A DNA stretch of 64,000 nucleotides from Yeosuana aromativorans (GTDB lineage Bacteria; Bacteroidota; Bacteroidia; Flavobacteriales; Flavobacteriaceae), in the NCBI RefSeq assembly GCF_014646655.1, contig NZ_BMNR01000002.1, positions 337,942 through 401,941 of the forward strand, written 5' to 3'. Under the pieces are notes generated by a model. It was not told where the DNA came from. It did not search any database and saw nothing but the letters and a program-made list of their open reading frames with translations. Position 1 is the stretch's first letter. Each line of letters begins with the position of its first letter. Positions 1-64,000 of the stretch are shown piece after piece. A program made the translations under genes and the position numbers.

Positions 1-130
1 TATTGGATTTAGACGAAGCATAATACATCTTGTGGCCTTCTGCTTCCAATAGAGGACCAAGTACATCAATTGAGGATGCTGTAAATCCTTTATTGACTAA
101 TTTGTTTCCTATGTACAGAAGTGTTTTCAT
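1..130 (-). CDS. Glycosyltransferase family 4, N-terminal fragment (cut by window edge)
   Basis: Only the first 43 codons lie inside the window, starting at the ATG at 130. The peptide begins MKTLLYIGNKLVNKGFTASS and continues with a leucine-rich helix, the usual first beta-strand and glycine-rich loop of a GT-B (GT4) glycosyltransferase. The start lies inside the upstream Wzy-like gene, which stops at 90 in another frame, so the two overlap by 41 nt and are probably translationally coupled. The catalytic half is outside the window, so the donor sugar cannot be judged. Confidence 0.6.
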   Translation of the reverse strand, partial: MKTLLYIGNKLVNKGFTASSIDVLGPLLEAEGHKMYYASSKSN

Positions 131-1442
131 ATGAAATATTTAACAAACAAAGCCCATAAATAAAGGCTGGTGCCGCTATTCGCATGGCAGAATGATTAAT
201 TGTGAACAGCCAAAACAAGTAAAACGAGTAAAAAAATAGGTTTGTTTTATTGTTTAATCTAAAAACCAAAGGTGTTATCAATAATATCAAAAATGCTAAT
301 ACCCCCAAAAGTCCATGTTCTGCAAAAATCCGGCTAATTTCATTATGAGAGGCAGCCACTACACCTGTTTCATCTAAGCGTTCTTCTTTCACTTTGCCAA
401 CGCCTATTCCTAAAAACGGATTGTCAATAAATTCAGCAAACTCAAATTCAACCAAATCAGTTCTACCTGTGGTTACATCGTCTTTCTCTCTTCCGGCTGC
501 ATCTTGATTGGCATAGCGCTTATCTATAAAACCTCCCGTTTTTACTGAGCTTATAAACCATGTAATGGCTATAAGCCCCAAAAAGACCAACAAATACCCT
601 TTTAATTTAAGTTTTGTTTTAAGGTTAACTTTTAGATAATATAGAGCTATAAAAACCAAAATCATAAGCAAGGCTGTAAGTACACCACCTCTACTAAAGG
701 TAATAATAGCCCTAAAAACAAATAAACCCAATAAAATCAAATCAGAAACCTTTATAAAAAAAGAGGTTTTATACATAAAAAAACGAACCGTTAAGATAAA
801 AATACCGATTCCCAGAACTGTTGCTACTTGATTGGGTCCAAACCCTCCAGATGTTGCAAAATTAGACTCTGTTCCCGTAATAACAGATTCTAAATTTGGT
901 GTATATAAAAACAAATAGCCCAACATGCTAACTAGTGGCCATAAAAAAGCATCCAAAACAGTTTGTATCTGTCTAAAGCTAATAGTGCGCTTATAGCAAA
1001 AAATAGCCGAAATGCCCAAACACACAGGTCCACTTAAATTAAAAGCGATAGCCTTTCTGATATTGGTATCAAACCCCATATCAGCAACCGCTACAAAAAT
1101 ACCGGGTATTAAAAGCAATAAATACAATACATAAACCAATGATTTATTGCTAAAGCTATTACTAACAAGACCCATACAAATAAACACAATCACCAAATAT
1201 TTACTGGCCTCATAAAATATAGTCCCGCCGTTCATCCTCAAAAAAACTTCAACACCCACTATGTAGGCACAAGCAACCAATACGTAAAAAGACTTTCTTT
1301 TTTTAGAAACCATTAGTATTTTATAACTAAAAAAAGCAATTATGAAAAAAAAATATAAAGTAGCAAGTGGTTTAAATACAAAAATAGCTGCGCCCAAAAC
1401 CAGATGAAAAACCAAGAGTTTATAGTACAAAGGCCATTTCAT
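90..1442 (-). CDS. O-antigen polymerase/ligase-like membrane protein (Wzy_C family)
   Basis: A 450-aa polytopic membrane protein with about ten or more hydrophobic segments. Family hallmarks are visible: an SRGG motif after a transmembrane helix (ITFSRGGVLTALL), the periplasmic loop NPFLGIGVGKV, and ASHNEISRIFAEHGLLG, where the HN and EHG residues match the PF04932 signature. Such proteins either polymerise undecaprenyl-linked repeat units (Wzy) or ligate finished glycan to lipid A core (WaaL). The operon also encodes a Wzm/Wzt exporter and no visible Wzx flippase, so a ligase role is possible; sequence alone does not decide. The start overlaps the stop of the preceding GT4 gene by 4 nt. Confidence 0.8.
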   Translation of the reverse strand: MKWPLYYKLLVFHLVLGAAIFVFKPLATLYFFFIIAFFSYKILMVSKKRKSFYVLVACAYIVGVEVFLRMNGGTIFYEASKYLVIVFICMGLVSNSFSNKSLVYVLYLLLLIPGIFVAVADMGFDTNIRKAIAFNLSGPVCLGISAIFCYKRTISFRQIQTVLDAFLWPLVSMLGYLFLYTPNLESVITGTESNFATSGGFGPNQVATVLGIGIFILTVRFFMYKTSFFIKVSDLILLGLFVFRAIITFSRGGVLTALLMILVFIALYYLKVNLKTKLKLKGYLLVFLGLIAITWFISSVKTGGFIDKRYANQDAAGREKDDVTTGRTDLVEFEFAEFIDNPFLGIGVGKVKEERLDETGVVAASHNEISRIFAEHGLLGVLAFLILLITPLVFRLNNKTNLFFYSFYLFWLFTINHSAMRIAAPAFIYGLCLLNISYENTSVHRKQISQ

Positions 1443-2515
1443 TTTAAATGCTGATTATAAATTTTAATTAGTTCTTCCATAATTTTGTTTTCAGAAAAGG
1501 ATGTTGTAACCTTAAACTGAAGCCGCTTTCCAGTTTCACGCATCAATGCTTCATCATTTATGTATACTTGAAAGGCATCAACAAGTGCATTACTGTTTTC
1601 TGATGGAATTAATTGTCCCAAGTCACTATTGGAAACAACCTGCTTACAATCTCCAACATTGGTCACTATAACAGGCAATCCTGCCAAGCCATATTCTAGC
1701 AACGCCAAAGGTAAGCCTTCTGATTTTGATGACAACACCCCTATTGTGCTTTGGGTGAGAATATGATGGATATCTGAACTACTTCCATAAATAAAAACAT
1801 GATTTTCTAAACGATGTTTGACAATATAGGCTTTTATTGTGTCTGAATAATCATCATTAAAATCCTTACCAACCAAATGCAAGCTCCAATGAGGATTTAC
1901 ATGATGAATTTGTTTAAAAGCTTTTAACAATGTAAAATGATCTTTTTGAGGCCTTAAGTTCGCCAGACACACTGTCCGTTTACCTTCTTGTCCCTTTAAG
2001 ATTAATTTTGACGAAGTAGAATCCTTAACAGGAAAATTTGGCAAATAACTAATTGATTTTGCATACAAGTGTAATTTTGCCCATTTTTCTAATGTCGTAT
2101 TTACACATAAAACCCTATCAAAAAATCTTGAACAGTATTTCAAAACCAACTTGGGACGTTCATGTAAAAACTCACTATTGCCATAATGATCATGCCAAAC
2201 CAATACTATTCTAGGATTCAATATTTTTATAAGAGTTCCTAAAAAAAAAGACGAGCTATGGGCATGAATGATATCGATATCATTATTCTTCACAAACTGG
2301 TTAAGTGTTTTGATAGCCTTGAAATCCAAAGTTGATTTTTTCTTTAAAAACAAATACGTCACAGTCGTAGACAAACTTTCTTTTAATAAACCCTCCTCTC
2401 TGGTAGCGCACAGAAATGAACCATCAATCCGAGATGATAACGCGTTTGCATAATTGACCGCTACCCGTTCGGCACCACCAGCATGTAATGAGTCTATTAA
2501 TTGCAAAACCTTCAT
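1439..2515 (-). CDS. Glycosyltransferase family 4
   Basis: About 358 aa, GT-B fold, probably cytoplasmic and acting on a lipid-linked glycan. The N-terminal strand and loop IDSLHAGGAERVA and the C-terminal donor-site motif SEGLPLALLEYGLAG (the E-x7-E motif of GT4 enzymes) are clear. I prefer the ATG at 2515, two nt after the upstream stop, giving MKVLQLIDSL; a GTG at 2521 in the same frame would overlap that stop and add two residues. The gene sits between another GT4 and the Wzy-like gene with no gaps. Donor and acceptor are not predictable. Confidence 0.85.
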   Translation of the reverse strand: MKVLQLIDSLHAGGAERVAVNYANALSSRIDGSFLCATREEGLLKESLSTTVTYLFLKKKSTLDFKAIKTLNQFVKNNDIDIIHAHSSSFFLGTLIKILNPRIVLVWHDHYGNSEFLHERPKLVLKYCSRFFDRVLCVNTTLEKWAKLHLYAKSISYLPNFPVKDSTSSKLILKGQEGKRTVCLANLRPQKDHFTLLKAFKQIHHVNPHWSLHLVGKDFNDDYSDTIKAYIVKHRLENHVFIYGSSSDIHHILTQSTIGVLSSKSEGLPLALLEYGLAGLPVIVTNVGDCKQVVSNSDLGQLIPSENSNALVDAFQVYINDEALMRETGKRLQFKVTTSFSENKIMEELIKIYNQHLK

Positions 2516-2517
2516 AG

Positions 2518-3633
2518 TCACTTCAAGAGTTTATAAATTTCAGATTCAAAAACATCTAAAGTATAATTTTGGGACCAATTAGACGCATGCTTTGACATTA
2601 ATTCCAATGTTTCAATATTGTTTATAGCTGTTTTAATTTGAAGGACAGCTTTATTTAAATCCGCATCAATTAAAATGCCTCGCTTTCCATAATCAAGCAT
2701 AAAAGGTATACAGGATATTCTGGTGGAAATAGGAATGGCTCCAAAAAACATTGCTTCTGCAATAGCTTTGGGCCAACCTTCAGATTTTGATGGCAACAAT
2801 GCAAAGTGGGCCTTTTTAAAGGCCTCTTTAACCGTTTCTTTTGATTGGTTTCCATGAAAAAAAAACACCTGTTCAAGATTGTGTTTGGTGACATACTGTT
2901 GTAATTCTTCTCTCAAAATGCCATCACCATAGATATCCAATCTCACTTTTAATCCCTCATCATGTAAAGCTTCAACAACTTGAATAGCCAACAACGGTCG
3001 CTTACCATTTACCAAACTACCTGTAAAAACAAATCGCAATTCCCCAGTATAATCCCGTGTTATAGCACTTTCTTTTTCAGAATTGTAATAACTCGCCGTA
3101 AAAAATGGTTTGATGTTCTTTGTTTGGTGTTCCCAATGGCCATATACCAAAACCTGCATGTTCTTGGTTAAAAATGTATGGCTCAATATCCACTTTTGCA
3201 ATCTATAACTCCATGGCTGTTTGGCATTAGGATCCCAATTACCGGCATATTTGGCTGTTTTTGTTTTCTTTGGAAATAATATCTGAATGAAACATCCTAA
3301 CAAACCCATGTTCCCAGGGCATCGCAAATGGATATGGTCGGCAGTTTTACAGGCTTTAAAAATTGTATAACATATTTTTGGAAGCTTAAATAAAGAGCGG
3401 ATTATTTTTTTAAATGAGGTAAACTCAATGGAAGGGGTTTTTGAAATGGATATCGTTTCATGATGATATGCCGAATCTATTTGGGAAATAGAATCTGAAA
3501 CCAGAGGCGCAACAATGTGAACGGTATCGACATATTTTAACCACACATTCATTTCATTGACATACGGAGCATAGGCAAAATATTGATTGCCTTGACTTTT
3601 ATGCAACACATGTGTTATGATTAAAAATTTCAT
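2518..3633 (-). CDS. Glycosyltransferase family 4
   Basis: A 371-aa GT-B glycosyltransferase. The N-terminus MKFLIITHVLHKSQGNQYFAY forms the acceptor-side strand and loop; the C-terminal half has TGSLVNGKRPLLAIQVVEAL and SEGWPKAIAEAMFFGAIPIS, the E-x7-E nucleotide-sugar motif. The ATG overlaps the stop of the upstream GT2 gene by 4 nt, typical of coupled translation. It is a different subfamily from its downstream neighbour (EGWP against EGLP), so the pair is not a recent duplication. Specificity is unknown. Confidence 0.85.
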   Translation of the reverse strand: MKFLIITHVLHKSQGNQYFAYAPYVNEMNVWLKYVDTVHIVAPLVSDSISQIDSAYHHETISISKTPSIEFTSFKKIIRSLFKLPKICYTIFKACKTADHIHLRCPGNMGLLGCFIQILFPKKTKTAKYAGNWDPNAKQPWSYRLQKWILSHTFLTKNMQVLVYGHWEHQTKNIKPFFTASYYNSEKESAITRDYTGELRFVFTGSLVNGKRPLLAIQVVEALHDEGLKVRLDIYGDGILREELQQYVTKHNLEQVFFFHGNQSKETVKEAFKKAHFALLPSKSEGWPKAIAEAMFFGAIPISTRISCIPFMLDYGKRGILIDADLNKAVLQIKTAINNIETLELMSKHASNWSQNYTLDVFESEIYKLLK

Positions 3634-4631
3634 CGTTCTATCTTAGGCGCATTAAAGATAATGGAAAACCAACCAACAAGCCGACCTAAACCTTCTGTTA
3701 AAGCTTCTGTTCGTTTTGTAGTGGTCACTATATTTAGTAGTCGTATTTTAGTAAGTAAGATGATTGTAGCATGCCACTTAAATCGGGCTTTTAACGATGG
3801 ATTGGAATATTTTACACGCCAAACATACCAACCATTTCTAACCACCATTTTACCATATAAAAAATTGTTAGGTCGTCCAGATTCCTCATGATAGTGAGCT
3901 AATTGAGCCTTTGTATTGATATATAACTTCCCCATTTTGGCTAGCCGTAATGAGAAATCAGCATCTTCATACAATCCGTATCCCGCAAAATAAGTAGAAA
4001 ATTTCATCGTATCAAAAACGCTTATTTTATAGGAAGATACGCCTCCCATGAGTTGCTCAACTTGATAGGTTTTACCAGAAGGAGGCAAAAAACTAATGGA
4101 GCGCCCATGCGAAAAGGTTGGCATAAAACCTGGTTCAGCATCAGGCAACAAACCAAAAAATCGTCTAATTTTAAATCTCGATGGCTCGTTACGCATCCAT
4201 CCATCATAATAAAACTTTGATGGATTATTCTTGTTATCGGACAATTCCCATACCACTTCATTTGTAATATAACCGCCAACCGCCAAGGCATCTGAATATT
4301 CTGAATAAGTTTTTATTAAGTTTTCAAAATAATAAGTGTCCAAAACAATATCGTCATCCAAAAAACAAATGATGTCACATGCTTTTGGAACTAGATTCAA
4401 GCCAAAATTGCGTTGCTTGGTAAGTCCTCTTTCATGGTCATCAACTTTATAATACTTTAAGTTTTCAAATGGATTATCGTTTAGAACGGCTTTAGTATCA
4501 TCATTAGTTGAACCATCTATTATTAAAATCTCATTGGGATACAACGTTTGGTTTTCAACAGATTGCAACAACTTTAAAAGCGGATTTGGCCGCATATAAG
4601 TGCATACAACAAGTGCAAATGGCTTATGCAT
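3630..4631 (-). CDS. Glycosyltransferase family 2
   Basis: A 333-aa inverting GT-A enzyme. The GT2 N-terminus is LVVCTYMRPNPLLKLLQSVE with IIDGST; the metal-binding acidic motif is CFLDDDIVLD near residue 90; the catalytic region carries GYGLYEDADFSLRLAKMG (ED base motif). The C-terminal ~60 residues are basic and hydrophobic, perhaps associating with the membrane. The gene overlaps the upstream exostosin-like gene by 8 nt. It probably adds one sugar to the repeat unit made by this operon; linkage cannot be predicted. Confidence 0.85.
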   Translation of the reverse strand: MHKPFALVVCTYMRPNPLLKLLQSVENQTLYPNEILIIDGSTNDDTKAVLNDNPFENLKYYKVDDHERGLTKQRNFGLNLVPKACDIICFLDDDIVLDTYYFENLIKTYSEYSDALAVGGYITNEVVWELSDNKNNPSKFYYDGWMRNEPSRFKIRRFFGLLPDAEPGFMPTFSHGRSISFLPPSGKTYQVEQLMGGVSSYKISVFDTMKFSTYFAGYGLYEDADFSLRLAKMGKLYINTKAQLAHYHEESGRPNNFLYGKMVVRNGWYVWRVKYSNPSLKARFKWHATIILLTKIRLLNIVTTTKRTEALTEGLGRLVGWFSIIFNAPKIER

Positions 4632-5664
4632 GATTCATCTTTTTATTTATAAAGAGATCATGAATTTTCAAAAAAAACATGTCTCTTCTCAAATGCGTCT
4701 CCCAAAGCATTCTATTAGCTTTTTGAATGGCTTCAAATGATTCTTCTGATTTTGAATTGTGGAAATTTAATATTTGCTGCTCAAAAGACACGTTGCTACT
4801 TTCAACTAATATAACACAATGTTCGCTCCAATCAATTAAGCCTTCCAACGGTAATCTACAATCTGTATCCAAAAGTATCGGAATTCTACCAACAGCCAAA
4901 GTTTCATAAAAACGAACGGAAAAATTCCCTACGCCACGGCTACAAAATGTATAAGCATTTTTAAACATATTGTTATAAAATTCTTTTGTTGATTGATGCC
5001 TTTCAATGTCATTTTTTACACCATCCCTATAATTATTCCTTAAAATAAAATTGGTTTTTAAGAGCCTACTCTTTTGTAATACAGACAAATACTTTTTACG
5101 TTTTATACTTGAAGGATAAAAGGATTGGAAATCAGCAATAATTAGTCCAAATGCCTTTTTAAACTTATATTTTAAATGATTAATTGATTCACTAATATAT
5201 TTTTTTAATCCATCTTGAGCATGACCAACAAAACCAATAGTTGGCGCATTTCCTTTTTTTACTGTTGAAAATCCGCTTTTTAAATAATCTAAATAAGGGT
5301 CATTAATAAAAGATGGTAGAATAAATGTGTTTTGTGTGTGTTTGCTCTTAAAACCACCTAACCTAAAGGTATAACTATTCCTTATATAATTTGTAAAACC
5401 ATAATCACCAGCTGTATAAATCCAAATAGGTTTATTGTGAATTTTTGATAGTTTTTGAAGCTTTTTCAAAGCTAATTTAAATTTTAAAAACTTAGCATAG
5501 TCAATTGGTAATATAATAAAATCACTTTTTAAAACATCATCAACTAATAGATAATGGTCTGCTAAGATTTCGCTATTTAAAAAGTACAAATCAAACAATA
5601 AAGGAAAAACATCTCGACGATATTTTTCTGTCAAAAAAGTTTTATCTGTAAAAAGGTTAAGCAT
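4624..5664 (-). CDS. Exostosin-like (GT47-type) glycosyltransferase
   Basis: A 346-aa protein unlike the usual bacterial GT2/GT4 enzymes. Residues about 235-275 read FCSRGVGNFSVRFYETLAVG followed by RIPILLDTD, which matches the exostosin/GT47 donor-site signature (glycine-rich loop, S-x-R-F-Y-E, then G-x-I-P). The N-terminal half has an IWIYTAGDYGF segment and a later GFVGHAQ strand, as expected for GT-B. Exostosin-type enzymes are mostly known from eukaryotic heparan and plant wall synthesis; bacterial members occur in capsule loci. It overlaps both neighbours by 8 nt. Donor sugar unknown. Confidence 0.7.
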   Translation of the reverse strand: MLNLFTDKTFLTEKYRRDVFPLLFDLYFLNSEILADHYLLVDDVLKSDFIILPIDYAKFLKFKLALKKLQKLSKIHNKPIWIYTAGDYGFTNYIRNSYTFRLGGFKSKHTQNTFILPSFINDPYLDYLKSGFSTVKKGNAPTIGFVGHAQDGLKKYISESINHLKYKFKKAFGLIIADFQSFYPSSIKRKKYLSVLQKSRLLKTNFILRNNYRDGVKNDIERHQSTKEFYNNMFKNAYTFCSRGVGNFSVRFYETLAVGRIPILLDTDCRLPLEGLIDWSEHCVILVESSNVSFEQQILNFHNSKSEESFEAIQKANRMLWETHLRRDMFFLKIHDLFINKKMNHA

Positions 5665-7204
5665 TATTCTTCATTAATTTTTCACTCCAATATTCACTTT
5701 GTTTCCATTGTTTTTGCATAAGCTTAAAATAAGCTATCGGATTTTTAACTTTTTGCTTTTTATAGAATTTTAGAAACAAAGTATATTTATAACCAACTGT
5801 TTGAAAGGTATTATAGTGCTTTTTTATAAAAACCATTAATGTTGGTGATGGTTTTGGTTGTATACTCTCTGTTTCCCATCTTGTCATATGCTTGGTTCTA
5901 AATCCACCAATTGGTGCTTTTAAATGTGTTATCCTAATTGTTGGAATAAAAATAATATCAGCTCCTACTTTTCTTAATTGCATTCCAAAATCTGAATCTT
6001 CACCATAACCAAATTCAAAGCTAGTATCAAAAACAACTTTATCAAGAAAAGACGTTTTTACGATGCTAGAACCTGAACCAAATATATCGGTTTGGCTTAC
6101 ATAAAAATATGATTGTTTTTCATGAGGTTGCAAGCAAAGTAAATTCAAATTTTCCACACCTAAAACTTCAATGGTTTTAAAAATATTTTCAATAAGATTT
6201 GGTTCAATTCTTATATCGTCATCTGCAAAAAAACACCAATCACTATCGACAAATTTTAGTGCCATATTTCGAGCTTTACATACACCTGTGCTTTTTAAAA
6301 ACTTGTGAATAATATTAAAAGGCCATGATTGGTTTTGTAAATAATCTAATTCAGATTTACTTCCTTTATCTGGATTTTGTTCAATGATAATGACATTATT
6401 TGGCAATAATGTTTGTTTTTCTAAATCCTTCAAGACATTGAATAAATGCTCTTTTCTACCAATAGTTGGAATTATAACATCTATTGTTTTATTAGTTATT
6501 GTAGGTTTAGTTGATGCAAATCTCAAAGGATCGAGATAAACTTTCTTTTTATTTCTTTTATAAAACAAAGCATTTAAAAAAGGAAAAACTGGCAATTGCT
6601 TTTCAAAAAGAATATAACATACAAATAAGTTGAATACCCAAACAGACTTATAATGCTGTTTCACAAACTTAAAAAGTAACAAAACTGAAGATCTTTCAAT
6701 TGTTTTTTGCTCGGCATTCTGTTTTAAAAATTTTGGATTTGAATAACAAAACAAACCCAAAGGCATATTGTGTTTGGCTAAAGAAGTTAAAAAATAATCT
6801 GGATTTTTGTTGGAAGAAACTGTTTCTATAATTCTATTAAAAGTTTCTGTAAAAATACCACCAACATCTGTGCTCATTAACCAAGTTGGAAAGCTTACAT
6901 CTCGAGAAACATTAGTAAAAGGCGTTTGTTCTACATAACCTATTCTAGAAGAAATACAATAATTTCCAGTAACAGAATATGATGCCATAATACATTTATG
7001 ATAAAAAAAAGATTCTATTTCATTGTAATCCAATAGAGCTTTATAATCTCTTTTTACCCAAACCAATAACTCATCCGGATAAGTTATCGATACTTCTTTT
7101 AAAACAGAAATTATGGATTCATTAGGGTTGAAATCAATAGTAATATTATTAGTTACTAAACAAACTTCATCTACAGTAATACCATTATGCACCAATAAAA
7201 TCAT
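5657..7204 (-). CDS. Glycosyltransferase family 2 with long N-terminal extension
   Basis: A 515-aa protein. The GT2 domain begins near residue 235 (IDVIIPTIGRKEHLFNVLKD), with WCFFADDDIRIEPN as the metal-binding motif and FEFGYGEDSDFGMQLRKVGA as the GalT-like catalytic segment. About 235 residues precede it; they contain DELLVWVKRDYKALL and an aromatic-rich stretch and may be a degenerate second GT-A domain, since short GT2-like elements can be recognised, but no catalytic DxD is visible. The gene overlaps both neighbours (8 nt and 4 nt). Likely a capsule or O-antigen glycosyltransferase; the role of the extension is unknown. Confidence 0.8.
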   Translation of the reverse strand: MILLVHNGITVDEVCLVTNNITIDFNPNESIISVLKEVSITYPDELLVWVKRDYKALLDYNEIESFFYHKCIMASYSVTGNYCISSRIGYVEQTPFTNVSRDVSFPTWLMSTDVGGIFTETFNRIIETVSSNKNPDYFLTSLAKHNMPLGLFCYSNPKFLKQNAEQKTIERSSVLLLFKFVKQHYKSVWVFNLFVCYILFEKQLPVFPFLNALFYKRNKKKVYLDPLRFASTKPTITNKTIDVIIPTIGRKEHLFNVLKDLEKQTLLPNNVIIIEQNPDKGSKSELDYLQNQSWPFNIIHKFLKSTGVCKARNMALKFVDSDWCFFADDDIRIEPNLIENIFKTIEVLGVENLNLLCLQPHEKQSYFYVSQTDIFGSGSSIVKTSFLDKVVFDTSFEFGYGEDSDFGMQLRKVGADIIFIPTIRITHLKAPIGGFRTKHMTRWETESIQPKPSPTLMVFIKKHYNTFQTVGYKYTLFLKFYKKQKVKNPIAYFKLMQKQWKQSEYWSEKLMKNNA

Positions 7205-8346
7205 TTCAAAATAGAATTATAATATGCAATGTTTATGTCAGCAATTTTATTAATATCAAAAGTTTTTTCAACTTTTTTTCGAGCCTCTCTACCTATCTTT
7301 TCACACAAAAGTTCATCATTTAAAAGTTCTAAAACCCTCTGTGCATATAACTCAATATTGGCTGGATGCACCAAATAACCATTGATGCCATCATCTATCA
7401 ACTCTTGTGCCCAACCAATACTGGTATTGACTACGGGTTTTTGCAGTGCCATAGACTCTATGGTTACCATACCTAAAGTTTCTGCAAATGATGGAAATAC
7501 ACAGACATGCGCTTTTTTAATATGTTCTTTTACTTGCGAATAAGGTATCTTTCCTAAATAATCCACATTGGTTTTTGCTGTTTCAGAAAACTCTTGTGCC
7601 ATCAATTTATAAGTAGATGTATTACCTGTTTTGATATCAGGTGCATCACCACCAATTAAAATAAGTTTTGATTCTGGATTTTCTTCCACGATTTTATTGA
7701 ATATTTTAGCCAACTCAAAAACACCTTTTTTCCTTATTATGGTACCAATGTAAAGTATGGTGTTTCTGTTATAAACTTCTGGAAACTCATTTACAAAGCT
7801 CTCCAATTGCAAACCATAATGAATGGTTCTTATTTTATCATTATGTACACCGAAAATTTTTCTGGTTTCCTCCCCTGCAAAGGTTGTTGGTGCAATGTAA
7901 GCTGATGCACTTTTTAATGCCAGCTTTTCAAAGAAAAAATTTTTAACCTTTTGTTGTCTGTTTTCCAACTTACAGAAATAAGCATCACTACCATGAAAAC
8001 GAATAACCAATGGTACTTTAAATTTCATAAAAGCTGTAATTCCTGTCCAGTCTGGAGCTTCCAAAACATCAATATGATTTTTAGCAACTACTTCATTTAC
8101 ATAGTTTTGAATATGTTTTCTGTAAAAATACCAAGTAAATAATTTATATCTTTTCTTTTTAATTAAATGAATTTCAACGCCTTCATAGCAAAAAACAGCA
8201 TCTTCATTTTGATGGTATACAAATACTGAAACGCCAATACCTTTTTTCTTTAAAGTAATGGCTAAATTTTTAATACTAGTACCTATACCAGCCGCATGGG
8301 ATATTTTGGGATGAGGATATTCTGATGTGATGAAAGCTATTTTCAT
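7201..8346 (-). CDS. Glycosyltransferase family 4
   Basis: A 381-aa GT-B glycosyltransferase. N-terminal ITSEYPHPKISHAAGIGTSI is the typical acceptor loop of GT4 members with an EYPP-like motif. The C-terminal domain has TILYIGTIIRKKGVFELA and FPSFAETLGMVTIESMALQKP, which contains the E-x7-E donor-binding motif. The stop overlaps the next gene by 4 nt and the start shares one base with the stop of the preceding gene. Expected to work in the cytoplasm on an undecaprenyl-linked intermediate. Confidence 0.88.
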   Translation of the reverse strand: MKIAFITSEYPHPKISHAAGIGTSIKNLAITLKKKGIGVSVFVYHQNEDAVFCYEGVEIHLIKKKRYKLFTWYFYRKHIQNYVNEVVAKNHIDVLEAPDWTGITAFMKFKVPLVIRFHGSDAYFCKLENRQQKVKNFFFEKLALKSASAYIAPTTFAGEETRKIFGVHNDKIRTIHYGLQLESFVNEFPEVYNRNTILYIGTIIRKKGVFELAKIFNKIVEENPESKLILIGGDAPDIKTGNTSTYKLMAQEFSETAKTNVDYLGKIPYSQVKEHIKKAHVCVFPSFAETLGMVTIESMALQKPVVNTSIGWAQELIDDGINGYLVHPANIELYAQRVLELLNDELLCEKIGREARKKVEKTFDINKIADINIAYYNSILK

Positions 8347-9740
8347 TAATCCAAAATCTTATCGATGGTTTCCCAAATATTTTCTGAAGCCCTTTTTGGT
8401 GTTTTTCCTGCTACTATTTCAAACCACTTTAAACCCTCAGCAACATTTGATAAATTCCCATCTAGTATTTGTTTAACCAAATCTTTTAAATCTTTTTTAT
8501 TGGTGCAAAAAACCACAGCATTGTCACTTGGCATACTCCTAAAATGTACATATTTGTAATTCTGACCAATATCTCGAATACCCCTTTTCAATTGTGGTTG
8601 TTCATAATTATAATAAATACAGGGTTTATTATGAGCTACAAAATCAAAAACGGTTGAAGAACATACATTTGTTACAAATTCGCTATACTCACATACATTA
8701 TAAAGCATCTTAAAATCTTCTTTCATTGGCAAAACCTCGTTCCACATGTTTCCAACTTGCCTCCAAACAGGATCTAAAACTGTAATAATATCTTTATTAG
8801 CTTCAATAACGGCATTATATCGTGGTGTGAAATCTACTGGGCATTTTCTATAAATAATACCCAGATTATAATCTTTAGCATTCAAACTTCTAACAGCATT
8901 AGCTAAATCTTGTAAATAATATTGATCTAAAGGAGACGTGGTTTCATCATCACCAGAAAAACAAATATATTTTTTGTTTAAATCTAAATTATATTGTTTA
9001 AAAAAGTCTTTCTTGGTTTGTTTCAAGGCTGTATTATAGTGTGGTTCAAATTGTGGCGTACCGGTAACAAAAACCTGTTCATCATTTATAAACGGATAAT
9101 ATTGTAGTATCTCTCTTTTCATTAAATCACTCCAAACACAATAATAATCGGTTTCAACCACCTGCATAGCTTTAGGCACATTATCCCATGAATACACAAA
9201 ACAAACTGTAGGAATGCCTAAATCTTTAGCTACCAAAAGCGCACTTATGGCTTGAGTCGATCTTTGAGTGGTACAAAAAATTAAATCTGGTTTATGTTTT
9301 TCCAATTGGTTTTTGCAGTAAACATATTTTGGGTTTTTACGTTCTAAATTATTTATTTTTTTTCTAATAAATTCCAACCCCTTACCAGAGGAATACAACC
9401 CTATCAAAACCTTTATAAATAATACTTTAAATATGTTTTTTAATCCTTTATATGAAAACGGAAATTTATATGTGGAATAAACTTCATCATCGAATTTTTC
9501 CCCGTAAATATTTAGTTCAATATGCTTTCTGGCTCTGGAATATAATGGCGTTAACGGATGAATTTGATAGTTTTCAATCTTCAACTCTTTAAAACCTAAA
9601 TTATCTTTTAATGAAAAAACGGTATTGTTCCAATATGTAATATCAAATCCTTTATTCTCGCCAATTTGTTTAAAATCTGTAAAAGCGAAATTCCGTAAAC
9701 CAACACCATCAGGGAATAAAACAAATACTTTTTTCTTCAT
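8346..9740 (-). CDS. Putative GT-B glycosyltransferase or glycerophosphotransferase-like enzyme
   Basis: A 464-aa soluble protein that I cannot place in a numbered GT family. The C-terminal part has FVTNVCSSTVFDFVAHNKP followed by CIYYNYE, which resembles the SS-x-x-FDF...NKP motif of CDP-glycerol glycerophosphotransferases (PF04464), a group structurally related to polysialyltransferases. The N-terminal half has Rossmann-like segments KPDLIFCTTQRSTQAISAL and VCFVYSWDN. It lies two genes downstream of the nonulosonate synthase pair, so it is a reasonable candidate for the enzyme using the CMP-activated sugar; that is inference. Spacing to the pyruvyltransferase gene is 5 nt. Confidence 0.6.
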   Translation of the reverse strand: MKKKVFVLFPDGVGLRNFAFTDFKQIGENKGFDITYWNNTVFSLKDNLGFKELKIENYQIHPLTPLYSRARKHIELNIYGEKFDDEVYSTYKFPFSYKGLKNIFKVLFIKVLIGLYSSGKGLEFIRKKINNLERKNPKYVYCKNQLEKHKPDLIFCTTQRSTQAISALLVAKDLGIPTVCFVYSWDNVPKAMQVVETDYYCVWSDLMKREILQYYPFINDEQVFVTGTPQFEPHYNTALKQTKKDFFKQYNLDLNKKYICFSGDDETTSPLDQYYLQDLANAVRSLNAKDYNLGIIYRKCPVDFTPRYNAVIEANKDIITVLDPVWRQVGNMWNEVLPMKEDFKMLYNVCEYSEFVTNVCSSTVFDFVAHNKPCIYYNYEQPQLKRGIRDIGQNYKYVHFRSMPSDNAVVFCTNKKDLKDLVKQILDGNLSNVAEGLKWFEIVAGKTPKRASENIWETIDKILD

Positions 9741-9745
9741 TTACA

Positions 9746-10567
9746 TTAATTTTTAAACGGACAAACAGCCATTAAGCCTTTACAAAGGTCATCAATCCTC
9801 TCTGGTTTTGGAAGGGTTTCTTTATTATTGAACAAATTTTCAAAATCTTCAAAGGTCATCGTTTCATTTTTGATTTCTGGAATATAAAAACTCATTGAAA
9901 CCGATTCAAAATAATCTTGAAATTTGATATCATCACCAAAAACATCATCCGAAAATTTTTCCCATACAGCAGGAATGCCATAAGCATGTGCTACAATAAT
10001 ACCGTGCAATGAAGATGATACAATTTTTTCACATTTTAAAAACTGATTTGTAGTTTCTTCAATATTATCGGTCATTAAATCAATTAACAAAATTGAGGCT
10101 TCGTTCTTGTATAAAGCCCTAACTAATTTATAATCTCTGTAATGTGGAACAATGCCTATTTTATATTCCTTTTTTATTATAGGATTGTAATATTTTGGCA
10201 ATAATAAAGCTGGATCACCATAAACTTCAGGAATTTTATATCCAGAATCTAAAAGAAATTTTCTTGTTTGAGGACCACGGACTGCTAAAAATTTTGCTTT
10301 TTTTATTGGATACTCTCTTGAAACGATGCCACTTCCCCAAACAATACATTTATAATTGACATTTCCCAAAATACTACCAACAGTTACATAAATAGGTTCA
10401 AACCAATCAAAGATTGAAAACTTTTTGGGCCAAGCAAAAACCACTTTTTTACCTGATATTTTTTCTACCAAATATTTCCCAAGAAGATCCCCATAATTTT
10501 CTTTAGACTTGCCTTGTATCTTGATTTCATTCCACCAGAAAAGTCGTAAAGAATTACTTAGGAACAT
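9746..10567 (-). CDS. Polysaccharide pyruvyltransferase family protein
   Basis: A 273-aa member of the CsaB/WcaK-like family (PF04230), which transfers pyruvate from phosphoenolpyruvate onto glycan hydroxyls as a ketal. Supporting segments are ENYGDLLGKYLVEKISGKKV at the N-terminus, AVRGPQTRKFLLDSG and YGDPALLLPKYY in the middle, and SSLHGIIVAHAYGIPAVWEK, where SxxHGxxxAxxxxxP is the most conserved family motif. It is short for the family. Only two nt separate it from the NeuB-like gene. A second, distinct member lies at 13603-14805. Confidence 0.8.
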   Translation of the reverse strand: MFLSNSLRLFWWNEIKIQGKSKENYGDLLGKYLVEKISGKKVVFAWPKKFSIFDWFEPIYVTVGSILGNVNYKCIVWGSGIVSREYPIKKAKFLAVRGPQTRKFLLDSGYKIPEVYGDPALLLPKYYNPIIKKEYKIGIVPHYRDYKLVRALYKNEASILLIDLMTDNIEETTNQFLKCEKIVSSSLHGIIVAHAYGIPAVWEKFSDDVFGDDIKFQDYFESVSMSFYIPEIKNETMTFEDFENLFNNKETLPKPERIDDLCKGLMAVCPFKN

Positions 10568-10569
10568 AT

Positions 10570-11445
10570 TTAAGCTTTTTGGTTTTTTAATTTCTTTCGT
10601 TGCTCTTGCTCTATAGGCAATATATCTTGATTTTTGAATTTTAACGCTTTATAAACAGCATTTAAATCCCTTGTAAGTTTACGCAAACCCATGGGTTCTA
10701 ATGACGCTGCATGATCGGTTCCTTTCCAAGTTCTATCCAAGGTATAATGACGTTCAATAATATTAGCCCCTAATGTATAGGCTGCAATATCAACAGCTAT
10801 TCCCAAATGATGTCCAGAAAAACCAATGTGCTTTACATCATTTTTATACTTCTCTATTAATAAATTAATATCCAAAAGACAAACATATTCAAAAGGAACA
10901 GGATATCCAGACGTACAATTGTAAAGCACTAAATCTTTATTTCTTTTATGCTTTTTGAAAAGATTGACCAAGTCATCTATTTCATCCTTGGAAGTCATGC
11001 CCGTTGAAATATGTAGTTCACCATGATAGTTTTCACATAACCATTCAAGCATTTTGACGTTGTTATTACATGCCGATGGTATTTTGATGAAATTCGGGTT
11101 TAAAGATGTAATCTCTCTGGCTGATGTTAAATCCCAAACAGATGTTGAATAATCAATACCAATATCTTCACAAAAAGTTTTTAATTCTTGATGTTGACTA
11201 ACATCAAACTCCAAATATTCTCTATGTTCCCCATACGTATTACCATAGGAATTCGCAGGATTTGGATGTGGTTGATTGTATTGTTCTTCAGTTAATAATT
11301 CCTTATTATTCCGCTTTTGGAACTTAACAGCATTGGCATTGCAAAAAATTTTGGCCACTTTGATCAGTTCTTTGGCAATATCCATATCTCCTTTATGGTT
11401 GCAACCAATTTCGGCAATTACATAAGGGGGCTTGTAAGTATCCAT
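10570..11445 (-). CDS. N-acetylneuraminate synthase-like (nonulosonate 9-phosphate synthase), no SAF domain
   Basis: A 291-aa NeuB-family TIM barrel that condenses phosphoenolpyruvate with a six-carbon sugar. Motifs: PPYVIAEIGCNHKGDMDIAK, NAVKFQKRN, IKIPSACNNN, LHISTGMTS, CTSGYPVP, GFSGHHLG and ERHYTLDRTWKGTDHAASLE. The ATG at 11445 is chosen because the NeuB domain starts right there; an in-frame extension to 11550 overlaps the upstream gene and codes for unrelated sequence. The protein ends after the barrel: the SAF (antifreeze-like) domain usually found at the C-terminus of NeuB is absent. With the next gene it forms a nonulosonate cassette; substrate may be mannose 6-phosphate (see findings). 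Confidence 0.85.
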   Translation of the reverse strand: MDTYKPPYVIAEIGCNHKGDMDIAKELIKVAKIFCNANAVKFQKRNNKELLTEEQYNQPHPNPANSYGNTYGEHREYLEFDVSQHQELKTFCEDIGIDYSTSVWDLTSAREITSLNPNFIKIPSACNNNVKMLEWLCENYHGELHISTGMTSKDEIDDLVNLFKKHKRNKDLVLYNCTSGYPVPFEYVCLLDINLLIEKYKNDVKHIGFSGHHLGIAVDIAAYTLGANIIERHYTLDRTWKGTDHAASLEPMGLRKLTRDLNAVYKALKFKNQDILPIEQEQRKKLKNQKA

Positions 11446-11461
11446 AAAAGTATTAGGCTTA

Positions 11462-12619
11462 TTAAAACCGTTTATTATAATTAAAAATAAATTGACACGC
11501 TTCTCGAATAGCTCCTGCTCCAGAATTTTTAGAAAGCACAAAATCTGCATGCTGCCTTACAATATCCATTGCATTATTGGGAGCTAAAGACCAACCAACA
11601 CTGCAAATATTGGTTAAGTCGTTTACATCGTCACCCATATAAGCCATATTATCCAAAGAAATATTTTTTTCTATAGCTATGTGATTTAAAAGAGCAAACT
11701 TATCTTTTACACCTAAAAACACATGTTCAATTTTGAGCTTTTGCATACGTTTTTCTACCAACTCTGATTGCTCAGAAGTCATCACTATTACCTCAACATT
11801 AAACTGACGTAAGATTTCAAGTCCCATACCATCTCGCATATCAAAAGTCTTTGAAAGTTCCCCATCTTTTGAATAAGCAATGGCACCATCTGTAAACACA
11901 CCATCTACATCTAACACTAAATGGGTGATTTTTTTTGGACATTTGTTTCTTTTTTGGCGTTCAATAAGCAATTGTTCCACTGCTATCCAATCGCTTTCTG
12001 AATCTATTTCCAACAACGAGTCTTCAGGCATTTTTACAATACCTATTTTATCTCCTAATCTGTTCTTGCTCTTTTGTAAAGCCTCTTTTGTAATAGTATA
12101 AACAGCGCCATTCTCAACTAATAAACCTTCAAAATCCTGACGTCTTGGACGGTTTAAAGGATTATAATTTATGGGTGTTCCATTTTCATTCCACAAAAAC
12201 CGATAAGTATTTACAACCGTCAAGGCCGAATCAAAATCTTCTACAACTTTTTCTAAACAAGCATTAATATCAGTTCTTGTTGTAAATGGTGAAGTAGCCT
12301 GCAATAAACAAAATACATCAAAATCATATTTTATTTTGTCACAGAACTCAAGTATAGTAAATTCTGTTGAAGCAGTATCTGAAGCGCTTTCAACACTACG
12401 GAACAAAACTTTAACTTTATCTGTCCAGTGATATTCGTTATTTACAAAATCAATAATATCTTGATCGTCAGTATAGACATAAACCACATCTAAATTAGAA
12501 AAAATAGCTTCACCTAATACCCATGTAAACAATGGTCTACCAACCATTTTTCGTTTATTTTTATTAATGACTCCTTTGGAACCTTTTCTGAGAGGTATAA
12601 AGCCTATTTTTTTTAACAT
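11462..12619 (-). CDS. CMP-nonulosonate synthetase fused to a HAD phosphatase
   Basis: A 385-aa two-domain enzyme. Residues 1-225 are a NeuA-type cytidylyltransferase: IPLRKGSKGVINKNKRKMVG (nucleotide-binding loop), LLQATSPFTTRTDI, NRPRRQDFEGLLVENGAVY and EIDSESDW. Residues about 228-380 are a KdsC-like HAD phosphatase with LVLDVDGVFTDG (nucleophile and acid-base Asp both present), MTSEQSE, VKDKFALL and MGDDVNDL. The order matches animal CMAS and some bacterial NeuA proteins, but here the HAD residues look fully active. Expected to dephosphorylate the 9-phosphate made by the neighbouring synthase and then form the CMP-sugar. A 68-nt gap, large for this operon, precedes it. Confidence 0.85.
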   Translation of the reverse strand: MLKKIGFIPLRKGSKGVINKNKRKMVGRPLFTWVLGEAIFSNLDVVYVYTDDQDIIDFVNNEYHWTDKVKVLFRSVESASDTASTEFTILEFCDKIKYDFDVFCLLQATSPFTTRTDINACLEKVVEDFDSALTVVNTYRFLWNENGTPINYNPLNRPRRQDFEGLLVENGAVYTITKEALQKSKNRLGDKIGIVKMPEDSLLEIDSESDWIAVEQLLIERQKRNKCPKKITHLVLDVDGVFTDGAIAYSKDGELSKTFDMRDGMGLEILRQFNVEVIVMTSEQSELVEKRMQKLKIEHVFLGVKDKFALLNHIAIEKNISLDNMAYMGDDVNDLTNICSVGWSLAPNNAMDIVRQHADFVLSKNSGAGAIREACQFIFNYNKRF

Positions 12620-12687
12620 GAATTTAATATTTTATGCAATATATTTATTTTAAAAATTCTTTGTAAAGATTCTTTAAAAAATAAGTT

Positions 12688-13599
12688 TTATAGTAGCTGC
12701 TTTTTTATTGAAAACAAATATTGTCTTGTTAATTTTATTGGGTTAATATTGGCTAGCAAACAAAAAAACATAATAAAAGCTTTCAAAAATTTTCGCTCAT
12801 CATTCAACCTTTTCATATAATCAACTTCATGCTCTAAAATGCTTTTCTTAATTAGTGGCCTATTGTTTTTAAATATGCTATCATTATACAAATCCTTCAA
12901 AATATTTAAATTGTCAAGTACTACTTGAGATGCAGATTGCCTGATTTTTGCAGAAACTCCAATGTTTTTTCTATAGGTTGCTGTGATGGTATCCATAAAT
13001 TTTATTTTACTACCATTATTAACAGTATATAAATACAAAACCCAATCACCATAAGGATATTTATTAAGCCATTTTAAAGGAAGTTGTCCTTGTACTTTAT
13101 TCCTAAAAAGCGCCGTTACAGAAGGTATGTAATTTCTTTTAACTAAGTCGGAAAAACTAGAAACAACGGGGCTTACAGCTTGATAGATACTTATTTTTCC
13201 ATCTGGAAGTAAATCGCGCTTTCTTGTAAAAACAATAGAATAATCTGGATTGCTTTCCAGGAAATCCACCTGCATTTGCAATTTGTTTTCGTCAGTCCAA
13301 AAATCGTCACCATCGCATATCGCTATATATTTCCCGTCACATTGATTTACAGTCCTAATAAAATTATTTATTAACCCAACGTTTTGACTTGAGGTTATTA
13401 TCTTTATTTGTGAAGAAAGCTTTTTTTTATATTTTTCTAGGATTTCTTTAGTTCTATCTATACTACAATCTTCACCTATTACTAAATTAAATGGAAAATT
13501 TGTTTTTTGGTTTAAAATGGATTCTATGGTTTGTTCAATTAATTGTTCTTGGTTATAAACCAACATAAAAACACTTACCATGTGATTGTATTTTACCAT
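12688..13599 (-). CDS. Glycosyltransferase family 2
   Basis: A 303-aa GT2 enzyme. VSVFMLVYNQEQLIEQTIES gives the N-terminal strand, LVIGEDCSIDRT the nucleotide loop, and CDGDDFWTDENKL the DDD/DxD metal site. The acceptor half has KYPYGDWVLYLYTVNNG. An alternative ATG at 13581 would remove six residues and gives a more usual start; the first ATG is 3 nt after the upstream stop, so both are possible. The C-terminal ~40 residues are hydrophobic and basic, probably a membrane-proximal helix. Specificity unknown. Confidence 0.85.
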   Translation of the reverse strand: MVKYNHMVSVFMLVYNQEQLIEQTIESILNQKTNFPFNLVIGEDCSIDRTKEILEKYKKKLSSQIKIITSSQNVGLINNFIRTVNQCDGKYIAICDGDDFWTDENKLQMQVDFLESNPDYSIVFTRKRDLLPDGKISIYQAVSPVVSSFSDLVKRNYIPSVTALFRNKVQGQLPLKWLNKYPYGDWVLYLYTVNNGSKIKFMDTITATYRKNIGVSAKIRQSASQVVLDNLNILKDLYNDSIFKNNRPLIKKSILEHEVDYMKRLNDERKFLKAFIMFFCLLANINPIKLTRQYLFSIKKQLL

Positions 13600-13602
13600 T
13601 AC

Positions 13603-14805
13603 TTATTTTTGAGCAATTAATTCTATTTTGTTGAAAATTTCATCAAAATTTCTATAAACTAAAACCTTTTGTTCTGTTAAACACTCTCTCGCCTTTTGGG
13701 AGTCCCAGTTTTTTATCTTGATATCGATGCTACTTAAATCTTTAAAATCAATACAACCTTCACTAATTTCCGAACACCAAGTTTTAAAATATGAATCTGC
13801 TTTTTTTATTTTTTTATTTAAAGAAAAAAAAGGGACATCATAACTTTGCGCTGTTAAAGCACCATGTAGACTTGTACCCATATATGCTTTTGAATTAGAA
13901 ATAAGCCACATAATATCATATATATTTTTTGGCATTACAAACTGAAAAGAAGACGAATACTTTTCAATTTTCTGCAATTCTATATCATCTTGGTGTTTTA
14001 ATGCCAAACCTATAGGGCACAATATAATTTTCACATCATGTTTTCTAGCCAATTCCTCCATTAACAATGCTGTTTCCTTAAAGTTTTCAGGAGATTTGTT
14101 AAATCCAAATTGCATTAAAAAATATTTTTTTGGAATAATATCAGTATCTATTACTATTCTTTTTTTGATATCTTCCATCGAGTAAAAGTCTGACATAATT
14201 ACAGCAGAATCAGGTGATAAAACTGCATTTACATTAAATTTATTCAATGACTCCATAGTTCTATTATCCCTAACTGAAATGTGAATTGAAGAATTTAGTC
14301 TTTCTACAACTTGTTTGTTAAAATTTGAATTATCGTAATTGTTAAATGTGCCTCCAACAGAATTATAAACGACTTGAATTTTTTTAGATGCTTTAAACTC
14401 AAATACTCCAGGCACAAAAGGCAATAACACACCTTTTTTGTGCAATATATAATCGAGTATTTTTAATCTAGAGTTTACCTTTCTAATAAATTTGTGTGTC
14501 ATTAATTTAACAAACACAGGATTTATATAAGAATATAATGTTTCCCACCCCGCAAAAAAAACATCACCACCGCCAATCACAATGGTCCCTCCCCATTTTT
14601 TCAAGTTACTATGCAATTCTCCGTAAGATTTTGTTGGGTAACCACCAAAATAACTAAGGTCACTTTTAATTATACCATAATTATATATTTGTGCATCAAC
14701 TGATTTTTTTTCTGCGACTCTACTAAATATAATTGGAAATAACAAATCCCCGTAATTAACCCTGTCTGAAGCTGCTAAAAAATGAACGACATTTTTATTT
14801 GTCAT
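13603..14805 (-). CDS. Polysaccharide pyruvyltransferase family protein (second copy type)
   Basis: A 400-aa PF04230 member, longer than the one at 9746-10567 and clearly divergent from it. Family features: SDRVNYGDLLFPIIFSR at the N-terminus, GGTIVIGGGDVFFAGWE, ISVRDNRTMESLNKF, AVLSPDSAVIMSD, and MGTSLHGALTAQSYDVPFFS with the SxHGxxxA motif. It probably forms a pyruvate ketal on a sugar of the exported glycan, using phosphoenolpyruvate. It is separated by 12 nt from the upstream GT4 gene and 3 nt from the downstream GT2 gene. Base composition is very AT-rich, as in the surrounding 10 kb. Confidence 0.78.
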   Translation of the reverse strand: MTNKNVVHFLAASDRVNYGDLLFPIIFSRVAEKKSVDAQIYNYGIIKSDLSYFGGYPTKSYGELHSNLKKWGGTIVIGGGDVFFAGWETLYSYINPVFVKLMTHKFIRKVNSRLKILDYILHKKGVLLPFVPGVFEFKASKKIQVVYNSVGGTFNNYDNSNFNKQVVERLNSSIHISVRDNRTMESLNKFNVNAVLSPDSAVIMSDFYSMEDIKKRIVIDTDIIPKKYFLMQFGFNKSPENFKETALLMEELARKHDVKIILCPIGLALKHQDDIELQKIEKYSSSFQFVMPKNIYDIMWLISNSKAYMGTSLHGALTAQSYDVPFFSLNKKIKKADSYFKTWCSEISEGCIDFKDLSSIDIKIKNWDSQKARECLTEQKVLVYRNFDEIFNKIELIAQK

Positions 14806-14817
14806 ATATTTATTAAA

Positions 14818-15969
14818 TTAATTATTTAAAACTTTATTGTAAGCTTCCTTTACTTGATTTTCAACCAATGCTCTTTCAAATTGGGGTTTCAACTCCTTTT
14901 GGTTTATTTGAAAAGCATTTTTTAATAATTCAACATTTGAAATTGCCGTCTTTATGTGTTGCGCTATTTCTTTGGGATTCTCACAGTCTTCAATTAGCAA
15001 ACCATTTTTATGATGTTCAATGACTTCGGCAGAAGCACCTCCAGGATTTGATTGTATGGGGAATGCCCCTTGAATAATTGCTTCTAATAATGAATTTGGT
15101 ATACCATCAGAGTTGCTGTTGCCAATATAAACAAGAGCATTTCCCATTAGTTCTAATATCTTTTGATGAGGTAAAAAATCTCTTTTTGGAAAACTTTTTA
15201 TGGTTAACAGACTGGATATATTTTCTTCTTGTAAATAATTTTCAACTTCTTTGTCTGTACCAAAAACAACTATTTTATATTCTTCTATCAAATCAGAAAT
15301 CAACTTTAAAGCGTTTAAAATTTCTATGGCACGTCCAGAACGTCCTTGATATCCTTTAACAAGAATTGTTTGTCTTTCAGAAACTGGTTTTATATACTTA
15401 TTAGCTTCATCATAATTAAAACCACCACCGCCGGGAAAAGTTCCCAACACTTTACCATTAAATCCTAATTCCTTAGCAATTTTTATATCTCTTTTACAAT
15501 CTGTGATTAAATAATTGACATGCGTCAAAACTTTTAGAATGTCTCTTTTAAATTTTGGTATATTTTTAAAATAATACAAATCGCTTCCCCAAGAAGAATA
15601 CACCCAAGGTAAGTTATGATGCTTTTTCATGACTTCCAAAATAGGTGTGCATGAAATATACAGCACAAAACTATGGACCAAATCGGGTTTAATTTCATGC
15701 AATATTTCCTCAAATTTAACTGTTATACTATTCTCAATTAAAAACCCGAGTTTTTTATATAAAACCGGTAAATGCTTTTTAATAAAATGTCTTCCTTTAA
15801 AGTAAGGATACTTCTGTTTCCAACCCGTAATTTGATTTACCCAAGGCAACCTATCGGTTTTTCCACCATCTAAAATATCAAACCAAAAAACCTCATGACC
15901 TGAATCTTTTAGTTGGTCTGTCCATCTAACAAAATGAATGGAATTCATAGCTACTAAAAGAATCCTCAT
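14818..15969 (-). CDS. Glycosyltransferase family 4
   Basis: A 383-aa GT-B enzyme. The N-terminus MRILLVAMNSIHFVRWTDQL is typical of a GT4 group that begins with a short strand followed by HFxRWxxxL. Donor-site motifs are ILVKGYQGRSGRAIEIL and YIGNSNSDGIPNSLLEAIIQG, where the usual first Glu of the E-x7-E motif is replaced by Asp (D-G-I-P-N-S-L-L-E). Family members with this D still cluster with active enzymes. The start overlaps the preceding gene by 4 nt. Confidence 0.85.
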   Translation of the reverse strand: MRILLVAMNSIHFVRWTDQLKDSGHEVFWFDILDGGKTDRLPWVNQITGWKQKYPYFKGRHFIKKHLPVLYKKLGFLIENSITVKFEEILHEIKPDLVHSFVLYISCTPILEVMKKHHNLPWVYSSWGSDLYYFKNIPKFKRDILKVLTHVNYLITDCKRDIKIAKELGFNGKVLGTFPGGGGFNYDEANKYIKPVSERQTILVKGYQGRSGRAIEILNALKLISDLIEEYKIVVFGTDKEVENYLQEENISSLLTIKSFPKRDFLPHQKILELMGNALVYIGNSNSDGIPNSLLEAIIQGAFPIQSNPGGASAEVIEHHKNGLLIEDCENPKEIAQHIKTAISNVELLKNAFQINQKELKPQFERALVENQVKEAYNKVLNN

Positions 15970-17033
15970 AGCTTGATAATTAGATGAATTGTCTGTTTAT
16001 TTGAATTGTATTGAAATCGATAGGCGTTAGTTCTTAAATTATCAATTATACATTCCAAAAGCAAATTATTGATAGTTGACATCTTTAAAAATGCCACCGT
16101 TTTTTTTTGAAAGATTTTTTTAGTCTTTTGTTTAATGGACTTATAATTTTTGTCTGTTATTATTGAAACTGAAATGACTTTGTTTCTTTCACTCAAAAGA
16201 ACATTACTAACAAACGATTTCACCTCTGCTTCTTTATTGGTTATGCTACAGCTGAAATCTACTTTATTTAAAGAGTCATAATCAGACTGATTGTAAGCTC
16301 CCCAATCGAATCTTAAATTAGCTTTGCATTTTTTCGTTTGTCTTGTAAATTCTAAATATTGATGATTAATTTGTTCTAATTGCGAATGAAATGGCTCTTT
16401 ACTTTCTATTGACCTATAGGTTTTTGGATGCCATTGGTGCAAAATCAAAATATTTTCTTTATGGAAATCAACATTATATCCTGCATTTTTTAAGCGGACA
16501 TGCACATCTGTATCTTCACTTCCCCAACCATGGTAAAACTCGTCATAACCGTTAATAGACTTTAGCAGTTCCGTATCATACAGAGTCATGCCCGTTGCTT
16601 CATGATTCGACTGAAATTTAATTTCATAATCACCAAAAGCTTTGCTTTTCTTTGATTCGGTTTCACTTAAGAACCCAACCTGAAAATAAGTAGCTCCTTG
16701 ATTGTCATTTAAGTTATGTAATGTTTCAACAAAATTAGGGTGGTAAATCATATCAACGTCACCCACAAAGCAATAAGGTGTGTCTATTTGTTTGAGTGAA
16801 ATATTAATGGCTCTGGACTTACACCAAAGTTGACGTGTAGTTTCACATCTGATTAATTTAATAAAATCATAATTGACAACACATTTCTTCAGTTTTTCTT
16901 TAAATGTTTCTTCACTCCCATAGTCAACCAAAACAACATAAAAATCTTTGCTTGTTTGAACCAATAAGCTATCCAAACATTTTTTTACAATGCTTAAATC
17001 CCGGTTTCTATATGTTAATATTATTGTTGTCAA
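15966..17033 (-). CDS. Glycosyltransferase family 2, galactosyltransferase-like C-terminus
   Basis: A 355-aa GT2 protein. MTTIILTYRNRDLSIVKKCL opens the nucleotide-binding domain; YCFVGDVDMIYHPNFVETL carries the D-x-D metal motif; YDEFYHGWGSEDTDVHVRLK is the W-G-x-E-D signature of the Glyco_transf_7C (GalT C-terminal) domain. The last ~110 residues have no recognisable motif. The start lies 7 nt downstream of the acyltransferase stop and the stop overlaps the GT4 gene. Hexosyl or N-acetylhexosaminyl transfer is likely from the GalT motif; exact donor unknown. Confidence 0.85.
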   Translation of the reverse strand: MTTIILTYRNRDLSIVKKCLDSLLVQTSKDFYVVLVDYGSEETFKEKLKKCVVNYDFIKLIRCETTRQLWCKSRAINISLKQIDTPYCFVGDVDMIYHPNFVETLHNLNDNQGATYFQVGFLSETESKKSKAFGDYEIKFQSNHEATGMTLYDTELLKSINGYDEFYHGWGSEDTDVHVRLKNAGYNVDFHKENILILHQWHPKTYRSIESKEPFHSQLEQINHQYLEFTRQTKKCKANLRFDWGAYNQSDYDSLNKVDFSCSITNKEAEVKSFVSNVLLSERNKVISVSIITDKNYKSIKQKTKKIFQKKTVAFLKMSTINNLLLECIIDNLRTNAYRFQYNSNKQTIHLIIKL

Positions 17034-17040
17034 ACAAGAC

Positions 17041-18102
17041 CTACTTTTTTACTGATCTAAAATTAAATTTAGTTTTAAAAACAGGCACGTTCTTATAGCT
17101 AAGTGCCTTTCGCTCTATTAAGTGCCAAGAAAAATATCCAAATATTATTGAGATGATAACTGAATAAAACATTAAAAACAAGGTGTCCATTTTGAAATAA
17201 TACATTAACGTTTGCTGTATTGGAAAACTATAAATATAAATCCCGTAAGACATATCTCCAATTTTTCCAAAGTTACTCATAAAAGGAATAGGCATGAAGC
17301 CAATCAACAAAACTATTATTGTTAATAATATATGTTTCATTGAAGAGTAAAAATCAAAATAAATTGATAAAAACAAAACCAATGTAGCTATTAGCAATAA
17401 GATTTTTTTATTATTTATTTTTTCAAATTCAATTGATGCCAAAAAACTTCCAAAAATAAAAAAAGTACCCAAATTAAGGGTATCAAAAATATTCATCCCT
17501 AAAAATGAAGACCCGTCAAATCTTGTTCTGTAAAACACAAACGTAACATTAATGGTAATGAATAACATTAGAAGTAACCATTGAACATACTTTTTGTGAT
17601 TTTTAAAAAAAAACAAAACTGACAACCCAATATATAGGGTAAACTCATGCCTTATAGTCCATAAAGAACCATTAATGGCATGATATGGATTATTATCAAA
17701 AACCCCTTTAATACCAGATTGAAAACCGTACAGACTTAAGTTATATGGAAGATATGTGTAAACCTCCTTGTTTTTAAATAATGGCACTTCTCCTTGGTAC
17801 ATAAAAGGAGTAATAATTAGACAAATTAATAGAACAACTGCTAAAGCTGGAAAAAGCCTTAAGAACCTCTTTTTGTAATAATCTAAAAGATTTTTGCTGC
17901 GTGATAAGCTTTGAAAAATAAAATAGCCGCTTATTATAAAAAAGCCACTTAACCCAATTTGCGCAATAACAATTTGACCATTTGTAATTTGATAAATCCA
18001 TTGAGAACTTTCATGACTGCCCGATAGAGGGTACGCATGAGATACAACTACTAAAACAGCAAATAAAAATCTTAAAAAATCAAAATTATTATTTTTATGC
18101 AT
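17041..18102 (-). CDS. Membrane acyltransferase (acyltransferase 3 family)
   Basis: A 353-aa polytopic protein with about ten transmembrane helices. Family landmarks are FDFLRFLFAVLVVVSHAYPL (R...H in helix 1), IGLSGFFIISGYFIFQSLSR, and INGSLWTIRHEFTLYIGLSV, where the SLWT-x-x-x-E motif is strongly conserved in OafA/YrhL-like O-acetyltransferases. It likely acetylates, or otherwise acylates, a sugar hydroxyl of the glycan from the cytoplasmic face or during export. It sits 7 nt upstream of a GT2 gene and 15 nt downstream of another. Confidence 0.85.
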   Translation of the reverse strand: MHKNNNFDFLRFLFAVLVVVSHAYPLSGSHESSQWIYQITNGQIVIAQIGLSGFFIISGYFIFQSLSRSKNLLDYYKKRFLRLFPALAVVLLICLIITPFMYQGEVPLFKNKEVYTYLPYNLSLYGFQSGIKGVFDNNPYHAINGSLWTIRHEFTLYIGLSVLFFFKNHKKYVQWLLLMLFITINVTFVFYRTRFDGSSFLGMNIFDTLNLGTFFIFGSFLASIEFEKINNKKILLLIATLVLFLSIYFDFYSSMKHILLTIIVLLIGFMPIPFMSNFGKIGDMSYGIYIYSFPIQQTLMYYFKMDTLFLMFYSVIISIIFGYFSWHLIERKALSYKNVPVFKTKFNFRSVKK

Positions 18103-18117
18103 CCTTAAGATTTTCTG

Positions 18118-18897
18118 TTAAAATTTTTTAGGTTTATTGCTTATGAATTTTAAAAGAAACAAGAACCTTAATATCGCATACCAAACATCAAAAAATAGAT
18201 TTTTAATGGCATTCCAAAGGTTAAAAGCCAACCCTTTCAATACATTAGCTAATCCAATATCTTGATGCCATAATTGGTAATTGCCAACAACATCTTTTTT
18301 AAATCTGAAAAATAGTTGCTTTTTGGTTCTATTTATTTCGTAATTGAAAATTGAAGGCACAAAATCAATATCATAACCTGCCTTTAAAACCCTTACGGTC
18401 CATTCTTTATCCTCAAAAGTGGCAACATCTTCTTTAAAGGGATGTTTTTCCCAAACTTTTTTGTTAAAAACTGAGCCAGAAAAAATCAATCCTGATTTGT
18501 TTGGATCTTGTACTGCTGAAATATTGTTTATATAATTTTTATAATCATTGGAATTATGTAAACATCTTAGTCCGGCCAAATTGGGGTTTTCAACAAATTT
18601 GTTCTTTATCAACTTAAAAAAATCATGGCTCACCGGATAGGAATGGGCACTAAAAATGACCACTATAGGATTTTTGGCTTTGCTGGCCGCAAAATTGGCG
18701 CTGCCCCCATAAGAGAATTGTGTGATGGTTTCAAATCGGGCTTCATAGGTTTTGGCAACTTGTTCACTGGCATCAGTAGATAAATTATCGATTACCACCA
18801 CCTCATCAATGTCATCGGCATAGCGTTCTGTTAAGTTTTTCAACAAAAAAGACAAAGCGCCTGCTTGGTTTTTATTCCTGATGACTACTGATATCAT
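18118..18897 (-). CDS. Glycosyltransferase family 2
   Basis: A 259-aa GT2 protein. ISVVIRNKNQAGALSFLLKN, VVIDNLSTD and NPIVVIFSAHSYPVSHDFFK occupy the positions of the strand, nucleotide loop and metal site. The usual DxD is replaced by S-A-H at that position, as seen in rhamnosyltransferase-like GT2 proteins that lack a classical DxD. EDKEWTVRVLKAGYDIDFVP supplies the acidic catalytic motif. The C-terminal ~50 residues are hydrophobic and basic. The start codon shares one base with the stop of the upstream GT2 gene, so coupling is likely. Confidence 0.8.
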   Translation of the reverse strand: MISVVIRNKNQAGALSFLLKNLTERYADDIDEVVVIDNLSTDASEQVAKTYEARFETITQFSYGGSANFAASKAKNPIVVIFSAHSYPVSHDFFKLIKNKFVENPNLAGLRCLHNSNDYKNYINNISAVQDPNKSGLIFSGSVFNKKVWEKHPFKEDVATFEDKEWTVRVLKAGYDIDFVPSIFNYEINRTKKQLFFRFKKDVVGNYQLWHQDIGLANVLKGLAFNLWNAIKNLFFDVWYAILRFLFLLKFISNKPKKF

Positions 18898-19751
18898 TAT
18901 GATTTATTTGAAGTAAACTTGCCCAATAACCTTAAAGGCTTGCTTAGTATTTTGGCTATTTTGAATTCTATGGTTGATTTTGCTTTTAATTCATTACTCC
19001 TATACAAATTAACCAAAAAGAAAAGATACGCCTTGGTATTATCAAAATGCTTTATGTAAAGGTCTTTGTGCTTATGAATCACGTATTCCAAATTGGCTAT
19101 CCTATGTTTTTCTAACGTTTCGGTCAACATAGACTTTTTAGATTTTCTATAAAAAAACAAAAATTCCTCAACAACTTTATAGGTTTTTCCGTTTTCCAAT
19201 AAAGAAATCCAAAATTCCCAATCTTCAAAACCCTGTTTCATGCTTTCGTCATAGCCTCCCACTTCTTGCCAACTCGATTTTCGGTATAGTGACGTTGCTA
19301 CGATACAATTTTCAAAAAGTAGGGCATGATAGGTGGTCCCTCGTGGTTTTAGCTTATGAACCACATTTTTAATATGTTCCTCAAAAAACTTACTGTAACA
19401 AGTAACTATGGCTAATGAATCATTTTGTTCCAGTTCTGGAACAAGTTTTTCAAGAAACATTTCATGTAAAATATCATCAGCATCCAAAGGGAGAATCAAA
19501 GATCCTACAGCTACCTTAATTCCCGTATTTCTAGCATGACTCAATCCTCCATTTGATTGGGCTATGTATTTAAAACGCGTATCTTTTTGGGTCCAGGTTT
19601 TAGCAATGACTTCGATATTGTCTGGACTGCCATCATTTACGATGATACATTCCCAATGGGGATAGGTTTGGGCTAAAACAGAAGTTAAGGACTCCTCTAA
19701 AAAATGAGCCTGATTGTAACAAGGCACTATGATGGATACCAATGTGTTCAT
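18897..19751 (-). CDS. Glycosyltransferase family 2
   Basis: A 284-aa canonical GT2 enzyme: VSIIVPCYNQAHFLEESLTS, CIIVNDGSPDN, GLSHARNTGIKVAVGSLILP, LDADDILHEMFLE (DADD metal site) and MKQGFEDWEFWISLLENG (ED-x-E/W catalytic motif). It abuts GT2 genes on both sides (1-nt overlap downstream, no gap upstream), making three GT2 genes in a row. They differ enough in motif detail to be separate enzymes rather than a tandem duplication. Confidence 0.88.
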   Translation of the reverse strand: MNTLVSIIVPCYNQAHFLEESLTSVLAQTYPHWECIIVNDGSPDNIEVIAKTWTQKDTRFKYIAQSNGGLSHARNTGIKVAVGSLILPLDADDILHEMFLEKLVPELEQNDSLAIVTCYSKFFEEHIKNVVHKLKPRGTTYHALLFENCIVATSLYRKSSWQEVGGYDESMKQGFEDWEFWISLLENGKTYKVVEEFLFFYRKSKKSMLTETLEKHRIANLEYVIHKHKDLYIKHFDNTKAYLFFLVNLYRSNELKAKSTIEFKIAKILSKPLRLLGKFTSNKS

Positions 19752-20534
19752 CTAAAATTTATTTAAGAACCCTAACCGTACCAGCCATTGTATGATTCTT
19801 GATTTTTTTAAACCTGTTAAAATGTCTTTATATGTTATTACGTCTTCAATATCTTGTAAAAAAGGCTCATAGCTTGATCTTAACACCTGTTGTTTTTCCT
19901 TGAAAATGATACTGGCATTTGTAGCATCTGAGCTTACACCATCCAGATAAAACACTGATAAGGTTTTGTTTACATGCTTGTAGGAGGCTTGGTGTTTACA
20001 AACGGCATCCAAAAAAAACTTCCAATCTGATACAATTTTAAAATCCTCCTTAAACATCCCAACACTGTTGAACAGGTCTTTTTTTATAAAAGTGCCTGGA
20101 TGTGGCAGCGTATCTTTCACAAAATAAGAAAAAGACAAGGTGTCTGGATAGTTTTTTATGAAGGTTTTTGAGGCTTCAACGACCTTGATGTTAAAATAAA
20201 CCAGATCTTGGCCCGTTAGTTCCTTTTGATGGATTGCTAAAGTGTCGTCATTATAAAAATGGTCCCCGCTGTTCAAAAACAATATATAATCACCCGAAGC
20301 TTTTTGTATGCCCTTGTTCATTGCTTGATAAACACCACTATCAAGCTCACTAATCCAAAATGCAAACAATTCCTTGTTTTTTTCTATATATTCAAAACTT
20401 CCATCAGTAGATCCTCCATCAATAATTATATATTCAAACTCTTGGAAGGTTTGATTTATCACACTTTCCACAGTACTTTTTAAACCTTCAAGATTGTTAT
20501 AGTTTATCGTTATTATAGAAATAGTTGTTCTCAA
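19752..20534 (-). CDS. Glycosyltransferase family 2 (WcaA-like)
   Basis: A 260-aa GT2 enzyme of the group that includes colanic-acid and PGL glycosyltransferases. Motifs: ISIITINYNNLEGLKSTVES, YIIIDGGSTDGSFEYIEK, ISELDSGVYQAMNKGIQKAS (the SE-x-D-x-G-x-Y-x-A-M-N-K-G signature), YILFLNSGDHFYND, and PHPGTFIKKDLF. The W-x-S-E-x-D-x-G motif marks this subgroup, often hexosyl or N-acetylhexosaminyl transferases. A 30-nt gap separates it from the fusion gene upstream. Confidence 0.87.
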   Translation of the reverse strand: MRTTISIITINYNNLEGLKSTVESVINQTFQEFEYIIIDGGSTDGSFEYIEKNKELFAFWISELDSGVYQAMNKGIQKASGDYILFLNSGDHFYNDDTLAIHQKELTGQDLVYFNIKVVEASKTFIKNYPDTLSFSYFVKDTLPHPGTFIKKDLFNSVGMFKEDFKIVSDWKFFLDAVCKHQASYKHVNKTLSVFYLDGVSSDATNASIIFKEKQQVLRSSYEPFLQDIEDVITYKDILTGLKKSRIIQWLVRLGFLNKF

Positions 20535-20564
20535 ATTTTGTGTTTAACAAATAAAATAGTCAGA

Positions 20565-22097
20565 TTAATTTTCTTTTTCAACTTCTTTAATAAACTCATC
20601 AATAGAAAAAAAATATTTTTCTATCAAATATAAATTCCCGCTATCAAAATTCCACCATTTAATTTTTAACAATTTGGTTATAGTGCTTTCATCAAACCTG
20701 TATTTAATAATTTTAATGGGGTTTCCAACGGCAATAGCATAAGGAGGTATATCTTTTGACACTAATGCTCCAGCACCAATAACGGCTCCATCCCCAATAG
20801 TAACGCCATCTAAAACCGTCACATTCATTCCGATAAATACATCATTTCCTATTGTTATCTGTTTAAATTCATCAATCTTATTATTTAGACAAAGAGTTTG
20901 TCCGTTTTGTTTTGCTGTTGAGTAAAACATTGGATGGGTTGATATACCTTGTGTTGGATGTATTCCTCTGCCAGACATAAAGTTTGCTCCGATAGAACAA
21001 AACTTTCCAATTACAGTATTGTTAATAACTGAATTGTCTGAAATATATGTATAATTTCCAATTATTGAATTTGACAATCTAAATGGAGCATATACTTTAG
21101 TGTTTTTTCCCAAATAAGTTTTTATTTTGTCGCTATGGATACTTTTTTTTAAAACGATCTTTAATTCTGGAAAACCTTTAAAAACAATACTTCTGACTAA
21201 CTTTTTTAAATTTCCTTTTAAGCTTCTTTTAAATGGTTTTTGTTTGATCCCTTTGTAGAAATCCTTTATAATTTTTTCTCCCTTTTTGCTTTCAACAAAA
21301 TCAATTTTTTCTATCTCAATACTACTTGCTAAAGAGTTATGGTTAAATTCATTGTTTACTCCATTGTGAACGCCAGAATTATCAAACCCAATATTATTAA
21401 CCAAAGATTTGCTGGGAAAAAGTGTGAAACCATTTTTCAACAAAACTGATGCATGCCATTTTATGAACCAAGTATTCAATGAACCAGATATATTATTGGC
21501 CAATTGACTACTTAGATAATCTTCTCCAAACTTATCTAAATTAACTAAAAGATTTTTATTGTTGATTTCTTTCCATAAAGTTAAAGCATCATTATTAAAA
21601 TGTTTCCAAGACCTTTCCCAAGTTGCCCAACCCCAACATAAAGGCACATTATAAAAAAATGTTCCTTTTAATTGTTCCTTGTGTGGATACATATATCCTG
21701 AAATGTGCATCACCTTATCTTCATTTTCATAAAAAGTCAAAGCATCATTCATATAACTAAGAAAACCTATAGAAGTTACTATATCATCTTCCAGAACTAT
21801 AACTTTATGGTATTTCTTAATAATTTCAGTAACACCGTCTATTATCGAATTAGCTAGCCCTTTGTTTTCTTTGTGAATAGTTACAACAACTTTTTTAAAC
21901 CTATGTTCTTTCTTTGCTACTTCTGCAACTTGATAATTTTTTTTTAAATCATCAGGACTAATTTCTAATTTTGGTCCATCACAAAAAATGAATAACTCAG
22001 TCTCTTTTGCTTCTGGATTTAATGACAATGCATCCAACGTTTTTTTAATGTGATTAGGCCTGTTGTAGGCAAAAAGAATTACTGGTGATAAGGTCAT
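20565..22097 (-). CDS. Glycosyltransferase fused to a left-handed beta-helix acetyltransferase
   Basis: A 510-aa two-domain protein. Residues 1-310 form a GT-A glycosyltransferase: SPVILFAYNRPNHIKKTLDA, LFIFCDGPK, KVIVLEDDIVTSIGFLSYMN (EDD metal site) and LCWGWATWERSWKHF, as in the sugar-transferase group often seen in Bacteroidota glycan loci. Residues about 335-490 are a CatB-type hexapeptide acetyltransferase: IIGNYTYISDNSVINNTVIG repeats, FMSGRGIHPTQ, ITIGNDVFIGMNVTVLDGVT and IGAGALVSKDIPPYAIAVGN. No frameshift or stop separates them, so one polypeptide could add a sugar and acetylate it. Confidence 0.85.
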   Translation of the reverse strand: MTLSPVILFAYNRPNHIKKTLDALSLNPEAKETELFIFCDGPKLEISPDDLKKNYQVAEVAKKEHRFKKVVVTIHKENKGLANSIIDGVTEIIKKYHKVIVLEDDIVTSIGFLSYMNDALTFYENEDKVMHISGYMYPHKEQLKGTFFYNVPLCWGWATWERSWKHFNNDALTLWKEINNKNLLVNLDKFGEDYLSSQLANNISGSLNTWFIKWHASVLLKNGFTLFPSKSLVNNIGFDNSGVHNGVNNEFNHNSLASSIEIEKIDFVESKKGEKIIKDFYKGIKQKPFKRSLKGNLKKLVRSIVFKGFPELKIVLKKSIHSDKIKTYLGKNTKVYAPFRLSNSIIGNYTYISDNSVINNTVIGKFCSIGANFMSGRGIHPTQGISTHPMFYSTAKQNGQTLCLNNKIDEFKQITIGNDVFIGMNVTVLDGVTIGDGAVIGAGALVSKDIPPYAIAVGNPIKIIKYRFDESTITKLLKIKWWNFDSGNLYLIEKYFFSIDEFIKEVEKEN

Positions 22098-22120
22098 AAA
22101 AGATATTATTTACACTAAAA

Positions 22121-23053
22121 TTAAAAAAGTTTCTTTCTAAGCCTAACCAAAGGAAAGTATTTTATACAAAGTTTTGATAACAAAAGCCTTGGATTTTTAA
22201 AAAAAACAGACATCCAATAGGATATGTTCTTAAACAAGCTTGCTTCTTGATTATACCTTAAAGTCCATAAATAATTCAACAATGTATCAATTTTATGATT
22301 GGATATCCCATTAGCCACACACCAAAACAAAAGTGATTCATAACATTTAAGCTTATTTTTTTTATACAATTCTTCATTATTGAAAACATTAGTATGATGA
22401 ACCCCCCGCATTGCTAAAGGTTGGTTTATAATACCTGCTTGCAAACAACATTTCAAGGACATTCGTAAAATAAGATTAGTGTCCTCAGCAACCTCTAACG
22501 ACTCATCAAAATAACCAACTTTATTGAAAATGTTTTTTTTAACGGTTAAGCCGTCTATGGAGAAGTGTCCGTTTTTGTAATAAAGCAAATCTTCAAAAAG
22601 ATTATTGGATTTAATGCTTTTATTAACAGAGGTTAACTTTAAACTTTCTTTTTCTGAGATTGAAGCATCTCTATAAAAATGAACCCCAATAGCATTGTAA
22701 ACCCCTTCTATTGAATCATCTGATTCAAAAATAATTTTATCGTTAGAAAATCTATTTTCCAAATAAAAATCATCAGCATCTATAAAGGCAATATAATTTC
22801 CGGTTGTTTTTTTAATCCCTAAATTTCTACTGGCAGAACGCCCTTTATTGCTTTTGTTTTCGTGGTGGTATACTTTTATTTTTGGGTTAGTCTCTTGAAG
22901 GCCTTCGAGAATCTGTTCGGTTGCATCGGTACTTCCATCATTTACAACAACAATTTCTATAACATCAGGTTGCTGCAAAACAGACATGACAGCTTTTTCT
23001 ATGTAGCTTTCACAATTATAAACAGGTATGATTACAGAGACCGAAAACTTCAT
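22121..23053 (-). CDS. Glycosyltransferase family 2
   Basis: A 310-aa GT2 enzyme with all usual features: VSVIIPVYNCESYIEKAVMS, IVVVNDGSTDATEQILE, NKGRSASRNLGIKKTTGNYI and AFIDADDFYLENRF (DADD metal site), plus ESLEVAEDTNLILRMSLKC. The C-terminal 60 residues are basic and aromatic, probably membrane-associated. It overlaps the FkbM methyltransferase gene by 4 nt, and is the first dedicated glycosyltransferase after the exporter genes in transcription order. Confidence 0.88.
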   Translation of the reverse strand: MKFSVSVIIPVYNCESYIEKAVMSVLQQPDVIEIVVVNDGSTDATEQILEGLQETNPKIKVYHHENKSNKGRSASRNLGIKKTTGNYIAFIDADDFYLENRFSNDKIIFESDDSIEGVYNAIGVHFYRDASISEKESLKLTSVNKSIKSNNLFEDLLYYKNGHFSIDGLTVKKNIFNKVGYFDESLEVAEDTNLILRMSLKCCLQAGIINQPLAMRGVHHTNVFNNEELYKKNKLKCYESLLFWCVANGISNHKIDTLLNYLWTLRYNQEASLFKNISYWMSVFFKNPRLLLSKLCIKYFPLVRLRKKLF

Positions 23054-23940
23054 TTCACAGATTTATAGGCATATATTATCCCTGAAATAGATGAAAATCG
23101 TTTAGAAAAATATTCAAAACCAGACTCCTCAAGAATTTTTTCAATCATTTCGGTTCCTTTATCATGCCATTCCATCAACAAAACATCAATTTCATCAATA
23201 ACACCAGTCTCCTTTAAGCTCTCTAAAATCTCATATTCCGCCCCTTCACAATCCATTTTTACTATCACTTTCAATGGGCTATTTTGGTTTATGATTTCTA
23301 AAATCTCTGAAGAAGCTTCATTTATATTAACAGATATTTCTTTTGCAGATTTGTTTTTAGAATAACTAGGGCTCAGTTTGCCTCTAATTCCAGTGTTACC
23401 TTTTACGTTTCGGTCAAATAAAAATTTTTCCTCTCTTTTGTGCTTTCCTAATCCAACATTTTTAATGGCATCTACTTTACATATTTTGGTATTGAGTTGA
23501 AAATTAAGCTTGGCTTGTTCATAGGTTATTGTTACGGGTTCAAAAGCGATTATCTTTTCTATGTAACTAAATGTTGAAAAAAATAACGATGTTATGCCAA
23601 TGTTACATCCAATGTCTATTAAAATGGATTTTTTTGTAGTTGTGTAATGATAATCATCATTGATGAAAACTTCGTTTAAAATATGGAATTCCTCCAAGCT
23701 TTCTATGTAAATATTCAAATTTGAAAAACTAACCATGAAGCCCTGCTCATGGTTTTTAATTTCAAAGTCTCGGTACTTGTTCTCTAAATTTAAAATATAG
23801 TTTTGGGCCAATATGATTATGTTGAAATTATTTAAATGACTGTACTTTGTTAAAGGCCTCAACAGTTCCTCACGCTTGGTCTTTTTACTTTGAATATTAT
23901 ACCCTAATTTATTGATGATCTTGTATAAAATGCGTTTCAT
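23050..23940 (-). CDS. FkbM-family methyltransferase
   Basis: A 296-aa SAM-dependent O-methyltransferase. The SAM-binding motif I is ILIDIGCNIGITSLFFSTFS, followed by IIAFEPVTITYEQAKLNFQL, and the FkbM-typical KVIVKMDCEGAEYEILESL (D-C-E-G-A-E). About 120 N-terminal residues precede the Rossmann domain. Its start overlaps the end of the Wzt-like ATPase gene by 4 nt. In ABC-exported O-antigens a methyl group on the terminal sugar can act as the chain-end signal recognised by Wzt; the tight linkage makes that role plausible here, but it is inference. Confidence 0.85.
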   Translation of the reverse strand: MKRILYKIINKLGYNIQSKKTKREELLRPLTKYSHLNNFNIIILAQNYILNLENKYRDFEIKNHEQGFMVSFSNLNIYIESLEEFHILNEVFINDDYHYTTTKKSILIDIGCNIGITSLFFSTFSYIEKIIAFEPVTITYEQAKLNFQLNTKICKVDAIKNVGLGKHKREEKFLFDRNVKGNTGIRGKLSPSYSKNKSAKEISVNINEASSEILEIINQNSPLKVIVKMDCEGAEYEILESLKETGVIDEIDVLLMEWHDKGTEMIEKILEESGFEYFSKRFSSISGIIYAYKSVK

Positions 23941-25175
23941 GATAAGGGTTTTTCTGAAATTTTTACGTTGGGAACAATAGGCGACTTAAGAGAGGTATTT
24001 GCCAACAACTCGTTATTTAAGTTTGAAATTTGAAACCTGGCACAATTTTCCATCCAAAATAACACCTGTCTCATCTTGTTATGGATATAGATGATCATGG
24101 TATATTCTCCCAAAACCAATCGTGGGTTCTCTATTGAAATGTTTATATGTGATTTGTTCTTTTTTATTATGAGTGCGGGTTTATCAAAATTCATTTTGTA
24201 ATGTAAGACAAAATCCTCCATTTGATTAACCACCGCCAAATCAATATAAACTTCTTGTTCACAATCTGATAAATTATCAAAATCAATATCTAAGCGTAAC
24301 GTTTCTCCGAATGCGTATACATTTTTTTGACTAACATTTACTTTAAAATCTGGATTGTTTTTTTTTAAAACAAAATCGGTTTTATTATTCTTTAAGTAAA
24401 ACTCAACAGATGCATTGGCGCTGCCTTCAAAAATTACGTTCCCTTGATCTAAAACCATTGCTCTGGTACACAAACTTTGTACCGCCGCCATATTATGGCT
24501 CACAAACAAAACCGTACGACCGTCTCCCCTGCTAATATCCTGCATCTTGCCAATGGCCTTTTTTTGAAATTCGGCATCCCCAACCGCCAACACCTCATCA
24601 ATCACCAAAATTTCGGGTTCTAAAAAAGCAGCTACTGCAAAAGCCAATCGTACCGTCATTCCTGAACTATAACGTTTTACGGGTGTATCAATATAACGTT
24701 CACAGCCCGAAAAATCAATAATCTCATCAATTTTTGAGGCAATTTCCTTTTTGGTCATCCCCAAAATGGCACCATTTAAATAAATGTTTTCCCGTCCAGT
24801 CATTTCCCCGTGAAAGCCTGTCCCCACTTCCAACAAGGACGCAATGCGACCTCTGGTTTTAATGTTTCCCGTTGTGGGACTGGTAACTCTTGACAATATT
24901 TTCAAAAGGGTTGATTTACCGGCTCCATTCTTTCCAATAATACCCAAAACCTCACCTCGCTGAACTTCAAAATTAATATCCTGCAGCGCCCATACATAGT
25001 CTGAAGTCCCCTTTTTACTTCTGTCATTGACTTCGCCTATCTTTAAATAAGGATCTTCTTTGCCACGTATGTTATGCCACCAACGGTTTAAGTCATGACT
25101 AAGGGTACCTGTGCCAACCAAACCCAATCGGTATTGTTTGCTAATATTTTCGGCTTTTAAAATGATATCTTTCAT
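23937..25175 (-). CDS. wzt: Polysaccharide ABC transporter ATPase with C-terminal carbohydrate-binding domain (Wzt-like)
   Basis: A 412-aa ATPase. Walker A is IIGKNGAGKSTLLKIL near residue 80, the signature is KRYSSGMTVRLAFAVAAF, Walker B is EILVIDEVLAVGD, and the H-loop is VLFVSHNM. A 35-residue insertion before the first core strand (containing RWWHNIRGKEDPY) is common in Wzt of teichoic and O-antigen exporters. Residues about 255-400 form a beta-rich domain (LRLDIDFDN, YIDLAVVNQ, GEYTMIIYIHN) matching the Wzt C-terminal glycan-binding fold. It is separated by 2 nt from the permease gene and powers glycan transfer across the inner membrane. Confidence 0.9.
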   Translation of the reverse strand: MKDIILKAENISKQYRLGLVGTGTLSHDLNRWWHNIRGKEDPYLKIGEVNDRSKKGTSDYVWALQDINFEVQRGEVLGIIGKNGAGKSTLLKILSRVTSPTTGNIKTRGRIASLLEVGTGFHGEMTGRENIYLNGAILGMTKKEIASKIDEIIDFSGCERYIDTPVKRYSSGMTVRLAFAVAAFLEPEILVIDEVLAVGDAEFQKKAIGKMQDISRGDGRTVLFVSHNMAAVQSLCTRAMVLDQGNVIFEGSANASVEFYLKNNKTDFVLKKNNPDFKVNVSQKNVYAFGETLRLDIDFDNLSDCEQEVYIDLAVVNQMEDFVLHYKMNFDKPALIIKKNKSHINISIENPRLVLGEYTMIIYIHNKMRQVLFWMENCARFQISNLNNELLANTSLKSPIVPNVKISEKPLS

Positions 25176-25177
25176 GG

Positions 25178-26074
25178 TTAAACCGTATCTATAAATTGCT
25201 TCTCTGTCTTGTTAAATACAACTAAACCAAATAAAAAAACAATAACAGCAATGGCAGATGCATATAATAGTTTTGAAATGGAAAACGAACCTGCTCCCAA
25301 GGTCATATTTCTAAATAATTCTATAACGCTGGTCATGGGGTTGTATTCTATAACAGAACCAACCCAATTGGGCAACCTACCTTGATTTACCTTGTCTTGG
25401 ATCAAAGTTAACGGATACATGACTGCAGACCCATACATCAATAATTGCACACCAAACCCTACCAAAAAGCTTAAGTCGCGATATTTAGTGGTCATGGATG
25501 ATATGATCATGCCAAATCCCAATCCTAACAAGGCCATGATTAAAACCACCAAAGGCAGCCAAACAATTGCCAATGTTGGCGCAGTGTTAAATGCTGTAGT
25601 AGTAAAAAAAACAAAATAGACATAGAAACACACAAAAACCAATAATTGGATACCAAACTTGATTAGGTTTGACAAAACAGTAGACATTGGCATAATAACC
25701 CTGGGAAAATACACTTTCCCAAAAATACCTTGATTTTTTTTAAATGTATCACTAGTGCCATTCAGACAATTACTAAAATAATTCCAAGAGGTAATACCTG
25801 CTAAATTGAACAAAAAAGAAGGAATTCCGTTGCCCGTCTCAATATTGGCGATATTATTAAATACCAATGTAAAAATAACCGAAGTAAATAACGGTTGAAT
25901 AAAGTACCACAAAGGTCCTAAAATGGTTTGCTTGTACATGGTAATGACATCTCGTTTTACAAACAACAACAACAAATCACGGTAGTACCAAATCTCCTTA
26001 AAATTAAGATTGATAGCCCGCCTTTTTGGGGAAATTGTGTAAAGCCAATTGGATTCTTCCGATGAATTGCTCAA
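25178..26074 (-). CDS. wzm: Polysaccharide ABC transporter permease (Wzm-like)
   Basis: A 298-aa ABC-2 type membrane protein with six hydrophobic helices. Recognisable segments are LLLLFVKRDVITMYKQTILG and PLWYFIQPLFTSVIFTLVF at the amphipathic N-terminus, SWNYFSNCLNGTSDTFKKN, and YNPMTSVIELFRNMTLG near the C-terminus, all standard for Wzm/TagG proteins. No in-frame ATG precedes these motifs, so the start is taken as the TTG at 26074, with the caveat that the N-terminal ~10 residues may differ. Its gene opens the 26-kb block of closely packed genes and lies behind a 290-nt spacer. Confidence 0.9.
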   Translation of the reverse strand: MSNSSEESNWLYTISPKRRAINLNFKEIWYYRDLLLLFVKRDVITMYKQTILGPLWYFIQPLFTSVIFTLVFNNIANIETGNGIPSFLFNLAGITSWNYFSNCLNGTSDTFKKNQGIFGKVYFPRVIMPMSTVLSNLIKFGIQLLVFVCFYVYFVFFTTTAFNTAPTLAIVWLPLVVLIMALLGLGFGMIISSMTTKYRDLSFLVGFGVQLLMYGSAVMYPLTLIQDKVNQGRLPNWVGSVIEYNPMTSVIELFRNMTLGAGSFSISKLLYASAIAVIVFLFGLVVFNKTEKQFIDTV

Positions 26075-26364
26075 GATACTGATGTCAATAAAATTACTTA
26101 TACAAATAAAAGCATTTTAGATAGCTTTTCATAAAAACCATCACGCAAAGGCAATAAAAATTTACAGTTAAAGAATTGATACAGCATAGATACTACGTAG
26201 ATACAGTATACATACAGTATGGAACTGTTAAATATACAGATATAGCAAAATGTAACAAAAAGCTACAAAAACAGCAAATACAGCAAATACAGCAAATACA
26301 GCAAATACAAGGATATTATAACTAATCCGCTTAGGAAATCATTATTTCTAAAAAAATCAAGATA
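26075..26364 (-). other. 290-nt spacer between wzc-like and wzm-like genes
   Basis: No coding sequence is visible. It is extremely A+T rich and contains two blocks of short repeats: four 9-bp units at 26271-26306, and overlapping TACAGTA/ATACAGTAT words at about 26185-26222. It should hold the promoter for the long glycan operon if that operon is not read through from the Wza/Wzc genes, but I found no clean TTG-N19-TAnnTTTG match on the minus strand. No hairpin terminator for the wzc-like gene is evident either. Confidence 0.5.
26271..26306. repeat. Four tandem 9-bp repeats (ACAGCAAAT)
   Basis: ACAGCAAAT occurs four times without interruption, followed by ACAAGG. On the transcribed minus strand each unit reads ATTTGCTGT, so a TATTTG word recurs every 9 bp. 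The block lies about 200 nt upstream of the Wzm start. Copy number could change by slippage and alter expression, but nothing in the window tests this. Confidence 0.85.
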
Positions 26365-28848
26365 TCAAGATTGCTTAAACCGAGAAGAATTAAAACCTAA
26401 AAAGGATTTTACACGTTTTAAAAAACCTTTGTTTTTTCTATCATCATCATGATAACCATTGGCATAATTACCGTAGCCATATCCGTAGCCGTAGCCGTAG
26501 CCGTAGCCATATCCGTATTTGGCCTTTTGGTCATAACCATTATAAATTAAACTGATATTTTTAATTTGCTTGGTTTTATATTTTTCATTGATGAAATTCA
26601 GCATCCCCTTTTTGGTATAATCCTGTCGTATCACATAAAGAGAGGCATCTACATAATCCAAAAGTTCCAAGGCATCAGCAACCAACCCTATGGGCGGCGT
26701 ATCCAACACAATATAATCGTATTGCGTTTTTAAGATTGTTAACAGCTGGCCTAGTCGTTCATTGATTAACAGCTCCGAAGGGTTTGGTGGAACTGGCCCT
26801 GATGTAATCACATCCAAATGCTCAATATGCGTGTGCTGAATAACGCTTTCCAGTGATTCTTGGCCTATTAAATAATTGACCACACCAATATCATTTTTAA
26901 TATTAAAATCACCAAAAATCTTGGGTTTTCTTAAATCCAGTCCCAATAACATGGTTTTTTTACCACTCAAAGCAAAAACAGTTGCTACATTGATTGAACA
27001 AAATGTTTTTCCCTCACCACTAACTGAAGACGTTACCATCAAGGTTTTTGCACCTTCTAAATCTTGGGTTTTATAATAATACTGTAAATTGGAACGAATA
27101 GCCCTAAATGATTCTGCAACGGCAGATTTTGGCTTTCTGTGAACCACTAAATTGTCATCCAGATTATTTTTGCCAATAACGCCCAGCAAAGGTATGGTTG
27201 ACAATTGCTCCACATCAACCGGACTGTGAATGTTGTTATCCAAAAATGTCAACACAAATGCTACCAACAAAGGAATGAGCAAGGCAGCAAAAAAGGCAAA
27301 CACATAACGGATGTTTAAATTTCTGCCCAATACGGTGGCACCTGTGTTTTTTGCAGGATCTATAACCAGGATATCAGACACATTGGACGCCTTGATAATC
27401 TCTGCTTCTCCGCGTTTTGCCAAAAACACATTGTAGGTTTGCTCACTTAAGGAATATTGACGCTCTATGGTTATGAGTTGTTGTTGATCCTCGGGCAGTT
27501 TACTAAACTGTGATTCTACTTTGCTCAATGAACTGTTGACTGTTTCTAGTTCTCGTCTCAAGGCATTCGTAGCCGAACTGATGTTTTCTTGCAAAACGTT
27601 TTTCAACCCTTCAATCTGTCGATTCAAATCATTAAAAACAGAAGCATCACTCCGTACTGAATATTGCAATTTGGATTTTTGAACCGATAGGTCATTTATT
27701 TTGGCGACGTTATTTAAAATATTAGCATCACTAATTCCTGCTATGGAAGGTGCAGGTATCTCAGTAAAGGTGCTACTGGTCAATAAATAATTTTTTAGGT
27801 TTGAATAGTAGCTAAGCTGTCTGTTTATGGATTCTTTCTCGCCATCCAGTTTGGTCAGCTTTTCATTAAGTGTTTCACTTTCACTATCCAGACTGTAAAT
27901 TTTTGTCTTTTTTCGGTAATCATTTAAGGCTTCTGCATTGTCAGATAATTCATTTTTAACCCTAGAAATCTGCTCATCAATAAATGCAATGGCATTTGTG
28001 GCATATTGGTTTTTTCTGTTGAGCTGGTCTTCGCTCAGAACCGCTACCAACGTATTTAAATAATCTACAATTTTTTCGGTATTTTTATCAATGAGTGAAA
28101 TATCAAGTATGGGTGAATTATTGGTATTGGCCACAGACGTCCTGCCTTGGTAACTGGACACCACATTATCAAAATTACTAAATTGAAGGAAATAGGTATC
28201 ACCGGCAATGGCCTTGCGGTTTTCTGCCAATCTTAGGACACCTTTTAAAAACGGGAGCTCAACTAAGTCACCAAATTTAAACTGCTTTTTAAAAACACCT
28301 ACCGGAACATCAACATTTGAAATTTCTTTGGTCAAGTAACTTTGTACTTGTACTGTAGGATTTAAAAATTCCACTTGGAGCTCATACGAATCCGCATCCA
28401 AAAAGGTGATTTTTATAGGAATATTGATTAATTGAGGCGAATCATAGTCATGATCAAATCGAAAAGGAGCTGCTTTATAAATATCCTGTTTCCTAAAACG
28501 CCCCTGTTTTAAATAGCTTTTATAAAACTCCAATCTATCAACCACTTTTTCATGATGGGAACGTGATTTAAGCGTTACGATCATGGTCTGTATTTTTGAA
28601 GTAACACCGCCCCAATTGAATGTTAAGCTGGCATTGGAAGTGAACAACGGATTGCTATCATCTTCAACCGATATTTTGGTACCCAAACGATATGAAAACT
28701 CTTCCCTAATATTTTTTTGGTAAACCAAGAAGCAACCAACAACCAACAACACCAAAAAAATCTTCCAATAGCTTAACGCCCTGAATAAAAACTTTTTGAT
28801 GTCAAAACTGGCAGATGACGACTCAGATACTTCAAATTCATCTAGCAT
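26365..28848 (-). CDS. wzc: Wzc-like polysaccharide co-polymerase / BY-kinase
   Basis: An 827-aa inner-membrane protein. Residues 1-50 contain the first transmembrane helix (YWKIFLVLLVVGCFLVYQ), followed by a ~450-residue periplasmic region with long coiled-coil segments and a GNVR-type end (QLITIERQYSLSEQTYNVFL). The second helix is YVFAFFAALLIPLLVAFVLT. The cytoplasmic BY-kinase has Walker A SSVSGEGKTFCSINVA, Walker A' MLLGLDLRKPKIFGDF and Walker B YIVLDTPPIGLV. The C-terminus ends in a Gly-Tyr repeat tail that would serve as the autophosphorylated tyrosine cluster. It lies 8 nt downstream of the Wza-like gene and controls chain length or export. Confidence 0.92.
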   Translation of the reverse strand: MLDEFEVSESSSASFDIKKFLFRALSYWKIFLVLLVVGCFLVYQKNIREEFSYRLGTKISVEDDSNPLFTSNASLTFNWGGVTSKIQTMIVTLKSRSHHEKVVDRLEFYKSYLKQGRFRKQDIYKAAPFRFDHDYDSPQLINIPIKITFLDADSYELQVEFLNPTVQVQSYLTKEISNVDVPVGVFKKQFKFGDLVELPFLKGVLRLAENRKAIAGDTYFLQFSNFDNVVSSYQGRTSVANTNNSPILDISLIDKNTEKIVDYLNTLVAVLSEDQLNRKNQYATNAIAFIDEQISRVKNELSDNAEALNDYRKKTKIYSLDSESETLNEKLTKLDGEKESINRQLSYYSNLKNYLLTSSTFTEIPAPSIAGISDANILNNVAKINDLSVQKSKLQYSVRSDASVFNDLNRQIEGLKNVLQENISSATNALRRELETVNSSLSKVESQFSKLPEDQQQLITIERQYSLSEQTYNVFLAKRGEAEIIKASNVSDILVIDPAKNTGATVLGRNLNIRYVFAFFAALLIPLLVAFVLTFLDNNIHSPVDVEQLSTIPLLGVIGKNNLDDNLVVHRKPKSAVAESFRAIRSNLQYYYKTQDLEGAKTLMVTSSVSGEGKTFCSINVATVFALSGKKTMLLGLDLRKPKIFGDFNIKNDIGVVNYLIGQESLESVIQHTHIEHLDVITSGPVPPNPSELLINERLGQLLTILKTQYDYIVLDTPPIGLVADALELLDYVDASLYVIRQDYTKKGMLNFINEKYKTKQIKNISLIYNGYDQKAKYGYGYGYGYGYGYGYGNYANGYHDDDRKNKGFLKRVKSFLGFNSSRFKQS
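26471..26518. repeat. Hexanucleotide repeat encoding the Gly-Tyr tail of the Wzc-like kinase
   Basis: On the plus strand the unit CCGTAG (with CCATAT variants) repeats in register about eight times; on the coding strand it gives alternating Gly and Tyr codons near the C-terminus of the Wzc-like protein. Because the unit is 6 bp, gain or loss of copies changes the number of Gly-Tyr pairs without shifting the frame. Confidence 0.85.
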
Positions 28849-28856
28849 AGCTTAAA

Positions 28857-29654
28857 TTATAGGTTTTTGGTTAAAAAATAAGTTGACACCAACACAGACA
28901 AAATAGAGGCAACCGTTGTCAGGTTTTGAAAAGCCGTCTGTCCAGCACCAATGGCTTTGCGTTTTAATGGCTTCACCAATATCATATCATTTGGCTGGAT
29001 GTAATAATAGGGCGATTGCATAGCAACTTTATCAGTTAAATCTATATGGTGAATTTTTTGCCCTTGTGGATATTGCCTAATGACCAAAACATCTTTTCTA
29101 TTACCCGTAGGTCCAATATCTCCAGCATTGGCCAAAGCCTCAATAATATTAACACGATCTTGATATAAGGTGTACACACCAGTACTACCAACTTCCCCTG
29201 TAACGGTATAACGCAATCCTGCTAATTTAACGGTTACAAACAGTTCGGCAGTGTCTTTAAAGTATTGTTTTAAAAGCTCGTTCTTCACTTTTGTTTCTAT
29301 CTCATCAATGGTAAAACCCAAAACATTAATATTGCCCAGAATAGGAAATTTGATGTTGCCATGTAAATCTACCGTAAAGCCACTGAAATAAAGCGACGAC
29401 TGACCTTGGTTAGCCGTATTGGCAGGCGTTTCAACAGGATTGAAAATAGATGTCAATTCTTCATCTAAAGCTTTTACCCGAATGCTCAATATATCATTCA
29501 CTTGAACACGATAGGGTTTTGAGGTTTCACGTAACGCTAAGGAATCATTAACAACCGTACCTTTATCTTGTAAATAAACTAAATCTTTATTGGTGATACA
29601 TGAAGAAAAAAATATGCTAATTGCCAAACAAATAAATAAAATTAATCGTTTCAT
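28857..29654 (-). CDS. wza: Polysaccharide export lipoprotein (Wza-like)
   Basis: About 265 aa. The ATG at 29654 gives a lipoprotein signal peptide, MKRLILFICLAISIFFSSC, with Cys as the acylated residue; an in-frame extension to 29678 would add eight residues before it and is unlikely. The polysaccharide export domain (PF02563) is seen at YRVQVNDILSIRVKALDEEL and the SLBB domain at YTVTGEVGSTGVYTLYQDRV with NIIEALANAGDIGPTGNRKD. A C-terminal hydrophobic segment (LTTVASILSVLVSTYFLTKN) is typical of Bacteroidota Wza homologues. Forms the outer-membrane export channel for the glycan. Confidence 0.9.
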   Translation of the reverse strand: MKRLILFICLAISIFFSSCITNKDLVYLQDKGTVVNDSLALRETSKPYRVQVNDILSIRVKALDEELTSIFNPVETPANTANQGQSSLYFSGFTVDLHGNIKFPILGNINVLGFTIDEIETKVKNELLKQYFKDTAELFVTVKLAGLRYTVTGEVGSTGVYTLYQDRVNIIEALANAGDIGPTGNRKDVLVIRQYPQGQKIHHIDLTDKVAMQSPYYYIQPNDMILVKPLKRKAIGAGQTAFQNLTTVASILSVLVSTYFLTKNL

Positions 29655-29675
29655 TACAAGGATATGGTTTGTAGA

Positions 29676-29706
29676 CAAATATAGCTTTTCAGTAGGAATA
29701 TAAAAA
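29676..29706 (-). promoter_or_regulatory. Promoter of the wza-wzc operon
   Basis: On the minus strand a perfect -7 element TATATTTG lies at 29683-29676, with a 19-nt spacer to TTTT at 29706-29703 in place of the usual TTTG. Transcription would start near 29669, about 15 nt before the ATG of the Wza-like gene. The match is to the Bacteroidota consensus TTTG-N19-TAnnTTTG. Confidence 0.5.
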
Positions 29707-29757
29707 CTAATGTGGTAAATTTTGGTAATTTGTACGTTCTTTGCAAAAAAACAAATC

Positions 29758-31620
29758 TTGAACTACTTAACTGTTGAAAATATATCAAAATCTTATGGCG
29801 AGCTTTCGTTATTTGAAAACATCTCGTTTAGTGTCCATAAAGATCAAAAAATAGCCTTTGTGGCCAAAAATGGTACGGGCAAAACCTCTATTTTAAATAT
29901 CCTTGCTGGTGATGATGTTCCAGATTCTGGAACCATAACGTACAGAAAAGGCATTGCTGTGTCATTTTTGCCCCAGGACCCTAAACTGAATCCTGATTTA
30001 ACGGTTGAAGAAACCATTTTTGCCAGTGACAACCCCATTCTAAAGGTTATTTCAAATTACGAAAAATCGCTGTTAAATCCAGAGGATTCAGAAGCCTATC
30101 AAAAAGCTTTTGAAGCCATGGAACGGCATCAGGCCTGGGATTTTGAAACCTTGTACAAACAAATCCTCTTCAAATTAAAGCTTGATAATCTAGACCAGAA
30201 AGTGAGTACATTGTCCGGTGGACAAAAAAAACGCTTGTCGCTGGCCAATGCCTTGATCAATAAACCCGATTTATTGATTCTTGACGAACCGACCAACCAT
30301 CTGGATTTGGAAATGATTGAATGGCTGGAGGCTTTTTTTGCCAAAGAAAACATTACCTTGTTTATGGTTACCCATGACCGCTATTTTTTGGAGCGCGTGT
30401 GCAACGAGATTATTGAATTGGACGAAGGCGAACTCTACAGCTATAAAGGAAACTATTCCTATTACCTTGAAAAACGGGAGGCCCGCATTGAACGTGATGA
30501 AGTGGAAACAGGTAAAGCCAAGCAACTGTTTAAAAAAGAATTGGAATGGATGCGGCGCCAACCCAAAGCACGAACCACCAAATCGAAATCCAGAATAGAT
30601 GATTTTCAAGACATCAAGCACCGCGCCAGCCAACGCAGAAATGACCACCAAGTGCAACTGGAACTAAACATGGAGCGTTTGGGAAACAAGATTGTTGAAT
30701 TGCATAACGTATCTAAATCCTATCAAGACAAAACCATTCTTGACAAGTTTAATTATACCTTTCAAAATGGAGAACGCACTGGGATTATTGGCAAAAATGG
30801 CACCGGTAAGACAACCTTTCTAAACCTGATAACACAGACCATCAAACCCGATTCCGGAAAAATTGTACTAGGAGACACGGTCAAGTTTGGCTATTATACC
30901 CAAAACGGCATCACTATCAAACCTGAGCAGAAAGTGATTGATGTTATTAGGGAATTTGGGGATTACATTCCATTAAAAAAAGGGCGTCAAATCAGTGCGC
31001 AACAATTACTGGAACGGTTTCTGTTCAGTAGAAAAAAACAATATGACTTTGTTGAAAAATTGAGTGGCGGCGAACGCAAACGCCTATATTTATGCACGGT
31101 ATTGATTCAAAACCCTAATTTTTTAATTTTGGATGAGCCTACCAACGATTTGGATATTGTAACCCTGAACGTGCTGGAAAGCTTTTTAATGGATTTTCCG
31201 GGCTGTGTAATCGTGGTATCGCATGACCGTTATTTTATGGATAAGGTTGTGGACCATCTCTTTGTTTTTAGAGGTGATGGCGTTGTTGAGGATTTCCCAG
31301 GCAACTATACCGACTTTAGGGTGTATGACGATAGCCAACCCATTATTTCAGAACCAAACGAAGATAAAAAAGAAAAGAATCCCTGGAAAAAAACAGATAG
31401 CAATAAGCTGTCCTACAATGAAGACAAAGAGCTCAAAAACATTGAAAGCAAATTAAAGTCGTTGGCATTTGATAAAAAAGAACTGGAAAACAAGTTTAAC
31501 AATCCAAACCTATCGCAAGACGAGATTTTAAAATTGTCTGAGGAACTCCAGACTATCATAGATGAGATAGATGCCAAGGAAGAACGCTGGTTTGAATTAT
31601 CGTCAAAACTGGAAGATTAA
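29758..31620 (+). CDS. ABC-F family ATPase (translation factor or antibiotic-protection type)
   Basis: About 620 aa with two ABC cassettes and no membrane segments. Cassette 1: VAKNGTGKTSILNILAG, STLSGGQKKRLSLANALINK, LLILDEPTNHLDL; cassette 2: IIGKNGTGKTTFLNLITQ, EKLSGGERKRLYLCTVLIQN, FLILDEPTNDLDI. The P-site-tRNA-interaction linker lies between them (KKELEWMRRQPKARTTKSK), and a coiled-coil tail ends the protein. The TTG at 29758 (giving MNYLTVENISKSYG) is preferred over the TTG at 29722, since the ABC core starts there; there is no ATG. Closest to Uup by the C-terminal coiled coil and linker sequence, which acts on ribosomes. Confidence 0.85.
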   Translation: MNYLTVENISKSYGELSLFENISFSVHKDQKIAFVAKNGTGKTSILNILAGDDVPDSGTITYRKGIAVSFLPQDPKLNPDLTVEETIFASDNPILKVISNYEKSLLNPEDSEAYQKAFEAMERHQAWDFETLYKQILFKLKLDNLDQKVSTLSGGQKKRLSLANALINKPDLLILDEPTNHLDLEMIEWLEAFFAKENITLFMVTHDRYFLERVCNEIIELDEGELYSYKGNYSYYLEKREARIERDEVETGKAKQLFKKELEWMRRQPKARTTKSKSRIDDFQDIKHRASQRRNDHQVQLELNMERLGNKIVELHNVSKSYQDKTILDKFNYTFQNGERTGIIGKNGTGKTTFLNLITQTIKPDSGKIVLGDTVKFGYYTQNGITIKPEQKVIDVIREFGDYIPLKKGRQISAQQLLERFLFSRKKQYDFVEKLSGGERKRLYLCTVLIQNPNFLILDEPTNDLDIVTLNVLESFLMDFPGCVIVVSHDRYFMDKVVDHLFVFRGDGVVEDFPGNYTDFRVYDDSQPIISEPNEDKKEKNPWKKTDSNKLSYNEDKELKNIESKLKSLAFDKKELENKFNNPNLSQDEILKLSEELQTIIDEIDAKEERWFELSSKLED

Positions 31621-31653
31621 AAATATTTTTAATATAAAACGTCTTAATACAAT

Positions 31654-31753
31654 TCCGACATGTCGAAATCACTCGAAGGGACAGCTTATAAAGTTTATTA
31701 CTAGTCAGTTCGAGTGAAACACTAGGAACGAAGTATTTAGTATCGAGAACCAC
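31654..31753. repeat. REP-like palindromic sequence cluster
   Basis: The intergenic stretch holds the palindrome CGACATGTCG (31656-31665), CACTCGAAGGGA, and then GTTCGAGTGAAACACTAG paired imperfectly with AGTATTTAGTATCGAGAAC about 10 nt later (31707-31751). Sequences of this kind (GTTCGAGTG...TATCGAGAAC) recur between genes in Flavobacteriaceae as short repetitive palindromes; that comparison is from memory. It sits between the ABC-F gene and a methyltransferase gene. Confidence 0.5.
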
Positions 31754-31760
31754 TAAGAAA

Positions 31761-32534
31761 ATGCTCTACCAAATCCTTCAATACATAAAATTCCTTTTTA
31801 AATCCACCAATCAACATGGGATACATTCCCCTTTTGTATACAATTTGGTAATCCAATGCCTTTATGACAAAACCCACTACCCAGCCTATAAAGCAATAGC
31901 GGCGTACCGTAAAGACCTGTTGAACAATCAATCTAAAATCAAGATTAAGGATTTAGGCTTTGGGTCTCATAAAACCAAGTCCAATAACAGGTCTGTTTCT
32001 AGTATGGCAAAGCATGCTGGCTCAACATTTAAAAGGGCTAAGCTTATGTATAGAATCACCCATTATTTCAACAGCAACCCAATCCTTGAATTGGGAACCT
32101 CATTAGGAATTGCCACCCAAGCTATGCATTTAGGAAACCCCAATGCATCAATTACAACTGTTGAAGGCTGCCCGAATCTATCCGAATTTTCAAAAGCTAA
32201 TTTTGAAAAACTGGGATATCAAAATATTTCGGTAATAAATAAGGATTTCAAATCGGCCATTTCCGAGTTTAAATCTAAAACGTACGACCTTATCTTTTTT
32301 GATGGCAATCATCAAAAAGAAAGCACCTTACAGTATTTTAATACACTTTTAACAACAACACATAATGATTCCCTCTTTATTTTTGACGATATTTACTGGT
32401 CAAAAGAAATGACCGAAGCTTGGGAAATTATTAAGCAACATCCTAAAGTAACCGTTACCATTGATACCTTTTTTTGGGGATTGGTGTTTTTTAGGCAAGA
32501 GCAACACAAAGAACATTTTAAAATTAGAGTGTAA
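31761..32534 (+). CDS. Class I SAM-dependent methyltransferase (O-methyltransferase-like)
   Basis: A 257-aa protein. Residues 1-110 are a Bacteroidota-specific N-terminal region (LYQILQYIKFLFKSTNQHGI, where HGIHSPFVY is well conserved in related proteins). The Rossmann part has ILELGTSLGIATQAMHLGNP, ITTVEGCPNLSEFSKANF and DLIFFDGNHQKESTLQYFNT, and ends with SLFIFDDIYWSKEMTEAWE. Motif order fits O-methyltransferases that act on small molecules or sugars. The substrate is unknown. The next gene starts 43 nt downstream. Confidence 0.8.
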   Translation: MLYQILQYIKFLFKSTNQHGIHSPFVYNLVIQCLYDKTHYPAYKAIAAYRKDLLNNQSKIKIKDLGFGSHKTKSNNRSVSSMAKHAGSTFKRAKLMYRITHYFNSNPILELGTSLGIATQAMHLGNPNASITTVEGCPNLSEFSKANFEKLGYQNISVINKDFKSAISEFKSKTYDLIFFDGNHQKESTLQYFNTLLTTTHNDSLFIFDDIYWSKEMTEAWEIIKQHPKVTVTIDTFFWGLVFFRQEQHKEHFKIRV

Positions 32535-32577
32535 CAACACGATAAAAAAAACGTCAAATTACACAGAATAGCATCTT

Positions 32578-33264
32578 ATGGGAAATGTCATAAAAATCAG
32601 AAATATTGTTAGAGACTTTACACTAGGACAAGAAATCGTTCATGTATTAAAAGGCATCGATTTAGATATTGACCGCGGAGAATATGTGGCTATCATGGGT
32701 CCTTCGGGCTCTGGTAAATCCACACTCATGAATATCATTGGATGTTTAGACACCGCTACCTCTGGCACCTACGTGCTTAACGGTAAGGATGTGAGTAAAA
32801 TGTCTGATGACGAATTAGCTGACATTAGAAATACTGAGATTGGCTTTGTCTTTCAAACATTTAATCTGTTACCCAGAACCACTGCACTTGAAAATGTAGC
32901 TCTACCTATGGTATATGCGGGCGTTTCAAAAAGTGAACGTACCAAACGGGCCGAAGATGTATTGATAAGCGTTGGTTTGGAAGACCGAATGGATCACAAG
33001 CCCAATCAACTTTCTGGTGGTCAACGCCAACGTGTCGCTGTTGGCCGTGCATTGGTGAATCATCCATCCATCATTTTGGCTGACGAACCAACTGGAAATC
33101 TAGATTCAAAAACCTCATTGGAAATTTTAAATCTTTTTGAAGACATACACAAAGCCGGTAACACAGTTATCATGGTAACCCATGAAGAAGATGTGGCAGC
33201 TAGGGCAAAACGCATTATTCGGTTGATTGATGGCATGATTTATTCTGATACGTTGAACAAGTAG
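32578..33264 (+). CDS. LolD/MacB-type ABC transporter ATPase
   Basis: A 228-aa single-cassette ATPase: Walker [21 protein letters not shown]-loop [17 protein letters not shown], signature [20 protein letters not shown], Walker [14 protein letters not shown] and H-loop IMVTHEED. The [20 protein letters not shown] stretch is typical of the MacB/LolD branch, which works with FtsX-fold permeases to move lipoproteins or effectors across the periplasm. No permease gene is adjacent in this window, so its partner must be encoded elsewhere. A repeat-rich 110-nt spacer follows. Confidence 0.9.
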
Positions 33265-33300
33265 CAATTACTGAAAATTGCAAATCTGCTTTTATCCATA

Positions 33301-33364
33301 ACTTCCAACTTCGTACTTACAACTTTGTACTTTTAACTTTTAACTTTGTACTTTTAACCTTTAA
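33301..33364. repeat. Tandem 21-bp-period repeat
   Basis: AACTTTGTACTTTTAAC occurs at 33321-33337 and again at 33342-33358, preceded by a degenerate third copy (AACTTCGTACTTACAAC) near 33307. The block ends 10 nt before the cobalamin adenosyltransferase start, so it would lie in its promoter or leader. Similar ACTTTGTACTTT stretches are common between genes in this family (from memory). Confidence 0.8.
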
Positions 33365-33374
33365 TTTTTGATTT

Positions 33375-33947
33375 ATGAAAATCTATACAAAGACTGGTGA
33401 TAAGGGTACAACGGCGTTATTTGGCGGCACTCGTGTTCCCAAACACCATATTCGTATTGACAGTTATGGCACGATAGACGAACTGAACTCTCATTTGGGC
33501 TTAATTCGCGACCAAGATATTGATCAACATTACAAAGATATCATCATTCATATACAGGACAGGCTTTTTACTGTTGGGGCTATTTTAGCCACTGACCCTG
33601 AAAAACAAATCCTAAAATCGGGGAAAGAGCGTTTAAACATACCCAAAATTTCTTCAGATGATATTGAACGATTGGAACACGAAATGGATGCCATGAACGA
33701 AGCCTTACCACCCATGACACACTTTGTGTTGCCCGGTGGGCATCAAACGGTGTCATTCTGTCATATAGCACGCTGTGTCTGCCGTAGAGCCGAGCGTTTA
33801 ACCACGGCACTGAATGACATATCACCTATTGATCCGCACACACTCATGTACATTAACCGCCTTTCTGACTACCTTTTTGTATTGGCACGGAAGTTGTCAA
33901 ATGATTTGCATGCACAAGAAATTAAGTGGGTCCCAAAAAAGGACTAA
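33375..33947 (+). CDS. Corrinoid adenosyltransferase, PduO type
   Basis: A 190-aa enzyme that adenosylates cob(I)alamin with ATP to make adenosylcobalamin. The N-terminal ATP-binding motif is KIYTKTGDKGTTALFGGTRV; IDSYGTIDELNSHLGLIRD and FVLPGGHQTVSFCHIARCVC with RRAERLTTAL complete the family pattern. Length is normal for PduO-type enzymes. It can supply cofactor to the IcmF-type mutase encoded at 55435-58872, the only B12 enzyme visible in the window. The gene has no co-directional partner closer than 110 nt. Confidence 0.92.
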   Translation: MKIYTKTGDKGTTALFGGTRVPKHHIRIDSYGTIDELNSHLGLIRDQDIDQHYKDIIIHIQDRLFTVGAILATDPEKQILKSGKERLNIPKISSDDIERLEHEMDAMNEALPPMTHFVLPGGHQTVSFCHIARCVCRRAERLTTALNDISPIDPHTLMYINRLSDYLFVLARKLSNDLHAQEIKWVPKKD

Positions 33948-34022
33948 TCCCATTTTAGTTTTAGCAAACTTGTGTAAAAAAATACGTTCATTAAAATAAT
34001 AATTAAATAATTCATTTTTTTC

Positions 34023-34052
34023 TTGTCTGTTTAAACTAAAAATTTATTTTTG
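34023..34052 (+). promoter_or_regulatory. Promoter of the DUF2795 gene
   Basis: TTG at 34023-34025, exactly 19 nt, then a perfect -7 element TATTTTTG at 34045-34052. This is one of the best Bacteroidota-type promoters in the window. Transcription should begin near 34059, giving a leader of about 16 nt before the ATG at 34075. Confidence 0.75.
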
Positions 34053-34074
34053 CAAAAAATTAAAACGACACACA

Positions 34075-34296
34075 ATGTATTGGACATTAGAATTAGCATC
34101 TTATTTAAGTGATGCACCTTGGCCTGCTACTAAAGACGAGTTAATAGATTACGCCATTAGAACTGGTGCGCCATTAGAAGTTGTAGAAAACTTACAATCA
34201 ATTGAGGATGAAGGCGATTCATACGATTCAATTGAAGAGATTTGGTCAGACTACCCTACTGACGATGATTACCTTTGGAATGAAGATGAATATTAA
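34075..34296 (+). CDS. DUF2795 domain protein
   Basis: A 73-aa acidic protein, MYWTLELASYLSDAPWPATK onward, with DELIDYAIRTGAPLEVVENL in the centre and a highly acidic tail (DDDYLWNEDEY). The pattern of leucine and alanine around residues 5-45 matches DUF2795, a small helical domain found in Bacteroidota and Actinobacteria, whose function is unknown. It is a complete transcription unit, with a strong promoter 20 nt upstream and a hairpin terminator starting 20 nt after the stop, which points to a well-expressed product. Confidence 0.85.
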   Translation: MYWTLELASYLSDAPWPATKDELIDYAIRTGAPLEVVENLQSIEDEGDSYDSIEEIWSDYPTDDDYLWNEDEY

Positions 34297-34315
34297 TAAA
34301 GCATAAAGAAACGTT

Positions 34316-34342
34316 AAAAAGTCTCGATAAGAGACTTTTTTT
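34316..34342 (+). terminator. Rho-independent terminator after the DUF2795 gene
   Basis: AAAAAGTCTC, loop GATAA, then GAGACTTTTTTT: a 5-bp G/C-containing stem extended by A-T pairs and followed by seven T residues. Confidence 0.85.
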
Positions 34343-34376
34343 GTGCCCTATATTTACAAAACAGCATAACAAAATG

Positions 34377-34384
34377 TATCTTTG
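34377..34384 (+). promoter_or_regulatory. -7 element of the secA promoter
   Basis: TATCTTTG fits TAnnTTTG exactly. Nineteen nt upstream is TTAC, a weak -33. The start would be near 34391, leaving a leader of about 68 nt in which CACAG (34416-34420) can pair with CTGTG (34431-34435). Confidence 0.5.
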
Positions 34385-34458
34385 AATGCTTTTTAAATTA
34401 ATATAAAATAAATCGCACAGAGTGCAAGCCCTGTGATAACATAACATATATATTACCC

Positions 34459-37400
34459 ATGAGTTTTTTAAATTCTGTACTTAAAGTATTTGTTGGCGAT
34501 AAATCAAAACAAGATGTCAAAGCCATCATGCCAATTGTCAATCAAATAAAAACATTTGAAAAGGCCTTAGAAGCCTTGTCTCATGACGAACTAAGAGCTA
34601 AAACTGCAGCCTTTAAAGCAGCCATAGCCGAGGCCAACAAACCTATTGACGAAAAAATAGAAGCATTGCTGGCAGAAGCAGAAGCCACCGAGGACATTGA
34701 TAAACGTGAAGATATTTATCAGGAAATTGACAAACTTAACGACGAAGCCTACGAAATAACCGAAGGCGTATTGAACGATATTTTACCTGAAGCCTTTGCA
34801 GTGGTCAAGGAAACAGCCAAACGTTTTGTTAGCAATACCGAAATTAAGGTGAAGGCCAATACATTTGACAGGGAAATATCAGGAAGCAAAGACTATGTCT
34901 CCCTTGAGGACGATTATGCCATTTGGGCCAATTCCTGGGATGCTGCCGGAAAGGCCATCACTTGGGACATGGTTCATTACGATGTACAGCTTATTGGTGG
35001 TATTGCCATGCACCAGGGTAAAATTGCCGAGATGCAAACTGGTGAAGGTAAAACCTTGGTCGCAACACTTCCTGTTTATTTAAATGCCTTGTCCGGCAAA
35101 GGCGTGCATCTGGTAACCGTGAATGATTACCTGGCCAAACGTGATAGCGCGTGGATGGCTCCTATTTTTGAATTCCATGGTTTAAGTGTGGATTGTATTG
35201 ACCACCATCAACCCAATTCCGCTGCCCGTAAAAAAGCCTATAATGCTGATATTACATATGGAACCAATAATGAGTTTGGGTTTGACTACTTACGTGATAA
35301 TATGGCACATTCGCCAAACGATTTGGTACAAAGACCACACCACTACGCCATTGTGGATGAGGTGGATTCTGTATTAGTAGACGATGCCCGTACACCGTTG
35401 ATTATCTCTGGTCCCATTCCGCAAGGCGAACGCCATGAGTTCAATGAGCTAAAGCCTAAGGTTGACGATATTGTTAGTGTACAACGCAAATATTTAACCA
35501 GTGTTTTGGCCGAAGCCAAAAAATTGATTTCAGAAGGTGATACCAAAGAAGGCGGATTAAAATTACTTCGCGTGTATCGTGGTATTCCTAAAAATAAAGC
35601 GCTTATTAAGTTTTTAAGTGAGGAGGGCGTAAAGCAACTGCTTCAAAAAACCGAAAACTACTACATGCAAGACAACAACCGGGAAATGCCTAAGGTTGAT
35701 GAAGAATTGTATTACGTCATTGACGAAAAAAACAATCAAGTAGAATTGACCGATAAAGGTGTTGAATACTTGTCTGGTAAAGATGATCCTAACTTTTTCG
35801 TCATGCCCGAAATTGGTCTGGAGATTGCAAAAATTGAAAAACAAGGCCTTCCGGTAGAAGAAGAAGCCAACTTAAAAGAAGAATTGTTCAAGGATTTTGG
35901 TGTAAAATCAGAACGCATCCATACACTTAATCAGCTGTTAAAAGCCTATGCCCTATTTGAAAAGGACACGCAATATGTGGTTATTGACAATAAGGTTATG
36001 ATTGTTGATGAGCAAACCGGACGTATTATGGATGGCCGTCGCTATAGTGATGGTTTGCACCAAGCCATTGAAGCCAAGGAGAATGTAAAGATTGAAGATG
36101 CTACGCAAACTTTTGCGACCATTACGCTTCAAAATTACTTTAGGATGTACCGAAAACTATCTGGTATGACAGGTACAGCCGTTACCGAAGCCGGGGAATT
36201 CTGGGAAATCTACAAATTGGATGTTGTTGAAATCCCTACCAACAGACCTATTGCACGTGACGATAGAGAGGATTTGGTTTACAAAACCAAACGTGAAAAA
36301 TACAATGCCGTTATTGAAGAAGTCACCCAATTGTCACAAGCAGGCCGCCCGGTTTTGATTGGTACCACCTCGGTAGAAATCAGTGAACTCTTGGCAAAAA
36401 TGTTGACTATCCGTAAAATCCCCCATAATGTATTGAATGCCAAGCTTCATAAAAAAGAAGCTGATATTGTTGCGGAAGCCGGACAGTCTGGCCAGGTAAC
36501 CATTGCTACCAATATGGCAGGTCGTGGTACGGATATCAAGCTGTCAGAGGAAGTTAAAAAAGCGGGCGGTTTGGCCATTGTAGGTACAGAACGCCATGAT
36601 TCACGCCGTGTGGACAGACAGTTGCGTGGTCGTGCCGGTCGTCAAGGAGATCCAGGAAGTTCACAGTTTTATGTATCTCTTGAAGATAACTTAATGCGAT
36701 TATTTGGTAGTGAACGTATCGCTAAAATGATGGATAGAATGGGCTTGAAGGAAGGTGAAGTCATTCAACATTCCATGATTTCAAAATCCATAGAACGCGC
36801 CCAGAAAAAAGTTGAGGAAAATAACTTTGGAGTACGTAAACGACTCTTGGAATATGATGACGTGATGAATGCACAACGTGAAGTGGTTTACAAACGTCGT
36901 CACCACGCTTTATTTGGAGAACGTCTTCGTGTGGATTTGGCCAACATGATTTTTGATACATCTGAAATCATTACAGACACCAATAAAGGCGCTAATGATT
37001 TTAAAAACTTCGAGTTTGAGCTAATCCGTTATTTCTCCATGCCATCCCCTGTTTCAGAAGATGAGTTTGGAAAACTATCCGCTCAAGAGATTACTTCAAA
37101 AATATACAAAGCCGCATTTGACCATTACAAGGATAAAATGCTTAGAAATGCTGAAATGGCATATCCAGTCATTAAAAATGTGTATGAAACGCAACGTGAT
37201 AAATTTAAACGCATCGTCGTACCGTTTACAGATGGCATCAAAACCTTGCAAGTGGTCACAGATCTTGAAAAAGCATACGAGACCCAAGGTAAACAGTTGA
37301 TTACCGACTTTGAAAAAAATATCACATTAGCCATTATTGACGATGCTTGGAAAACCCATCTTCGTAAAATGGATGAATTAAAACAATCCGTACAATTGGC

Positions 37401-37812
37401 GGTTCATGAGCAAAAAGATCCTTTGTTAATTTACAAGTTTGAAGCGTTTGAGCTGTTTAAAAGCATGATAGACCAAGTAAATAAAGATGTGATTTCATTC
37501 TTGTTTAAAGGTGAATTGCCTACTGAAACCCAAGACACCATTCAAGAAGCAAAAGCCAGAAAGCAAGAAAAGTTAAAAACCCAAAAAGACGAAATCCCCA
37601 ATATGGATGAGCGCTCAGCCCAAAGCAGAGCTGCTGGCAATACACAGCGTCAGCCAGAGGTTGTTGAAACCATTGTAAGAGATCATCCAAAAATAGGTCG
37701 TAATGATCGGGTTACCATTAAACACGTCATGAGTGGTGAAAACAAAACCATTAAATACAAGCAAGCCGAACCCTTGATCAGTAAAGGAGATTGGGTATTG
37801 GTGGAAGACTAA
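34459..37812 (+). CDS. secA: Preprotein translocase ATPase SecA
   Basis: The 1117-aa motor that drives unfolded preproteins through SecYEG. NBD1 Walker A: MQTGEGKTLVATLPVYLNAL near residue 195; DEAD-like box VDEVDSVLVDDARTPLI; preprotein-crosslinking region follows; NBD2 ends with IATNMAGRGTDIKLSEEV and QLRGRAGRQGDPGSSQFYVS. The protein is longer than E. coli SecA (about 900 aa) because of insertions typical of Bacteroidota, including a 70-residue segment after residue 330. The C-terminus ends in SKGDWVLVED, without the Cys-rich SEC-C zinc motif. A monocistronic unit with its own promoter and terminator. Confidence 0.97.
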   Translation: MSFLNSVLKVFVGDKSKQDVKAIMPIVNQIKTFEKALEALSHDELRAKTAAFKAAIAEANKPIDEKIEALLAEAEATEDIDKREDIYQEIDKLNDEAYEITEGVLNDILPEAFAVVKETAKRFVSNTEIKVKANTFDREISGSKDYVSLEDDYAIWANSWDAAGKAITWDMVHYDVQLIGGIAMHQGKIAEMQTGEGKTLVATLPVYLNALSGKGVHLVTVNDYLAKRDSAWMAPIFEFHGLSVDCIDHHQPNSAARKKAYNADITYGTNNEFGFDYLRDNMAHSPNDLVQRPHHYAIVDEVDSVLVDDARTPLIISGPIPQGERHEFNELKPKVDDIVSVQRKYLTSVLAEAKKLISEGDTKEGGLKLLRVYRGIPKNKALIKFLSEEGVKQLLQKTENYYMQDNNREMPKVDEELYYVIDEKNNQVELTDKGVEYLSGKDDPNFFVMPEIGLEIAKIEKQGLPVEEEANLKEELFKDFGVKSERIHTLNQLLKAYALFEKDTQYVVIDNKVMIVDEQTGRIMDGRRYSDGLHQAIEAKENVKIEDATQTFATITLQNYFRMYRKLSGMTGTAVTEAGEFWEIYKLDVVEIPTNRPIARDDREDLVYKTKREKYNAVIEEVTQLSQAGRPVLIGTTSVEISELLAKMLTIRKIPHNVLNAKLHKKEADIVAEAGQSGQVTIATNMAGRGTDIKLSEEVKKAGGLAIVGTERHDSRRVDRQLRGRAGRQGDPGSSQFYVSLEDNLMRLFGSERIAKMMDRMGLKEGEVIQHSMISKSIERAQKKVEENNFGVRKRLLEYDDVMNAQREVVYKRRHHALFGERLRVDLANMIFDTSEIITDTNKGANDFKNFEFELIRYFSMPSPVSEDEFGKLSAQEITSKIYKAAFDHYKDKMLRNAEMAYPVIKNVYETQRDKFKRIVVPFTDGIKTLQVVTDLEKAYETQGKQLITDFEKNITLAIIDDAWKTHLRKMDELKQSVQLAVHEQKDPLLIYKFEAFELFKSMIDQVNKDVISFLFKGELPTETQDTIQEAKARKQEKLKTQKDEIPNMDERSAQSRAAGNTQRQPEVVETIVRDHPKIGRNDRVTIKHVMSGENKTIKYKQAEPLISKGDWVLVED

Positions 37813-37848
37813 AAATCTTATAGATTTGATGAAAAGTAATATACATAG

Positions 37849-37878
37849 AAATCCTGATACAAGCTATCAGGATTTTTT
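37849..37878 (+). terminator. Rho-independent terminator after secA
   Basis: AAATCCTGATA, loop CAAGC, TATCAGGATTTTTT: an 11-bp near-perfect stem followed by a T run. Confidence 0.9.
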
Positions 37879-37900
37879 GTTATAAAAAGCATAATCAGGT

Positions 37901-38731
37901 TTGGAAACAATCATATTGTTAGTAAGTATAGGAATTATTGTAGGAACTCTTGGTACTTTAATTGGGGCTGGAGGTGGCTTTATTTTGGTTCCTGTTTTAA
38001 TGTTTTTATATCCAAACTACAGCACCGAAACCATTACCGCTATATCCATTGCTGCTGTAGCCTGTAATGCCATATCGGGGAGCTCAGCCTACATGGTTGC
38101 AAAACGGGTGGACTATAAAGCGGGGATTATTTTTGCGTTATGCACCATTCCTGGTTCTGTATTGGGGGTTTATTCAACAAAGCTTATTTCGCGAACCTTA
38201 TTTGATACTGTTTTTGGTATTTTATTATGTGGTTTGGGTATTTATCTTTTCTTAAAAGGAGGACAAAGAATAATATCAGAAAATCACTTAAAACCACAAA
38301 AAGGGTTGACATATCAAAAAATAACTGATAAATCCGGACATACTTATGAATACTCATATAGTATGAAAAAGGGTGGTATTTTTAGTGTCTTTGTTGGATA
38401 TTTTTCACCTCTACTAGGAATTGGCGGTGGTATCATCCATGTACCTTTTATTTCGGAATGGCTTAAATTTCCTGTCCATATTGCAACAGCAACTTCCCAT
38501 TTTATATTAGCCATTATGGCAACCGTCAGTGTGATTGTACACTATTACAATGGCGTGTATGATTCGCCCATTATTGCCAATACCGTTATTTCAATATCCG
38601 CGGGCATTGTTGTTGGTGCTCAAATAGGCGCTTATTTATCAAAACTGATTAAAGGGAAAATGATTATAAAAGCCTTATCTATTTGTTTGGCCATTGTTGG
38701 TTTGCGCATTTTACTCTTGCAAGTAACCTAA
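37901..38731 (+). CDS. TauE/SafE-family membrane transporter
   Basis: A 276-aa protein with about eight transmembrane helices arranged as two repeats: TLGTLIGAGGGFILVPVLMF in the first half and FSPLLGIGGGIIHVPFISEW in the second. The G-A/I-G-G-G-x-x-x-V-P motif marks the TauE/SafE (sulfite/sulfonate/anion exporter) family. There is no ATG near the N-terminus; the TTG at 37901 is in the right place for the first helix. Substrate unknown. No sulfur or taurine genes lie nearby. Confidence 0.85.
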   Translation: METIILLVSIGIIVGTLGTLIGAGGGFILVPVLMFLYPNYSTETITAISIAAVACNAISGSSAYMVAKRVDYKAGIIFALCTIPGSVLGVYSTKLISRTLFDTVFGILLCGLGIYLFLKGGQRIISENHLKPQKGLTYQKITDKSGHTYEYSYSMKKGGIFSVFVGYFSPLLGIGGGIIHVPFISEWLKFPVHIATATSHFILAIMATVSVIVHYYNGVYDSPIIANTVISISAGIVVGAQIGAYLSKLIKGKMIIKALSICLAIVGLRILLLQVT

Positions 38732-38842
38732 TTGAAATACTAAAAGATATAAATCCAGGTCAATCGGTTACATTATTCATTTTAATTGCGAAAAATAATT
38801 ATATTTATCACATTATCAACTATGTTTTAATAACAAACAACT

Positions 38843-39430
38843 ATGGAACAAACTAAACCAACTCTCCAAAGTGCTCTAGCAAACCCAGGTCCGTTAGGCC
38901 TTTTAGCCTTTGGTATGACAACCGTTTTATTAAACCTGCACAATGCTGGATTTTTTGAAATGAATTCAATGATTTTAGCGATGGGGCTTTTTTACGGTGG
39001 ATCTGCCCAAATTGTAGCTGGGATTTTAGAATACAAGAAAAACAACAGCTTTGGCTTGACCGCATTTGTTTCCTACGGTTTTTTTTGGTTGACCTTAGTG
39101 GCATTGATATTGCTTCCAAAGTGGGATTTAATCCCAGCACCATCAACTAATGGCATGGTAGCCTATTTGATTATGTGGGGCATCTTTACAGGATTGATGT
39201 TTATCGGCACTTTAAAAATCAACAAAGCACTGCAATTTGTTTTTGCCACGTTAACCATTCTGTTCTTTTTATTGGCCATAGGTGATATCACCGGTAACGC
39301 CACCATCAAAACAATTACAGGCTTTGAAGGTATTATTTGCGGAGCTTCTGCTATTTATACAGGTATTGCCACATTAATGAACGAGGTATATGGCAAGGTT
39401 ATTATGCCTGTTGGAACTGTCAACAAATAG
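38843..39430 (+). CDS. Acetate uptake transporter (GPR1/FUN34/YaaH family)
   Basis: A 195-aa membrane protein with six helices. The family motif is [20 protein letters not shown] near the N-terminus (NPAPLGL in SatP), followed by [20 protein letters not shown] and [19 protein letters not shown]. These proteins form hexameric channels for acetate and succinate. Length and motif order are complete. The gene stands alone, 111 nt after the TauE-like gene and 42 nt before a DUF2971 gene. Confidence 0.92.
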
Positions 39431-39472
39431 TTATTTAAAACATTTCGTCTTATGGAATTTATTTATTTTTAA

Positions 39473-40165
39473 ATGTACAAAGAGCATCCAGAAATTAAAA
39501 CCCCAAATCGAGAAACTGTGATTTGGCGTTATTTAGATTTATGGAAATTTTTAGATCTACTAGATAGTAACAAACTCTATTTATCAAGAGCTGATAAATT
39601 TGAAGACGATGTATTTGAAGGTCGAGTACCTAAAAGAGAAGTAAGTGAATTGGAAAAGAATCATCCTCTAAAGAGAGTTGATAATTTTTCGGAAAGGACA
39701 CTCAAGAAATGCCACTATATCTCATCATGGTCCAAAGAGGAAAATGAAACATACCCTCTTTGGAAAGTATACTCTGATTATCGTTCAGCAATTGCTATTA
39801 AATCTACAATTGGAAGTTTAATTGATAGCATAGAACATAGTGAAGGAGATCAGTATATAGGACTAGTAAAATATATTAACCCAAAAGCTCCTTATTTTTT
39901 TAAAGGTAATATGTTTCAACTATTTTTAGAAAAAAGGGAATACTTTAAATTTGAAAATGAAGTTCGTTTAATAACAATATTAGATTATAAAAATACTGAG
40001 GAGTTGTTATTATTGCCTGAAGGAATCAGAATTAAAACAAACATAAATACTTTAATTGAGGAAATCTATTTAGCTCCTAAGGCAAATCAAAACTTTAAGT
40101 CTTTAATAGAACTAAAATTAAAATCAATAGATCTAATGAAAAAAGTTAACTACTCTGATATATAA
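39473..40165 (+). CDS. DUF2971 domain protein
   Basis: A 230-aa soluble protein of the DUF2971 family, shown by WRYLDLWKFLDLLDSNKLYL SRADKF at the start (the SRAD/S-x-A-x-x-F-x-D segment is characteristic), SSWSKEENETYPLWKVYSD in the middle and FENEVRLITIL toward the end. Function unknown; members are often scattered as accessory genes near defence or mobile regions. Here it sits alone between a transporter and an M23 peptidase, is more A+T rich than they are, and ends 19 nt before the convergent M23 gene. No toxin-antitoxin partner is visible. Confidence 0.8.
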   Translation: MYKEHPEIKTPNRETVIWRYLDLWKFLDLLDSNKLYLSRADKFEDDVFEGRVPKREVSELEKNHPLKRVDNFSERTLKKCHYISSWSKEENETYPLWKVYSDYRSAIAIKSTIGSLIDSIEHSEGDQYIGLVKYINPKAPYFFKGNMFQLFLEKREYFKFENEVRLITILDYKNTEELLLLPEGIRIKTNINTLIEEIYLAPKANQNFKSLIELKLKSIDLMKKVNYSDI

Positions 40166-40184
40166 TTCTAATTTAAACAAAATC

Positions 40185-40865
40185 CTACGTTTTCAACTTT
40201 AACAACAATTCAGGGTTTGGGCAATTATCTAAATAAAAGTCTAAATCTTTTTTATTACAAACACCGAGATAATCTCCTATAAAACCTTGGATATCCTTGA
40301 TGATTTGAAAATGTAAATGTGGCGGATAATCACCATTAACTGATCTGCCGCCCAAAGTTCCTATACAATCACCTTGCTTAAATGACTGTCCTATCTTTAG
40401 GTTAGTAATAGACTGTAAGCTTAAATGTCCATAAAGTGTATAAAATACTATATTGTTCATACTGTGTTTCAATATGATTGTTGGACCATAATCACCAAAA
40501 TGGGTATTGTTCTTAAAACTATGTACTGTTGCATCCAAAGGCGTAAAAATAGATGCTCCTGCTTCTGTCCATAAATCAATCCCTAAATGGATATTCCTTT
40601 CATTTTCAGCTTTAAAATGAGTACTGCGCTGATAAATAGATCGTGTTTCATTATATCCTCCAAAGCCAACCAGACCTTGTTTGTTTTTGATTTGTTTGTC
40701 TATAAAAGCTCCCAATGCCAAACTTGAAGACACATCAATATTACGGAGTACTTTGTTATTAGATGATAAATCTATGGACACATAACTTGTAGCAGGAATG
40801 TTTTTATCAAGTACATAAAGCCTATTGGAACTTATTCCTTTTAAAAATTCTGAAAATGTAGCCAT
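40185..40865 (-). CDS. M23 family metallopeptidase
   Basis: A 226-aa LytM/M23-type enzyme. The zinc site is visible as HLGIDLWTEAGASIFTPLDA (H-x-G-x-D), YTLYGHLSLQS and DYPPHLHFQII (H-x-H). No signal peptide or lipobox is present in the translated N-terminus (MATFSEFLKGISSNRLYVLD), which is unusual for a peptidoglycan hydrolase and is found in a Bacteroidota subgroup with cytoplasmic or unknown location. Two nt separate it from the TIGR01777 gene, so the two are cotranscribed. Confidence 0.85.
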   Translation of the reverse strand: MATFSEFLKGISSNRLYVLDKNIPATSYVSIDLSSNNKVLRNIDVSSSLALGAFIDKQIKNKQGLVGFGGYNETRSIYQRSTHFKAENERNIHLGIDLWTEAGASIFTPLDATVHSFKNNTHFGDYGPTIILKHSMNNIVFYTLYGHLSLQSITNLKIGQSFKQGDCIGTLGGRSVNGDYPPHLHFQIIKDIQGFIGDYLGVCNKKDLDFYLDNCPNPELLLKLKT

Positions 40866-40867
40866 AC

Positions 40868-41773
40868 TTATTTAAGTAAATCCTCCAAGGCAGGTTTTAA
40901 ATGATGGAACTTAAATTCAAACCCAGCATCTTCTATCTTTTTCGAACTCACACGCTGGCTCAAAAATAACAAAACGTGCATATTTCCTAACACAAGTTTC
41001 ATAAACCACCTAGGAATATTTGGTAAAAAAAGAGGCCTGTCCAAAACTTGGGCGCAGGATTTTGTGAATTCTAGATTAGTTACCGGGTTTGGTGCTACCG
41101 CATTAAAGACACCACTCAAATGAAACTTTAAAACATACATAAATAGTCGAGCTAAATCTGAAATATGTATCCAAGATTGCCAATGCTCACCCGAACCAAA
41201 GGCAGCACCTAAACCAAACTTTATGGGTTTAATAATTTTAGGCAAAGCACCGCCATGATCTGATAACACCAAGCCGATTCGTATTTTTGTAATTTTTATA
41301 TGCAACGCTGAAAAGCCATCAACAGCTGATTCCCATTGTTTTACAACGTGACTTAAAAAGGTTTGATCTCCATCAGAATTTGCTTCATCATAATAATTTG
41401 AAAGCGAATCCGGATAAATACCTACGGCACTAGCCGAAATAACATGTTTCACCTGATGATCTCTTTTAATCAAGGTGTTTATCAAAAGCTGTGTGGTATT
41501 TATTCTGCTGGACAATATTTCTTTTTTGTAACGTGGCGTCCATCGTTTGGAAACGGTAGCGCCCGCTAGATGAATAATGGTATCAACCCCATCAAAGCAT
41601 CCAGCATCAATCTGATTGATTTTGGGATTCCAATAATACCCTTGATACAATTTATCACTAGAAATTTTAGATTGACTTGTTGTTAGAAAATTAACGACAA
41701 TATTGTTCTTATGGCAACGTTTTACAATCTCTTTACCTATCAGTCCCGTGGCACCTGTAATCAAAACCTTCAT
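40868..41773 (-). CDS. TIGR01777 family NAD-dependent epimerase/reductase
   Basis: A 301-aa extended short-chain dehydrogenase. The NAD(P)-binding motif is VLITGATGLIGKEIVKRCHK; TIIHLAGATVSKRWTPRYKK and SRINTTQLLINTLI follow, and the C-terminal DUF1731 region begins at LPNIPRWFMKLVLGNM. This matches the YfcH/SDR39U1 group, whose substrate is unknown. First gene of a two-gene minus-strand unit with the M23 peptidase. The preceding 134 nt up to the MnmD stop contains no obvious promoter. Confidence 0.9.
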   Translation of the reverse strand: MKVLITGATGLIGKEIVKRCHKNNIVVNFLTTSQSKISSDKLYQGYYWNPKINQIDAGCFDGVDTIIHLAGATVSKRWTPRYKKEILSSRINTTQLLINTLIKRDHQVKHVISASAVGIYPDSLSNYYDEANSDGDQTFLSHVVKQWESAVDGFSALHIKITKIRIGLVLSDHGGALPKIIKPIKFGLGAAFGSGEHWQSWIHISDLARLFMYVLKFHLSGVFNAVAPNPVTNLEFTKSCAQVLDRPLFLPNIPRWFMKLVLGNMHVLLFLSQRVSSKKIEDAGFEFKFHHLKPALEDLLK

Positions 41774-41907
41774 AAGAAATTTTTATATAAAGTTACAAAA
41801 AGCTAAGAGCATTTACTATTGATTTATGCTAGGTTTAACATTACAAAATTTGTGATTTTTTAGGATTTTTTTGTACGGAAGCATTTGGCTATGCCGAATA
41901 TTTAGAG

Positions 41908-42585
41908 CTATTTGAAAGCTCTTAACATTTCACGTTTACCAGGTGGTCCAGGTAATTTTTCAACCACAAAACCAACCGCTTGCATGGCCCTGCGAACACT
42001 GCCTTTTGCCGAATAGGTCACCAAAACACCGTTTGGTTTTAAAGCATCATACATTTTTTGAAATATAGCTTCAGTCCATAGTTCTGGTTGAACACGCGCT
42101 CCAAAGGCATCAAAGTAAATAAGGTTATACTTGCTATCATCATTGATGTCATAAAAGAATTTCTTCTGCTTCTCTAATGAAAAATATGTTGAAATCCGCT
42201 GGACAGATTCCCAAGTCGATTTATGCAAATCATTAAAAAGATTACTTTGGTCCTCTACTTTTAAAACCGATGAATAATTCAACTGATTGATTTCATCCAT
42301 ACTTACTGGGTATGCTTCAACCCCTGTATAACGAATTGGTATTTCTTTTTTTTCAGATTCCAATAAGGTGATAAATGCATTCAGACCGGTTCCAAAGCCA
42401 ATTTCCAAAATAGACATTGGCTGTTCATTATCTACATTAGAATCCAAAAAATGATGTAATCCATGCGTAATGAACACATGATAGGCTTCCTGTATTGCTC
42501 CGTGTTTGGAATGGTATTGCTCATCCCATTCAGGTATATGAATGGTAGAAGAACCATCACCCGTTATGACAATTTTACGTTCCAA
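41908..42585 (-). CDS. mnmD: MnmD-type tRNA 5-aminomethyl-2-thiouridine methyltransferase
   Basis: A 225-aa protein that matches the methyltransferase half of MnmC (DUF752). Features: ITGDGSSTIHIPEWDEQYHS KHG at the N-terminus, LEIGFGTGLNAFITLLESEK (SAM motif I), and LIYFDAFGARVQPELWTEAI; it ends with GFVVEKLPGPPGKREMLRAF. It makes the final methylation in mnm5s2U34 of tRNA. The FAD oxidase half of MnmC is missing, as in other stand-alone MnmD proteins, so the aminomethyl precursor probably comes from another route. Transcribed divergently from the aminotransferase gene. Confidence 0.9.
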   Translation of the reverse strand: MERKIVITGDGSSTIHIPEWDEQYHSKHGAIQEAYHVFITHGLHHFLDSNVDNEQPMSILEIGFGTGLNAFITLLESEKKEIPIRYTGVEAYPVSMDEINQLNYSSVLKVEDQSNLFNDLHKSTWESVQRISTYFSLEKQKKFFYDINDDSKYNLIYFDAFGARVQPELWTEAIFQKMYDALKPNGVLVTYSAKGSVRRAMQAVGFVVEKLPGPPGKREMLRAFK

Positions 42586-42641
42586 ATCAGATTTTAAGCA
42601 TTTTGTTGTAAAAGTACCCTTTTTTTGAGAATGATTTTACT

Positions 42642-42649
42642 TAAATTTG
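42642..42649 (+). promoter_or_regulatory. -7 element of the ilvE promoter
   Basis: TAAATTTG, a perfect TAnnTTTG match, 20 nt before the ATG at 42670. The -33 region is a T run instead of a clear TTG. Confidence 0.5.
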
Positions 42650-42669
42650 CTTCATAAAGACAATGAGTT

Positions 42670-43737
42670 ATGAATACGTTAACTAGTGAGATAGAAATAA
42701 TAAAGTCAAAGACTTCAAAAATCAATGAGGTTGATTTTGAAAACCTGAGTTTTGGTAAAACATTTTCAGATCACATGCTGGAATGTCATTATAAAAATGG
42801 GAAATGGGAAGCTCCAAAAGTGGTGCCCTACCACCCTATTACTTTAGACCCTTCGGCCAAGATTTTTCATTATGGCCAATCGGTTTTTGAGGGCATGAAA
42901 GCCTATAAAGATGCTAATGATGACATCTTTTTGTTCAGACCATTGGACAATTGCAAACGCTTGAACATTTCATCAAAACGTTTGGCAATTCCAGAGCTTC
43001 CTGAAAGCTATTTTATGGAAGGTTTAAAAGCCTTGCTAAAAGTTGATAGCGATTGGATTCCAAAAAAAGATGGTAGTTCCTTATATATTCGCCCATTTGT
43101 TTTTGCCTCTGGAAATGGATTTCATGCCTCTCCAGCTGATGAATACACCTTCTTGATTGCCTGTGCGCCTTCAGGCTCCTATTTTTCTGGAAAAGTTAAG
43201 GTTTTAATTGAAGAAAAATATTCGCGTTCTGCCAATGGCGGTGTTGGTTTTGCAAAAGCTGGCGGTAATTATGCCGGTCAATTTTACCCAACCCAATTGG
43301 CTATTGAAAAAGGCTACCAACAAGTGATTTGGACCGACGACAACACCCATGAATACATTGAGGAAGCAGGTGCCATGAATATTTTTATTAGAATCAATGA
43401 TACGTTGATTACAGGCCCAACAAGTGACCGTATTTTGGATGGTATTACGCGTAAAAGTATTATTGAGTTGGCCAAAGCTGAAGGCATTCCTGTTGAAGTT
43501 AGAAAAATAACGGTTCATGAAGTGGTTGCAGCTGCCAAAAATGGATCACTAAAAGAAATGTTCGGGGCCGGAACGGCTGCTGTTATTTCGCCGATTTCTG
43601 GATTTGGTTATCACGGTGAGGATTTTGATTTACCCGAACTCGAGAATACCTATGCCAGTTCTTTGAAAAAACGCATTACCGATATCCAAACCAATAAATG
43701 TGACGATCCGTTTGGATGGCGATATAAAGTTGAATGA
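42670..43737 (+). CDS. ilvE: Branched-chain-amino-acid aminotransferase
   Basis: A 355-aa PLP enzyme (fold type IV) that interconverts Leu, Ile and Val with their keto acids. HYGQSVFEGMKAYKDANDDI, FLFRPLDNCKRLNISSKRLA and LYIRPFVFASGNGF are conserved; the PLP lysine lies in GFAKAGGNYAGQFYPTQLAI; EYIEEAGAMNIFIRIN and ISGPTSDR-type segment (ITGPTSDRILDGITRKSIIE) complete the active site. Length is normal for the eukaryote-like BCAT II group. It is monocistronic, with promoter and terminator. Confidence 0.95.
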   Translation: MNTLTSEIEIIKSKTSKINEVDFENLSFGKTFSDHMLECHYKNGKWEAPKVVPYHPITLDPSAKIFHYGQSVFEGMKAYKDANDDIFLFRPLDNCKRLNISSKRLAIPELPESYFMEGLKALLKVDSDWIPKKDGSSLYIRPFVFASGNGFHASPADEYTFLIACAPSGSYFSGKVKVLIEEKYSRSANGGVGFAKAGGNYAGQFYPTQLAIEKGYQQVIWTDDNTHEYIEEAGAMNIFIRINDTLITGPTSDRILDGITRKSIIELAKAEGIPVEVRKITVHEVVAAAKNGSLKEMFGAGTAAVISPISGFGYHGEDFDLPELENTYASSLKKRITDIQTNKCDDPFGWRYKVE

Positions 43738-43754
43738 TTTTAGACAATATAAAT

Positions 43755-43785
43755 AAAAAAGAGAAGCAATTGCTTCTCTTTTTTT
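43755..43785 (+). terminator. Rho-independent terminator after ilvE
   Basis: AAAAAAGAGAAGCA, AT, TGCTTCTCTTTTTTT: a perfect stem with GAGAAGCA/TGCTTCTC and a T run on both strands, so it may be bidirectional and also serve the MazG-like gene. Confidence 0.9.
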
Positions 43786-43804
43786 GGTTTTATAATGATT
43801 ATAT

Positions 43805-43829
43805 GATTCTGAAACAAGTTCAGAATGAC
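43805..43829. repeat. REP-type hairpin (copy 1)
   Basis: G, ATTCTGAA, loop ACAAG, TTCAGAAT, GAC: a perfect 8-bp stem. The same element with one covarying base pair (ATCCTGAA/TTCAGGAT) occurs, reverse complemented, inside the IcmF gene at 57379-57403. It lies between the ilvE terminator and the stop of the convergent MazG-like gene. Confidence 0.75.
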
Positions 43830-43841
43830 AATAATAATTGA

Positions 43842-44228
43842 CTAATTATCCAAAATGCTTTCAATGTCTGGTTTAAAATAATTGGGGCCTTTCATAACTT
43901 TTCCGTCTTCTCTATAAATAGGCTCACCGTTTTCACCTAGTTTACTCATATTGCTTCGTTGTATTTCATCAAAAACCTCTTCTATTTTATGTTGCATACC
44001 ATGTTCTATAATGGTTCCACATAAGATATACAACATATCCCCCAACGCATCAGCTACCTCAACCAAATCGTCATTATTGGCAGCTTCTAAATACTCTTCA
44101 TTCTCCTCTTTCATCAAATTGAATCGAAGCAGGTTTTTGCTTTTGCCCAAATCTGCCTTTGGTGTTTCGCGATGGCCTAATTTAAATGCGCTGTGAAATG
44201 CCTTAACGGCATCGATTTTATCTTTCAT
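43842..44228 (-). CDS. MazG-like nucleoside triphosphate pyrophosphohydrolase
   Basis: A 128-aa all-alpha NTP-PPase. The metal-binding pattern is EENEEYLEAANNDDLVEVAD followed by ALGDMLYIL, i.e. E-E-x-x-E...E-x-x-D, and the N-terminus has VKAFHSAFKLGHRETPK. It resembles phosphoribosyl-ATP pyrophosphohydrolase-like proteins of phages and Bacteroidota. It probably hydrolyses a non-canonical or excess nucleotide to the monophosphate. Transcribed divergently from the small membrane protein gene at 44360. Confidence 0.85.
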   Translation of the reverse strand: MKDKIDAVKAFHSAFKLGHRETPKADLGKSKNLLRFNLMKEENEEYLEAANNDDLVEVADALGDMLYILCGTIIEHGMQHKIEEVFDEIQRSNMSKLGENGEPIYREDGKVMKGPNYFKPDIESILDN

Positions 44229-44255
44229 CTCTATTTTTTTTTAATGATTGGTCAG

Positions 44256-44313
44256 ATGAAATGCCTTGAGATAATTTCTATTGGTTAAAGGTTGTTGTTA
44301 ATTGGCATTTCAT
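44256..44313. repeat. 10-bp perfect inverted repeat in divergent intergenic region
   Basis: ATGAAATGCC at 44256-44265 and GGCATTTCAT at 44304-44313, separated by 38 nt, between the start of the MazG-like gene and the small membrane protein gene. It could form a stem in a leader transcript of the MazG-like gene or bind a dimeric regulator. Confidence 0.7.
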
Positions 44314-44336
44314 AAAAAAATATTCGTCCTTTTAAT

Positions 44337-44344
44337 TAAATTTG
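44337..44344 (+). promoter_or_regulatory. -7 element before the small membrane protein gene
   Basis: TAAATTTG, a perfect TAnnTTTG match; no clear TTG at the -33 position. It ends 15 nt before the ATG at 44360, so the leader would be very short. Confidence 0.4.
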
Positions 44345-44359
44345 CATAAAAATAAACAT

Positions 44360-44545
44360 ATGTTCAGTAAAGGTCAAATCATTTTTGCAGTTATTTTTTT
44401 TGTTGTATTTGCGGGCGTAATCGCTTATACCTACAGAAAAGATTTAAAACTCCATAAACGCTTTTACGCTGGGAGCATATGGGTGCTCTTAGCGTTTATC
44501 ATGTTCATCTTATTTATTTGGGCTATTAAATTTTTCTTTAAATAA
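44360..44545 (+). CDS. Small conserved-looking membrane protein
   Basis: A 61-aa protein with two hydrophobic helices, GQIIFAVIFFVVFAGVIAYT and AGSIWVLLAFIMFILFIWAI, joined by a short basic loop (YRKDLKLHKRFY). The ATG at 44360 is preferred to an in-frame TTG at 44342 since the latter overlaps the -7 element. The helix-basic loop-helix layout with both ends short suggests an inner-membrane hairpin protein. I do not recognise a named family. Confidence 0.7.
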   Translation: MFSKGQIIFAVIFFVVFAGVIAYTYRKDLKLHKRFYAGSIWVLLAFIMFILFIWAIKFFFK

Positions 44546-44587
44546 TTTTTTTAGGATTGGTTCATTGTAGGGTGGGAACTTTTAAAG

Positions 44588-44618
44588 TTGACCTGTTTTA
44601 TAAATAAATTAGATTTTG
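44588..44618 (+). promoter_or_regulatory. Promoter of the 28-aa mini-gene
   Basis: TTG at 44588-44590, a 19-nt spacer, then TAGATTTTG at 44610-44618, one extra T relative to TAnnTTTG. Transcription would start near 44624, in CGCAACC. Confidence 0.6.
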
Positions 44619-44674
44619 CACGCAACCTTTTTAAAGCTTCTGCATCTGATAGTTAACTAATCAATTTAAAAAAA

Positions 44675-44761
44675 ATGAATATTTTAATCATTATTGCCGT
44701 TCTTATTGCAGTTAATATTCTTCTTTTAACGTTTAGTGTAAATAAAAAAACAGAACCTTGA
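44675..44761 (+). CDS. 28-aa hydrophobic micro-protein (putative)
   Basis: ATG at 44675 opens a 28-codon frame with a hydrophobic segment (NILIIIAVLIAVNILLLTFS) followed by a short charged tail (VNKKTEP). It is flanked by a promoter 57 nt upstream and by a hairpin terminator whose stem starts within the last codons, so a discrete transcript of about 150 nt is expected. Either the micro-protein or the RNA could be the product. The tight overlap of stop codon and terminator loop is odd and supports a designed unit. Confidence 0.5.
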   Translation: MNILIIIAVLIAVNILLLTFSVNKKTEP

Positions 44762-44779
44762 TTTAGGTTCTGTTTTTTT
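44744..44779 (+). terminator. Bidirectional terminator overlapping the mini-gene stop
   Basis: AAAAAAACAGAACC, 8-nt loop TTGATTTA, GGTTCTGTTTTTTT: a 14-bp stem with a T run on each strand. It ends the mini-gene transcript and, on the minus strand, that of the M49 peptidase gene. Confidence 0.9.
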
Positions 44780-44798
44780 ATTTACAATCTATTTTACC

Positions 44799-46838
44799 TT
44801 AATTGACTTCAGGTAAATAATTGTAGTGTTTACTATAATACAGCATTTGTTCTGCAAATGTTTTTGGTTGTGTTATTTTAAATGAAACCGTATCGCCCGC
44901 CTCATTTGTTTCTGGAACCAATACCGGATTTACAAAACCTGAATAAGGTGCTGATGTAAACTGTTTATTGCGTTCTAAAACTTCAGCATGTAATTTTTGG
45001 TCAACCTTAACACCGTAGGTTTCCACTAATTTTTCAACCGCTGCATAATCACCTTCAGATTTTATGCGTTGTGTTTCACGCAATAACTGTCCAAACAAGT
45101 CATGCAGTTTTGCATAATCTGTAATGTTGAAATAGGTTTTTCCATTACGTGTTACTTTTTCAATCACATTATCAGCTTTGCCTTTTTCATAAGCCCAAGC
45201 AGAAACCCATTGTCTGTTTCTCATGTGAGCCTCCTCAACATCATCCCCTAAATTCAAACGAATTAACTGTGTCATTAAGCCATTACGGATATAATCATCG
45301 TAAGCGGCCATACCGACTTGTTTCCAATCATCAACCAAACCTAGTTCTTGTAGCTTAGGATCATACAAATAATACAAGGCTACTAAATCTGCACGGCCTT
45401 CTTCAAGCGTTGAAGCATAATTTTTTAAAGTTTCTTTGGTTTCACCCACGCCAGGATTTAATTTCCCAGAAGCATGACCAATAACTTCATGTAAGGCTGT
45501 GTGCAATTTATCTGCTAATTCAGAATATTTTTCGTGTATTTGAAACTCTTCATCATCATTAACAAATTCTTTAAGACGATCTGTATTTCCAGCTTTATTG
45601 TATGATTCTATTATATTTCCTAAAGAAACCGATTTGCTTCCCACAGCAGCTCTAATCCAATTGGCATTTGGTAAATTAACACCTATTGGTGTGCTTGGAG
45701 AGGCATCGCCAGATTCTCCTGCAACATTGACTACTTTGTAAGTAACGCCGACAACATTTTTCTTTTTGTGCTCATCCATAATAGGAGAATGGTCTTCAAA
45801 CCATTGCGCGTTATCTGATACCACTTTCATTTTTTCGGACATATCAAAATCATTGATTTGAATGATTGACTCATAAGAACCTGTATAACCTAATGGGTCA
45901 TTATACACTTCAATAAAACTGTTGATGTAATCAACATTGCCTTTGGTAGCCTTACACCAAGCCACATTGTAGTCATCCCAAGTTTGCAGATCACCAGTTT
46001 TGTAATAGTCTATAAGAAGTCCCAAAGCATTGGCTTGCTCGTCATTTTCTGCAACACCTTTTGCTTTTTCAAGCCATTTAATAATCTCGTCGATAGCCGA
46101 ACCGTACAATCCTCCAGATTTATAAACACGTTCTTTTAAAACACCATTGTCTTTAACCAATTGGGAGTTTAGCCCAAATGAGAGCGGTTTAGTAGGATCT
46201 GGTGATATTTTGTTTTTGTAAAAACCAATAACATCATCATTGGTAACATTAGGTCCATACATGTTAACTGCCGAAAGCGCTACATTATCAACTCCTTTTG
46301 CTTGGTTTACTTTTTTAACATCCTTATCATTAAATATCACATCAAAGGCTTCTCCCTCTAATGTTGTATTGGTATCAGCTAATAATTGCTTTAAATAGTC
46401 TGCTGAAAATCCAGGCTTGATTTTATCTTTTGAATAATGGTGGTGAATGCCATTACTGAACCAAACGCGTTTTAAATAGGTTTCAAAAGCGGCCCAATCG
46501 TCAGTAGATTTATCACCATTGTAATTTGTATAAACAGATTCCAACGCTTTTCTAATGGTGAGATTGTATCGATAGTTTTGGTCCCACATAATATCACGTC
46601 CAGCCAAACCGGCTTGGGTAAGGTAGTAAACTAATTTTTGTTCCTTTAAGGTCAATCGTTCCCAACCCGGAATTTGATATCGTAAAATTTTGATGTCGGC
46701 AAATTGCTCAACATTGTAATTAAAGTCTGTAGAATCTTTTACGGACATGGGTTCTGATGTTTTATCAGAAACGTCTTTTCCACAGGATGCCATAAATAAA
46801 GCTATTACAGACAACCCTAGTACTGATTTTAGTGTCAT
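44799..46838 (-). CDS. M49-type dipeptidyl-peptidase-like lipoprotein
   Basis: A 679-aa metalloprotein of the dipeptidyl-peptidase III superfamily. The zinc motif is HTALHEVIGHASGKL (HExxxH form, near residue 449) and the third ligand motif is EEGRADLVALYYLYD (near residue 478). The N-terminus is a lipoprotein signal, MTLKSVLGLSVIALFMASC, so the enzyme is probably anchored in the periplasm or outer membrane, unlike cytosolic DPP III. It should cleave dipeptides from short peptides. Annotation pipelines sometimes call these dihydrofolate reductase, without support in the sequence. Confidence 0.85.
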   Translation of the reverse strand: MTLKSVLGLSVIALFMASCGKDVSDKTSEPMSVKDSTDFNYNVEQFADIKILRYQIPGWERLTLKEQKLVYYLTQAGLAGRDIMWDQNYRYNLTIRKALESVYTNYNGDKSTDDWAAFETYLKRVWFSNGIHHHYSKDKIKPGFSADYLKQLLADTNTTLEGEAFDVIFNDKDVKKVNQAKGVDNVALSAVNMYGPNVTNDDVIGFYKNKISPDPTKPLSFGLNSQLVKDNGVLKERVYKSGGLYGSAIDEIIKWLEKAKGVAENDEQANALGLLIDYYKTGDLQTWDDYNVAWCKATKGNVDYINSFIEVYNDPLGYTGSYESIIQINDFDMSEKMKVVSDNAQWFEDHSPIMDEHKKKNVVGVTYKVVNVAGESGDASPSTPIGVNLPNANWIRAAVGSKSVSLGNIIESYNKAGNTDRLKEFVNDDEEFQIHEKYSELADKLHTALHEVIGHASGKLNPGVGETKETLKNYASTLEEGRADLVALYYLYDPKLQELGLVDDWKQVGMAAYDDYIRNGLMTQLIRLNLGDDVEEAHMRNRQWVSAWAYEKGKADNVIEKVTRNGKTYFNITDYAKLHDLFGQLLRETQRIKSEGDYAAVEKLVETYGVKVDQKLHAEVLERNKQFTSAPYSGFVNPVLVPETNEAGDTVSFKITQPKTFAEQMLYYSKHYNYLPEVN

Positions 46839-46954
46839 TAAATATATTTTAATTTGTTTGAAATTGATGTTTAAAAACCATATTCAGCAAGGAAAATTTA
46901 TTGAATAATTTCAATAAAGCCATTTTTATTATTGAATATGTATTTTTAGTATGA

Positions 46955-46962
46955 CAAATATA
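46955..46962 (-). promoter_or_regulatory. -7 element of the M49 peptidase gene
   Basis: On the minus strand TATATTTG, a perfect match to TAnnTTTG; no TTG at the standard spacing. The leader would be about 110 nt. Confidence 0.35.
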
Positions 46963-46992
46963 AGGATTTATTAAACAATGAATAAATTTGAT

Positions 46993-47000
46993 TACCTTTG
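46993..47000 (+). promoter_or_regulatory. -7 element of the SRPBCC/GyrI-like gene
   Basis: TACCTTTG, a perfect TAnnTTTG match, 31 nt before the ATG at 47032. No clear -33 TTG. Confidence 0.45.
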
Positions 47001-47031
47001 ATTTATAACTTTTTTAATTGTAAAGAAGCTC

Positions 47032-48054
47032 ATGAAAACGGTTAAATATTTTCTTTTTTTATTCCTTATCATCATCATTGGATTTTGTGTTTATGTAGCC
47101 GTTCAACCTAACTCCTTTAAAGTAAGCAGAACCAGAACCATTCATGCACCAGCTTCTGTTGTTTACAAGCATGTAATCGATTTTAAAAATTGGCAAAATT
47201 GGTGGTCGTGGACTGATTCAAATCCGGATATGAAAATTTACATGTCTGAACAGACAACCGGTGTTGGTGGCTCTTTTTCTTGGGATGATACTAACGGTGT
47301 AGGAATGATAAAAACCACGCAAACAATGCCAAACATGAGCATTGAACAAGATATGCAAATAGCTGATTTTCCACCTTTAACCGCTCAATGGAATTTTAAG
47401 GATAACGATGATTATTTAACGGATGTCACTTGGAGCATATCTGCTGACAACCTGCCGTTTACATTTAAAATGATGTCTGTTTTAAAAGGAAATATGGAAA
47501 CCCAACTAGGTCCCCATTTAGAACGTAGTCTTGAAAAACTTGATAGTGTTGTCATTGCCGATATGAGCGCTTACACCATAACTGTTGATGGCATTACGGA
47601 ACATAGCGGAGGCTATTATATATTCAATTCCACCTCATGTAAAATAAGTGATCTGGAGAATACAACTGCCGAATTATTTTCAAAAGTAAAACAATACGCT
47701 GAAGCAAACCATATTTCTATGGCTGGTTCGCCTTTTGTGTATTATCATTTTCTTGATAGGGAGAACAATGCAGCCATGATTTCATGCTGCATTCCTACAA
47801 CATCTCGCGTCATCACTACAGAAAATGATATATTAACAGGACAGTTAATCCCTTTTAAAACGCTAAAAACAACCTTGCTGGGTGACCATAAAAATTTACA
47901 AGAAGCTTGGAAAACCAGTATGAAATACATCACAGAAAACAATTTGTTATTGGATGAAAATGGCCCCAAGCTTGAAACATACGTTGTAGACTCATCTGGT
48001 TCCCCAAATCCTGCCGATTGGAAAACAGAAATTTATATTGCTTTAAAAGACTAG
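47032..48054 (+). CDS. SRPBCC (polyketide cyclase-like) plus GyrI-like effector-binding protein
   Basis: A 340-aa protein. A single N-terminal helix (YFLFLFLIIIIGFCVYVAV) anchors it in the membrane. Residues 35-165 are a START/SRPBCC domain (RTRTIHAPASVVYKHVIDFK, NWQNWWSWTDSNPDM, GGSFSWDD). Residues about 190-340 resemble the GyrI/BmrR effector-binding fold (ending AWKTSMKYITENNL and PADWKTEIYIAL). Both domains bind hydrophobic small molecules; no catalytic residues are visible. The combination is common in Bacteroidota. Ligand unknown. It is followed 65 nt later by crcB. Confidence 0.8.
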   Translation: MKTVKYFLFLFLIIIIGFCVYVAVQPNSFKVSRTRTIHAPASVVYKHVIDFKNWQNWWSWTDSNPDMKIYMSEQTTGVGGSFSWDDTNGVGMIKTTQTMPNMSIEQDMQIADFPPLTAQWNFKDNDDYLTDVTWSISADNLPFTFKMMSVLKGNMETQLGPHLERSLEKLDSVVIADMSAYTITVDGITEHSGGYYIFNSTSCKISDLENTTAELFSKVKQYAEANHISMAGSPFVYYHFLDRENNAAMISCCIPTTSRVITTENDILTGQLIPFKTLKTTLLGDHKNLQEAWKTSMKYITENNLLLDENGPKLETYVVDSSGSPNPADWKTEIYIALKD

Positions 48055-48061
48055 CAAAGCC

Positions 48062-48091
48062 TTTTGAATCTGAATTTTTATCCTATTTTTG
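48062..48091 (+). promoter_or_regulatory. Promoter of crcB
   Basis: TTTTG at 48062-48066, 17-nt spacer, and a perfect -7 element TATTTTTG at 48084-48091, 29 nt before the ATG. No fluoride-riboswitch structure fits into the remaining leader. Confidence 0.55.
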
Positions 48092-48119
48092 AATTCACAA
48101 AACACATAAAACGATTTAG

Positions 48120-48491
48120 ATGAAAAATCTACTGCTTGTTTTTTTGGGTGGCGGTTTTGGAAGTGTGCTGCGTTATATCATTGGCAAATATCTTAACAAC
48201 CCACAATCTGGTATTCCCTTTGGCACCTTTACAGCCAATATTTTAGGCAGTTTGCTTATCGGGGTTTTTCTTGGTTTAGCGGCCAAAAACAATACATTGT
48301 CACAAAACCAAACCTTATTGTTGGCAACGGGTTTTTGTGGAGGTTTCACGACCTTTTCAACCTTTGCCTATGAAAACCATGTGTTTTTAAAAGCCGGCGA
48401 CTTTACAAGTTTTGCGGTGTACACCATTGGAAGTTTTATTATCGGTTTTCTTGCTGTGTTCTTGGGTATGTTTTTGGCAAGAAGTTTTTAA
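48120..48491 (+). CDS. crcB: Fluoride efflux channel CrcB/Fluc
   Basis: A 123-aa, four-helix membrane protein. GGGFGSVLRYIIGKYLNNPQ, FGTFTANILGSLLIGVFLGL and LATGFCGGFTTFSTFAYENH contain the conserved R, the N of TxxxN and the FTTFSTF motif that lines the fluoride path. Dual-topology dimers are the norm for this family. The stop overlaps that of the convergent DUF1684 gene by 4 nt. Confidence 0.95.
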   Translation: MKNLLLVFLGGGFGSVLRYIIGKYLNNPQSGIPFGTFTANILGSLLIGVFLGLAAKNNTLSQNQTLLLATGFCGGFTTFSTFAYENHVFLKAGDFTSFAVYTIGSFIIGFLAVFLGMFLARSF

Positions 48492-49093
48492 TGATTTTTA
48501 AACTTCTTCACTCCTGCTTCAATCCTTGTTTTTAAGTAATTTTCCCTAGGCACTAGCGGACAAGAATATTTATGGTTGTAAGCACAATATGGGTTATAAG
48601 CCGAATTGAAATCAATGGTTATGGTATTACCAGTAGGAATTCTTAAATCAATATAACGCCCGCCGCCATAACTTTCCAAGCCATTTGTTTCATCCAAAAA
48701 TGGCAAAAACAAATAGTCTTCGTAGCCATCTTCAGTCTTTAAATCCAAACCTTGGTATACGTTCAGTTGATAAATCTCTCCTTTAAGAAAAAACTCAACA
48801 ACACCATATTTAACGTATTCCGGTTGTCTATCGGTTGTTGTTTTCATTTTAAAAGGTCGTTCATTTTCTGTTCGGGTAAAAAGCGCCTGGACCACATATG
48901 TTGAATCATATTTAAAAAAATCCAATCCTTCAAATTCCTTTCTGTCTGCTTCTGTTAAAGGTGATTTCGAAGCATCTTTAAACTCCGCATTCAAGCTTCT
49001 TTGAAAATCAGTTTCCCCAGGTATTGGCAACTTATCATCTTTGCAGTTTGACAAGCAAACAAACAGGAAAATGGAAATAAAAACTATCTTCAT
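48488..49093 (-). CDS. DUF1684 lipoprotein
   Basis: A 201-aa protein. The N-terminus MKIVFISIFLFVCLSNC is a lipoprotein signal with Cys17 as the anchor. The conserved C-terminal block IDFNSAYNPYCAYNHKYSCP with LVPRENYL is the DUF1684 signature (N-P-Y-C-x-Y and C-P-x-P-x-x-N), and the middle has YLFLPFLDETNGLESYGGGR YIDL. Function unknown; periplasmic by signal. Confidence 0.88.
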   Translation of the reverse strand: MKIVFISIFLFVCLSNCKDDKLPIPGETDFQRSLNAEFKDASKSPLTEADRKEFEGLDFFKYDSTYVVQALFTRTENERPFKMKTTTDRQPEYVKYGVVEFFLKGEIYQLNVYQGLDLKTEDGYEDYLFLPFLDETNGLESYGGGRYIDLRIPTGNTITIDFNSAYNPYCAYNHKYSCPLVPRENYLKTRIEAGVKKFKNH

Positions 49094-49138
49094 ATAAATT
49101 TATTTTGTTCCAAAAATACAACTTACAATTATTTTGTA

Positions 49139-49146
49139 TAAATTTG
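49139..49146 (+). promoter_or_regulatory. -7 element for the putative RNA at 49.15 kb
   Basis: TAAATTTG, a perfect TAnnTTTG match, without a good -33 TTG. Transcription would begin near 49152. Confidence 0.4.
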
Positions 49147-49151
49147 CTTAA

Positions 49152-49300
49152 TTAAAAAATAGAAAAATGCGCAATATCGTCACAATTTGTAAACAATACT
49201 GGACCTCTAGTTATAGAAGTTGGGCTTGTAGTTTGTTGTGGTGATATGTTTAAAAATATGATTCGCTGCGAAAGCCCAACTGAAAAGTTGGGCTTTTTTT
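49152..49300 (+). ncRNA. Putative structured RNA or MFS-gene leader with terminator
   Basis: Between the divergent DUF1684 and MFS genes lies a non-coding stretch with strong structure. ATATCGTCACAA (49174-49185) pairs over 12 bp with TTGTGGTGATAT (49236-49247), the two middle positions as G-U wobbles; AAAC (49191-49194) can continue with GTTT (49231-49234), and a small TCTA/TAGA hairpin sits inside. AAGTTGGGCTT (49217-49227) is repeated in the 3' arm of the terminator, so it can compete with that arm for AAAGCCCAACT. This could be a stand-alone small RNA of about 150 nt or an attenuator for the transporter. No named family recognised. Confidence 0.6.
49271..49297 (+). terminator. Rho-independent terminator between putative RNA and MFS gene
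   Basis: AAAGCCCAACT, GAAA loop region, AGTTGGGCTTT plus further T residues: an 11-bp perfect stem. It ends 46 nt before the MFS start. Confidence 0.88.
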
Positions 49301-49345
49301 ATTGCTAATTTCAACCTTTTATCAATCAAATAACAAATCAAACTA

Positions 49346-50551
49346 ATGAAAACACTATTTCGAAATTATATTAACACATTTGGAGGACTTTCTAGGGAAG
49401 TGTGGTGGCTAGCTTTAATAACATTAATAAACAGGGCCGGCACCATGGTTATTCCATTTTTATCATTATACCTAACCAAAAGTCTGCATTTTAACCTAGC
49501 TGATGTTGGTTGGATTATGACGGCTTTTGGTTTAGGGTCTGTGGTTGGCTCTTGGATTGGTGGTAAATTAACCGACAAAATCGGGTTTTATAAAGTCATG
49601 GTTTTTAGCTTGCTCTCAACAGGGTTGCTTTTTATCTTTTTGCAATTCTTAACCACTTTCACAACCTTTTGCATTGGTATATTCTTGGTTATGCTCATTG
49701 CTGATATGTTCAGGCCAGCCATGTTTGTAGCATTAAGTTCTTACAGTAAGCTGGAAAACAAAACACGGTCTGTAACACTCATAAGGTTGGCAATTAACCT
49801 TGGTTTTTCGGCAGGTCCAGCAATTGGTGGCATTATCATTACAACGCTTAGCTATGGCGGACTATTTTGGGTTGATGGTATTACCTGTATTGTAGCGGCT
49901 TTGGTTTTAATAAATGTGTTGCATCCCAAAAAATCCAAAACATTGGATAATATTAAGGTTGATAGCCCGCAATCTGCTTATCACGATAGGTCTTTCTTAA
50001 TATTCTTATGTGCCATGGTTGTATTTGGTATTGTGTTTTTACAGTATTTTTCAACCATGCCCTTATATTATAAAGATGCCCATCATTTAAATGAACTTGA
50101 GATTGGGATTTTATTGGGCATGAACGGGTTTCTGATTTTTGTATTTGAAATGCCTTTGATAAAATGGCTGGAAAATTCAACATTCACCAAAACGGGTTTA
50201 ATGCTTTTTGGAGCTATCCTTACTGGGTTGAGTTTTCTTATATTAAATTTAACTTCATGGGCAGGTGTTCTCATAATCGGAATGCTGCTAATGACGTTTG
50301 GTGAAATGATTGCGTTTCCGTTTTCAAATGCCTTCGCCATGGATCGAGCTAAAAAAGGAAATCAAGGTGAATATATGGCGCTGTACAGCATTTCATTTTC
50401 CATCGCCCATATCTTTGGTCATAATGCTGGATTACAGATGGTTGCTGGTTTTGGGTTTGACAAAACTTGGTATTTCACTACCATTCTTGCAGGCTTATGT
50501 GTATTTTTGCTTTTTCTTTTAAAACAAAGAATGCGCATTAAACCCGTTTAG
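49346..50551 (+). CDS. MFS transporter
   Basis: A 401-aa protein with twelve transmembrane helices in two halves. MTAFGLGSVVGSWIGGKLTD KIGFYK carries the G-x-L-x-D-x-x-G motif A between helices 2 and 3; RLAINLGFSAGPAIGGIIIT is the motif C-like segment of helix 5, typical of drug/H+ antiporters of the DHA1 type. Substrate unknown. It begins a three-gene set with YpdA (13 nt) and VOC (14 nt) downstream. Confidence 0.9.
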   Translation: MKTLFRNYINTFGGLSREVWWLALITLINRAGTMVIPFLSLYLTKSLHFNLADVGWIMTAFGLGSVVGSWIGGKLTDKIGFYKVMVFSLLSTGLLFIFLQFLTTFTTFCIGIFLVMLIADMFRPAMFVALSSYSKLENKTRSVTLIRLAINLGFSAGPAIGGIIITTLSYGGLFWVDGITCIVAALVLINVLHPKKSKTLDNIKVDSPQSAYHDRSFLIFLCAMVVFGIVFLQYFSTMPLYYKDAHHLNELEIGILLGMNGFLIFVFEMPLIKWLENSTFTKTGLMLFGAILTGLSFLILNLTSWAGVLIIGMLLMTFGEMIAFPFSNAFAMDRAKKGNQGEYMALYSISFSIAHIFGHNAGLQMVAGFGFDKTWYFTTILAGLCVFLLFLLKQRMRIKPV

Positions 50552-50564
50552 ATTAGCTTAAAAT

Positions 50565-51530
50565 ATGATTGCAGAAACTGATATTGTTATCGTTGGTGGT
50601 GGACCTATTGGTATAGCTTGTGCCCTAGAATGTAAAAAACTAGGTTTGAATTATGTGGTTATAGAAAAAGGGGCGCTTACAAACTCCTTGTACAATTACC
50701 CAAAAAACATGACCTTTTTTTCATCTTCGGAAAAACTGGAAATTGATGAGATTCCTTTTATCAGCAATAAGCCCAAACCAAACCGTGATGAAGCGCTGGA
50801 ATATTATAGGCGTGTGTCTACATCTAATAAATTGAACATCAATTTGTACGAAACTGTTTTAAAGATTGATAAGGAAGGGGCTACTTTTAAAATAGAAACT
50901 GACAAGCAATATTATTCAGCAAAAAACGTCATTATTTCAACTGGTTTTTACGACATACCTAATTTATTGAACGTTCCTGGGGAAGAACTTCCAAAAGTGT
51001 CCCATTATTACAAAGAGGCCCATCCTTATTCCATGCAAAATGTTATTGTAGTGGGCGCCAGTAATTCCTCTGTTGATGCCGCTTTGGAAATTTGGAGAAA
51101 AGGAGGGCGTGTAACTATGGTTGTTAGAGGCAATACTATTGGTGAACGGGTTAAATATTGGGTACGACCTGATATCATGAACCGCATTGAAGAAGGCAGC
51201 ATCAAAGCCTATTTTAATTCTGAAATCACTGAAATAACCCAGACAAGTGTCATCATTAAAACCACTGAAGGCATGAAAACCCTTCAAAATGATTATGTGG
51301 TCGCGCTGACCGGATACCAACCGGATTTCAACTTTTTAAAAAACATTGGTATTGAATTATCAAATGATGATAAAATGATTCCAAACTACAATCCGGATAC
51401 TATGGAAACCAATGTGGAAGGATTGTATTTGGCAGGCGTGATTTGTGGCGGTATGGAAACCCATAAATGGTTTATAGAAAACTCGCGGATTCATGCCAAA
51501 ATCATTATTGAACACATACATCCAAATTGA
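50565..51530 (+). CDS. ypdA: YpdA-type putative bacillithiol disulfide reductase
   Basis: A 321-aa FAD/NADPH-dependent oxidoreductase. The FAD site is IVIVGGGPIGIACALECKKL; KNMTFFSSSEKLEIDEIPF is specific for the YpdA group; the NADPH site is NVIVVGASNSSVDAALEIWR; and YVVALTGYQPDFNFLKNIGI with GLYLAGVICGG closes the FAD domain. No CxxC redox pair is present, as in YpdA. The gene lies between an MFS transporter and a VOC protein in one direction, suggesting a shared detoxification theme (inference). Confidence 0.9.
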   Translation: MIAETDIVIVGGGPIGIACALECKKLGLNYVVIEKGALTNSLYNYPKNMTFFSSSEKLEIDEIPFISNKPKPNRDEALEYYRRVSTSNKLNINLYETVLKIDKEGATFKIETDKQYYSAKNVIISTGFYDIPNLLNVPGEELPKVSHYYKEAHPYSMQNVIVVGASNSSVDAALEIWRKGGRVTMVVRGNTIGERVKYWVRPDIMNRIEEGSIKAYFNSEITEITQTSVIIKTTEGMKTLQNDYVVALTGYQPDFNFLKNIGIELSNDDKMIPNYNPDTMETNVEGLYLAGVICGGMETHKWFIENSRIHAKIIIEHIHPN

Positions 51531-51544
51531 ATTGAAGCTTAAAA

Positions 51545-51922
51545 ATGAATTTAAACCAAGTTACCATACCGTCGTTGGATGTTGAAATCTCAATAGCCTT
51601 TTATGAAAAACTTGGGCTGAAGCTTATTGTAAGATCACTACCTAAATACGCCAGATTTGAATGCCCAGACGGAGATTCCACATTCTCTGTTCACAAAGTA
51701 GATGAGCTTCCTAAAGGTCACGGTATTACCCTTTATTTTGAGAATGAGGATTTAGATAAAACCGTTGAAATACTGAAAGAGAAAGGTCTCGCATTTCAAG
51801 AACTACCAAATGATAAACCGTGGCTGTGGCGTGAAGCTCATTTGTTTGACCCTGACGGCAATCATATTATTTTATTTTACGCTGGCAAAAACAGAAAAAA
51901 TCCGCCATGGCGGATTCAATAA
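51545..51922 (+). CDS. VOC family (glyoxalase/bleomycin-resistance-like) protein
   Basis: A 125-aa protein with the paired beta-alpha-beta-beta-beta modules of the VOC fold: LNQVTIPSLDVEISIAFYEK and LGLKLIVRSLP in the first, GITLYFENEDLDKTVEILKE and EAHLFDPDGNHIILFYAGKN in the second. Potential metal ligands (H near the end, E in the second module) are present. Substrate not predictable. Its last six codons contain a perfect palindrome that acts as terminator for the convergent hydrolase gene. Confidence 0.85.
   Translation: MNLNQVTIPSLDVEISIAFYEKLGLKLIVRSLPKYARFECPDGDSTFSVHKVDELPKGHGITLYFENEDLDKTVEILKEKGLAFQELPNDKPWLWREAHLFDPDGNHIILFYAGKNRKNPPWRIQ
51895..51916 (-). terminator. Terminator of the hydrolase gene, embedded in the VOC coding end
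   Basis: On the minus strand: AATCCGCC, ATGG centre, CGGATTTTTT (the full palindrome is AATCCGCCATGGCGGATT). The T run is followed by CTG. It lies within the VOC coding region, encoding Asn-Pro-Pro-Trp-Arg-Ile in the sense direction. Confidence 0.75.
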
Positions 51923-51924
51923 AA

Positions 51925-53304
51925 TCAAAAAGAATCTAAAATTTTCTTAAACTTTGCATCATTTATATATTTTGAAAACTCTTTTTGTTTTAAAATATAA
52001 TCCTTGTTTTTAAACCCTTTTTCCATTGCTCTTTTTAAATTCAACAACATACTTTCTTGATTATCAAGCAATGCATAGTCCATAGATAATCTTAGAAAAG
52101 TATATGGTCTTGATGGATATATTTCCGTGTTTAATTCATGGCAAAAAACAGCTTTTTTAATGTCATTTTCCCTTAAAAACTCTTGGGCCGTTTCAAAAGA
52201 TAATGCAAAAATAGAATATCTTATACGCTCAACCATTTTTCTGAAACGAGAATCTTCATGCTTGAGATATTTAAAATTGATTTTATTCAATTCCCTTCTC
52301 CACCACTCATAATTATTCTTTTTGAGTATTTCACTTTTAACATCACTATTAAATTTTTGCACAAAAATATTAGTGGTTTTTGTTTCTTCACTTATTATTT
52401 GCTCTCGTATTTTAACATCTGCCCTATACTGCTTTTCTTTTTTCAGTTCATTTACTTTTGAACTAATGCTATCCAAGTTAAAGTATCTTGAGTAGTTTCT
52501 TAAAATTCGTTCATACTCAAAGACCGAAAGCTCAATTTGATTACTACTTTCAAGTGATTTGGCCTGAACATAATTCTTTTGATAGGTTTCTTCAACAATG
52601 TCTTCATTAACGTGTTTAAGCCCTTTTTTATAAGCTTGAAGCTCAAGCCAATCAAAAGCTTTTAAAACTTCACTTGATGGAGGCCATCTATGATCACCTT
52701 CAAAAGTGAAGATTTCATGGTCAATGCCAAATCTTGTGCACCAGTCTTTAACAGAAAACATTTCTTGATAATTCATGTCCGAATCACCAACCAATCCAAC
52801 ATAAGAGAACGTTTCAAAAGTAGGTTTTTGTGATAAGTTAGAAGAAAAACCAGCACCACAAGCTATAACCCCTTGAATTTTTTTGGAAATCACGGCTACA
52901 ATAGATGCCAACCTAGACCCGCCCGAAAACCCTGCAGTATATATCAAGTTTTGATTTATTTTAAATGTAGTAAGCACCTCTTTAAATAGATTATCGATGA
53001 ACTTGAAATTTTCATCATTTGGACCGTTTTTACAATTATTAGAACAGACTAAAATATAGTTATACTTTTCAGAGGATTCTATAAAGGGCTGAATTCCAAT
53101 TTTTCCTCTGGCGGCAGGGTCAAAAATGAAAACGATTGCAGAAGGTTGATTTTCCTTGAATGTTTTGGGGAGATAAAGCGTGTAAGTTTCTGTAGTGTTT
53201 TTAATCTTAACTGAATCAATAATCTTTCCTCTTTCAAAATAAATTGATTGACCATTTAAATTAAAAATGGATAACAAAAAAATAATACTGAGTAACTTCC
53301 TCAT
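51925..53304 (-). CDS. Secreted alpha/beta hydrolase with C-terminal helical (TPR-like) region
   Basis: About 459 aa. The ATG at 53304 gives a signal peptide MRKLLSIIFLLSIFNLNGQS; a GTG/TTG-type extension to 53319 is unneeded. Residues 20-230 form an alpha/beta hydrolase: ETYTLYLPKTFKENQPSAIV, FIFDPAARGK, ILVCSNN, nucleophile elbow TAGFSGGSRLAS, GLVGDSDMNY and EGDHRWPPSSEVL (acid and His). The C-terminal ~220 residues are helical, with a closing segment like TPR repeats (YTFLRLSMDYALLDNQESML). It resembles dienelactone-hydrolase or poly-beta-hydroxybutyrate-depolymerase-like esterases. Substrate unknown. Confidence 0.75.
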   Translation of the reverse strand: MRKLLSIIFLLSIFNLNGQSIYFERGKIIDSVKIKNTTETYTLYLPKTFKENQPSAIVFIFDPAARGKIGIQPFIESSEKYNYILVCSNNCKNGPNDENFKFIDNLFKEVLTTFKINQNLIYTAGFSGGSRLASIVAVISKKIQGVIACGAGFSSNLSQKPTFETFSYVGLVGDSDMNYQEMFSVKDWCTRFGIDHEIFTFEGDHRWPPSSEVLKAFDWLELQAYKKGLKHVNEDIVEETYQKNYVQAKSLESSNQIELSVFEYERILRNYSRYFNLDSISSKVNELKKEKQYRADVKIREQIISEETKTTNIFVQKFNSDVKSEILKKNNYEWWRRELNKINFKYLKHEDSRFRKMVERIRYSIFALSFETAQEFLRENDIKKAVFCHELNTEIYPSRPYTFLRLSMDYALLDNQESMLLNLKRAMEKGFKNKDYILKQKEFSKYINDAKFKKILDSF

Positions 53305-53411
53305 TAGACAAAAACTCAATTTAATAAATAAATAGAGGTTAAATAAACTATCTTATAATTTTAGATTAATTTATGTGTAATATTCATCCAATCATTCAAT
53401 TAAAGATAATT

Positions 53412-53855
53412 TTATTTTAAAGGCTTGACCTCATTGTATTTAACCACATGTGACAACACGATTTGGGTTTTGGTTTCACCATAAACAATTAATTGGTCAA
53501 TAAAGCTCTCCAAATGTTTTTGGTTTTTAAAAACCACTTCCATAACTATATTTTCGTTACCTGTGATTCTATAACAGTTTAGGACTTCATCGTAGGTTTT
53601 CACTTTTTCCAAAAATGGCTTTAGCATCCCCATAAAAGCACGTAAAGTAATCAATGCCTTTAATTGATAACCAACATCCAAAGGCGAAACAGATGTTTTG
53701 TAACCTTGAATAATGCCGGCATCTTCCATCTTTTTTATACGCTCTGAAACCGCCGGTGAACTAATGCCAACACGCTTGCCAATAGCAACATTGGACTGTC
53801 TGGCATTCTCTTGCAAACACTTTAAAATCTTCCAGTTTAATGAATCGATAATCAT
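53412..53855 (-). CDS. Lrp/AsnC family transcriptional regulator
   Basis: A 147-aa protein with the AsnC-type helix-turn-helix at residues 1-60 (DSLNWKILKCLQENARQSNV, IGKRVGISSPAVSERIKKME) and the RAM ligand-binding domain afterwards (VLNCYRITGNENIVMEVVFK). Probably senses an amino acid or related metabolite; regulated genes are unknown. Monocistronic on the minus strand, divergent from the gene at 53971. Confidence 0.92.
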   Translation of the reverse strand: MIIDSLNWKILKCLQENARQSNVAIGKRVGISSPAVSERIKKMEDAGIIQGYKTSVSPLDVGYQLKALITLRAFMGMLKPFLEKVKTYDEVLNCYRITGNENIVMEVVFKNQKHLESFIDQLIVYGETKTQIVLSHVVKYNEVKPLK

Positions 53856-53970
53856 TTAAAAAAACAGGTAATTAAAAATTAATTATTAAAGCAAATATAC
53901 AATTTTACTTTAATATCGATAGTATAAATTGTAGACTTGTCAGTATTTTTGATAAAATTGCTTGAAGAAA

Positions 53971-54366
53971 ATGTTGCCCACTATTCCATCACACCTATCA
54001 GATTTGCCTATTTATAAAAAGGCCATGGAAATCTATATTCTAACCAGAAGTATTTCGTCCTACATTCAATATGACTTATCTGAATTAAAACCCGATGGTT
54101 CTGAAAATAAAGACATTTATTTTTCAGGTGACATTATTCAGCAATCTGTTTCGTTAGCTCCTGAAATTCTCAATGCCGAACTAGAGCGCAGTTCAGAAAG
54201 AAAGCATAAACACATTGCTTCTCTGCAAAGACTTACCAATTTACTTTACAAAAACTCCTATAGATTGGAACGATCAAACAGTAATGGGAAAGACTTTTTA
54301 CCCATTCTAAGAAGTGAATTGAAAAAGTTTAAAAAACTACAGCACAATTGGATGTTGACGCTTTAA
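53971..54366 (+). CDS. Small helical protein, possibly of the four-helix-bundle family
   Basis: 131 aa starting at the ATG at 53971 (MLPTIPSHLSDLPIYKKAME); an in-frame TTG nine nt upstream would add three residues. Predicted mostly alpha-helical, with YKKAMEIYILTRSISSYIQY and SGDIIQQSVSLAPEILNAEL as two helices and LRSELKKFKKLQHNWMLTL as a third. It recalls the S23/four-helix-bundle proteins found across Bacteroidota but is not a secure match. Function unknown. Divergent from the Lrp gene and convergent to the Crp gene. Confidence 0.6.
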   Translation: MLPTIPSHLSDLPIYKKAMEIYILTRSISSYIQYDLSELKPDGSENKDIYFSGDIIQQSVSLAPEILNAELERSSERKHKHIASLQRLTNLLYKNSYRLERSNSNGKDFLPILRSELKKFKKLQHNWMLTL

Positions 54367-54530
54367 ACTGAGCATTACAACTTAATAGATATTTTTTTTA
54401 TCAATTCGAATTGATAGTAATAATCTGAACTATCATCAGCATTAAACTTTAAAAAACCAGTCCTAGCATAATAAAGTAATTTTTCTTATTACACAATTTC
54501 AATAGTTTTATTTTCATTCTTTTTATAATA

Positions 54531-54560
54531 AAAAAACACACATCAAATGATGTGTGTTTT
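54531..54560. terminator. Hairpin terminator, probably bidirectional
   Basis: AAAACACACATCA, loop AA, TGATGTGTGTTTT with extra A/T on both sides: a 13-bp perfect stem. It can end transcripts of both the helical-protein gene and the Crp-like gene. Confidence 0.85.
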
Positions 54561-54598
54561 AATAGAAAATAAGCAATCCCTATTTCTAAATAACCTTA

Positions 54599-54717
54599 TT
54601 GATAAATAGCAATTTGATAAATATTCAAGCAAACGATTTTTGAATATTATGCTTCAAATGTAAATAAGATTATTTTACCAATTTTTTAAAAACCCACTTG
54701 AAATTGATAAATATCAA
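54599..54717. promoter_or_regulatory. Cluster of FNR/Crp-like palindromes
   Basis: A perfect TTGAT-AAAT-ATCAA lies at 54704-54717 (8-bp arms AAATTGAT/ATCAATTT). Two degenerate copies precede it: TTGATAAATAGCAA (54599-54612) and TTGATAAATATTCAA (54614-54628). The spacing and half-sites match the FNR family box TTGAT-N4-ATCAA. Confidence 0.6.
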
Positions 54718-54743
54718 TTTTTATATGATTTAAATTATAAAAT

Positions 54744-55325
54744 CTATTGATATAGCCTAGATAAGGTTTCTGGACGAATATTTAATAGAGAAGCCATATA
54801 CTTTTTAGGCAGCCGTTTTACGATTTCGGGATTGAAGGTTTTTGTGAAATGTTCATAACGCTCTTTAGCACCTGATATTCTCGCCAAAAAAGCTCTGTTT
54901 TCTGCATGAATGTAATAGTGAACCATTAAAATTCTGTTCAACTCTGCCATATCAGGATAGTTTTTAATGGCGTAGTCCATATCATCAAACCCCAAACTTT
55001 CAGTATAAGTTTCTTCTAAACACTGTATGTTTTCTGATGCCGGTTCCTTTTTAAAATAACCCGAAATTGATGTCACTATTTCATTATCTACGCTTACCCA
55101 AGTAGTAATTTCATTATCATTATAATCAAAATAACCTCGAATCAAGCCTTTTCGTATAGCATGTATTCTATCACAAACTTCTCCCCTTTTCACTATATAA
55201 TCGCCTTTTTTATAATGTGTGGAAATCATTCTTTGCGACAAAAAGGTTTTAAGTGAATTTGATAAAGGAGAAATAGAGTTTAACAACGTAACACTAAAGA
55301 TATTGTTATACTTAGCTACTGGCAT
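54744..55325 (-). CDS. Crp/Fnr family transcriptional regulator
   Basis: 193 aa from the ATG at 55325 (MPVAKYNNIFSV); a TTG at 55346 in frame would add seven residues. Residues 20-110 form a cyclic-nucleotide-binding-like domain (YKKGDYIVKRGEVCDRIHAI, RKGLIRGYFD) and the C-terminus a winged helix with MASLLNIRPETLSRLY. The recognition helix contains E-T-L-S-R, the residues that in FNR-type proteins read TTGA. No FNR-style iron-sulfur cysteines are present, so another signal is sensed. FNR-like palindromes flank the gene on both sides. Confidence 0.88.
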   Translation of the reverse strand: MPVAKYNNIFSVTLLNSISPLSNSLKTFLSQRMISTHYKKGDYIVKRGEVCDRIHAIRKGLIRGYFDYNDNEITTWVSVDNEIVTSISGYFKKEPASENIQCLEETYTESLGFDDMDYAIKNYPDMAELNRILMVHYYIHAENRAFLARISGAKERYEHFTKTFNPEIVKRLPKKYMASLLNIRPETLSRLYQ

Positions 55326-55366
55326 ATGGATAGTTTTGCCAAGCAATATATTTGATTATGCTACTA

Positions 55367-55394
55367 CTAAAAAATGATATATATCATTTTTTAG
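55367..55394. promoter_or_regulatory. 28-nt perfect palindrome upstream of the Crp-like gene
   Basis: Starts CTAAAAAATGATAT and continues with its exact complement. Its core TGAT-ATAT-ATCA has the half-site spacing of an FNR box, so it may be the autoregulatory operator; on the minus strand it could also be a weak terminator for IcmF. Right of it, AGTATA...TTTTTATCA occurs twice (from 55399) as an imperfect direct repeat. Confidence 0.65.
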
Positions 55395-55434
55395 ATATTA
55401 GTATACATTTTTATCATATCAGTATAACTTTTTA

Positions 55435-58400
55435 TCACATATTTCGCCGATACTGTCCACCAACTTCAAATAAGGCATTGGTGATTTGACCCAAAGAACA
55501 CACTTTACAGACATCCATCAACGCTTCAAAAATATTTTCGTTATGAATAGCCTTTAGTTGCAACTCTTTTAGCAATCCTTCTGTATCATGAGTTGCATGC
55601 AGGTTTTGCAATGTATTGATTTGGTTCTGCTTTTCTGCTTCAGTCGCTCTGATGACTTCTTTAGGCAAAATAGTTGGAGATCCCTTACTGCTTAAAAACG
55701 TATTAACCCCAATTATTGGATAGTCACCATTATGCTTTAAGGTTTCGTAATGCAGACTTTCCTCTTGTATTTTACTGCGTTGATACATGGTTTCCATGGC
55801 ACCAAGCACACCACCACGTTCTGTGATTCTGTCAAATTCCAATAAGACAGCCTCTTCCACCAAATCGGTTAATTCTTCAATAATGAATGAGCCTTGGATA
55901 GGATTTTCATTTTTAGCCAACCCTAATTCCTTATTGATAATCAATTGAATGGCCATGGCACGTCTCACGGATTCTTCGGTTGGTGTGGTTATGGCTTCGT
56001 CATACGCATTGGTATGCAGTGAATTACAATTGTCATAAATGGCATATAATGCCTGAAGTGTGGTACGAATATCATTAAAATCTATTTCTTGAGCGTGTAA
56101 ACTTCTTCCGGATGTTTGAATGTGGTATTTTAACATTTGAGCACGCTCATTGGCACCATATTTATGCTTCATGGCTTTTGCCCATATTTTTCTTGCTACT
56201 CTACCTATAACCGCATACTCCGGATCAATACCATTTGAGAAGAAAAAGGATAAGTTGGGTCCGAATTTATTAATATCCATACCTCTACTCAAATAATACT
56301 CTACATAGGTAAAACCGTTGGATAATGTTAAAGCCAATTGTGTGATTGGGTTAGCGCCAGCCTCGGCTATATGATATCCCGAAATAGATACCGAGTAGAA
56401 ATTGCGAACCTTATGCTTGATAAAATACTCTTGAACATCGCCCATTAAACGCAAGGCAAACTCTGTTGAGAAAATACAGGTATTTTGTGCTTGGTCTTCT
56501 TTTAAAATATCGGCCTGTACGGTGCCTCTTACTTGTGAAATGGTCTTGGCTTTAATGTCTTCATAGATATCTTTTGGCAGCACTTGGTCAGCCGTAACAC
56601 CCAAAAGCATCAATCCTAAACCATTATTGGTTTTTGGTAATTCTCCATTGTATTTAGGACGTTCCTTATCCTTATAAATCTTATTTATTTTAGATTCAAC
56701 TTCTTTTTCCAAACCATGTTCCTTGATGTAAATCTCACATTGTTGGTCAATGGCTGCATTCATAAAAAAACCTAATAACATAGGAGCCGGCCCATTAATA
56801 GTCATGCTCACAGAAGTCATGGCATCTGCCAAATTAAATCCGGAATACAGTTTTTTAGCATCATCCAAACAACAGATGGACACACCTGCATTTCCTATTT
56901 TACCATAAATATCTGGTCTTAAATCTGGATCATGGCCGTAGAGTGTAACGCTGTCAAAAGCTGTAGACAACCGTTTGGCAGGTAAGCCTTCACTAACATA
57001 ATGAAACCGTCTATTAGTCCGTTCTGGGCTACCTTCACCCGCAAACATTCTGGCCGGGTCTTCTCCCATTCGTTTAAATGGATACAAACCCGATGCAAAC
57101 GGAAACTCACCGGGTACATTTTCTTGTAGAACCCAACGCAAAATGTCACCCCACGCTTGATACTTTGGCAGCGCAACTTTTGAAATTTGGGTGTGTGACA
57201 GTGATTCTGTATGGGTCTCAACCTTTATGTCTTTACCACGAACTTTAAAAGTATATATAGGATTTTTATACTTGTTAACTTTGTCTTCCCAACCTATAAT
57301 GGTTTCCCAATTAAATGGATTAAGGTTAAGTTTAACACGATCAAATTCTGCAATAAGAAGTTTCGTGAAATCCTTATTGTCATCCTGAACTTGTTTCAGG
57401 ATCTCATCTGTATTCAATCCATTTTTATCAAGGAAAGATTGCTTCGTTTCACTCGCAATGACGTTTAAAACAGATTCCAAGGTTTTATAAATACCATATA
57501 GTTTTTGGGCCACGTCTACTTGCTCATTAGCTGTTTTGTCATAAGCCCGATTATTTTCAGCAATTTCTGATAAATAGCGTGTTCGTGCTGGTGGAATAAT
57601 GAAAATCTTTTCACTTGCCTCCTCTGAACTTTTGAACGTTGACTTTAAATCAGATTCAGTTTTTTTAACAACGGCATCCATAACAGCAGCATAAAGTTTA
57701 TTCATTCCTGGGTCGTTAAACTGTGATGCAATCGTTCCGTATACCGGTAAGTCATCTTGGGACACATCCCAAAGATTGTGGTTACGTAAGTATTGTTTTT
57801 TCACATCGCGTAATGCATCCAATGCCCCACGTTTATCAAATTTATTGATGGCTACCATATCGGCAAAATCAAGCATATCAATTTTTTCCAACTGTGTGGC
57901 CGCTCCAAATTCGGGTGTCATAACATACAATGACACGTCACTATGTTCAACAATCTCCGTGTCTGATTGGCCAATCCCAGAGGTTTCCAAAATAATCAAA
58001 TCATAAGCAGCCGCTTTTAATACCTGAACCGCTTCATGGACATATTTTGATAAGGCTAAATTCGATTGCCGTGTGGCCAAACTGCGCATATAAACCCGAG
58101 GATTGTTGATGGCATTCATCCGGATTCTATCTCCTAACAAGGCTCCTCCTGTTTTTCGTTTGGAAGGATCTACAGACACAATACCAACGGTCTTCTTTGG
58201 GAAATCAGTTAAAAACCGACGAACCAATTCATCAACCAATGATGATTTTCCCGCACCTCCAGTACCCGTAATTCCCAAAACAGGAGTTTTTGATGTTTTG
58301 TTCTTGTTATGAATCGCTTCCAAAGTAGCTTTAGAAACATCAGGGAAATTTTCAGCAGACGAAATAATCCTTGCTATATATTTTGGATCTTTCTCAGTGA

Positions 58401-58872
58401 GTTTATTGATATCTACATCCAACGTGTCACCAATGGCAAAATCAGATTGTTCAATCAAATCATTGATCATGCCCTGCAAGCCCATTTCACGTCCATCATC
58501 TGGTGAATAAATCCGCGCAATGCCATAATCCATCAGCTCCTTGATTTCCGAAGGCAAAATAACACCCCCGCCGCCGCCAAATATTTTTATATGTCCTGAA
58601 CCGCGTTTTTTTAGTTCGTCATACATATATTTAAAATACTCATTATGGCCACCTTGGTATGAGGTCAAACAAATGGCATTAACATCTTCTTGAATGGCCG
58701 TATTAACCACTTCATCAACACTTCTATCATGTCCTAAATGGATAACCTCAACACCTGTTGCTTGAATAATTCGACGCATGATATTGATGGACGCATCATG
58801 CCCGTCAAAAAGCGAAGCGGCTGTTACTATTCTGATTTTATGCTTTGGTTTATAGGGAGCAATTTGTTTCAT
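55435..58872 (-). CDS. icmF: Fused acyl-CoA mutase (IcmF type)
   Basis: A 1145-aa adenosylcobalamin enzyme (start at ATG 58872; ten residues further upstream lack support). Order: B12-binding domain at 1-140 with [14 protein letters not shown] (cobalt-ligand His); MeaB/MeaI-like GTPase chaperone at about 200-450 with [13 protein letters not shown] and [10 protein letters not shown]; catalytic barrel from about 545 with [29 protein letters not shown] and [19 protein letters not shown]. The Phe and Gln in these segments fit isobutyryl-CoA mutase/IcmF more than methylmalonyl-CoA mutase (Tyr and Arg there). The linker holds a repeat-derived insertion (57379-57464). It interconverts isobutyryl- and butyryl-CoA or related acyl-CoAs. 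Confidence 0.92.
57379..57464. repeat. REP-type repeat inserted in frame in icmF
   Basis: On the plus strand, GTCATCCTGAACTTGTTTC plus AGGATC (57379-57403), then a spacer, then AGATTGCTTCGTTTCACTCG followed by CAATGAC (57435-57462). Both halves are well-known intergenic repeat sequences (the CGTCATTGCGAGTGAAACGA type and the hairpin also found at 43805). Read on the coding strand they give VIASETKQS and EILKQVQDD, lodged in the linker between the GTPase and mutase domains. Confidence 0.8.
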
Positions 58873-59017
58873 TAATAAAAATATCTGATTTTTCGTCTGC
58901 AATTTACGGAATATTCAAAAAAATACACTCATTATCTTGAATTATCTAAAATTACAACCAAAAACCTTTCTTATGTTTTTTTGGTTAATTTTAACCTTTC
59001 AAAATCTATAGAATATT

Positions 59018-59872
59018 ATGAACAAAATCACCTTGCTCATGTACTGTAAAGATCGATCCAATATCATTGCCTCGGTCACAAACTTTATCGCCAATAACGG
59101 TGGAAACATTGTGTACATTGATCAGCATGTTGATAGAGAGCAGGACATCTTTTTTATGCGCCTGGAAAGTGAGTTTGAAAATAAATCCTTTTCAATTGAA
59201 GGCTTTAAAGACCTATTCAAAACCACATTGGTGGACCAATTCAAAATAAAGTGGCGTATGTATGCTTCAAACAGAAAACCTAAAATGGCCTTGTTTGTTT
59301 CAAAATACGACCACTGTTTATACGATATTTTAGGGCGTTATAATTCAGGAGAGTTGTTTTTGGAAATTCCTTTTATATTGAGCAATCATAACGACTTAAA
59401 ACCCATTGCCGATAGTTTTAAAATCCCGTTTTATCATGTTCCCATCACAAAGGACAGCAAGCGGGAAGCCGAACAAAAGCAATTGGAGTTATTAATAAAC
59501 CATGAAATAGATTTTATTGTTTTGGCCAGATACATGCAGATAGTTTCGGATACCTTGATTTCAAAATACCCCAATAAAATCATCAACATTCACCACTCCT
59601 TTTTACCTGCGTTTGTGGGAGCCAAACCCTATCATTCGGCTTATAAACGAGGCGTAAAAATCATAGGCGCTACCAGTCATTATGTTACCGCAGAGTTGGA
59701 TGCGGGTCCTATAATTGAACAAGATGTGGCACGCGTTTCCCATACACATTCCATTGAGGACTTAATTGCCAAAGGACGGGACTTGGAAAAAATTGTATTG
59801 GCCAATGCCATTAAATTACACACTAACAGAAAAGTAATGGTATATAATAACAAAACGGTTATTTTTTCTTAA
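59018..59872 (+). CDS. purU: Formyltetrahydrofolate deformylase
   Basis: A 284-aa enzyme releasing formate from 10-formyl-THF. An ACT-like domain opens the protein (LLMYCKDRSNIIASVTNFIA, NNGGNIVYIDQHVDRE), and the formyltransferase-type catalytic part follows: MALFVSKYDHCLYDILGRYN, FIVLARYMQIVSD, NIHHSFLPAFVGAKPYHSAY (catalytic His) and GATSHYVTAELDAGPIIEQD (Asp). Full length. It lies 145 nt from the divergent icmF gene. Confidence 0.95.
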   Translation: MNKITLLMYCKDRSNIIASVTNFIANNGGNIVYIDQHVDREQDIFFMRLESEFENKSFSIEGFKDLFKTTLVDQFKIKWRMYASNRKPKMALFVSKYDHCLYDILGRYNSGELFLEIPFILSNHNDLKPIADSFKIPFYHVPITKDSKREAEQKQLELLINHEIDFIVLARYMQIVSDTLISKYPNKIINIHHSFLPAFVGAKPYHSAYKRGVKIIGATSHYVTAELDAGPIIEQDVARVSHTHSIEDLIAKGRDLEKIVLANAIKLHTNRKVMVYNNKTVIFS

Positions 59873-59880
59873 TTAAACTA

Positions 59881-59888
59881 TATATTTG
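59881..59888 (+). promoter_or_regulatory. -7 element of the DUF4197 gene
   Basis: TATATTTG, a perfect TAnnTTTG match, 28 nt before the ATG at 59917 and only 8 nt after the purU stop. No clear -33. Confidence 0.5.
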
Positions 59889-59916
59889 TTTTTAACCTAC
59901 ATAAATCTACTAAACT

Positions 59917-60624
59917 ATGCTCCGTAAACTTTTCATTTTCTTTTTGATTTTTAATCTAACTGCTTGTGCAGAATTACAACAAGTAGTCAACCAGTTACCA
60001 CAGGGCAGTCCTACTTTAAGTAATGCCGATATTGCAGCTGGTTTAAGGCAAGCCCTTGATTTTGGTATAGAAAAACAAGTAAGCAAACTCACCCAAACCG
60101 ATGGTTTTTACAAAAATGATTTGGTTAAAATTTTATTGCCAGATGAATTACAAAAAGTGGATAAAGCACTGCGTGATATAGGCTTAAGTAGTTTAGCCGA
60201 TGAAGGCATAAAAGCACTTAACAGAGCAGCCGAAGATGCCGTAAAAGAAGCTACGCCAATATTTGTTGATGCCGTTAAAGGTATCACGTTCACGGATGCC
60301 AAAAACATTTTACTTGGCAGTGATGATGCGGCCACCCAATATTTAACAAGCAAAACACAAACGGCACTGTATGCCAAATTTAATCCCGTTATTAAAAACT
60401 CATTCAGTAAAGTGGGCGCGGACCAAATATGGAACAATTTAATTACCAAATACAACAACATTCCGTTTACATCGAATGTTAATCCAGATTTGACCGATTA
60501 TGTGACCCAAGAAGCATTAAAGGGTGTTTATACCATGATTGCTGTTGAAGAAAAAGACATCAGGACAAAGTTCTCCTCAAGAACAACTGACTTATTGAAG
60601 AAAGTATTTGCATTACAGGATTGA
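59917..60624 (+). CDS. DUF4197 lipoprotein
   Basis: A 235-aa lipoprotein: MLRKLFIFFLIFNLTAC is the signal and Cys17 the anchor. The mature part shows the DUF4197 pattern: DIAAGLRQALDFGIEKQVSK LTQTDGFYKNDLVKILLP, FVDAVKGITFTDAKNILLGS and DAATQYLTSKTQTALYAKF. Almost entirely helical. Function unknown; probably periplasmic. Monocistronic, with its own -7 element. Confidence 0.9.
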   Translation: MLRKLFIFFLIFNLTACAELQQVVNQLPQGSPTLSNADIAAGLRQALDFGIEKQVSKLTQTDGFYKNDLVKILLPDELQKVDKALRDIGLSSLADEGIKALNRAAEDAVKEATPIFVDAVKGITFTDAKNILLGSDDAATQYLTSKTQTALYAKFNPVIKNSFSKVGADQIWNNLITKYNNIPFTSNVNPDLTDYVTQEALKGVYTMIAVEEKDIRTKFSSRTTDLLKKVFALQD

Positions 60625-60748
60625 GGTTTTAATACTGAAAGCAGAAAGCATTTATTATTATTTTGATTTGCTGCTTCGCTGAAATTATTAAAATACTTAC
60701 AGCACCAATCATAATTAACATAAAATAAGATGATATTGCAATAATTTA

Positions 60749-60779
60749 TTTGCTTTATAAATAAAATAATGTATATTTA
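60749..60779 (+). promoter_or_regulatory. Promoter of the 65-aa gene
   Basis: TTTG at 60749-60752, exactly 19 nt, then TATATTTA at 60772-60779 (last base A instead of G). Start near 60786, leader about 17 nt. Confidence 0.65.
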
Positions 60780-60802
60780 AGAGCCTGTTATTCAGACACT
60801 CA

Positions 60803-61000
60803 ATGAACAGAATTGACATTATAAAATCCAATCAAGCAAAACTACATAAGCAATACAAACAGCTTATGGAACAGGCGTACAATATGCGCCAAACAGATTC
60901 GGCATTAAGTGATATTTCTGAATTTAAAGCCATCAAACTTCTCAACAGACTCAACAGATTGAAATATCTTTCAGGAGAACAAAAAAAGACCCTGGTCTAG
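60803..61000 (+). CDS. Small helical protein, Lacal_2735-like
   Basis: A 65-aa basic, helical protein (KLHKQYKQLMEQAYNMRQTD, then FKAIKLLNRLNRLKYLSGEQ). The K-x-Y-x-x-L-M-E-x-A-Y heptad pattern resembles small Flavobacteriaceae proteins annotated as the Lacal_2735 family; that link is from memory and moderate. It has its own good promoter. Possibly a stress-associated coiled-coil protein; function unknown. Confidence 0.6.
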   Translation: MNRIDIIKSNQAKLHKQYKQLMEQAYNMRQTDSALSDISEFKAIKLLNRLNRLKYLSGEQKKTLV

Positions 61001-61071
61001 TTTTATTAATTATTTAACTTTCTTATTACATCCAATTTACCCAAGCGCTCGTACTTTATAAAAAAGAACGT

Positions 61072-61215
61072 ATGAACGCACAATTTTGCAGAGTTGGTAA
61101 AATTAAATTAAACACCGATAAAATATTCAACAAAGAGCCTTTTCAAAACGACACAGCTTATCACATTGAAATAATCTATAAGCAAAATCCATTAGAGAAA
61201 ATGCCAGTCTTTTGA
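61072..61215 (+). CDS. 47-aa hypothetical ORF
   Basis: ATG at 61072, MNAQFCRVGKIKLNTDKIF onward, ending EKMPVF. It has a plausible amino-acid composition and codon use but no recognised motif, promoter or terminator. It sits in the 377-nt gap between the 65-aa gene and the histidine kinase gene, which otherwise holds nothing obvious. Could be spurious. Confidence 0.3.
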   Translation: MNAQFCRVGKIKLNTDKIFNKEPFQNDTAYHIEIIYKQNPLEKMPVF

Positions 61216-61377
61216 TTAAATATAAATTGACATTTGTCAAGAAGGTTATTTTGGTTATTTCATCGGGAAACTAACTTTCATAATCGAATAACTTACTATT
61301 TTTCATACAATTAGTTTGTTTTTGATATTAAATATTACTAATTTGTATAGAGTTTAACCTTAATAATTGCCTCAATA

Positions 61378-62964
61378 ATGGTATCCTTCCTCCAAAAAAA
61401 GCTAGACTCCAAGCTGTTTTTTTCTTTCAGATTTACGGCAATTATAACCTTGGGCATGTCTTTAGTCAATATATATTTTTGGCTAACCAACAATTTACAA
61501 AACTTCTTTACTGGGTATTTAACAAACCCAAATGCAACCATGAAAATAATAACTAGCCTTAGTTTTATTTTGCTTGCGGGCGTGTACTTTACCAACAATA
61601 AGGTTCGTATTAAATTTTTAATATCGGCCGGATTGATTATTCAAGCCTTACAAGTTACTGCCATTTTGTTTAAGTTGAAGTTACCAGAACTATTGGCCAC
61701 AAGTTCAATACTCAGCATTTGTTTGTTTTCACTAACTTATTATTCCGTTTACTGTATAAAGATAAAACGGAAGAAATACCAGTTTTTAACTTCAAATTCT
61801 ATTGTTTTCATTCTTTCTTCATTTATCATTTACAACTATTTATTGGATATTGATCAAACAAAAAGAATCATTAGCTCAGATCTATTGAATTCAGAAAGTA
61901 TCAGTTGGATTACCGCTATGCTGTTTTTTATAAATGCCATTTCATTATATGAAGTCAAATTAACCAAAAGGATAGGCGGTTTGTACAAAAACAAAATTTT
62001 ACCACTTAAAAAATGCCATCCATTCAATTATTTTCCTTACTTCTTTTTGATACCAATAATCATTTTTTGGTTAGCCTGTATGCTAACGTTTTCAAACTAT
62101 ATGAGTCATACCAGTAGTGTATTTGTAATCTTGTTGTTTTTAAATATCTCTATATTGATAAGTATGTTTTTGTATTCATACAGATTTATGGATTTTTATG
62201 CTGAAATCTCTTCAAATACAACAAAAATACACGACAATAACATAAAACTGAATATTCTAAATGACGAGCTAAAAGAGTCCAACAAATACCTTGCAGACTT
62301 TGCCTCCATAACATCACATAACCTAAGAGAACCCATAGTAGCGTTAAGCGAACTGTGCAATTTTTATGAGGAATCCGTAAAAAAAAGACATCTTTCCCAA
62401 AAAGAAATGCGAGACATGTTTAAAAGCAATATCCAAAGATTGGATGTTGGCTTAAACGCCTTAATCCAATATCATGAGTTTATTCAAGATGTCAATCAAA
62501 AATTACCTCAAAAAATATCAATTGTAGAAAGCTTAGAGCAAACTTTTGAAAAACTTGATAATCAAAAACCAGAAGGAACTGTTGTGCAAGCCGAAATAAA
62601 AAATAACATCAACCTGCCAAAAAGCCATATTAACAATATATTTTATAACCTATTGAGCAATTCCTTTAAGTATAAAAAAACTTTTGAGAATCTGAACATT
62701 AAGATTTTAGCATACAAAACCAAGGATTCTTACAACCTGCTTTATAAAGATAACGGCATTGGAATTGATGTTGAAAATTATAAAGATGAACTATTTAAAC
62801 AAGGCAGAAGGTTTCATAAAGAAAGTGGTCCTTCAAATGGATATGGCCTCTATTACTTAAAGCTATATGTAACCAAACTTAACGGACAGATAGATTTATT
62901 TAGTAAAGTGGACAAAGGAACACTTTTCAGAATAAAATTAAATTACATAAATGGTAATGGGTAA
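61378..62964 (+). CDS. Membrane sensor histidine kinase
   Basis: A 528-aa kinase. The N-terminal ~270 residues hold seven or eight transmembrane helices without a recognisable periplasmic loop. A short coiled coil (NIKLNILNDELKESNKYLAD) leads to the HisKA domain with FASITSHNLREPIVALSEL (phospho-His near residue 314). The HATPase has N box NNIFYNLLSNSFKYKK, G1 box YKDNGIGID and G2 region NGYGLYYLKLYVTKLNGQID. ITSHNLREP is typical of Bacteroidota. It overlaps the response-regulator gene by 14 nt, so the two are a pair. Confidence 0.88.
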   Translation: MVSFLQKKLDSKLFFSFRFTAIITLGMSLVNIYFWLTNNLQNFFTGYLTNPNATMKIITSLSFILLAGVYFTNNKVRIKFLISAGLIIQALQVTAILFKLKLPELLATSSILSICLFSLTYYSVYCIKIKRKKYQFLTSNSIVFILSSFIIYNYLLDIDQTKRIISSDLLNSESISWITAMLFFINAISLYEVKLTKRIGGLYKNKILPLKKCHPFNYFPYFFLIPIIIFWLACMLTFSNYMSHTSSVFVILLFLNISILISMFLYSYRFMDFYAEISSNTTKIHDNNIKLNILNDELKESNKYLADFASITSHNLREPIVALSELCNFYEESVKKRHLSQKEMRDMFKSNIQRLDVGLNALIQYHEFIQDVNQKLPQKISIVESLEQTFEKLDNQKPEGTVVQAEIKNNINLPKSHINNIFYNLLSNSFKYKKTFENLNIKILAYKTKDSYNLLYKDNGIGIDVENYKDELFKQGRRFHKESGPSNGYGLYYLKLYVTKLNGQIDLFSKVDKGTLFRIKLNYINGNG

Positions 62965-63373
62965 AATAGCTATCATAGACGATAATTTATTTTTTAGAAA
63001 GATAACGTTCCATCTTCTTAAAAAAACAGGTGTTACAGAAGACAATATTCTAATGTTTGAAAATGGAAAAGAAGCTTTTGAATATATAATCAAAAATATA
63101 AAAAATAAAAACCTATTGCCAGAACTTATTTTACTGGACTTGAATATGCCCATTGTAACTGGTTGGAAATTTTTAAGCCTTTTTAGAATAGTTAATGAAA
63201 AACACAATTATAATCCACAAATCTATATTTTGACATCCTCAGTGGATCATAAGGATATCTCTAGGGCAAAATCCATTCACGAAGTCAACGGTTATCTTAT
63301 AAAACCAATAAAAACGAATGACTTGAATGACTTACTTAAAAAATCAGAATTAAAAATCAACGTTCCAGAATAG
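62951..63373 (+). CDS. Single-domain response regulator (CheY/Rcp1-like)
   Basis: A 140-aa receiver domain with no output domain: KIAIIDDNLFFRKITFHLLK (acidic pocket DD), ELILLDLNMPIVTGWKFLSL (phospho-Asp near residue 62), IYILTSSVDHKDISRAKSIH (T/S) and NGYLIKPIKTNDLNDLLKKS (Lys). The ATG at 62951 or the one 6 nt later (MGKIAII) may be used; the former overlaps the kinase gene by 14 nt. Its stop overlaps the convergent pyrF stop by 17 nt. Confidence 0.9.
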   Translation: MVMGKIAIIDDNLFFRKITFHLLKKTGVTEDNILMFENGKEAFEYIIKNIKNKNLLPELILLDLNMPIVTGWKFLSLFRIVNEKHNYNPQIYILTSSVDHKDISRAKSIHEVNGYLIKPIKTNDLNDLLKKSELKINVPE

Positions 63374-64000
63374 CCTGCATTTCCTGTTGTAACTCAAATG
63401 CTTTTTGAGCTGCCACTGTTGCAAAATCCACTTTATTAGATGCATAAATAATGCCTCTTGAAGAATTGATTAGCAATCCTACTTGTGCATTCATTCCATA
63501 TTTACAAACGTCCTGTAAATTGCCGCCTTGTGCTCCAACACCGGGAACCAATAAAAAACTTTCAGGAATAATTTGCCTTATCTCAGCTAAATATTCAGCC
63601 TTAGTAGCACCAACAACGTACATTAAGTTTTCTGAATTTTTCCAGGATTTAGAAGTCTCTAAAACAGTTTTGTAAAGTTCTTTACCTTCAACGGTTTTTG
63701 TCTGAAAATCAAAAGCCCCTTCATTGGATGTCAAGGCCAGCAAAATGGTATGCTTGTCTTTCATGGCTAAAAATGGCTCTACTGAATCTTTCCCCATATA
63801 CGGCGCAACAGTCACACTATCAAAACCCAAATCTTCTAAAAAAGCCTTAGCGTACATACTGCTGGTATTACCTATATCGCCACGCTTGGCATCGGCTATT
63901 GTGAAAATTTCCGGATGGTTTTCATTTAAGTAATTGATTGTTTTTTCTAGAGCCTTCCAACCCCTTAAACCATAAGCTTCATAAAATGCAGTGTTGGGCT
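63357..64000 (-). CDS. pyrF: Orotidine 5'-phosphate decarboxylase, type 2 (start outside the window)
   Basis: The C-terminal ~214 codons are inside the window. The active-site motif IADAKRGDIGNTSSMYAKAF (D-x-K-x-x-D) is intact, preceded by TAFYEAYGLRGWKALE; then SVTVAPYMGKDSVEPFLA, LVPGVGAQGGNLQDVCKYG and INSSRGIIYASN follow, matching the type 2 family. An ATG at 63857 is internal, since the motif lies before it. The frame runs unbroken to the window edge, so the start is beyond 64000. Catalyses the last step of UMP synthesis. Confidence 0.93.
   Translation of the reverse strand, partial: PNTAFYEAYGLRGWKALEKTINYLNENHPEIFTIADAKRGDIGNTSSMYAKAFLEDLGFDSVTVAPYMGKDSVEPFLAMKDKHTILLALTSNEGAFDFQTKTVEGKELYKTVLETSKSWKNSENLMYVVGATKAEYLAEIRQIIPESFLLVPGVGAQGGNLQDVCKYGMNAQVGLLINSSRGIIYASNKVDFATVAAQKAFELQQEMQAILER

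Follow-up and report, generated by a model that had tools for sequence, protein, structure and literature searches.

The DNA upstream of a NorA-like MFS exporter gene in this Flavobacteriaceae genome probably encodes a ribosome-mediated transcription attenuator of the pump operon, which would be induced by ribosomes stalling on a leader peptide, perhaps in response to ribosome-targeting inhibitors. This reading draws on the sequence and on a folding model, and we assign it a probability of about 0.75. The leader region lies between a divergent DUF1684 gene (48488-49093, minus strand) and the MFS gene (49346-50551, plus strand) of the window, i.e., the whole 64,000-nt stretch of DNA that was analyzed, and the intergenic DNA contains a putative promoter, a 25-codon ORF and an intrinsic terminator. 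The ORF, three competing helices, their conservation and the link to the pump gene can all be read in the DNA itself. The region thereby combines the elements by which an attenuator is recognized, i.e., a leader ORF, an intrinsic terminator and a mutually exclusive antiterminator that shares the 5' arm of the terminator.

Layout and competing pairings of the leader

The features of the leader and of the genes behind it are, in window coordinates:

49139-49146, plus strand: putative -7 promoter box TAAATTTG, Bacteroidota type TAnnTTTG (from the sequence)
49167-49244, plus strand: leader-peptide ORF of 25 codons, MRNIVTICKQYWTSSYRSWACSLLW, with stop codon TGA at 49242-49244 (sequence, conservation, codon choice)
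49174-49185, plus strand: segment 1, 5' arm of the predicted anti-antiterminator (1:2), within codons 3-7 (fold and pair counts)
49217-49227, plus strand: segment 2a, AAGTTGGGCTT, copy of the terminator 3' arm and 5' arm of the predicted antiterminator (2:3) (pair counts, own-terminator tracking)
49236-49247, plus strand: segment 2b, 3' arm of 1:2, which includes the ORF stop codon and pairs with 3b in the antiterminator
49254-49271, plus strand: segment 3b, upper 3' part of the antiterminator hairpin, limits approximate (individual folds)
49272-49281, plus strand: segment 3a, AAGCCCAACT, terminator 5' arm, common to antiterminator and terminator
49286-49303, plus strand: segment 4, terminator 3' arm and T-run, an intrinsic terminator (scan and pair counts)
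49346-50551, plus strand: regulated gene, MFS exporter of 401 aa, predicted by sequence (Pfam MFS_1)
50565-51530, plus strand: putative bacillithiol disulfide reductase of the YpdA family, 13 nt behind the MFS gene (TIGR04018 above cut-off)
51545-51922, plus strand: VOC/glyoxalase-fold protein, optional operon partner (PF00903)

TAnnTTTG is the Bacteroidota-type -7 promoter consensus, and the putative box at 49139-49146, which we take to be of this type, occurs at the same place across an alignment of 11 sequences. Given this box, 49152-49300 would be compatible with the extent of a likely transcript.

The original prediction described a 12-bp helix with two adjacent G-U pairs closing a 50-nt domain, and these details were reproduced exactly: the arms are ATATCGTCACAA (49174-49185) and TTGTGGTGATAT (49236-49247), the G-U pairs are 49179-49242 and 49180-49241, and the domain is the loop 49186-49235. 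Also borne out was the internal repeat, an 11-nt copy at 49217-49227 that recurs letter for letter at 49285-49295, within the 3' part of the terminator hairpin, and with it the ability of the terminator 5' arm to pair with either this copy or its own 3' arm. The ORF at 49167-49244, which lies inside the structure, had been overlooked. The terminator hairpin has a 12-pair stem at 49270-49297 in a terminator scan that is weak evidence by itself, as 10 hairpins were found in 11 kb against 7.9 expected. The 152-nt region folds to -40.8 kcal/mol, compared with -27.0 +/- 3.5 for 200 dinucleotide shuffles, none of which was as good (z -3.95). The structure goes beyond chance because it is conserved, as the helix pair counts and the tracking in diverged leaders described below indicate.

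Conservation, linkage and covariation

A BLASTN search matched 28 of 60 genomes. Eleven of the matches were long (the window's own included) and all of these lay upstream of an MFS orthologue, while those beyond the 11 were mostly short terminator-like stretches. The covariance model built from the 11 long matches gave a single match in the genome of the window and matched 163 of 397 family genomes at E<=0.01, some of which may match by the terminator alone, since only the best places were fetched. The fetched set comprised 114 loci, i.e., the 110 best covariance-model places (E<=6.2e-5) and 4 genus loci from BLASTN. The same MFS gene followed directly downstream on the same strand in 113 of the 114, at 16-261 nt (median 50) from the end of the model, and the DUF1684 gene was found upstream on the opposite strand in 98. 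When loci were conversely chosen by MFS protein, as the best 80 of at least 570 orthologues, the model matched immediately upstream in 78 (E<=1e-5 in 76, about 0.002 in 2), a count that is not an independent sample of the linkage because several of the 80 stand on the same contigs as fetched loci. In the remaining two (L200 and L219), a terminator and a copied segment were recognizable by eye; L219, judged on its twin L228, has only a TTG-started frame. The closest named relative among the matches listed was Yeosuana marina, with an MFS protein 90% identical. A class-wide search of 295 genomes, a sample that includes some Flavobacteriaceae, gave 5 genomes at E<=0.001; three, counting that of the window, belong to the family, and the other two, with weak matches, lie outside it.

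The nearest solved structure to the MFS protein is NorA (E 4.7e-12), and no curated NCBIfam exporter cut-off was reached among the 25 families shown of 27. The linkage proposed for checking in the original prediction, with MFS, YpdA and VOC genes, held firmly for the first and more loosely for the other two: YpdA was present in 34 of the 114 loci, VOC in 50, both in 6 and neither in 36, with the fetched DNA being short in some. YpdA is best described as an optional operon partner of the MFS gene. The single exception to the MFS linkage (L071:1501-1639) keeps the leader with its ORF, with MFS, YpdA and VOC matches absent from the fetched DNA. The next genes at this locus resemble, by eye, the Lrp-type regulator and small protein found at 53412-54366 of the window, which would fit a loss of the operon there.

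Of the 114 leaders, 94 (93 of them distinct) were aligned for the counts of base pairing, and the 20 weaker ones were left out. Terminator helix 3:4 had 97.9% of its cells paired, 57 of them changed on both sides; the corresponding values were 78.8% and 41 for the anti-antiterminator 1:2, and 87.8% and 22 for the antiterminator 2:3. Because the aligning model contains 1:2 and 3:4 and not 2:3, the count for 2:3 is independent of the model. None of 500 shuffles reached the covariation score of any of the three helices, and every slide of the register lowered it, with the relatedness among leaders left in place by the shuffles. The single counts were less uniform. For 1:2, the number of both-side-changed pairs was reached by 26 of 500 shuffles, a slide of +3 gave 48 both-side cells against 41 in the true register, and one of the 12 pairs was unpaired in 64 sequences; for 2:3, the number of pair types was reached by 28 of 500 shuffles, and a slide of +2 equalled the true register at 22 both-side cells. 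An RNAalifold consensus of the 2:3 region from 70 of the 94 sequences gave 5 pairs, none changed on both sides, and did not recover segment 3b, so that support for the upper antiterminator (2b:3b) comes from the individual folds (94 energies, 45 structures shown). Mean energies over the 94 leaders were -18.2 kcal/mol for 1:2, -18.4 for 2:3 and -15.1 for 3:4, i.e., 1:2 and 2:3 are equally stable on average; 1:2 plus 3:4 was better than 2:3 in all 94, and 2:3 was better than 1:2 alone in 47. The original prediction would have been abandoned had the helices not been conserved in related genomes, and the covariance search found that they are.

Further leaders with diverged sequences were provided by 76 MFS orthologues that lacked a strong model hit and were hand-picked from 224 genomes. 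Some of these have weak model matches (E above 6.2e-5), one candidate was left out as its match lay 260 bases from a contig end (G253), and two share their contigs with loci of the other set (L225 with L200, L228 with L219). A terminator was detected in 56 of the 76, in many different sequences, and none in the other 20. In 48 of the 56, the upstream stretch paired better with the terminator arm of its own leader than with the median foreign arm; in the other 8 it did not. The observed sum for this tracking of the own terminator by segment 2 across the 56 leaders was not reached in any of 20,000 permutations, a test in which the related genomes are not independent of each other. In the locus shared by L219 and L228, all three segments have changed together (GTCAGAC / GTCTGAC / GTCAGAC). 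We regard the own-terminator tracking in diverged leaders as the strongest evidence for the predicted competing helices.

The proposed switch and its inducer

From these features and a folding model we infer how translation, stalling, termination and antitermination would be coupled in vivo. RNA polymerase would make a leader of about 150 nt carrying the 25-codon ORF. If the ORF were translated through to near its stop codon, the ribosome would cover segment 2, no antiterminator could form, the terminator would fold and the pump gene would stay off. A ribosome stalled within about the first 14 codons would instead cover segment 1 and leave segment 2 free to pair with segment 3, which would pre-empt the terminator and allow the pump to be made. 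The usual inducer would presumably be a ribosome-targeting inhibitor or another general translation stress that the pump relieves, rather than shortage of one amino acid.

In the folding model, a 30-nt ribosome footprint was blocked on the RNA up to segment 3 of 94 leaders. The mean probability of the antiterminator was 0.94-0.98 with the P site at codons 1-14, fell to 0.65, 0.36 and 0.07 at codons 15, 16 and 17, and was at most 0.01 at codons 18-24. These positions imply that early stalling should switch the gene on and that translation towards the stop codon should switch it off. When the P site was placed at codon 25, the last one before the stop, the antiterminator stood at 0.33 in the window and at a mean of 0.11 in the 94 leaders, and beyond the stop codon it returned, reaching 0.43 at position 26 in the window. 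Equilibrium folding without a ribosome favored the antiterminator (1.00 in the window, mean 0.81 in the 94 leaders), so an off state without translation would rest on helix 1:2 forming first or on polymerase pausing. In a transcript ending at 49254, which still lacks segment 3, helix 1:2 had a probability of 0.9996. By analogy, polymerase pausing, as reported in the cited account of vmlR (PMC9226507), could settle these questions about the off state.

All of the 114 model-found leaders have the ORF in the corresponding position, a generous count because start and length were free to vary and 19% of stretches are open by chance; 113 of these ORFs start with ATG and one with TTG, and 113 have 22-28 codons and one 16. 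Frames +1 and +2 contained stops in 90 and 102 of the 114. Among the 56 diverged leaders with a detected terminator, 52 carried an ATG-started ORF that spans 15-32 codons and stops ahead of the terminator, whereas shuffled sequences would lead one to expect 14.3. Codon choice was specific to the frame, with CAA/CAG to CAT/CAC ratios of 115:13 in the model-found set and 52:4 in the diverged set, and ratios of 68:38 and 54:131, and of 37:34 and 21:35, in the other frames. Synonymous changes in the 50 nearest pairs of equal length were in modest excess (140 vs 118 under random placement, 3/500), and random placement of the changes would create a stop in 31.9 of the 50 pairs. Codon-position entropies were 1.25, 1.44 and 1.43, so that third positions were no more variable than second ones. 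The leader peptide is not strongly conserved.

The composition of codons 2-14 (window 49170-49208) was compared with a nucleotide-matched null in 113 of the 114 model-found and 52 of the 56 diverged leaders, with z-values that ignore relatedness. Thr, Gln and Tyr were above the null in both sets (Thr at 15% vs 8-9%), His, Asp, Glu, Pro, Gly, Ala, Leu and Phe were below it in both, and an enrichment of Cys and Trp was clearest in the model-found set. Stall motifs are known for several drugs, i.e., Ala/Ser/Thr for chloramphenicol, Arg/Lys-X-Arg/Lys for macrolides and Gln-Lys for tetracenomycin. As Thr is enriched while Ala is depleted, we do not claim a motif for a specific drug. Even in leaders whose RNA has diverged, codons 2-14 encode many Thr, Gln, Tyr and Lys residues and hardly any Ala, Gly, Asp, Glu, His or Pro, and we tentatively suggest that the leader might be a broad translation-stress sensor across marine Flavobacteriaceae, in which a tuned leader peptide would set, by its codon choice, which inhibitors cause stalling, and the pump would be the matching resistance gene. 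The inhibitors would then perhaps be natural products of the marine habitat.

The same switch could respond to stalling caused by a shortage of one charged tRNA, with the MFS protein handling that amino acid or a peptide. The RNA logic would be identical, and the excess of Thr, Gln and Tyr in both sets, with Cys and Trp, would agree with such amino-acid attenuation. Against classical amino-acid attenuation, however, several amino acids are enriched simultaneously, and inspection by eye of the leader peptides in both sets showed no common run of a single amino acid, although single leaders carry isolated runs (e.g., RRRR towards the end of the L072 peptide); moreover, none of the seven neighbouring proteins scanned is encoded by an amino-acid biosynthesis gene. 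We therefore consider starvation for one amino acid an unlikely inducer. An attenuator as such, whatever its inducer, is very likely, as it is common to this alternative and to induction by translation stress.

Between the attenuator and the riboswitch that the original prediction had named together, conservation, MFS linkage, the competing helices and the folding model favor the former. A ligand-binding riboswitch before the MFS gene would also present a structured leader with antiterminator and terminator, but the leader up to segment 2b is mostly a translated-looking ORF that is retained in 114/114 and 52/56 leaders, the sequence diverges between genera while the ORF and the helices stay, and an invariant core was not seen by eye where it diverges. 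Rfam families gave no match at the gathering cut-off in the window or in 20 homologous loci, and this reading is highly improbable. The 26 sub-threshold Rfam matches (E up to 10, lowest 0.035), several of them on the terminator hairpin, were judged to be chance; the highest-scoring was MicC, at 27.5 bits against a gathering score of 90. The suggestion of an independent small RNA ending at the terminator and acting in trans fares little better: a terminated leader would indeed be an RNA of about 150 nt, and the L071 locus keeps the leader without the MFS gene in the fetched DNA, but adjacency to that gene in 113 of 114 loci and the coevolution that maintains the internal copy of the terminator arm make a small RNA at most a by-product, and improbable as the main function. 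A plain terminator or RNA processing site without regulation, the repeat being a relic, would by itself explain helix 3:4, but not that 1:2 and 2:3 are conserved and covary too, or that segment 2 changes along with the terminator in the 56 diverged leaders; its probability is close to negligible.

Related attenuators and neighboring features

If the proposed attenuator is real, many genera of one family of Bacteroidota would have retained a chromosomal efflux-pump gene whose transcription is attenuated through a leader peptide, and their response to translation inhibitors would be intrinsic and inducible. The many leaders with different sequences and the same logic are natural replicates that make the RNA switch directly testable. 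Among known resistance genes, mef encodes an MFS macrolide exporter.

Several described systems resemble the proposal in logic. The vmlR leader of Bacillus subtilis, which controls an ABC-F resistance factor, also contains a uORF, and the cited account describes an antibiotic-stalled ribosome that blocks the anti-antiterminator, so that the antiterminator forms and intrinsic termination is avoided (PMC9226507). That system differs from ours in its phylum, in encoding an ABC-F protein rather than an MFS pump and in having established inducers, and the likeness considered here is one of logic (PMC9226507). The mef-mel (msr) and ermK leaders of Streptococcus and Bacillus similarly combine, in the review passages cited, a short leader ORF, a stalled ribosome and an antiterminator; they serve macrolide resistance in Gram-positive bacteria, whereas the locus here is chromosomal and spread across a marine family, and the likeness considered is again one of logic (PMC5418344). 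The toiL uORF of Escherichia coli topAI is reported in the cited part of that work to sense several classes of ribosome-targeting antibiotics at different stall positions, although it works on the ribosome-binding site and Rho termination and not on an intrinsic terminator (PMC12121999).

Attenuation by a stalled ribosome is described in the same review passages for drug export by the phenicol-export genes cmlA and fexA, and attenuation of tetracycline resistance genes has been reported in Bacteroides, so the phylum is already known to have resistance genes under attenuation (PMC5418344). As presented there, cmlA is controlled by translation attenuation and the Bacteroides genes are ermC-like, i.e., translational, whereas transcription attenuation is predicted here (PMC5418344). 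Short ORFs reminiscent of leader peptides have been noted in Bacteroides thetaiotaomicron, in the section cited (PMC7366714). Within the same family as the window, leader-peptide attenuation was inferred in Flavobacterium psychrophilum before amino-acid biosynthesis operons, in contrast to the MFS gene found here; the term 'MFS' is absent from the main text of that paper, whose 64 structured leaders are in supplements outside the search (PMC9723704). Among the matches listed from open-licence full texts, there was no paper on an attenuator before an MFS gene of this family.

Further observations concern the surroundings of the leader. The promoters of the DUF1684 gene and of the leader apparently overlap within a conserved CAAAAATACAA stretch at 49080-49150 (10 of 11 sequences), which holds TATTTTTG on the minus strand, presumably a -7-like box. 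Two genes upstream of the leader is a crcB fluoride-channel gene (48120-48491), which many of the fetched relatives have in the same position, and no fluoride riboswitch reached the Rfam gathering score within the window. At 44738-44785, a long hairpin with 20 pairs counted, the maximum of the scan, lies between two converging ORFs and is likely a terminator.
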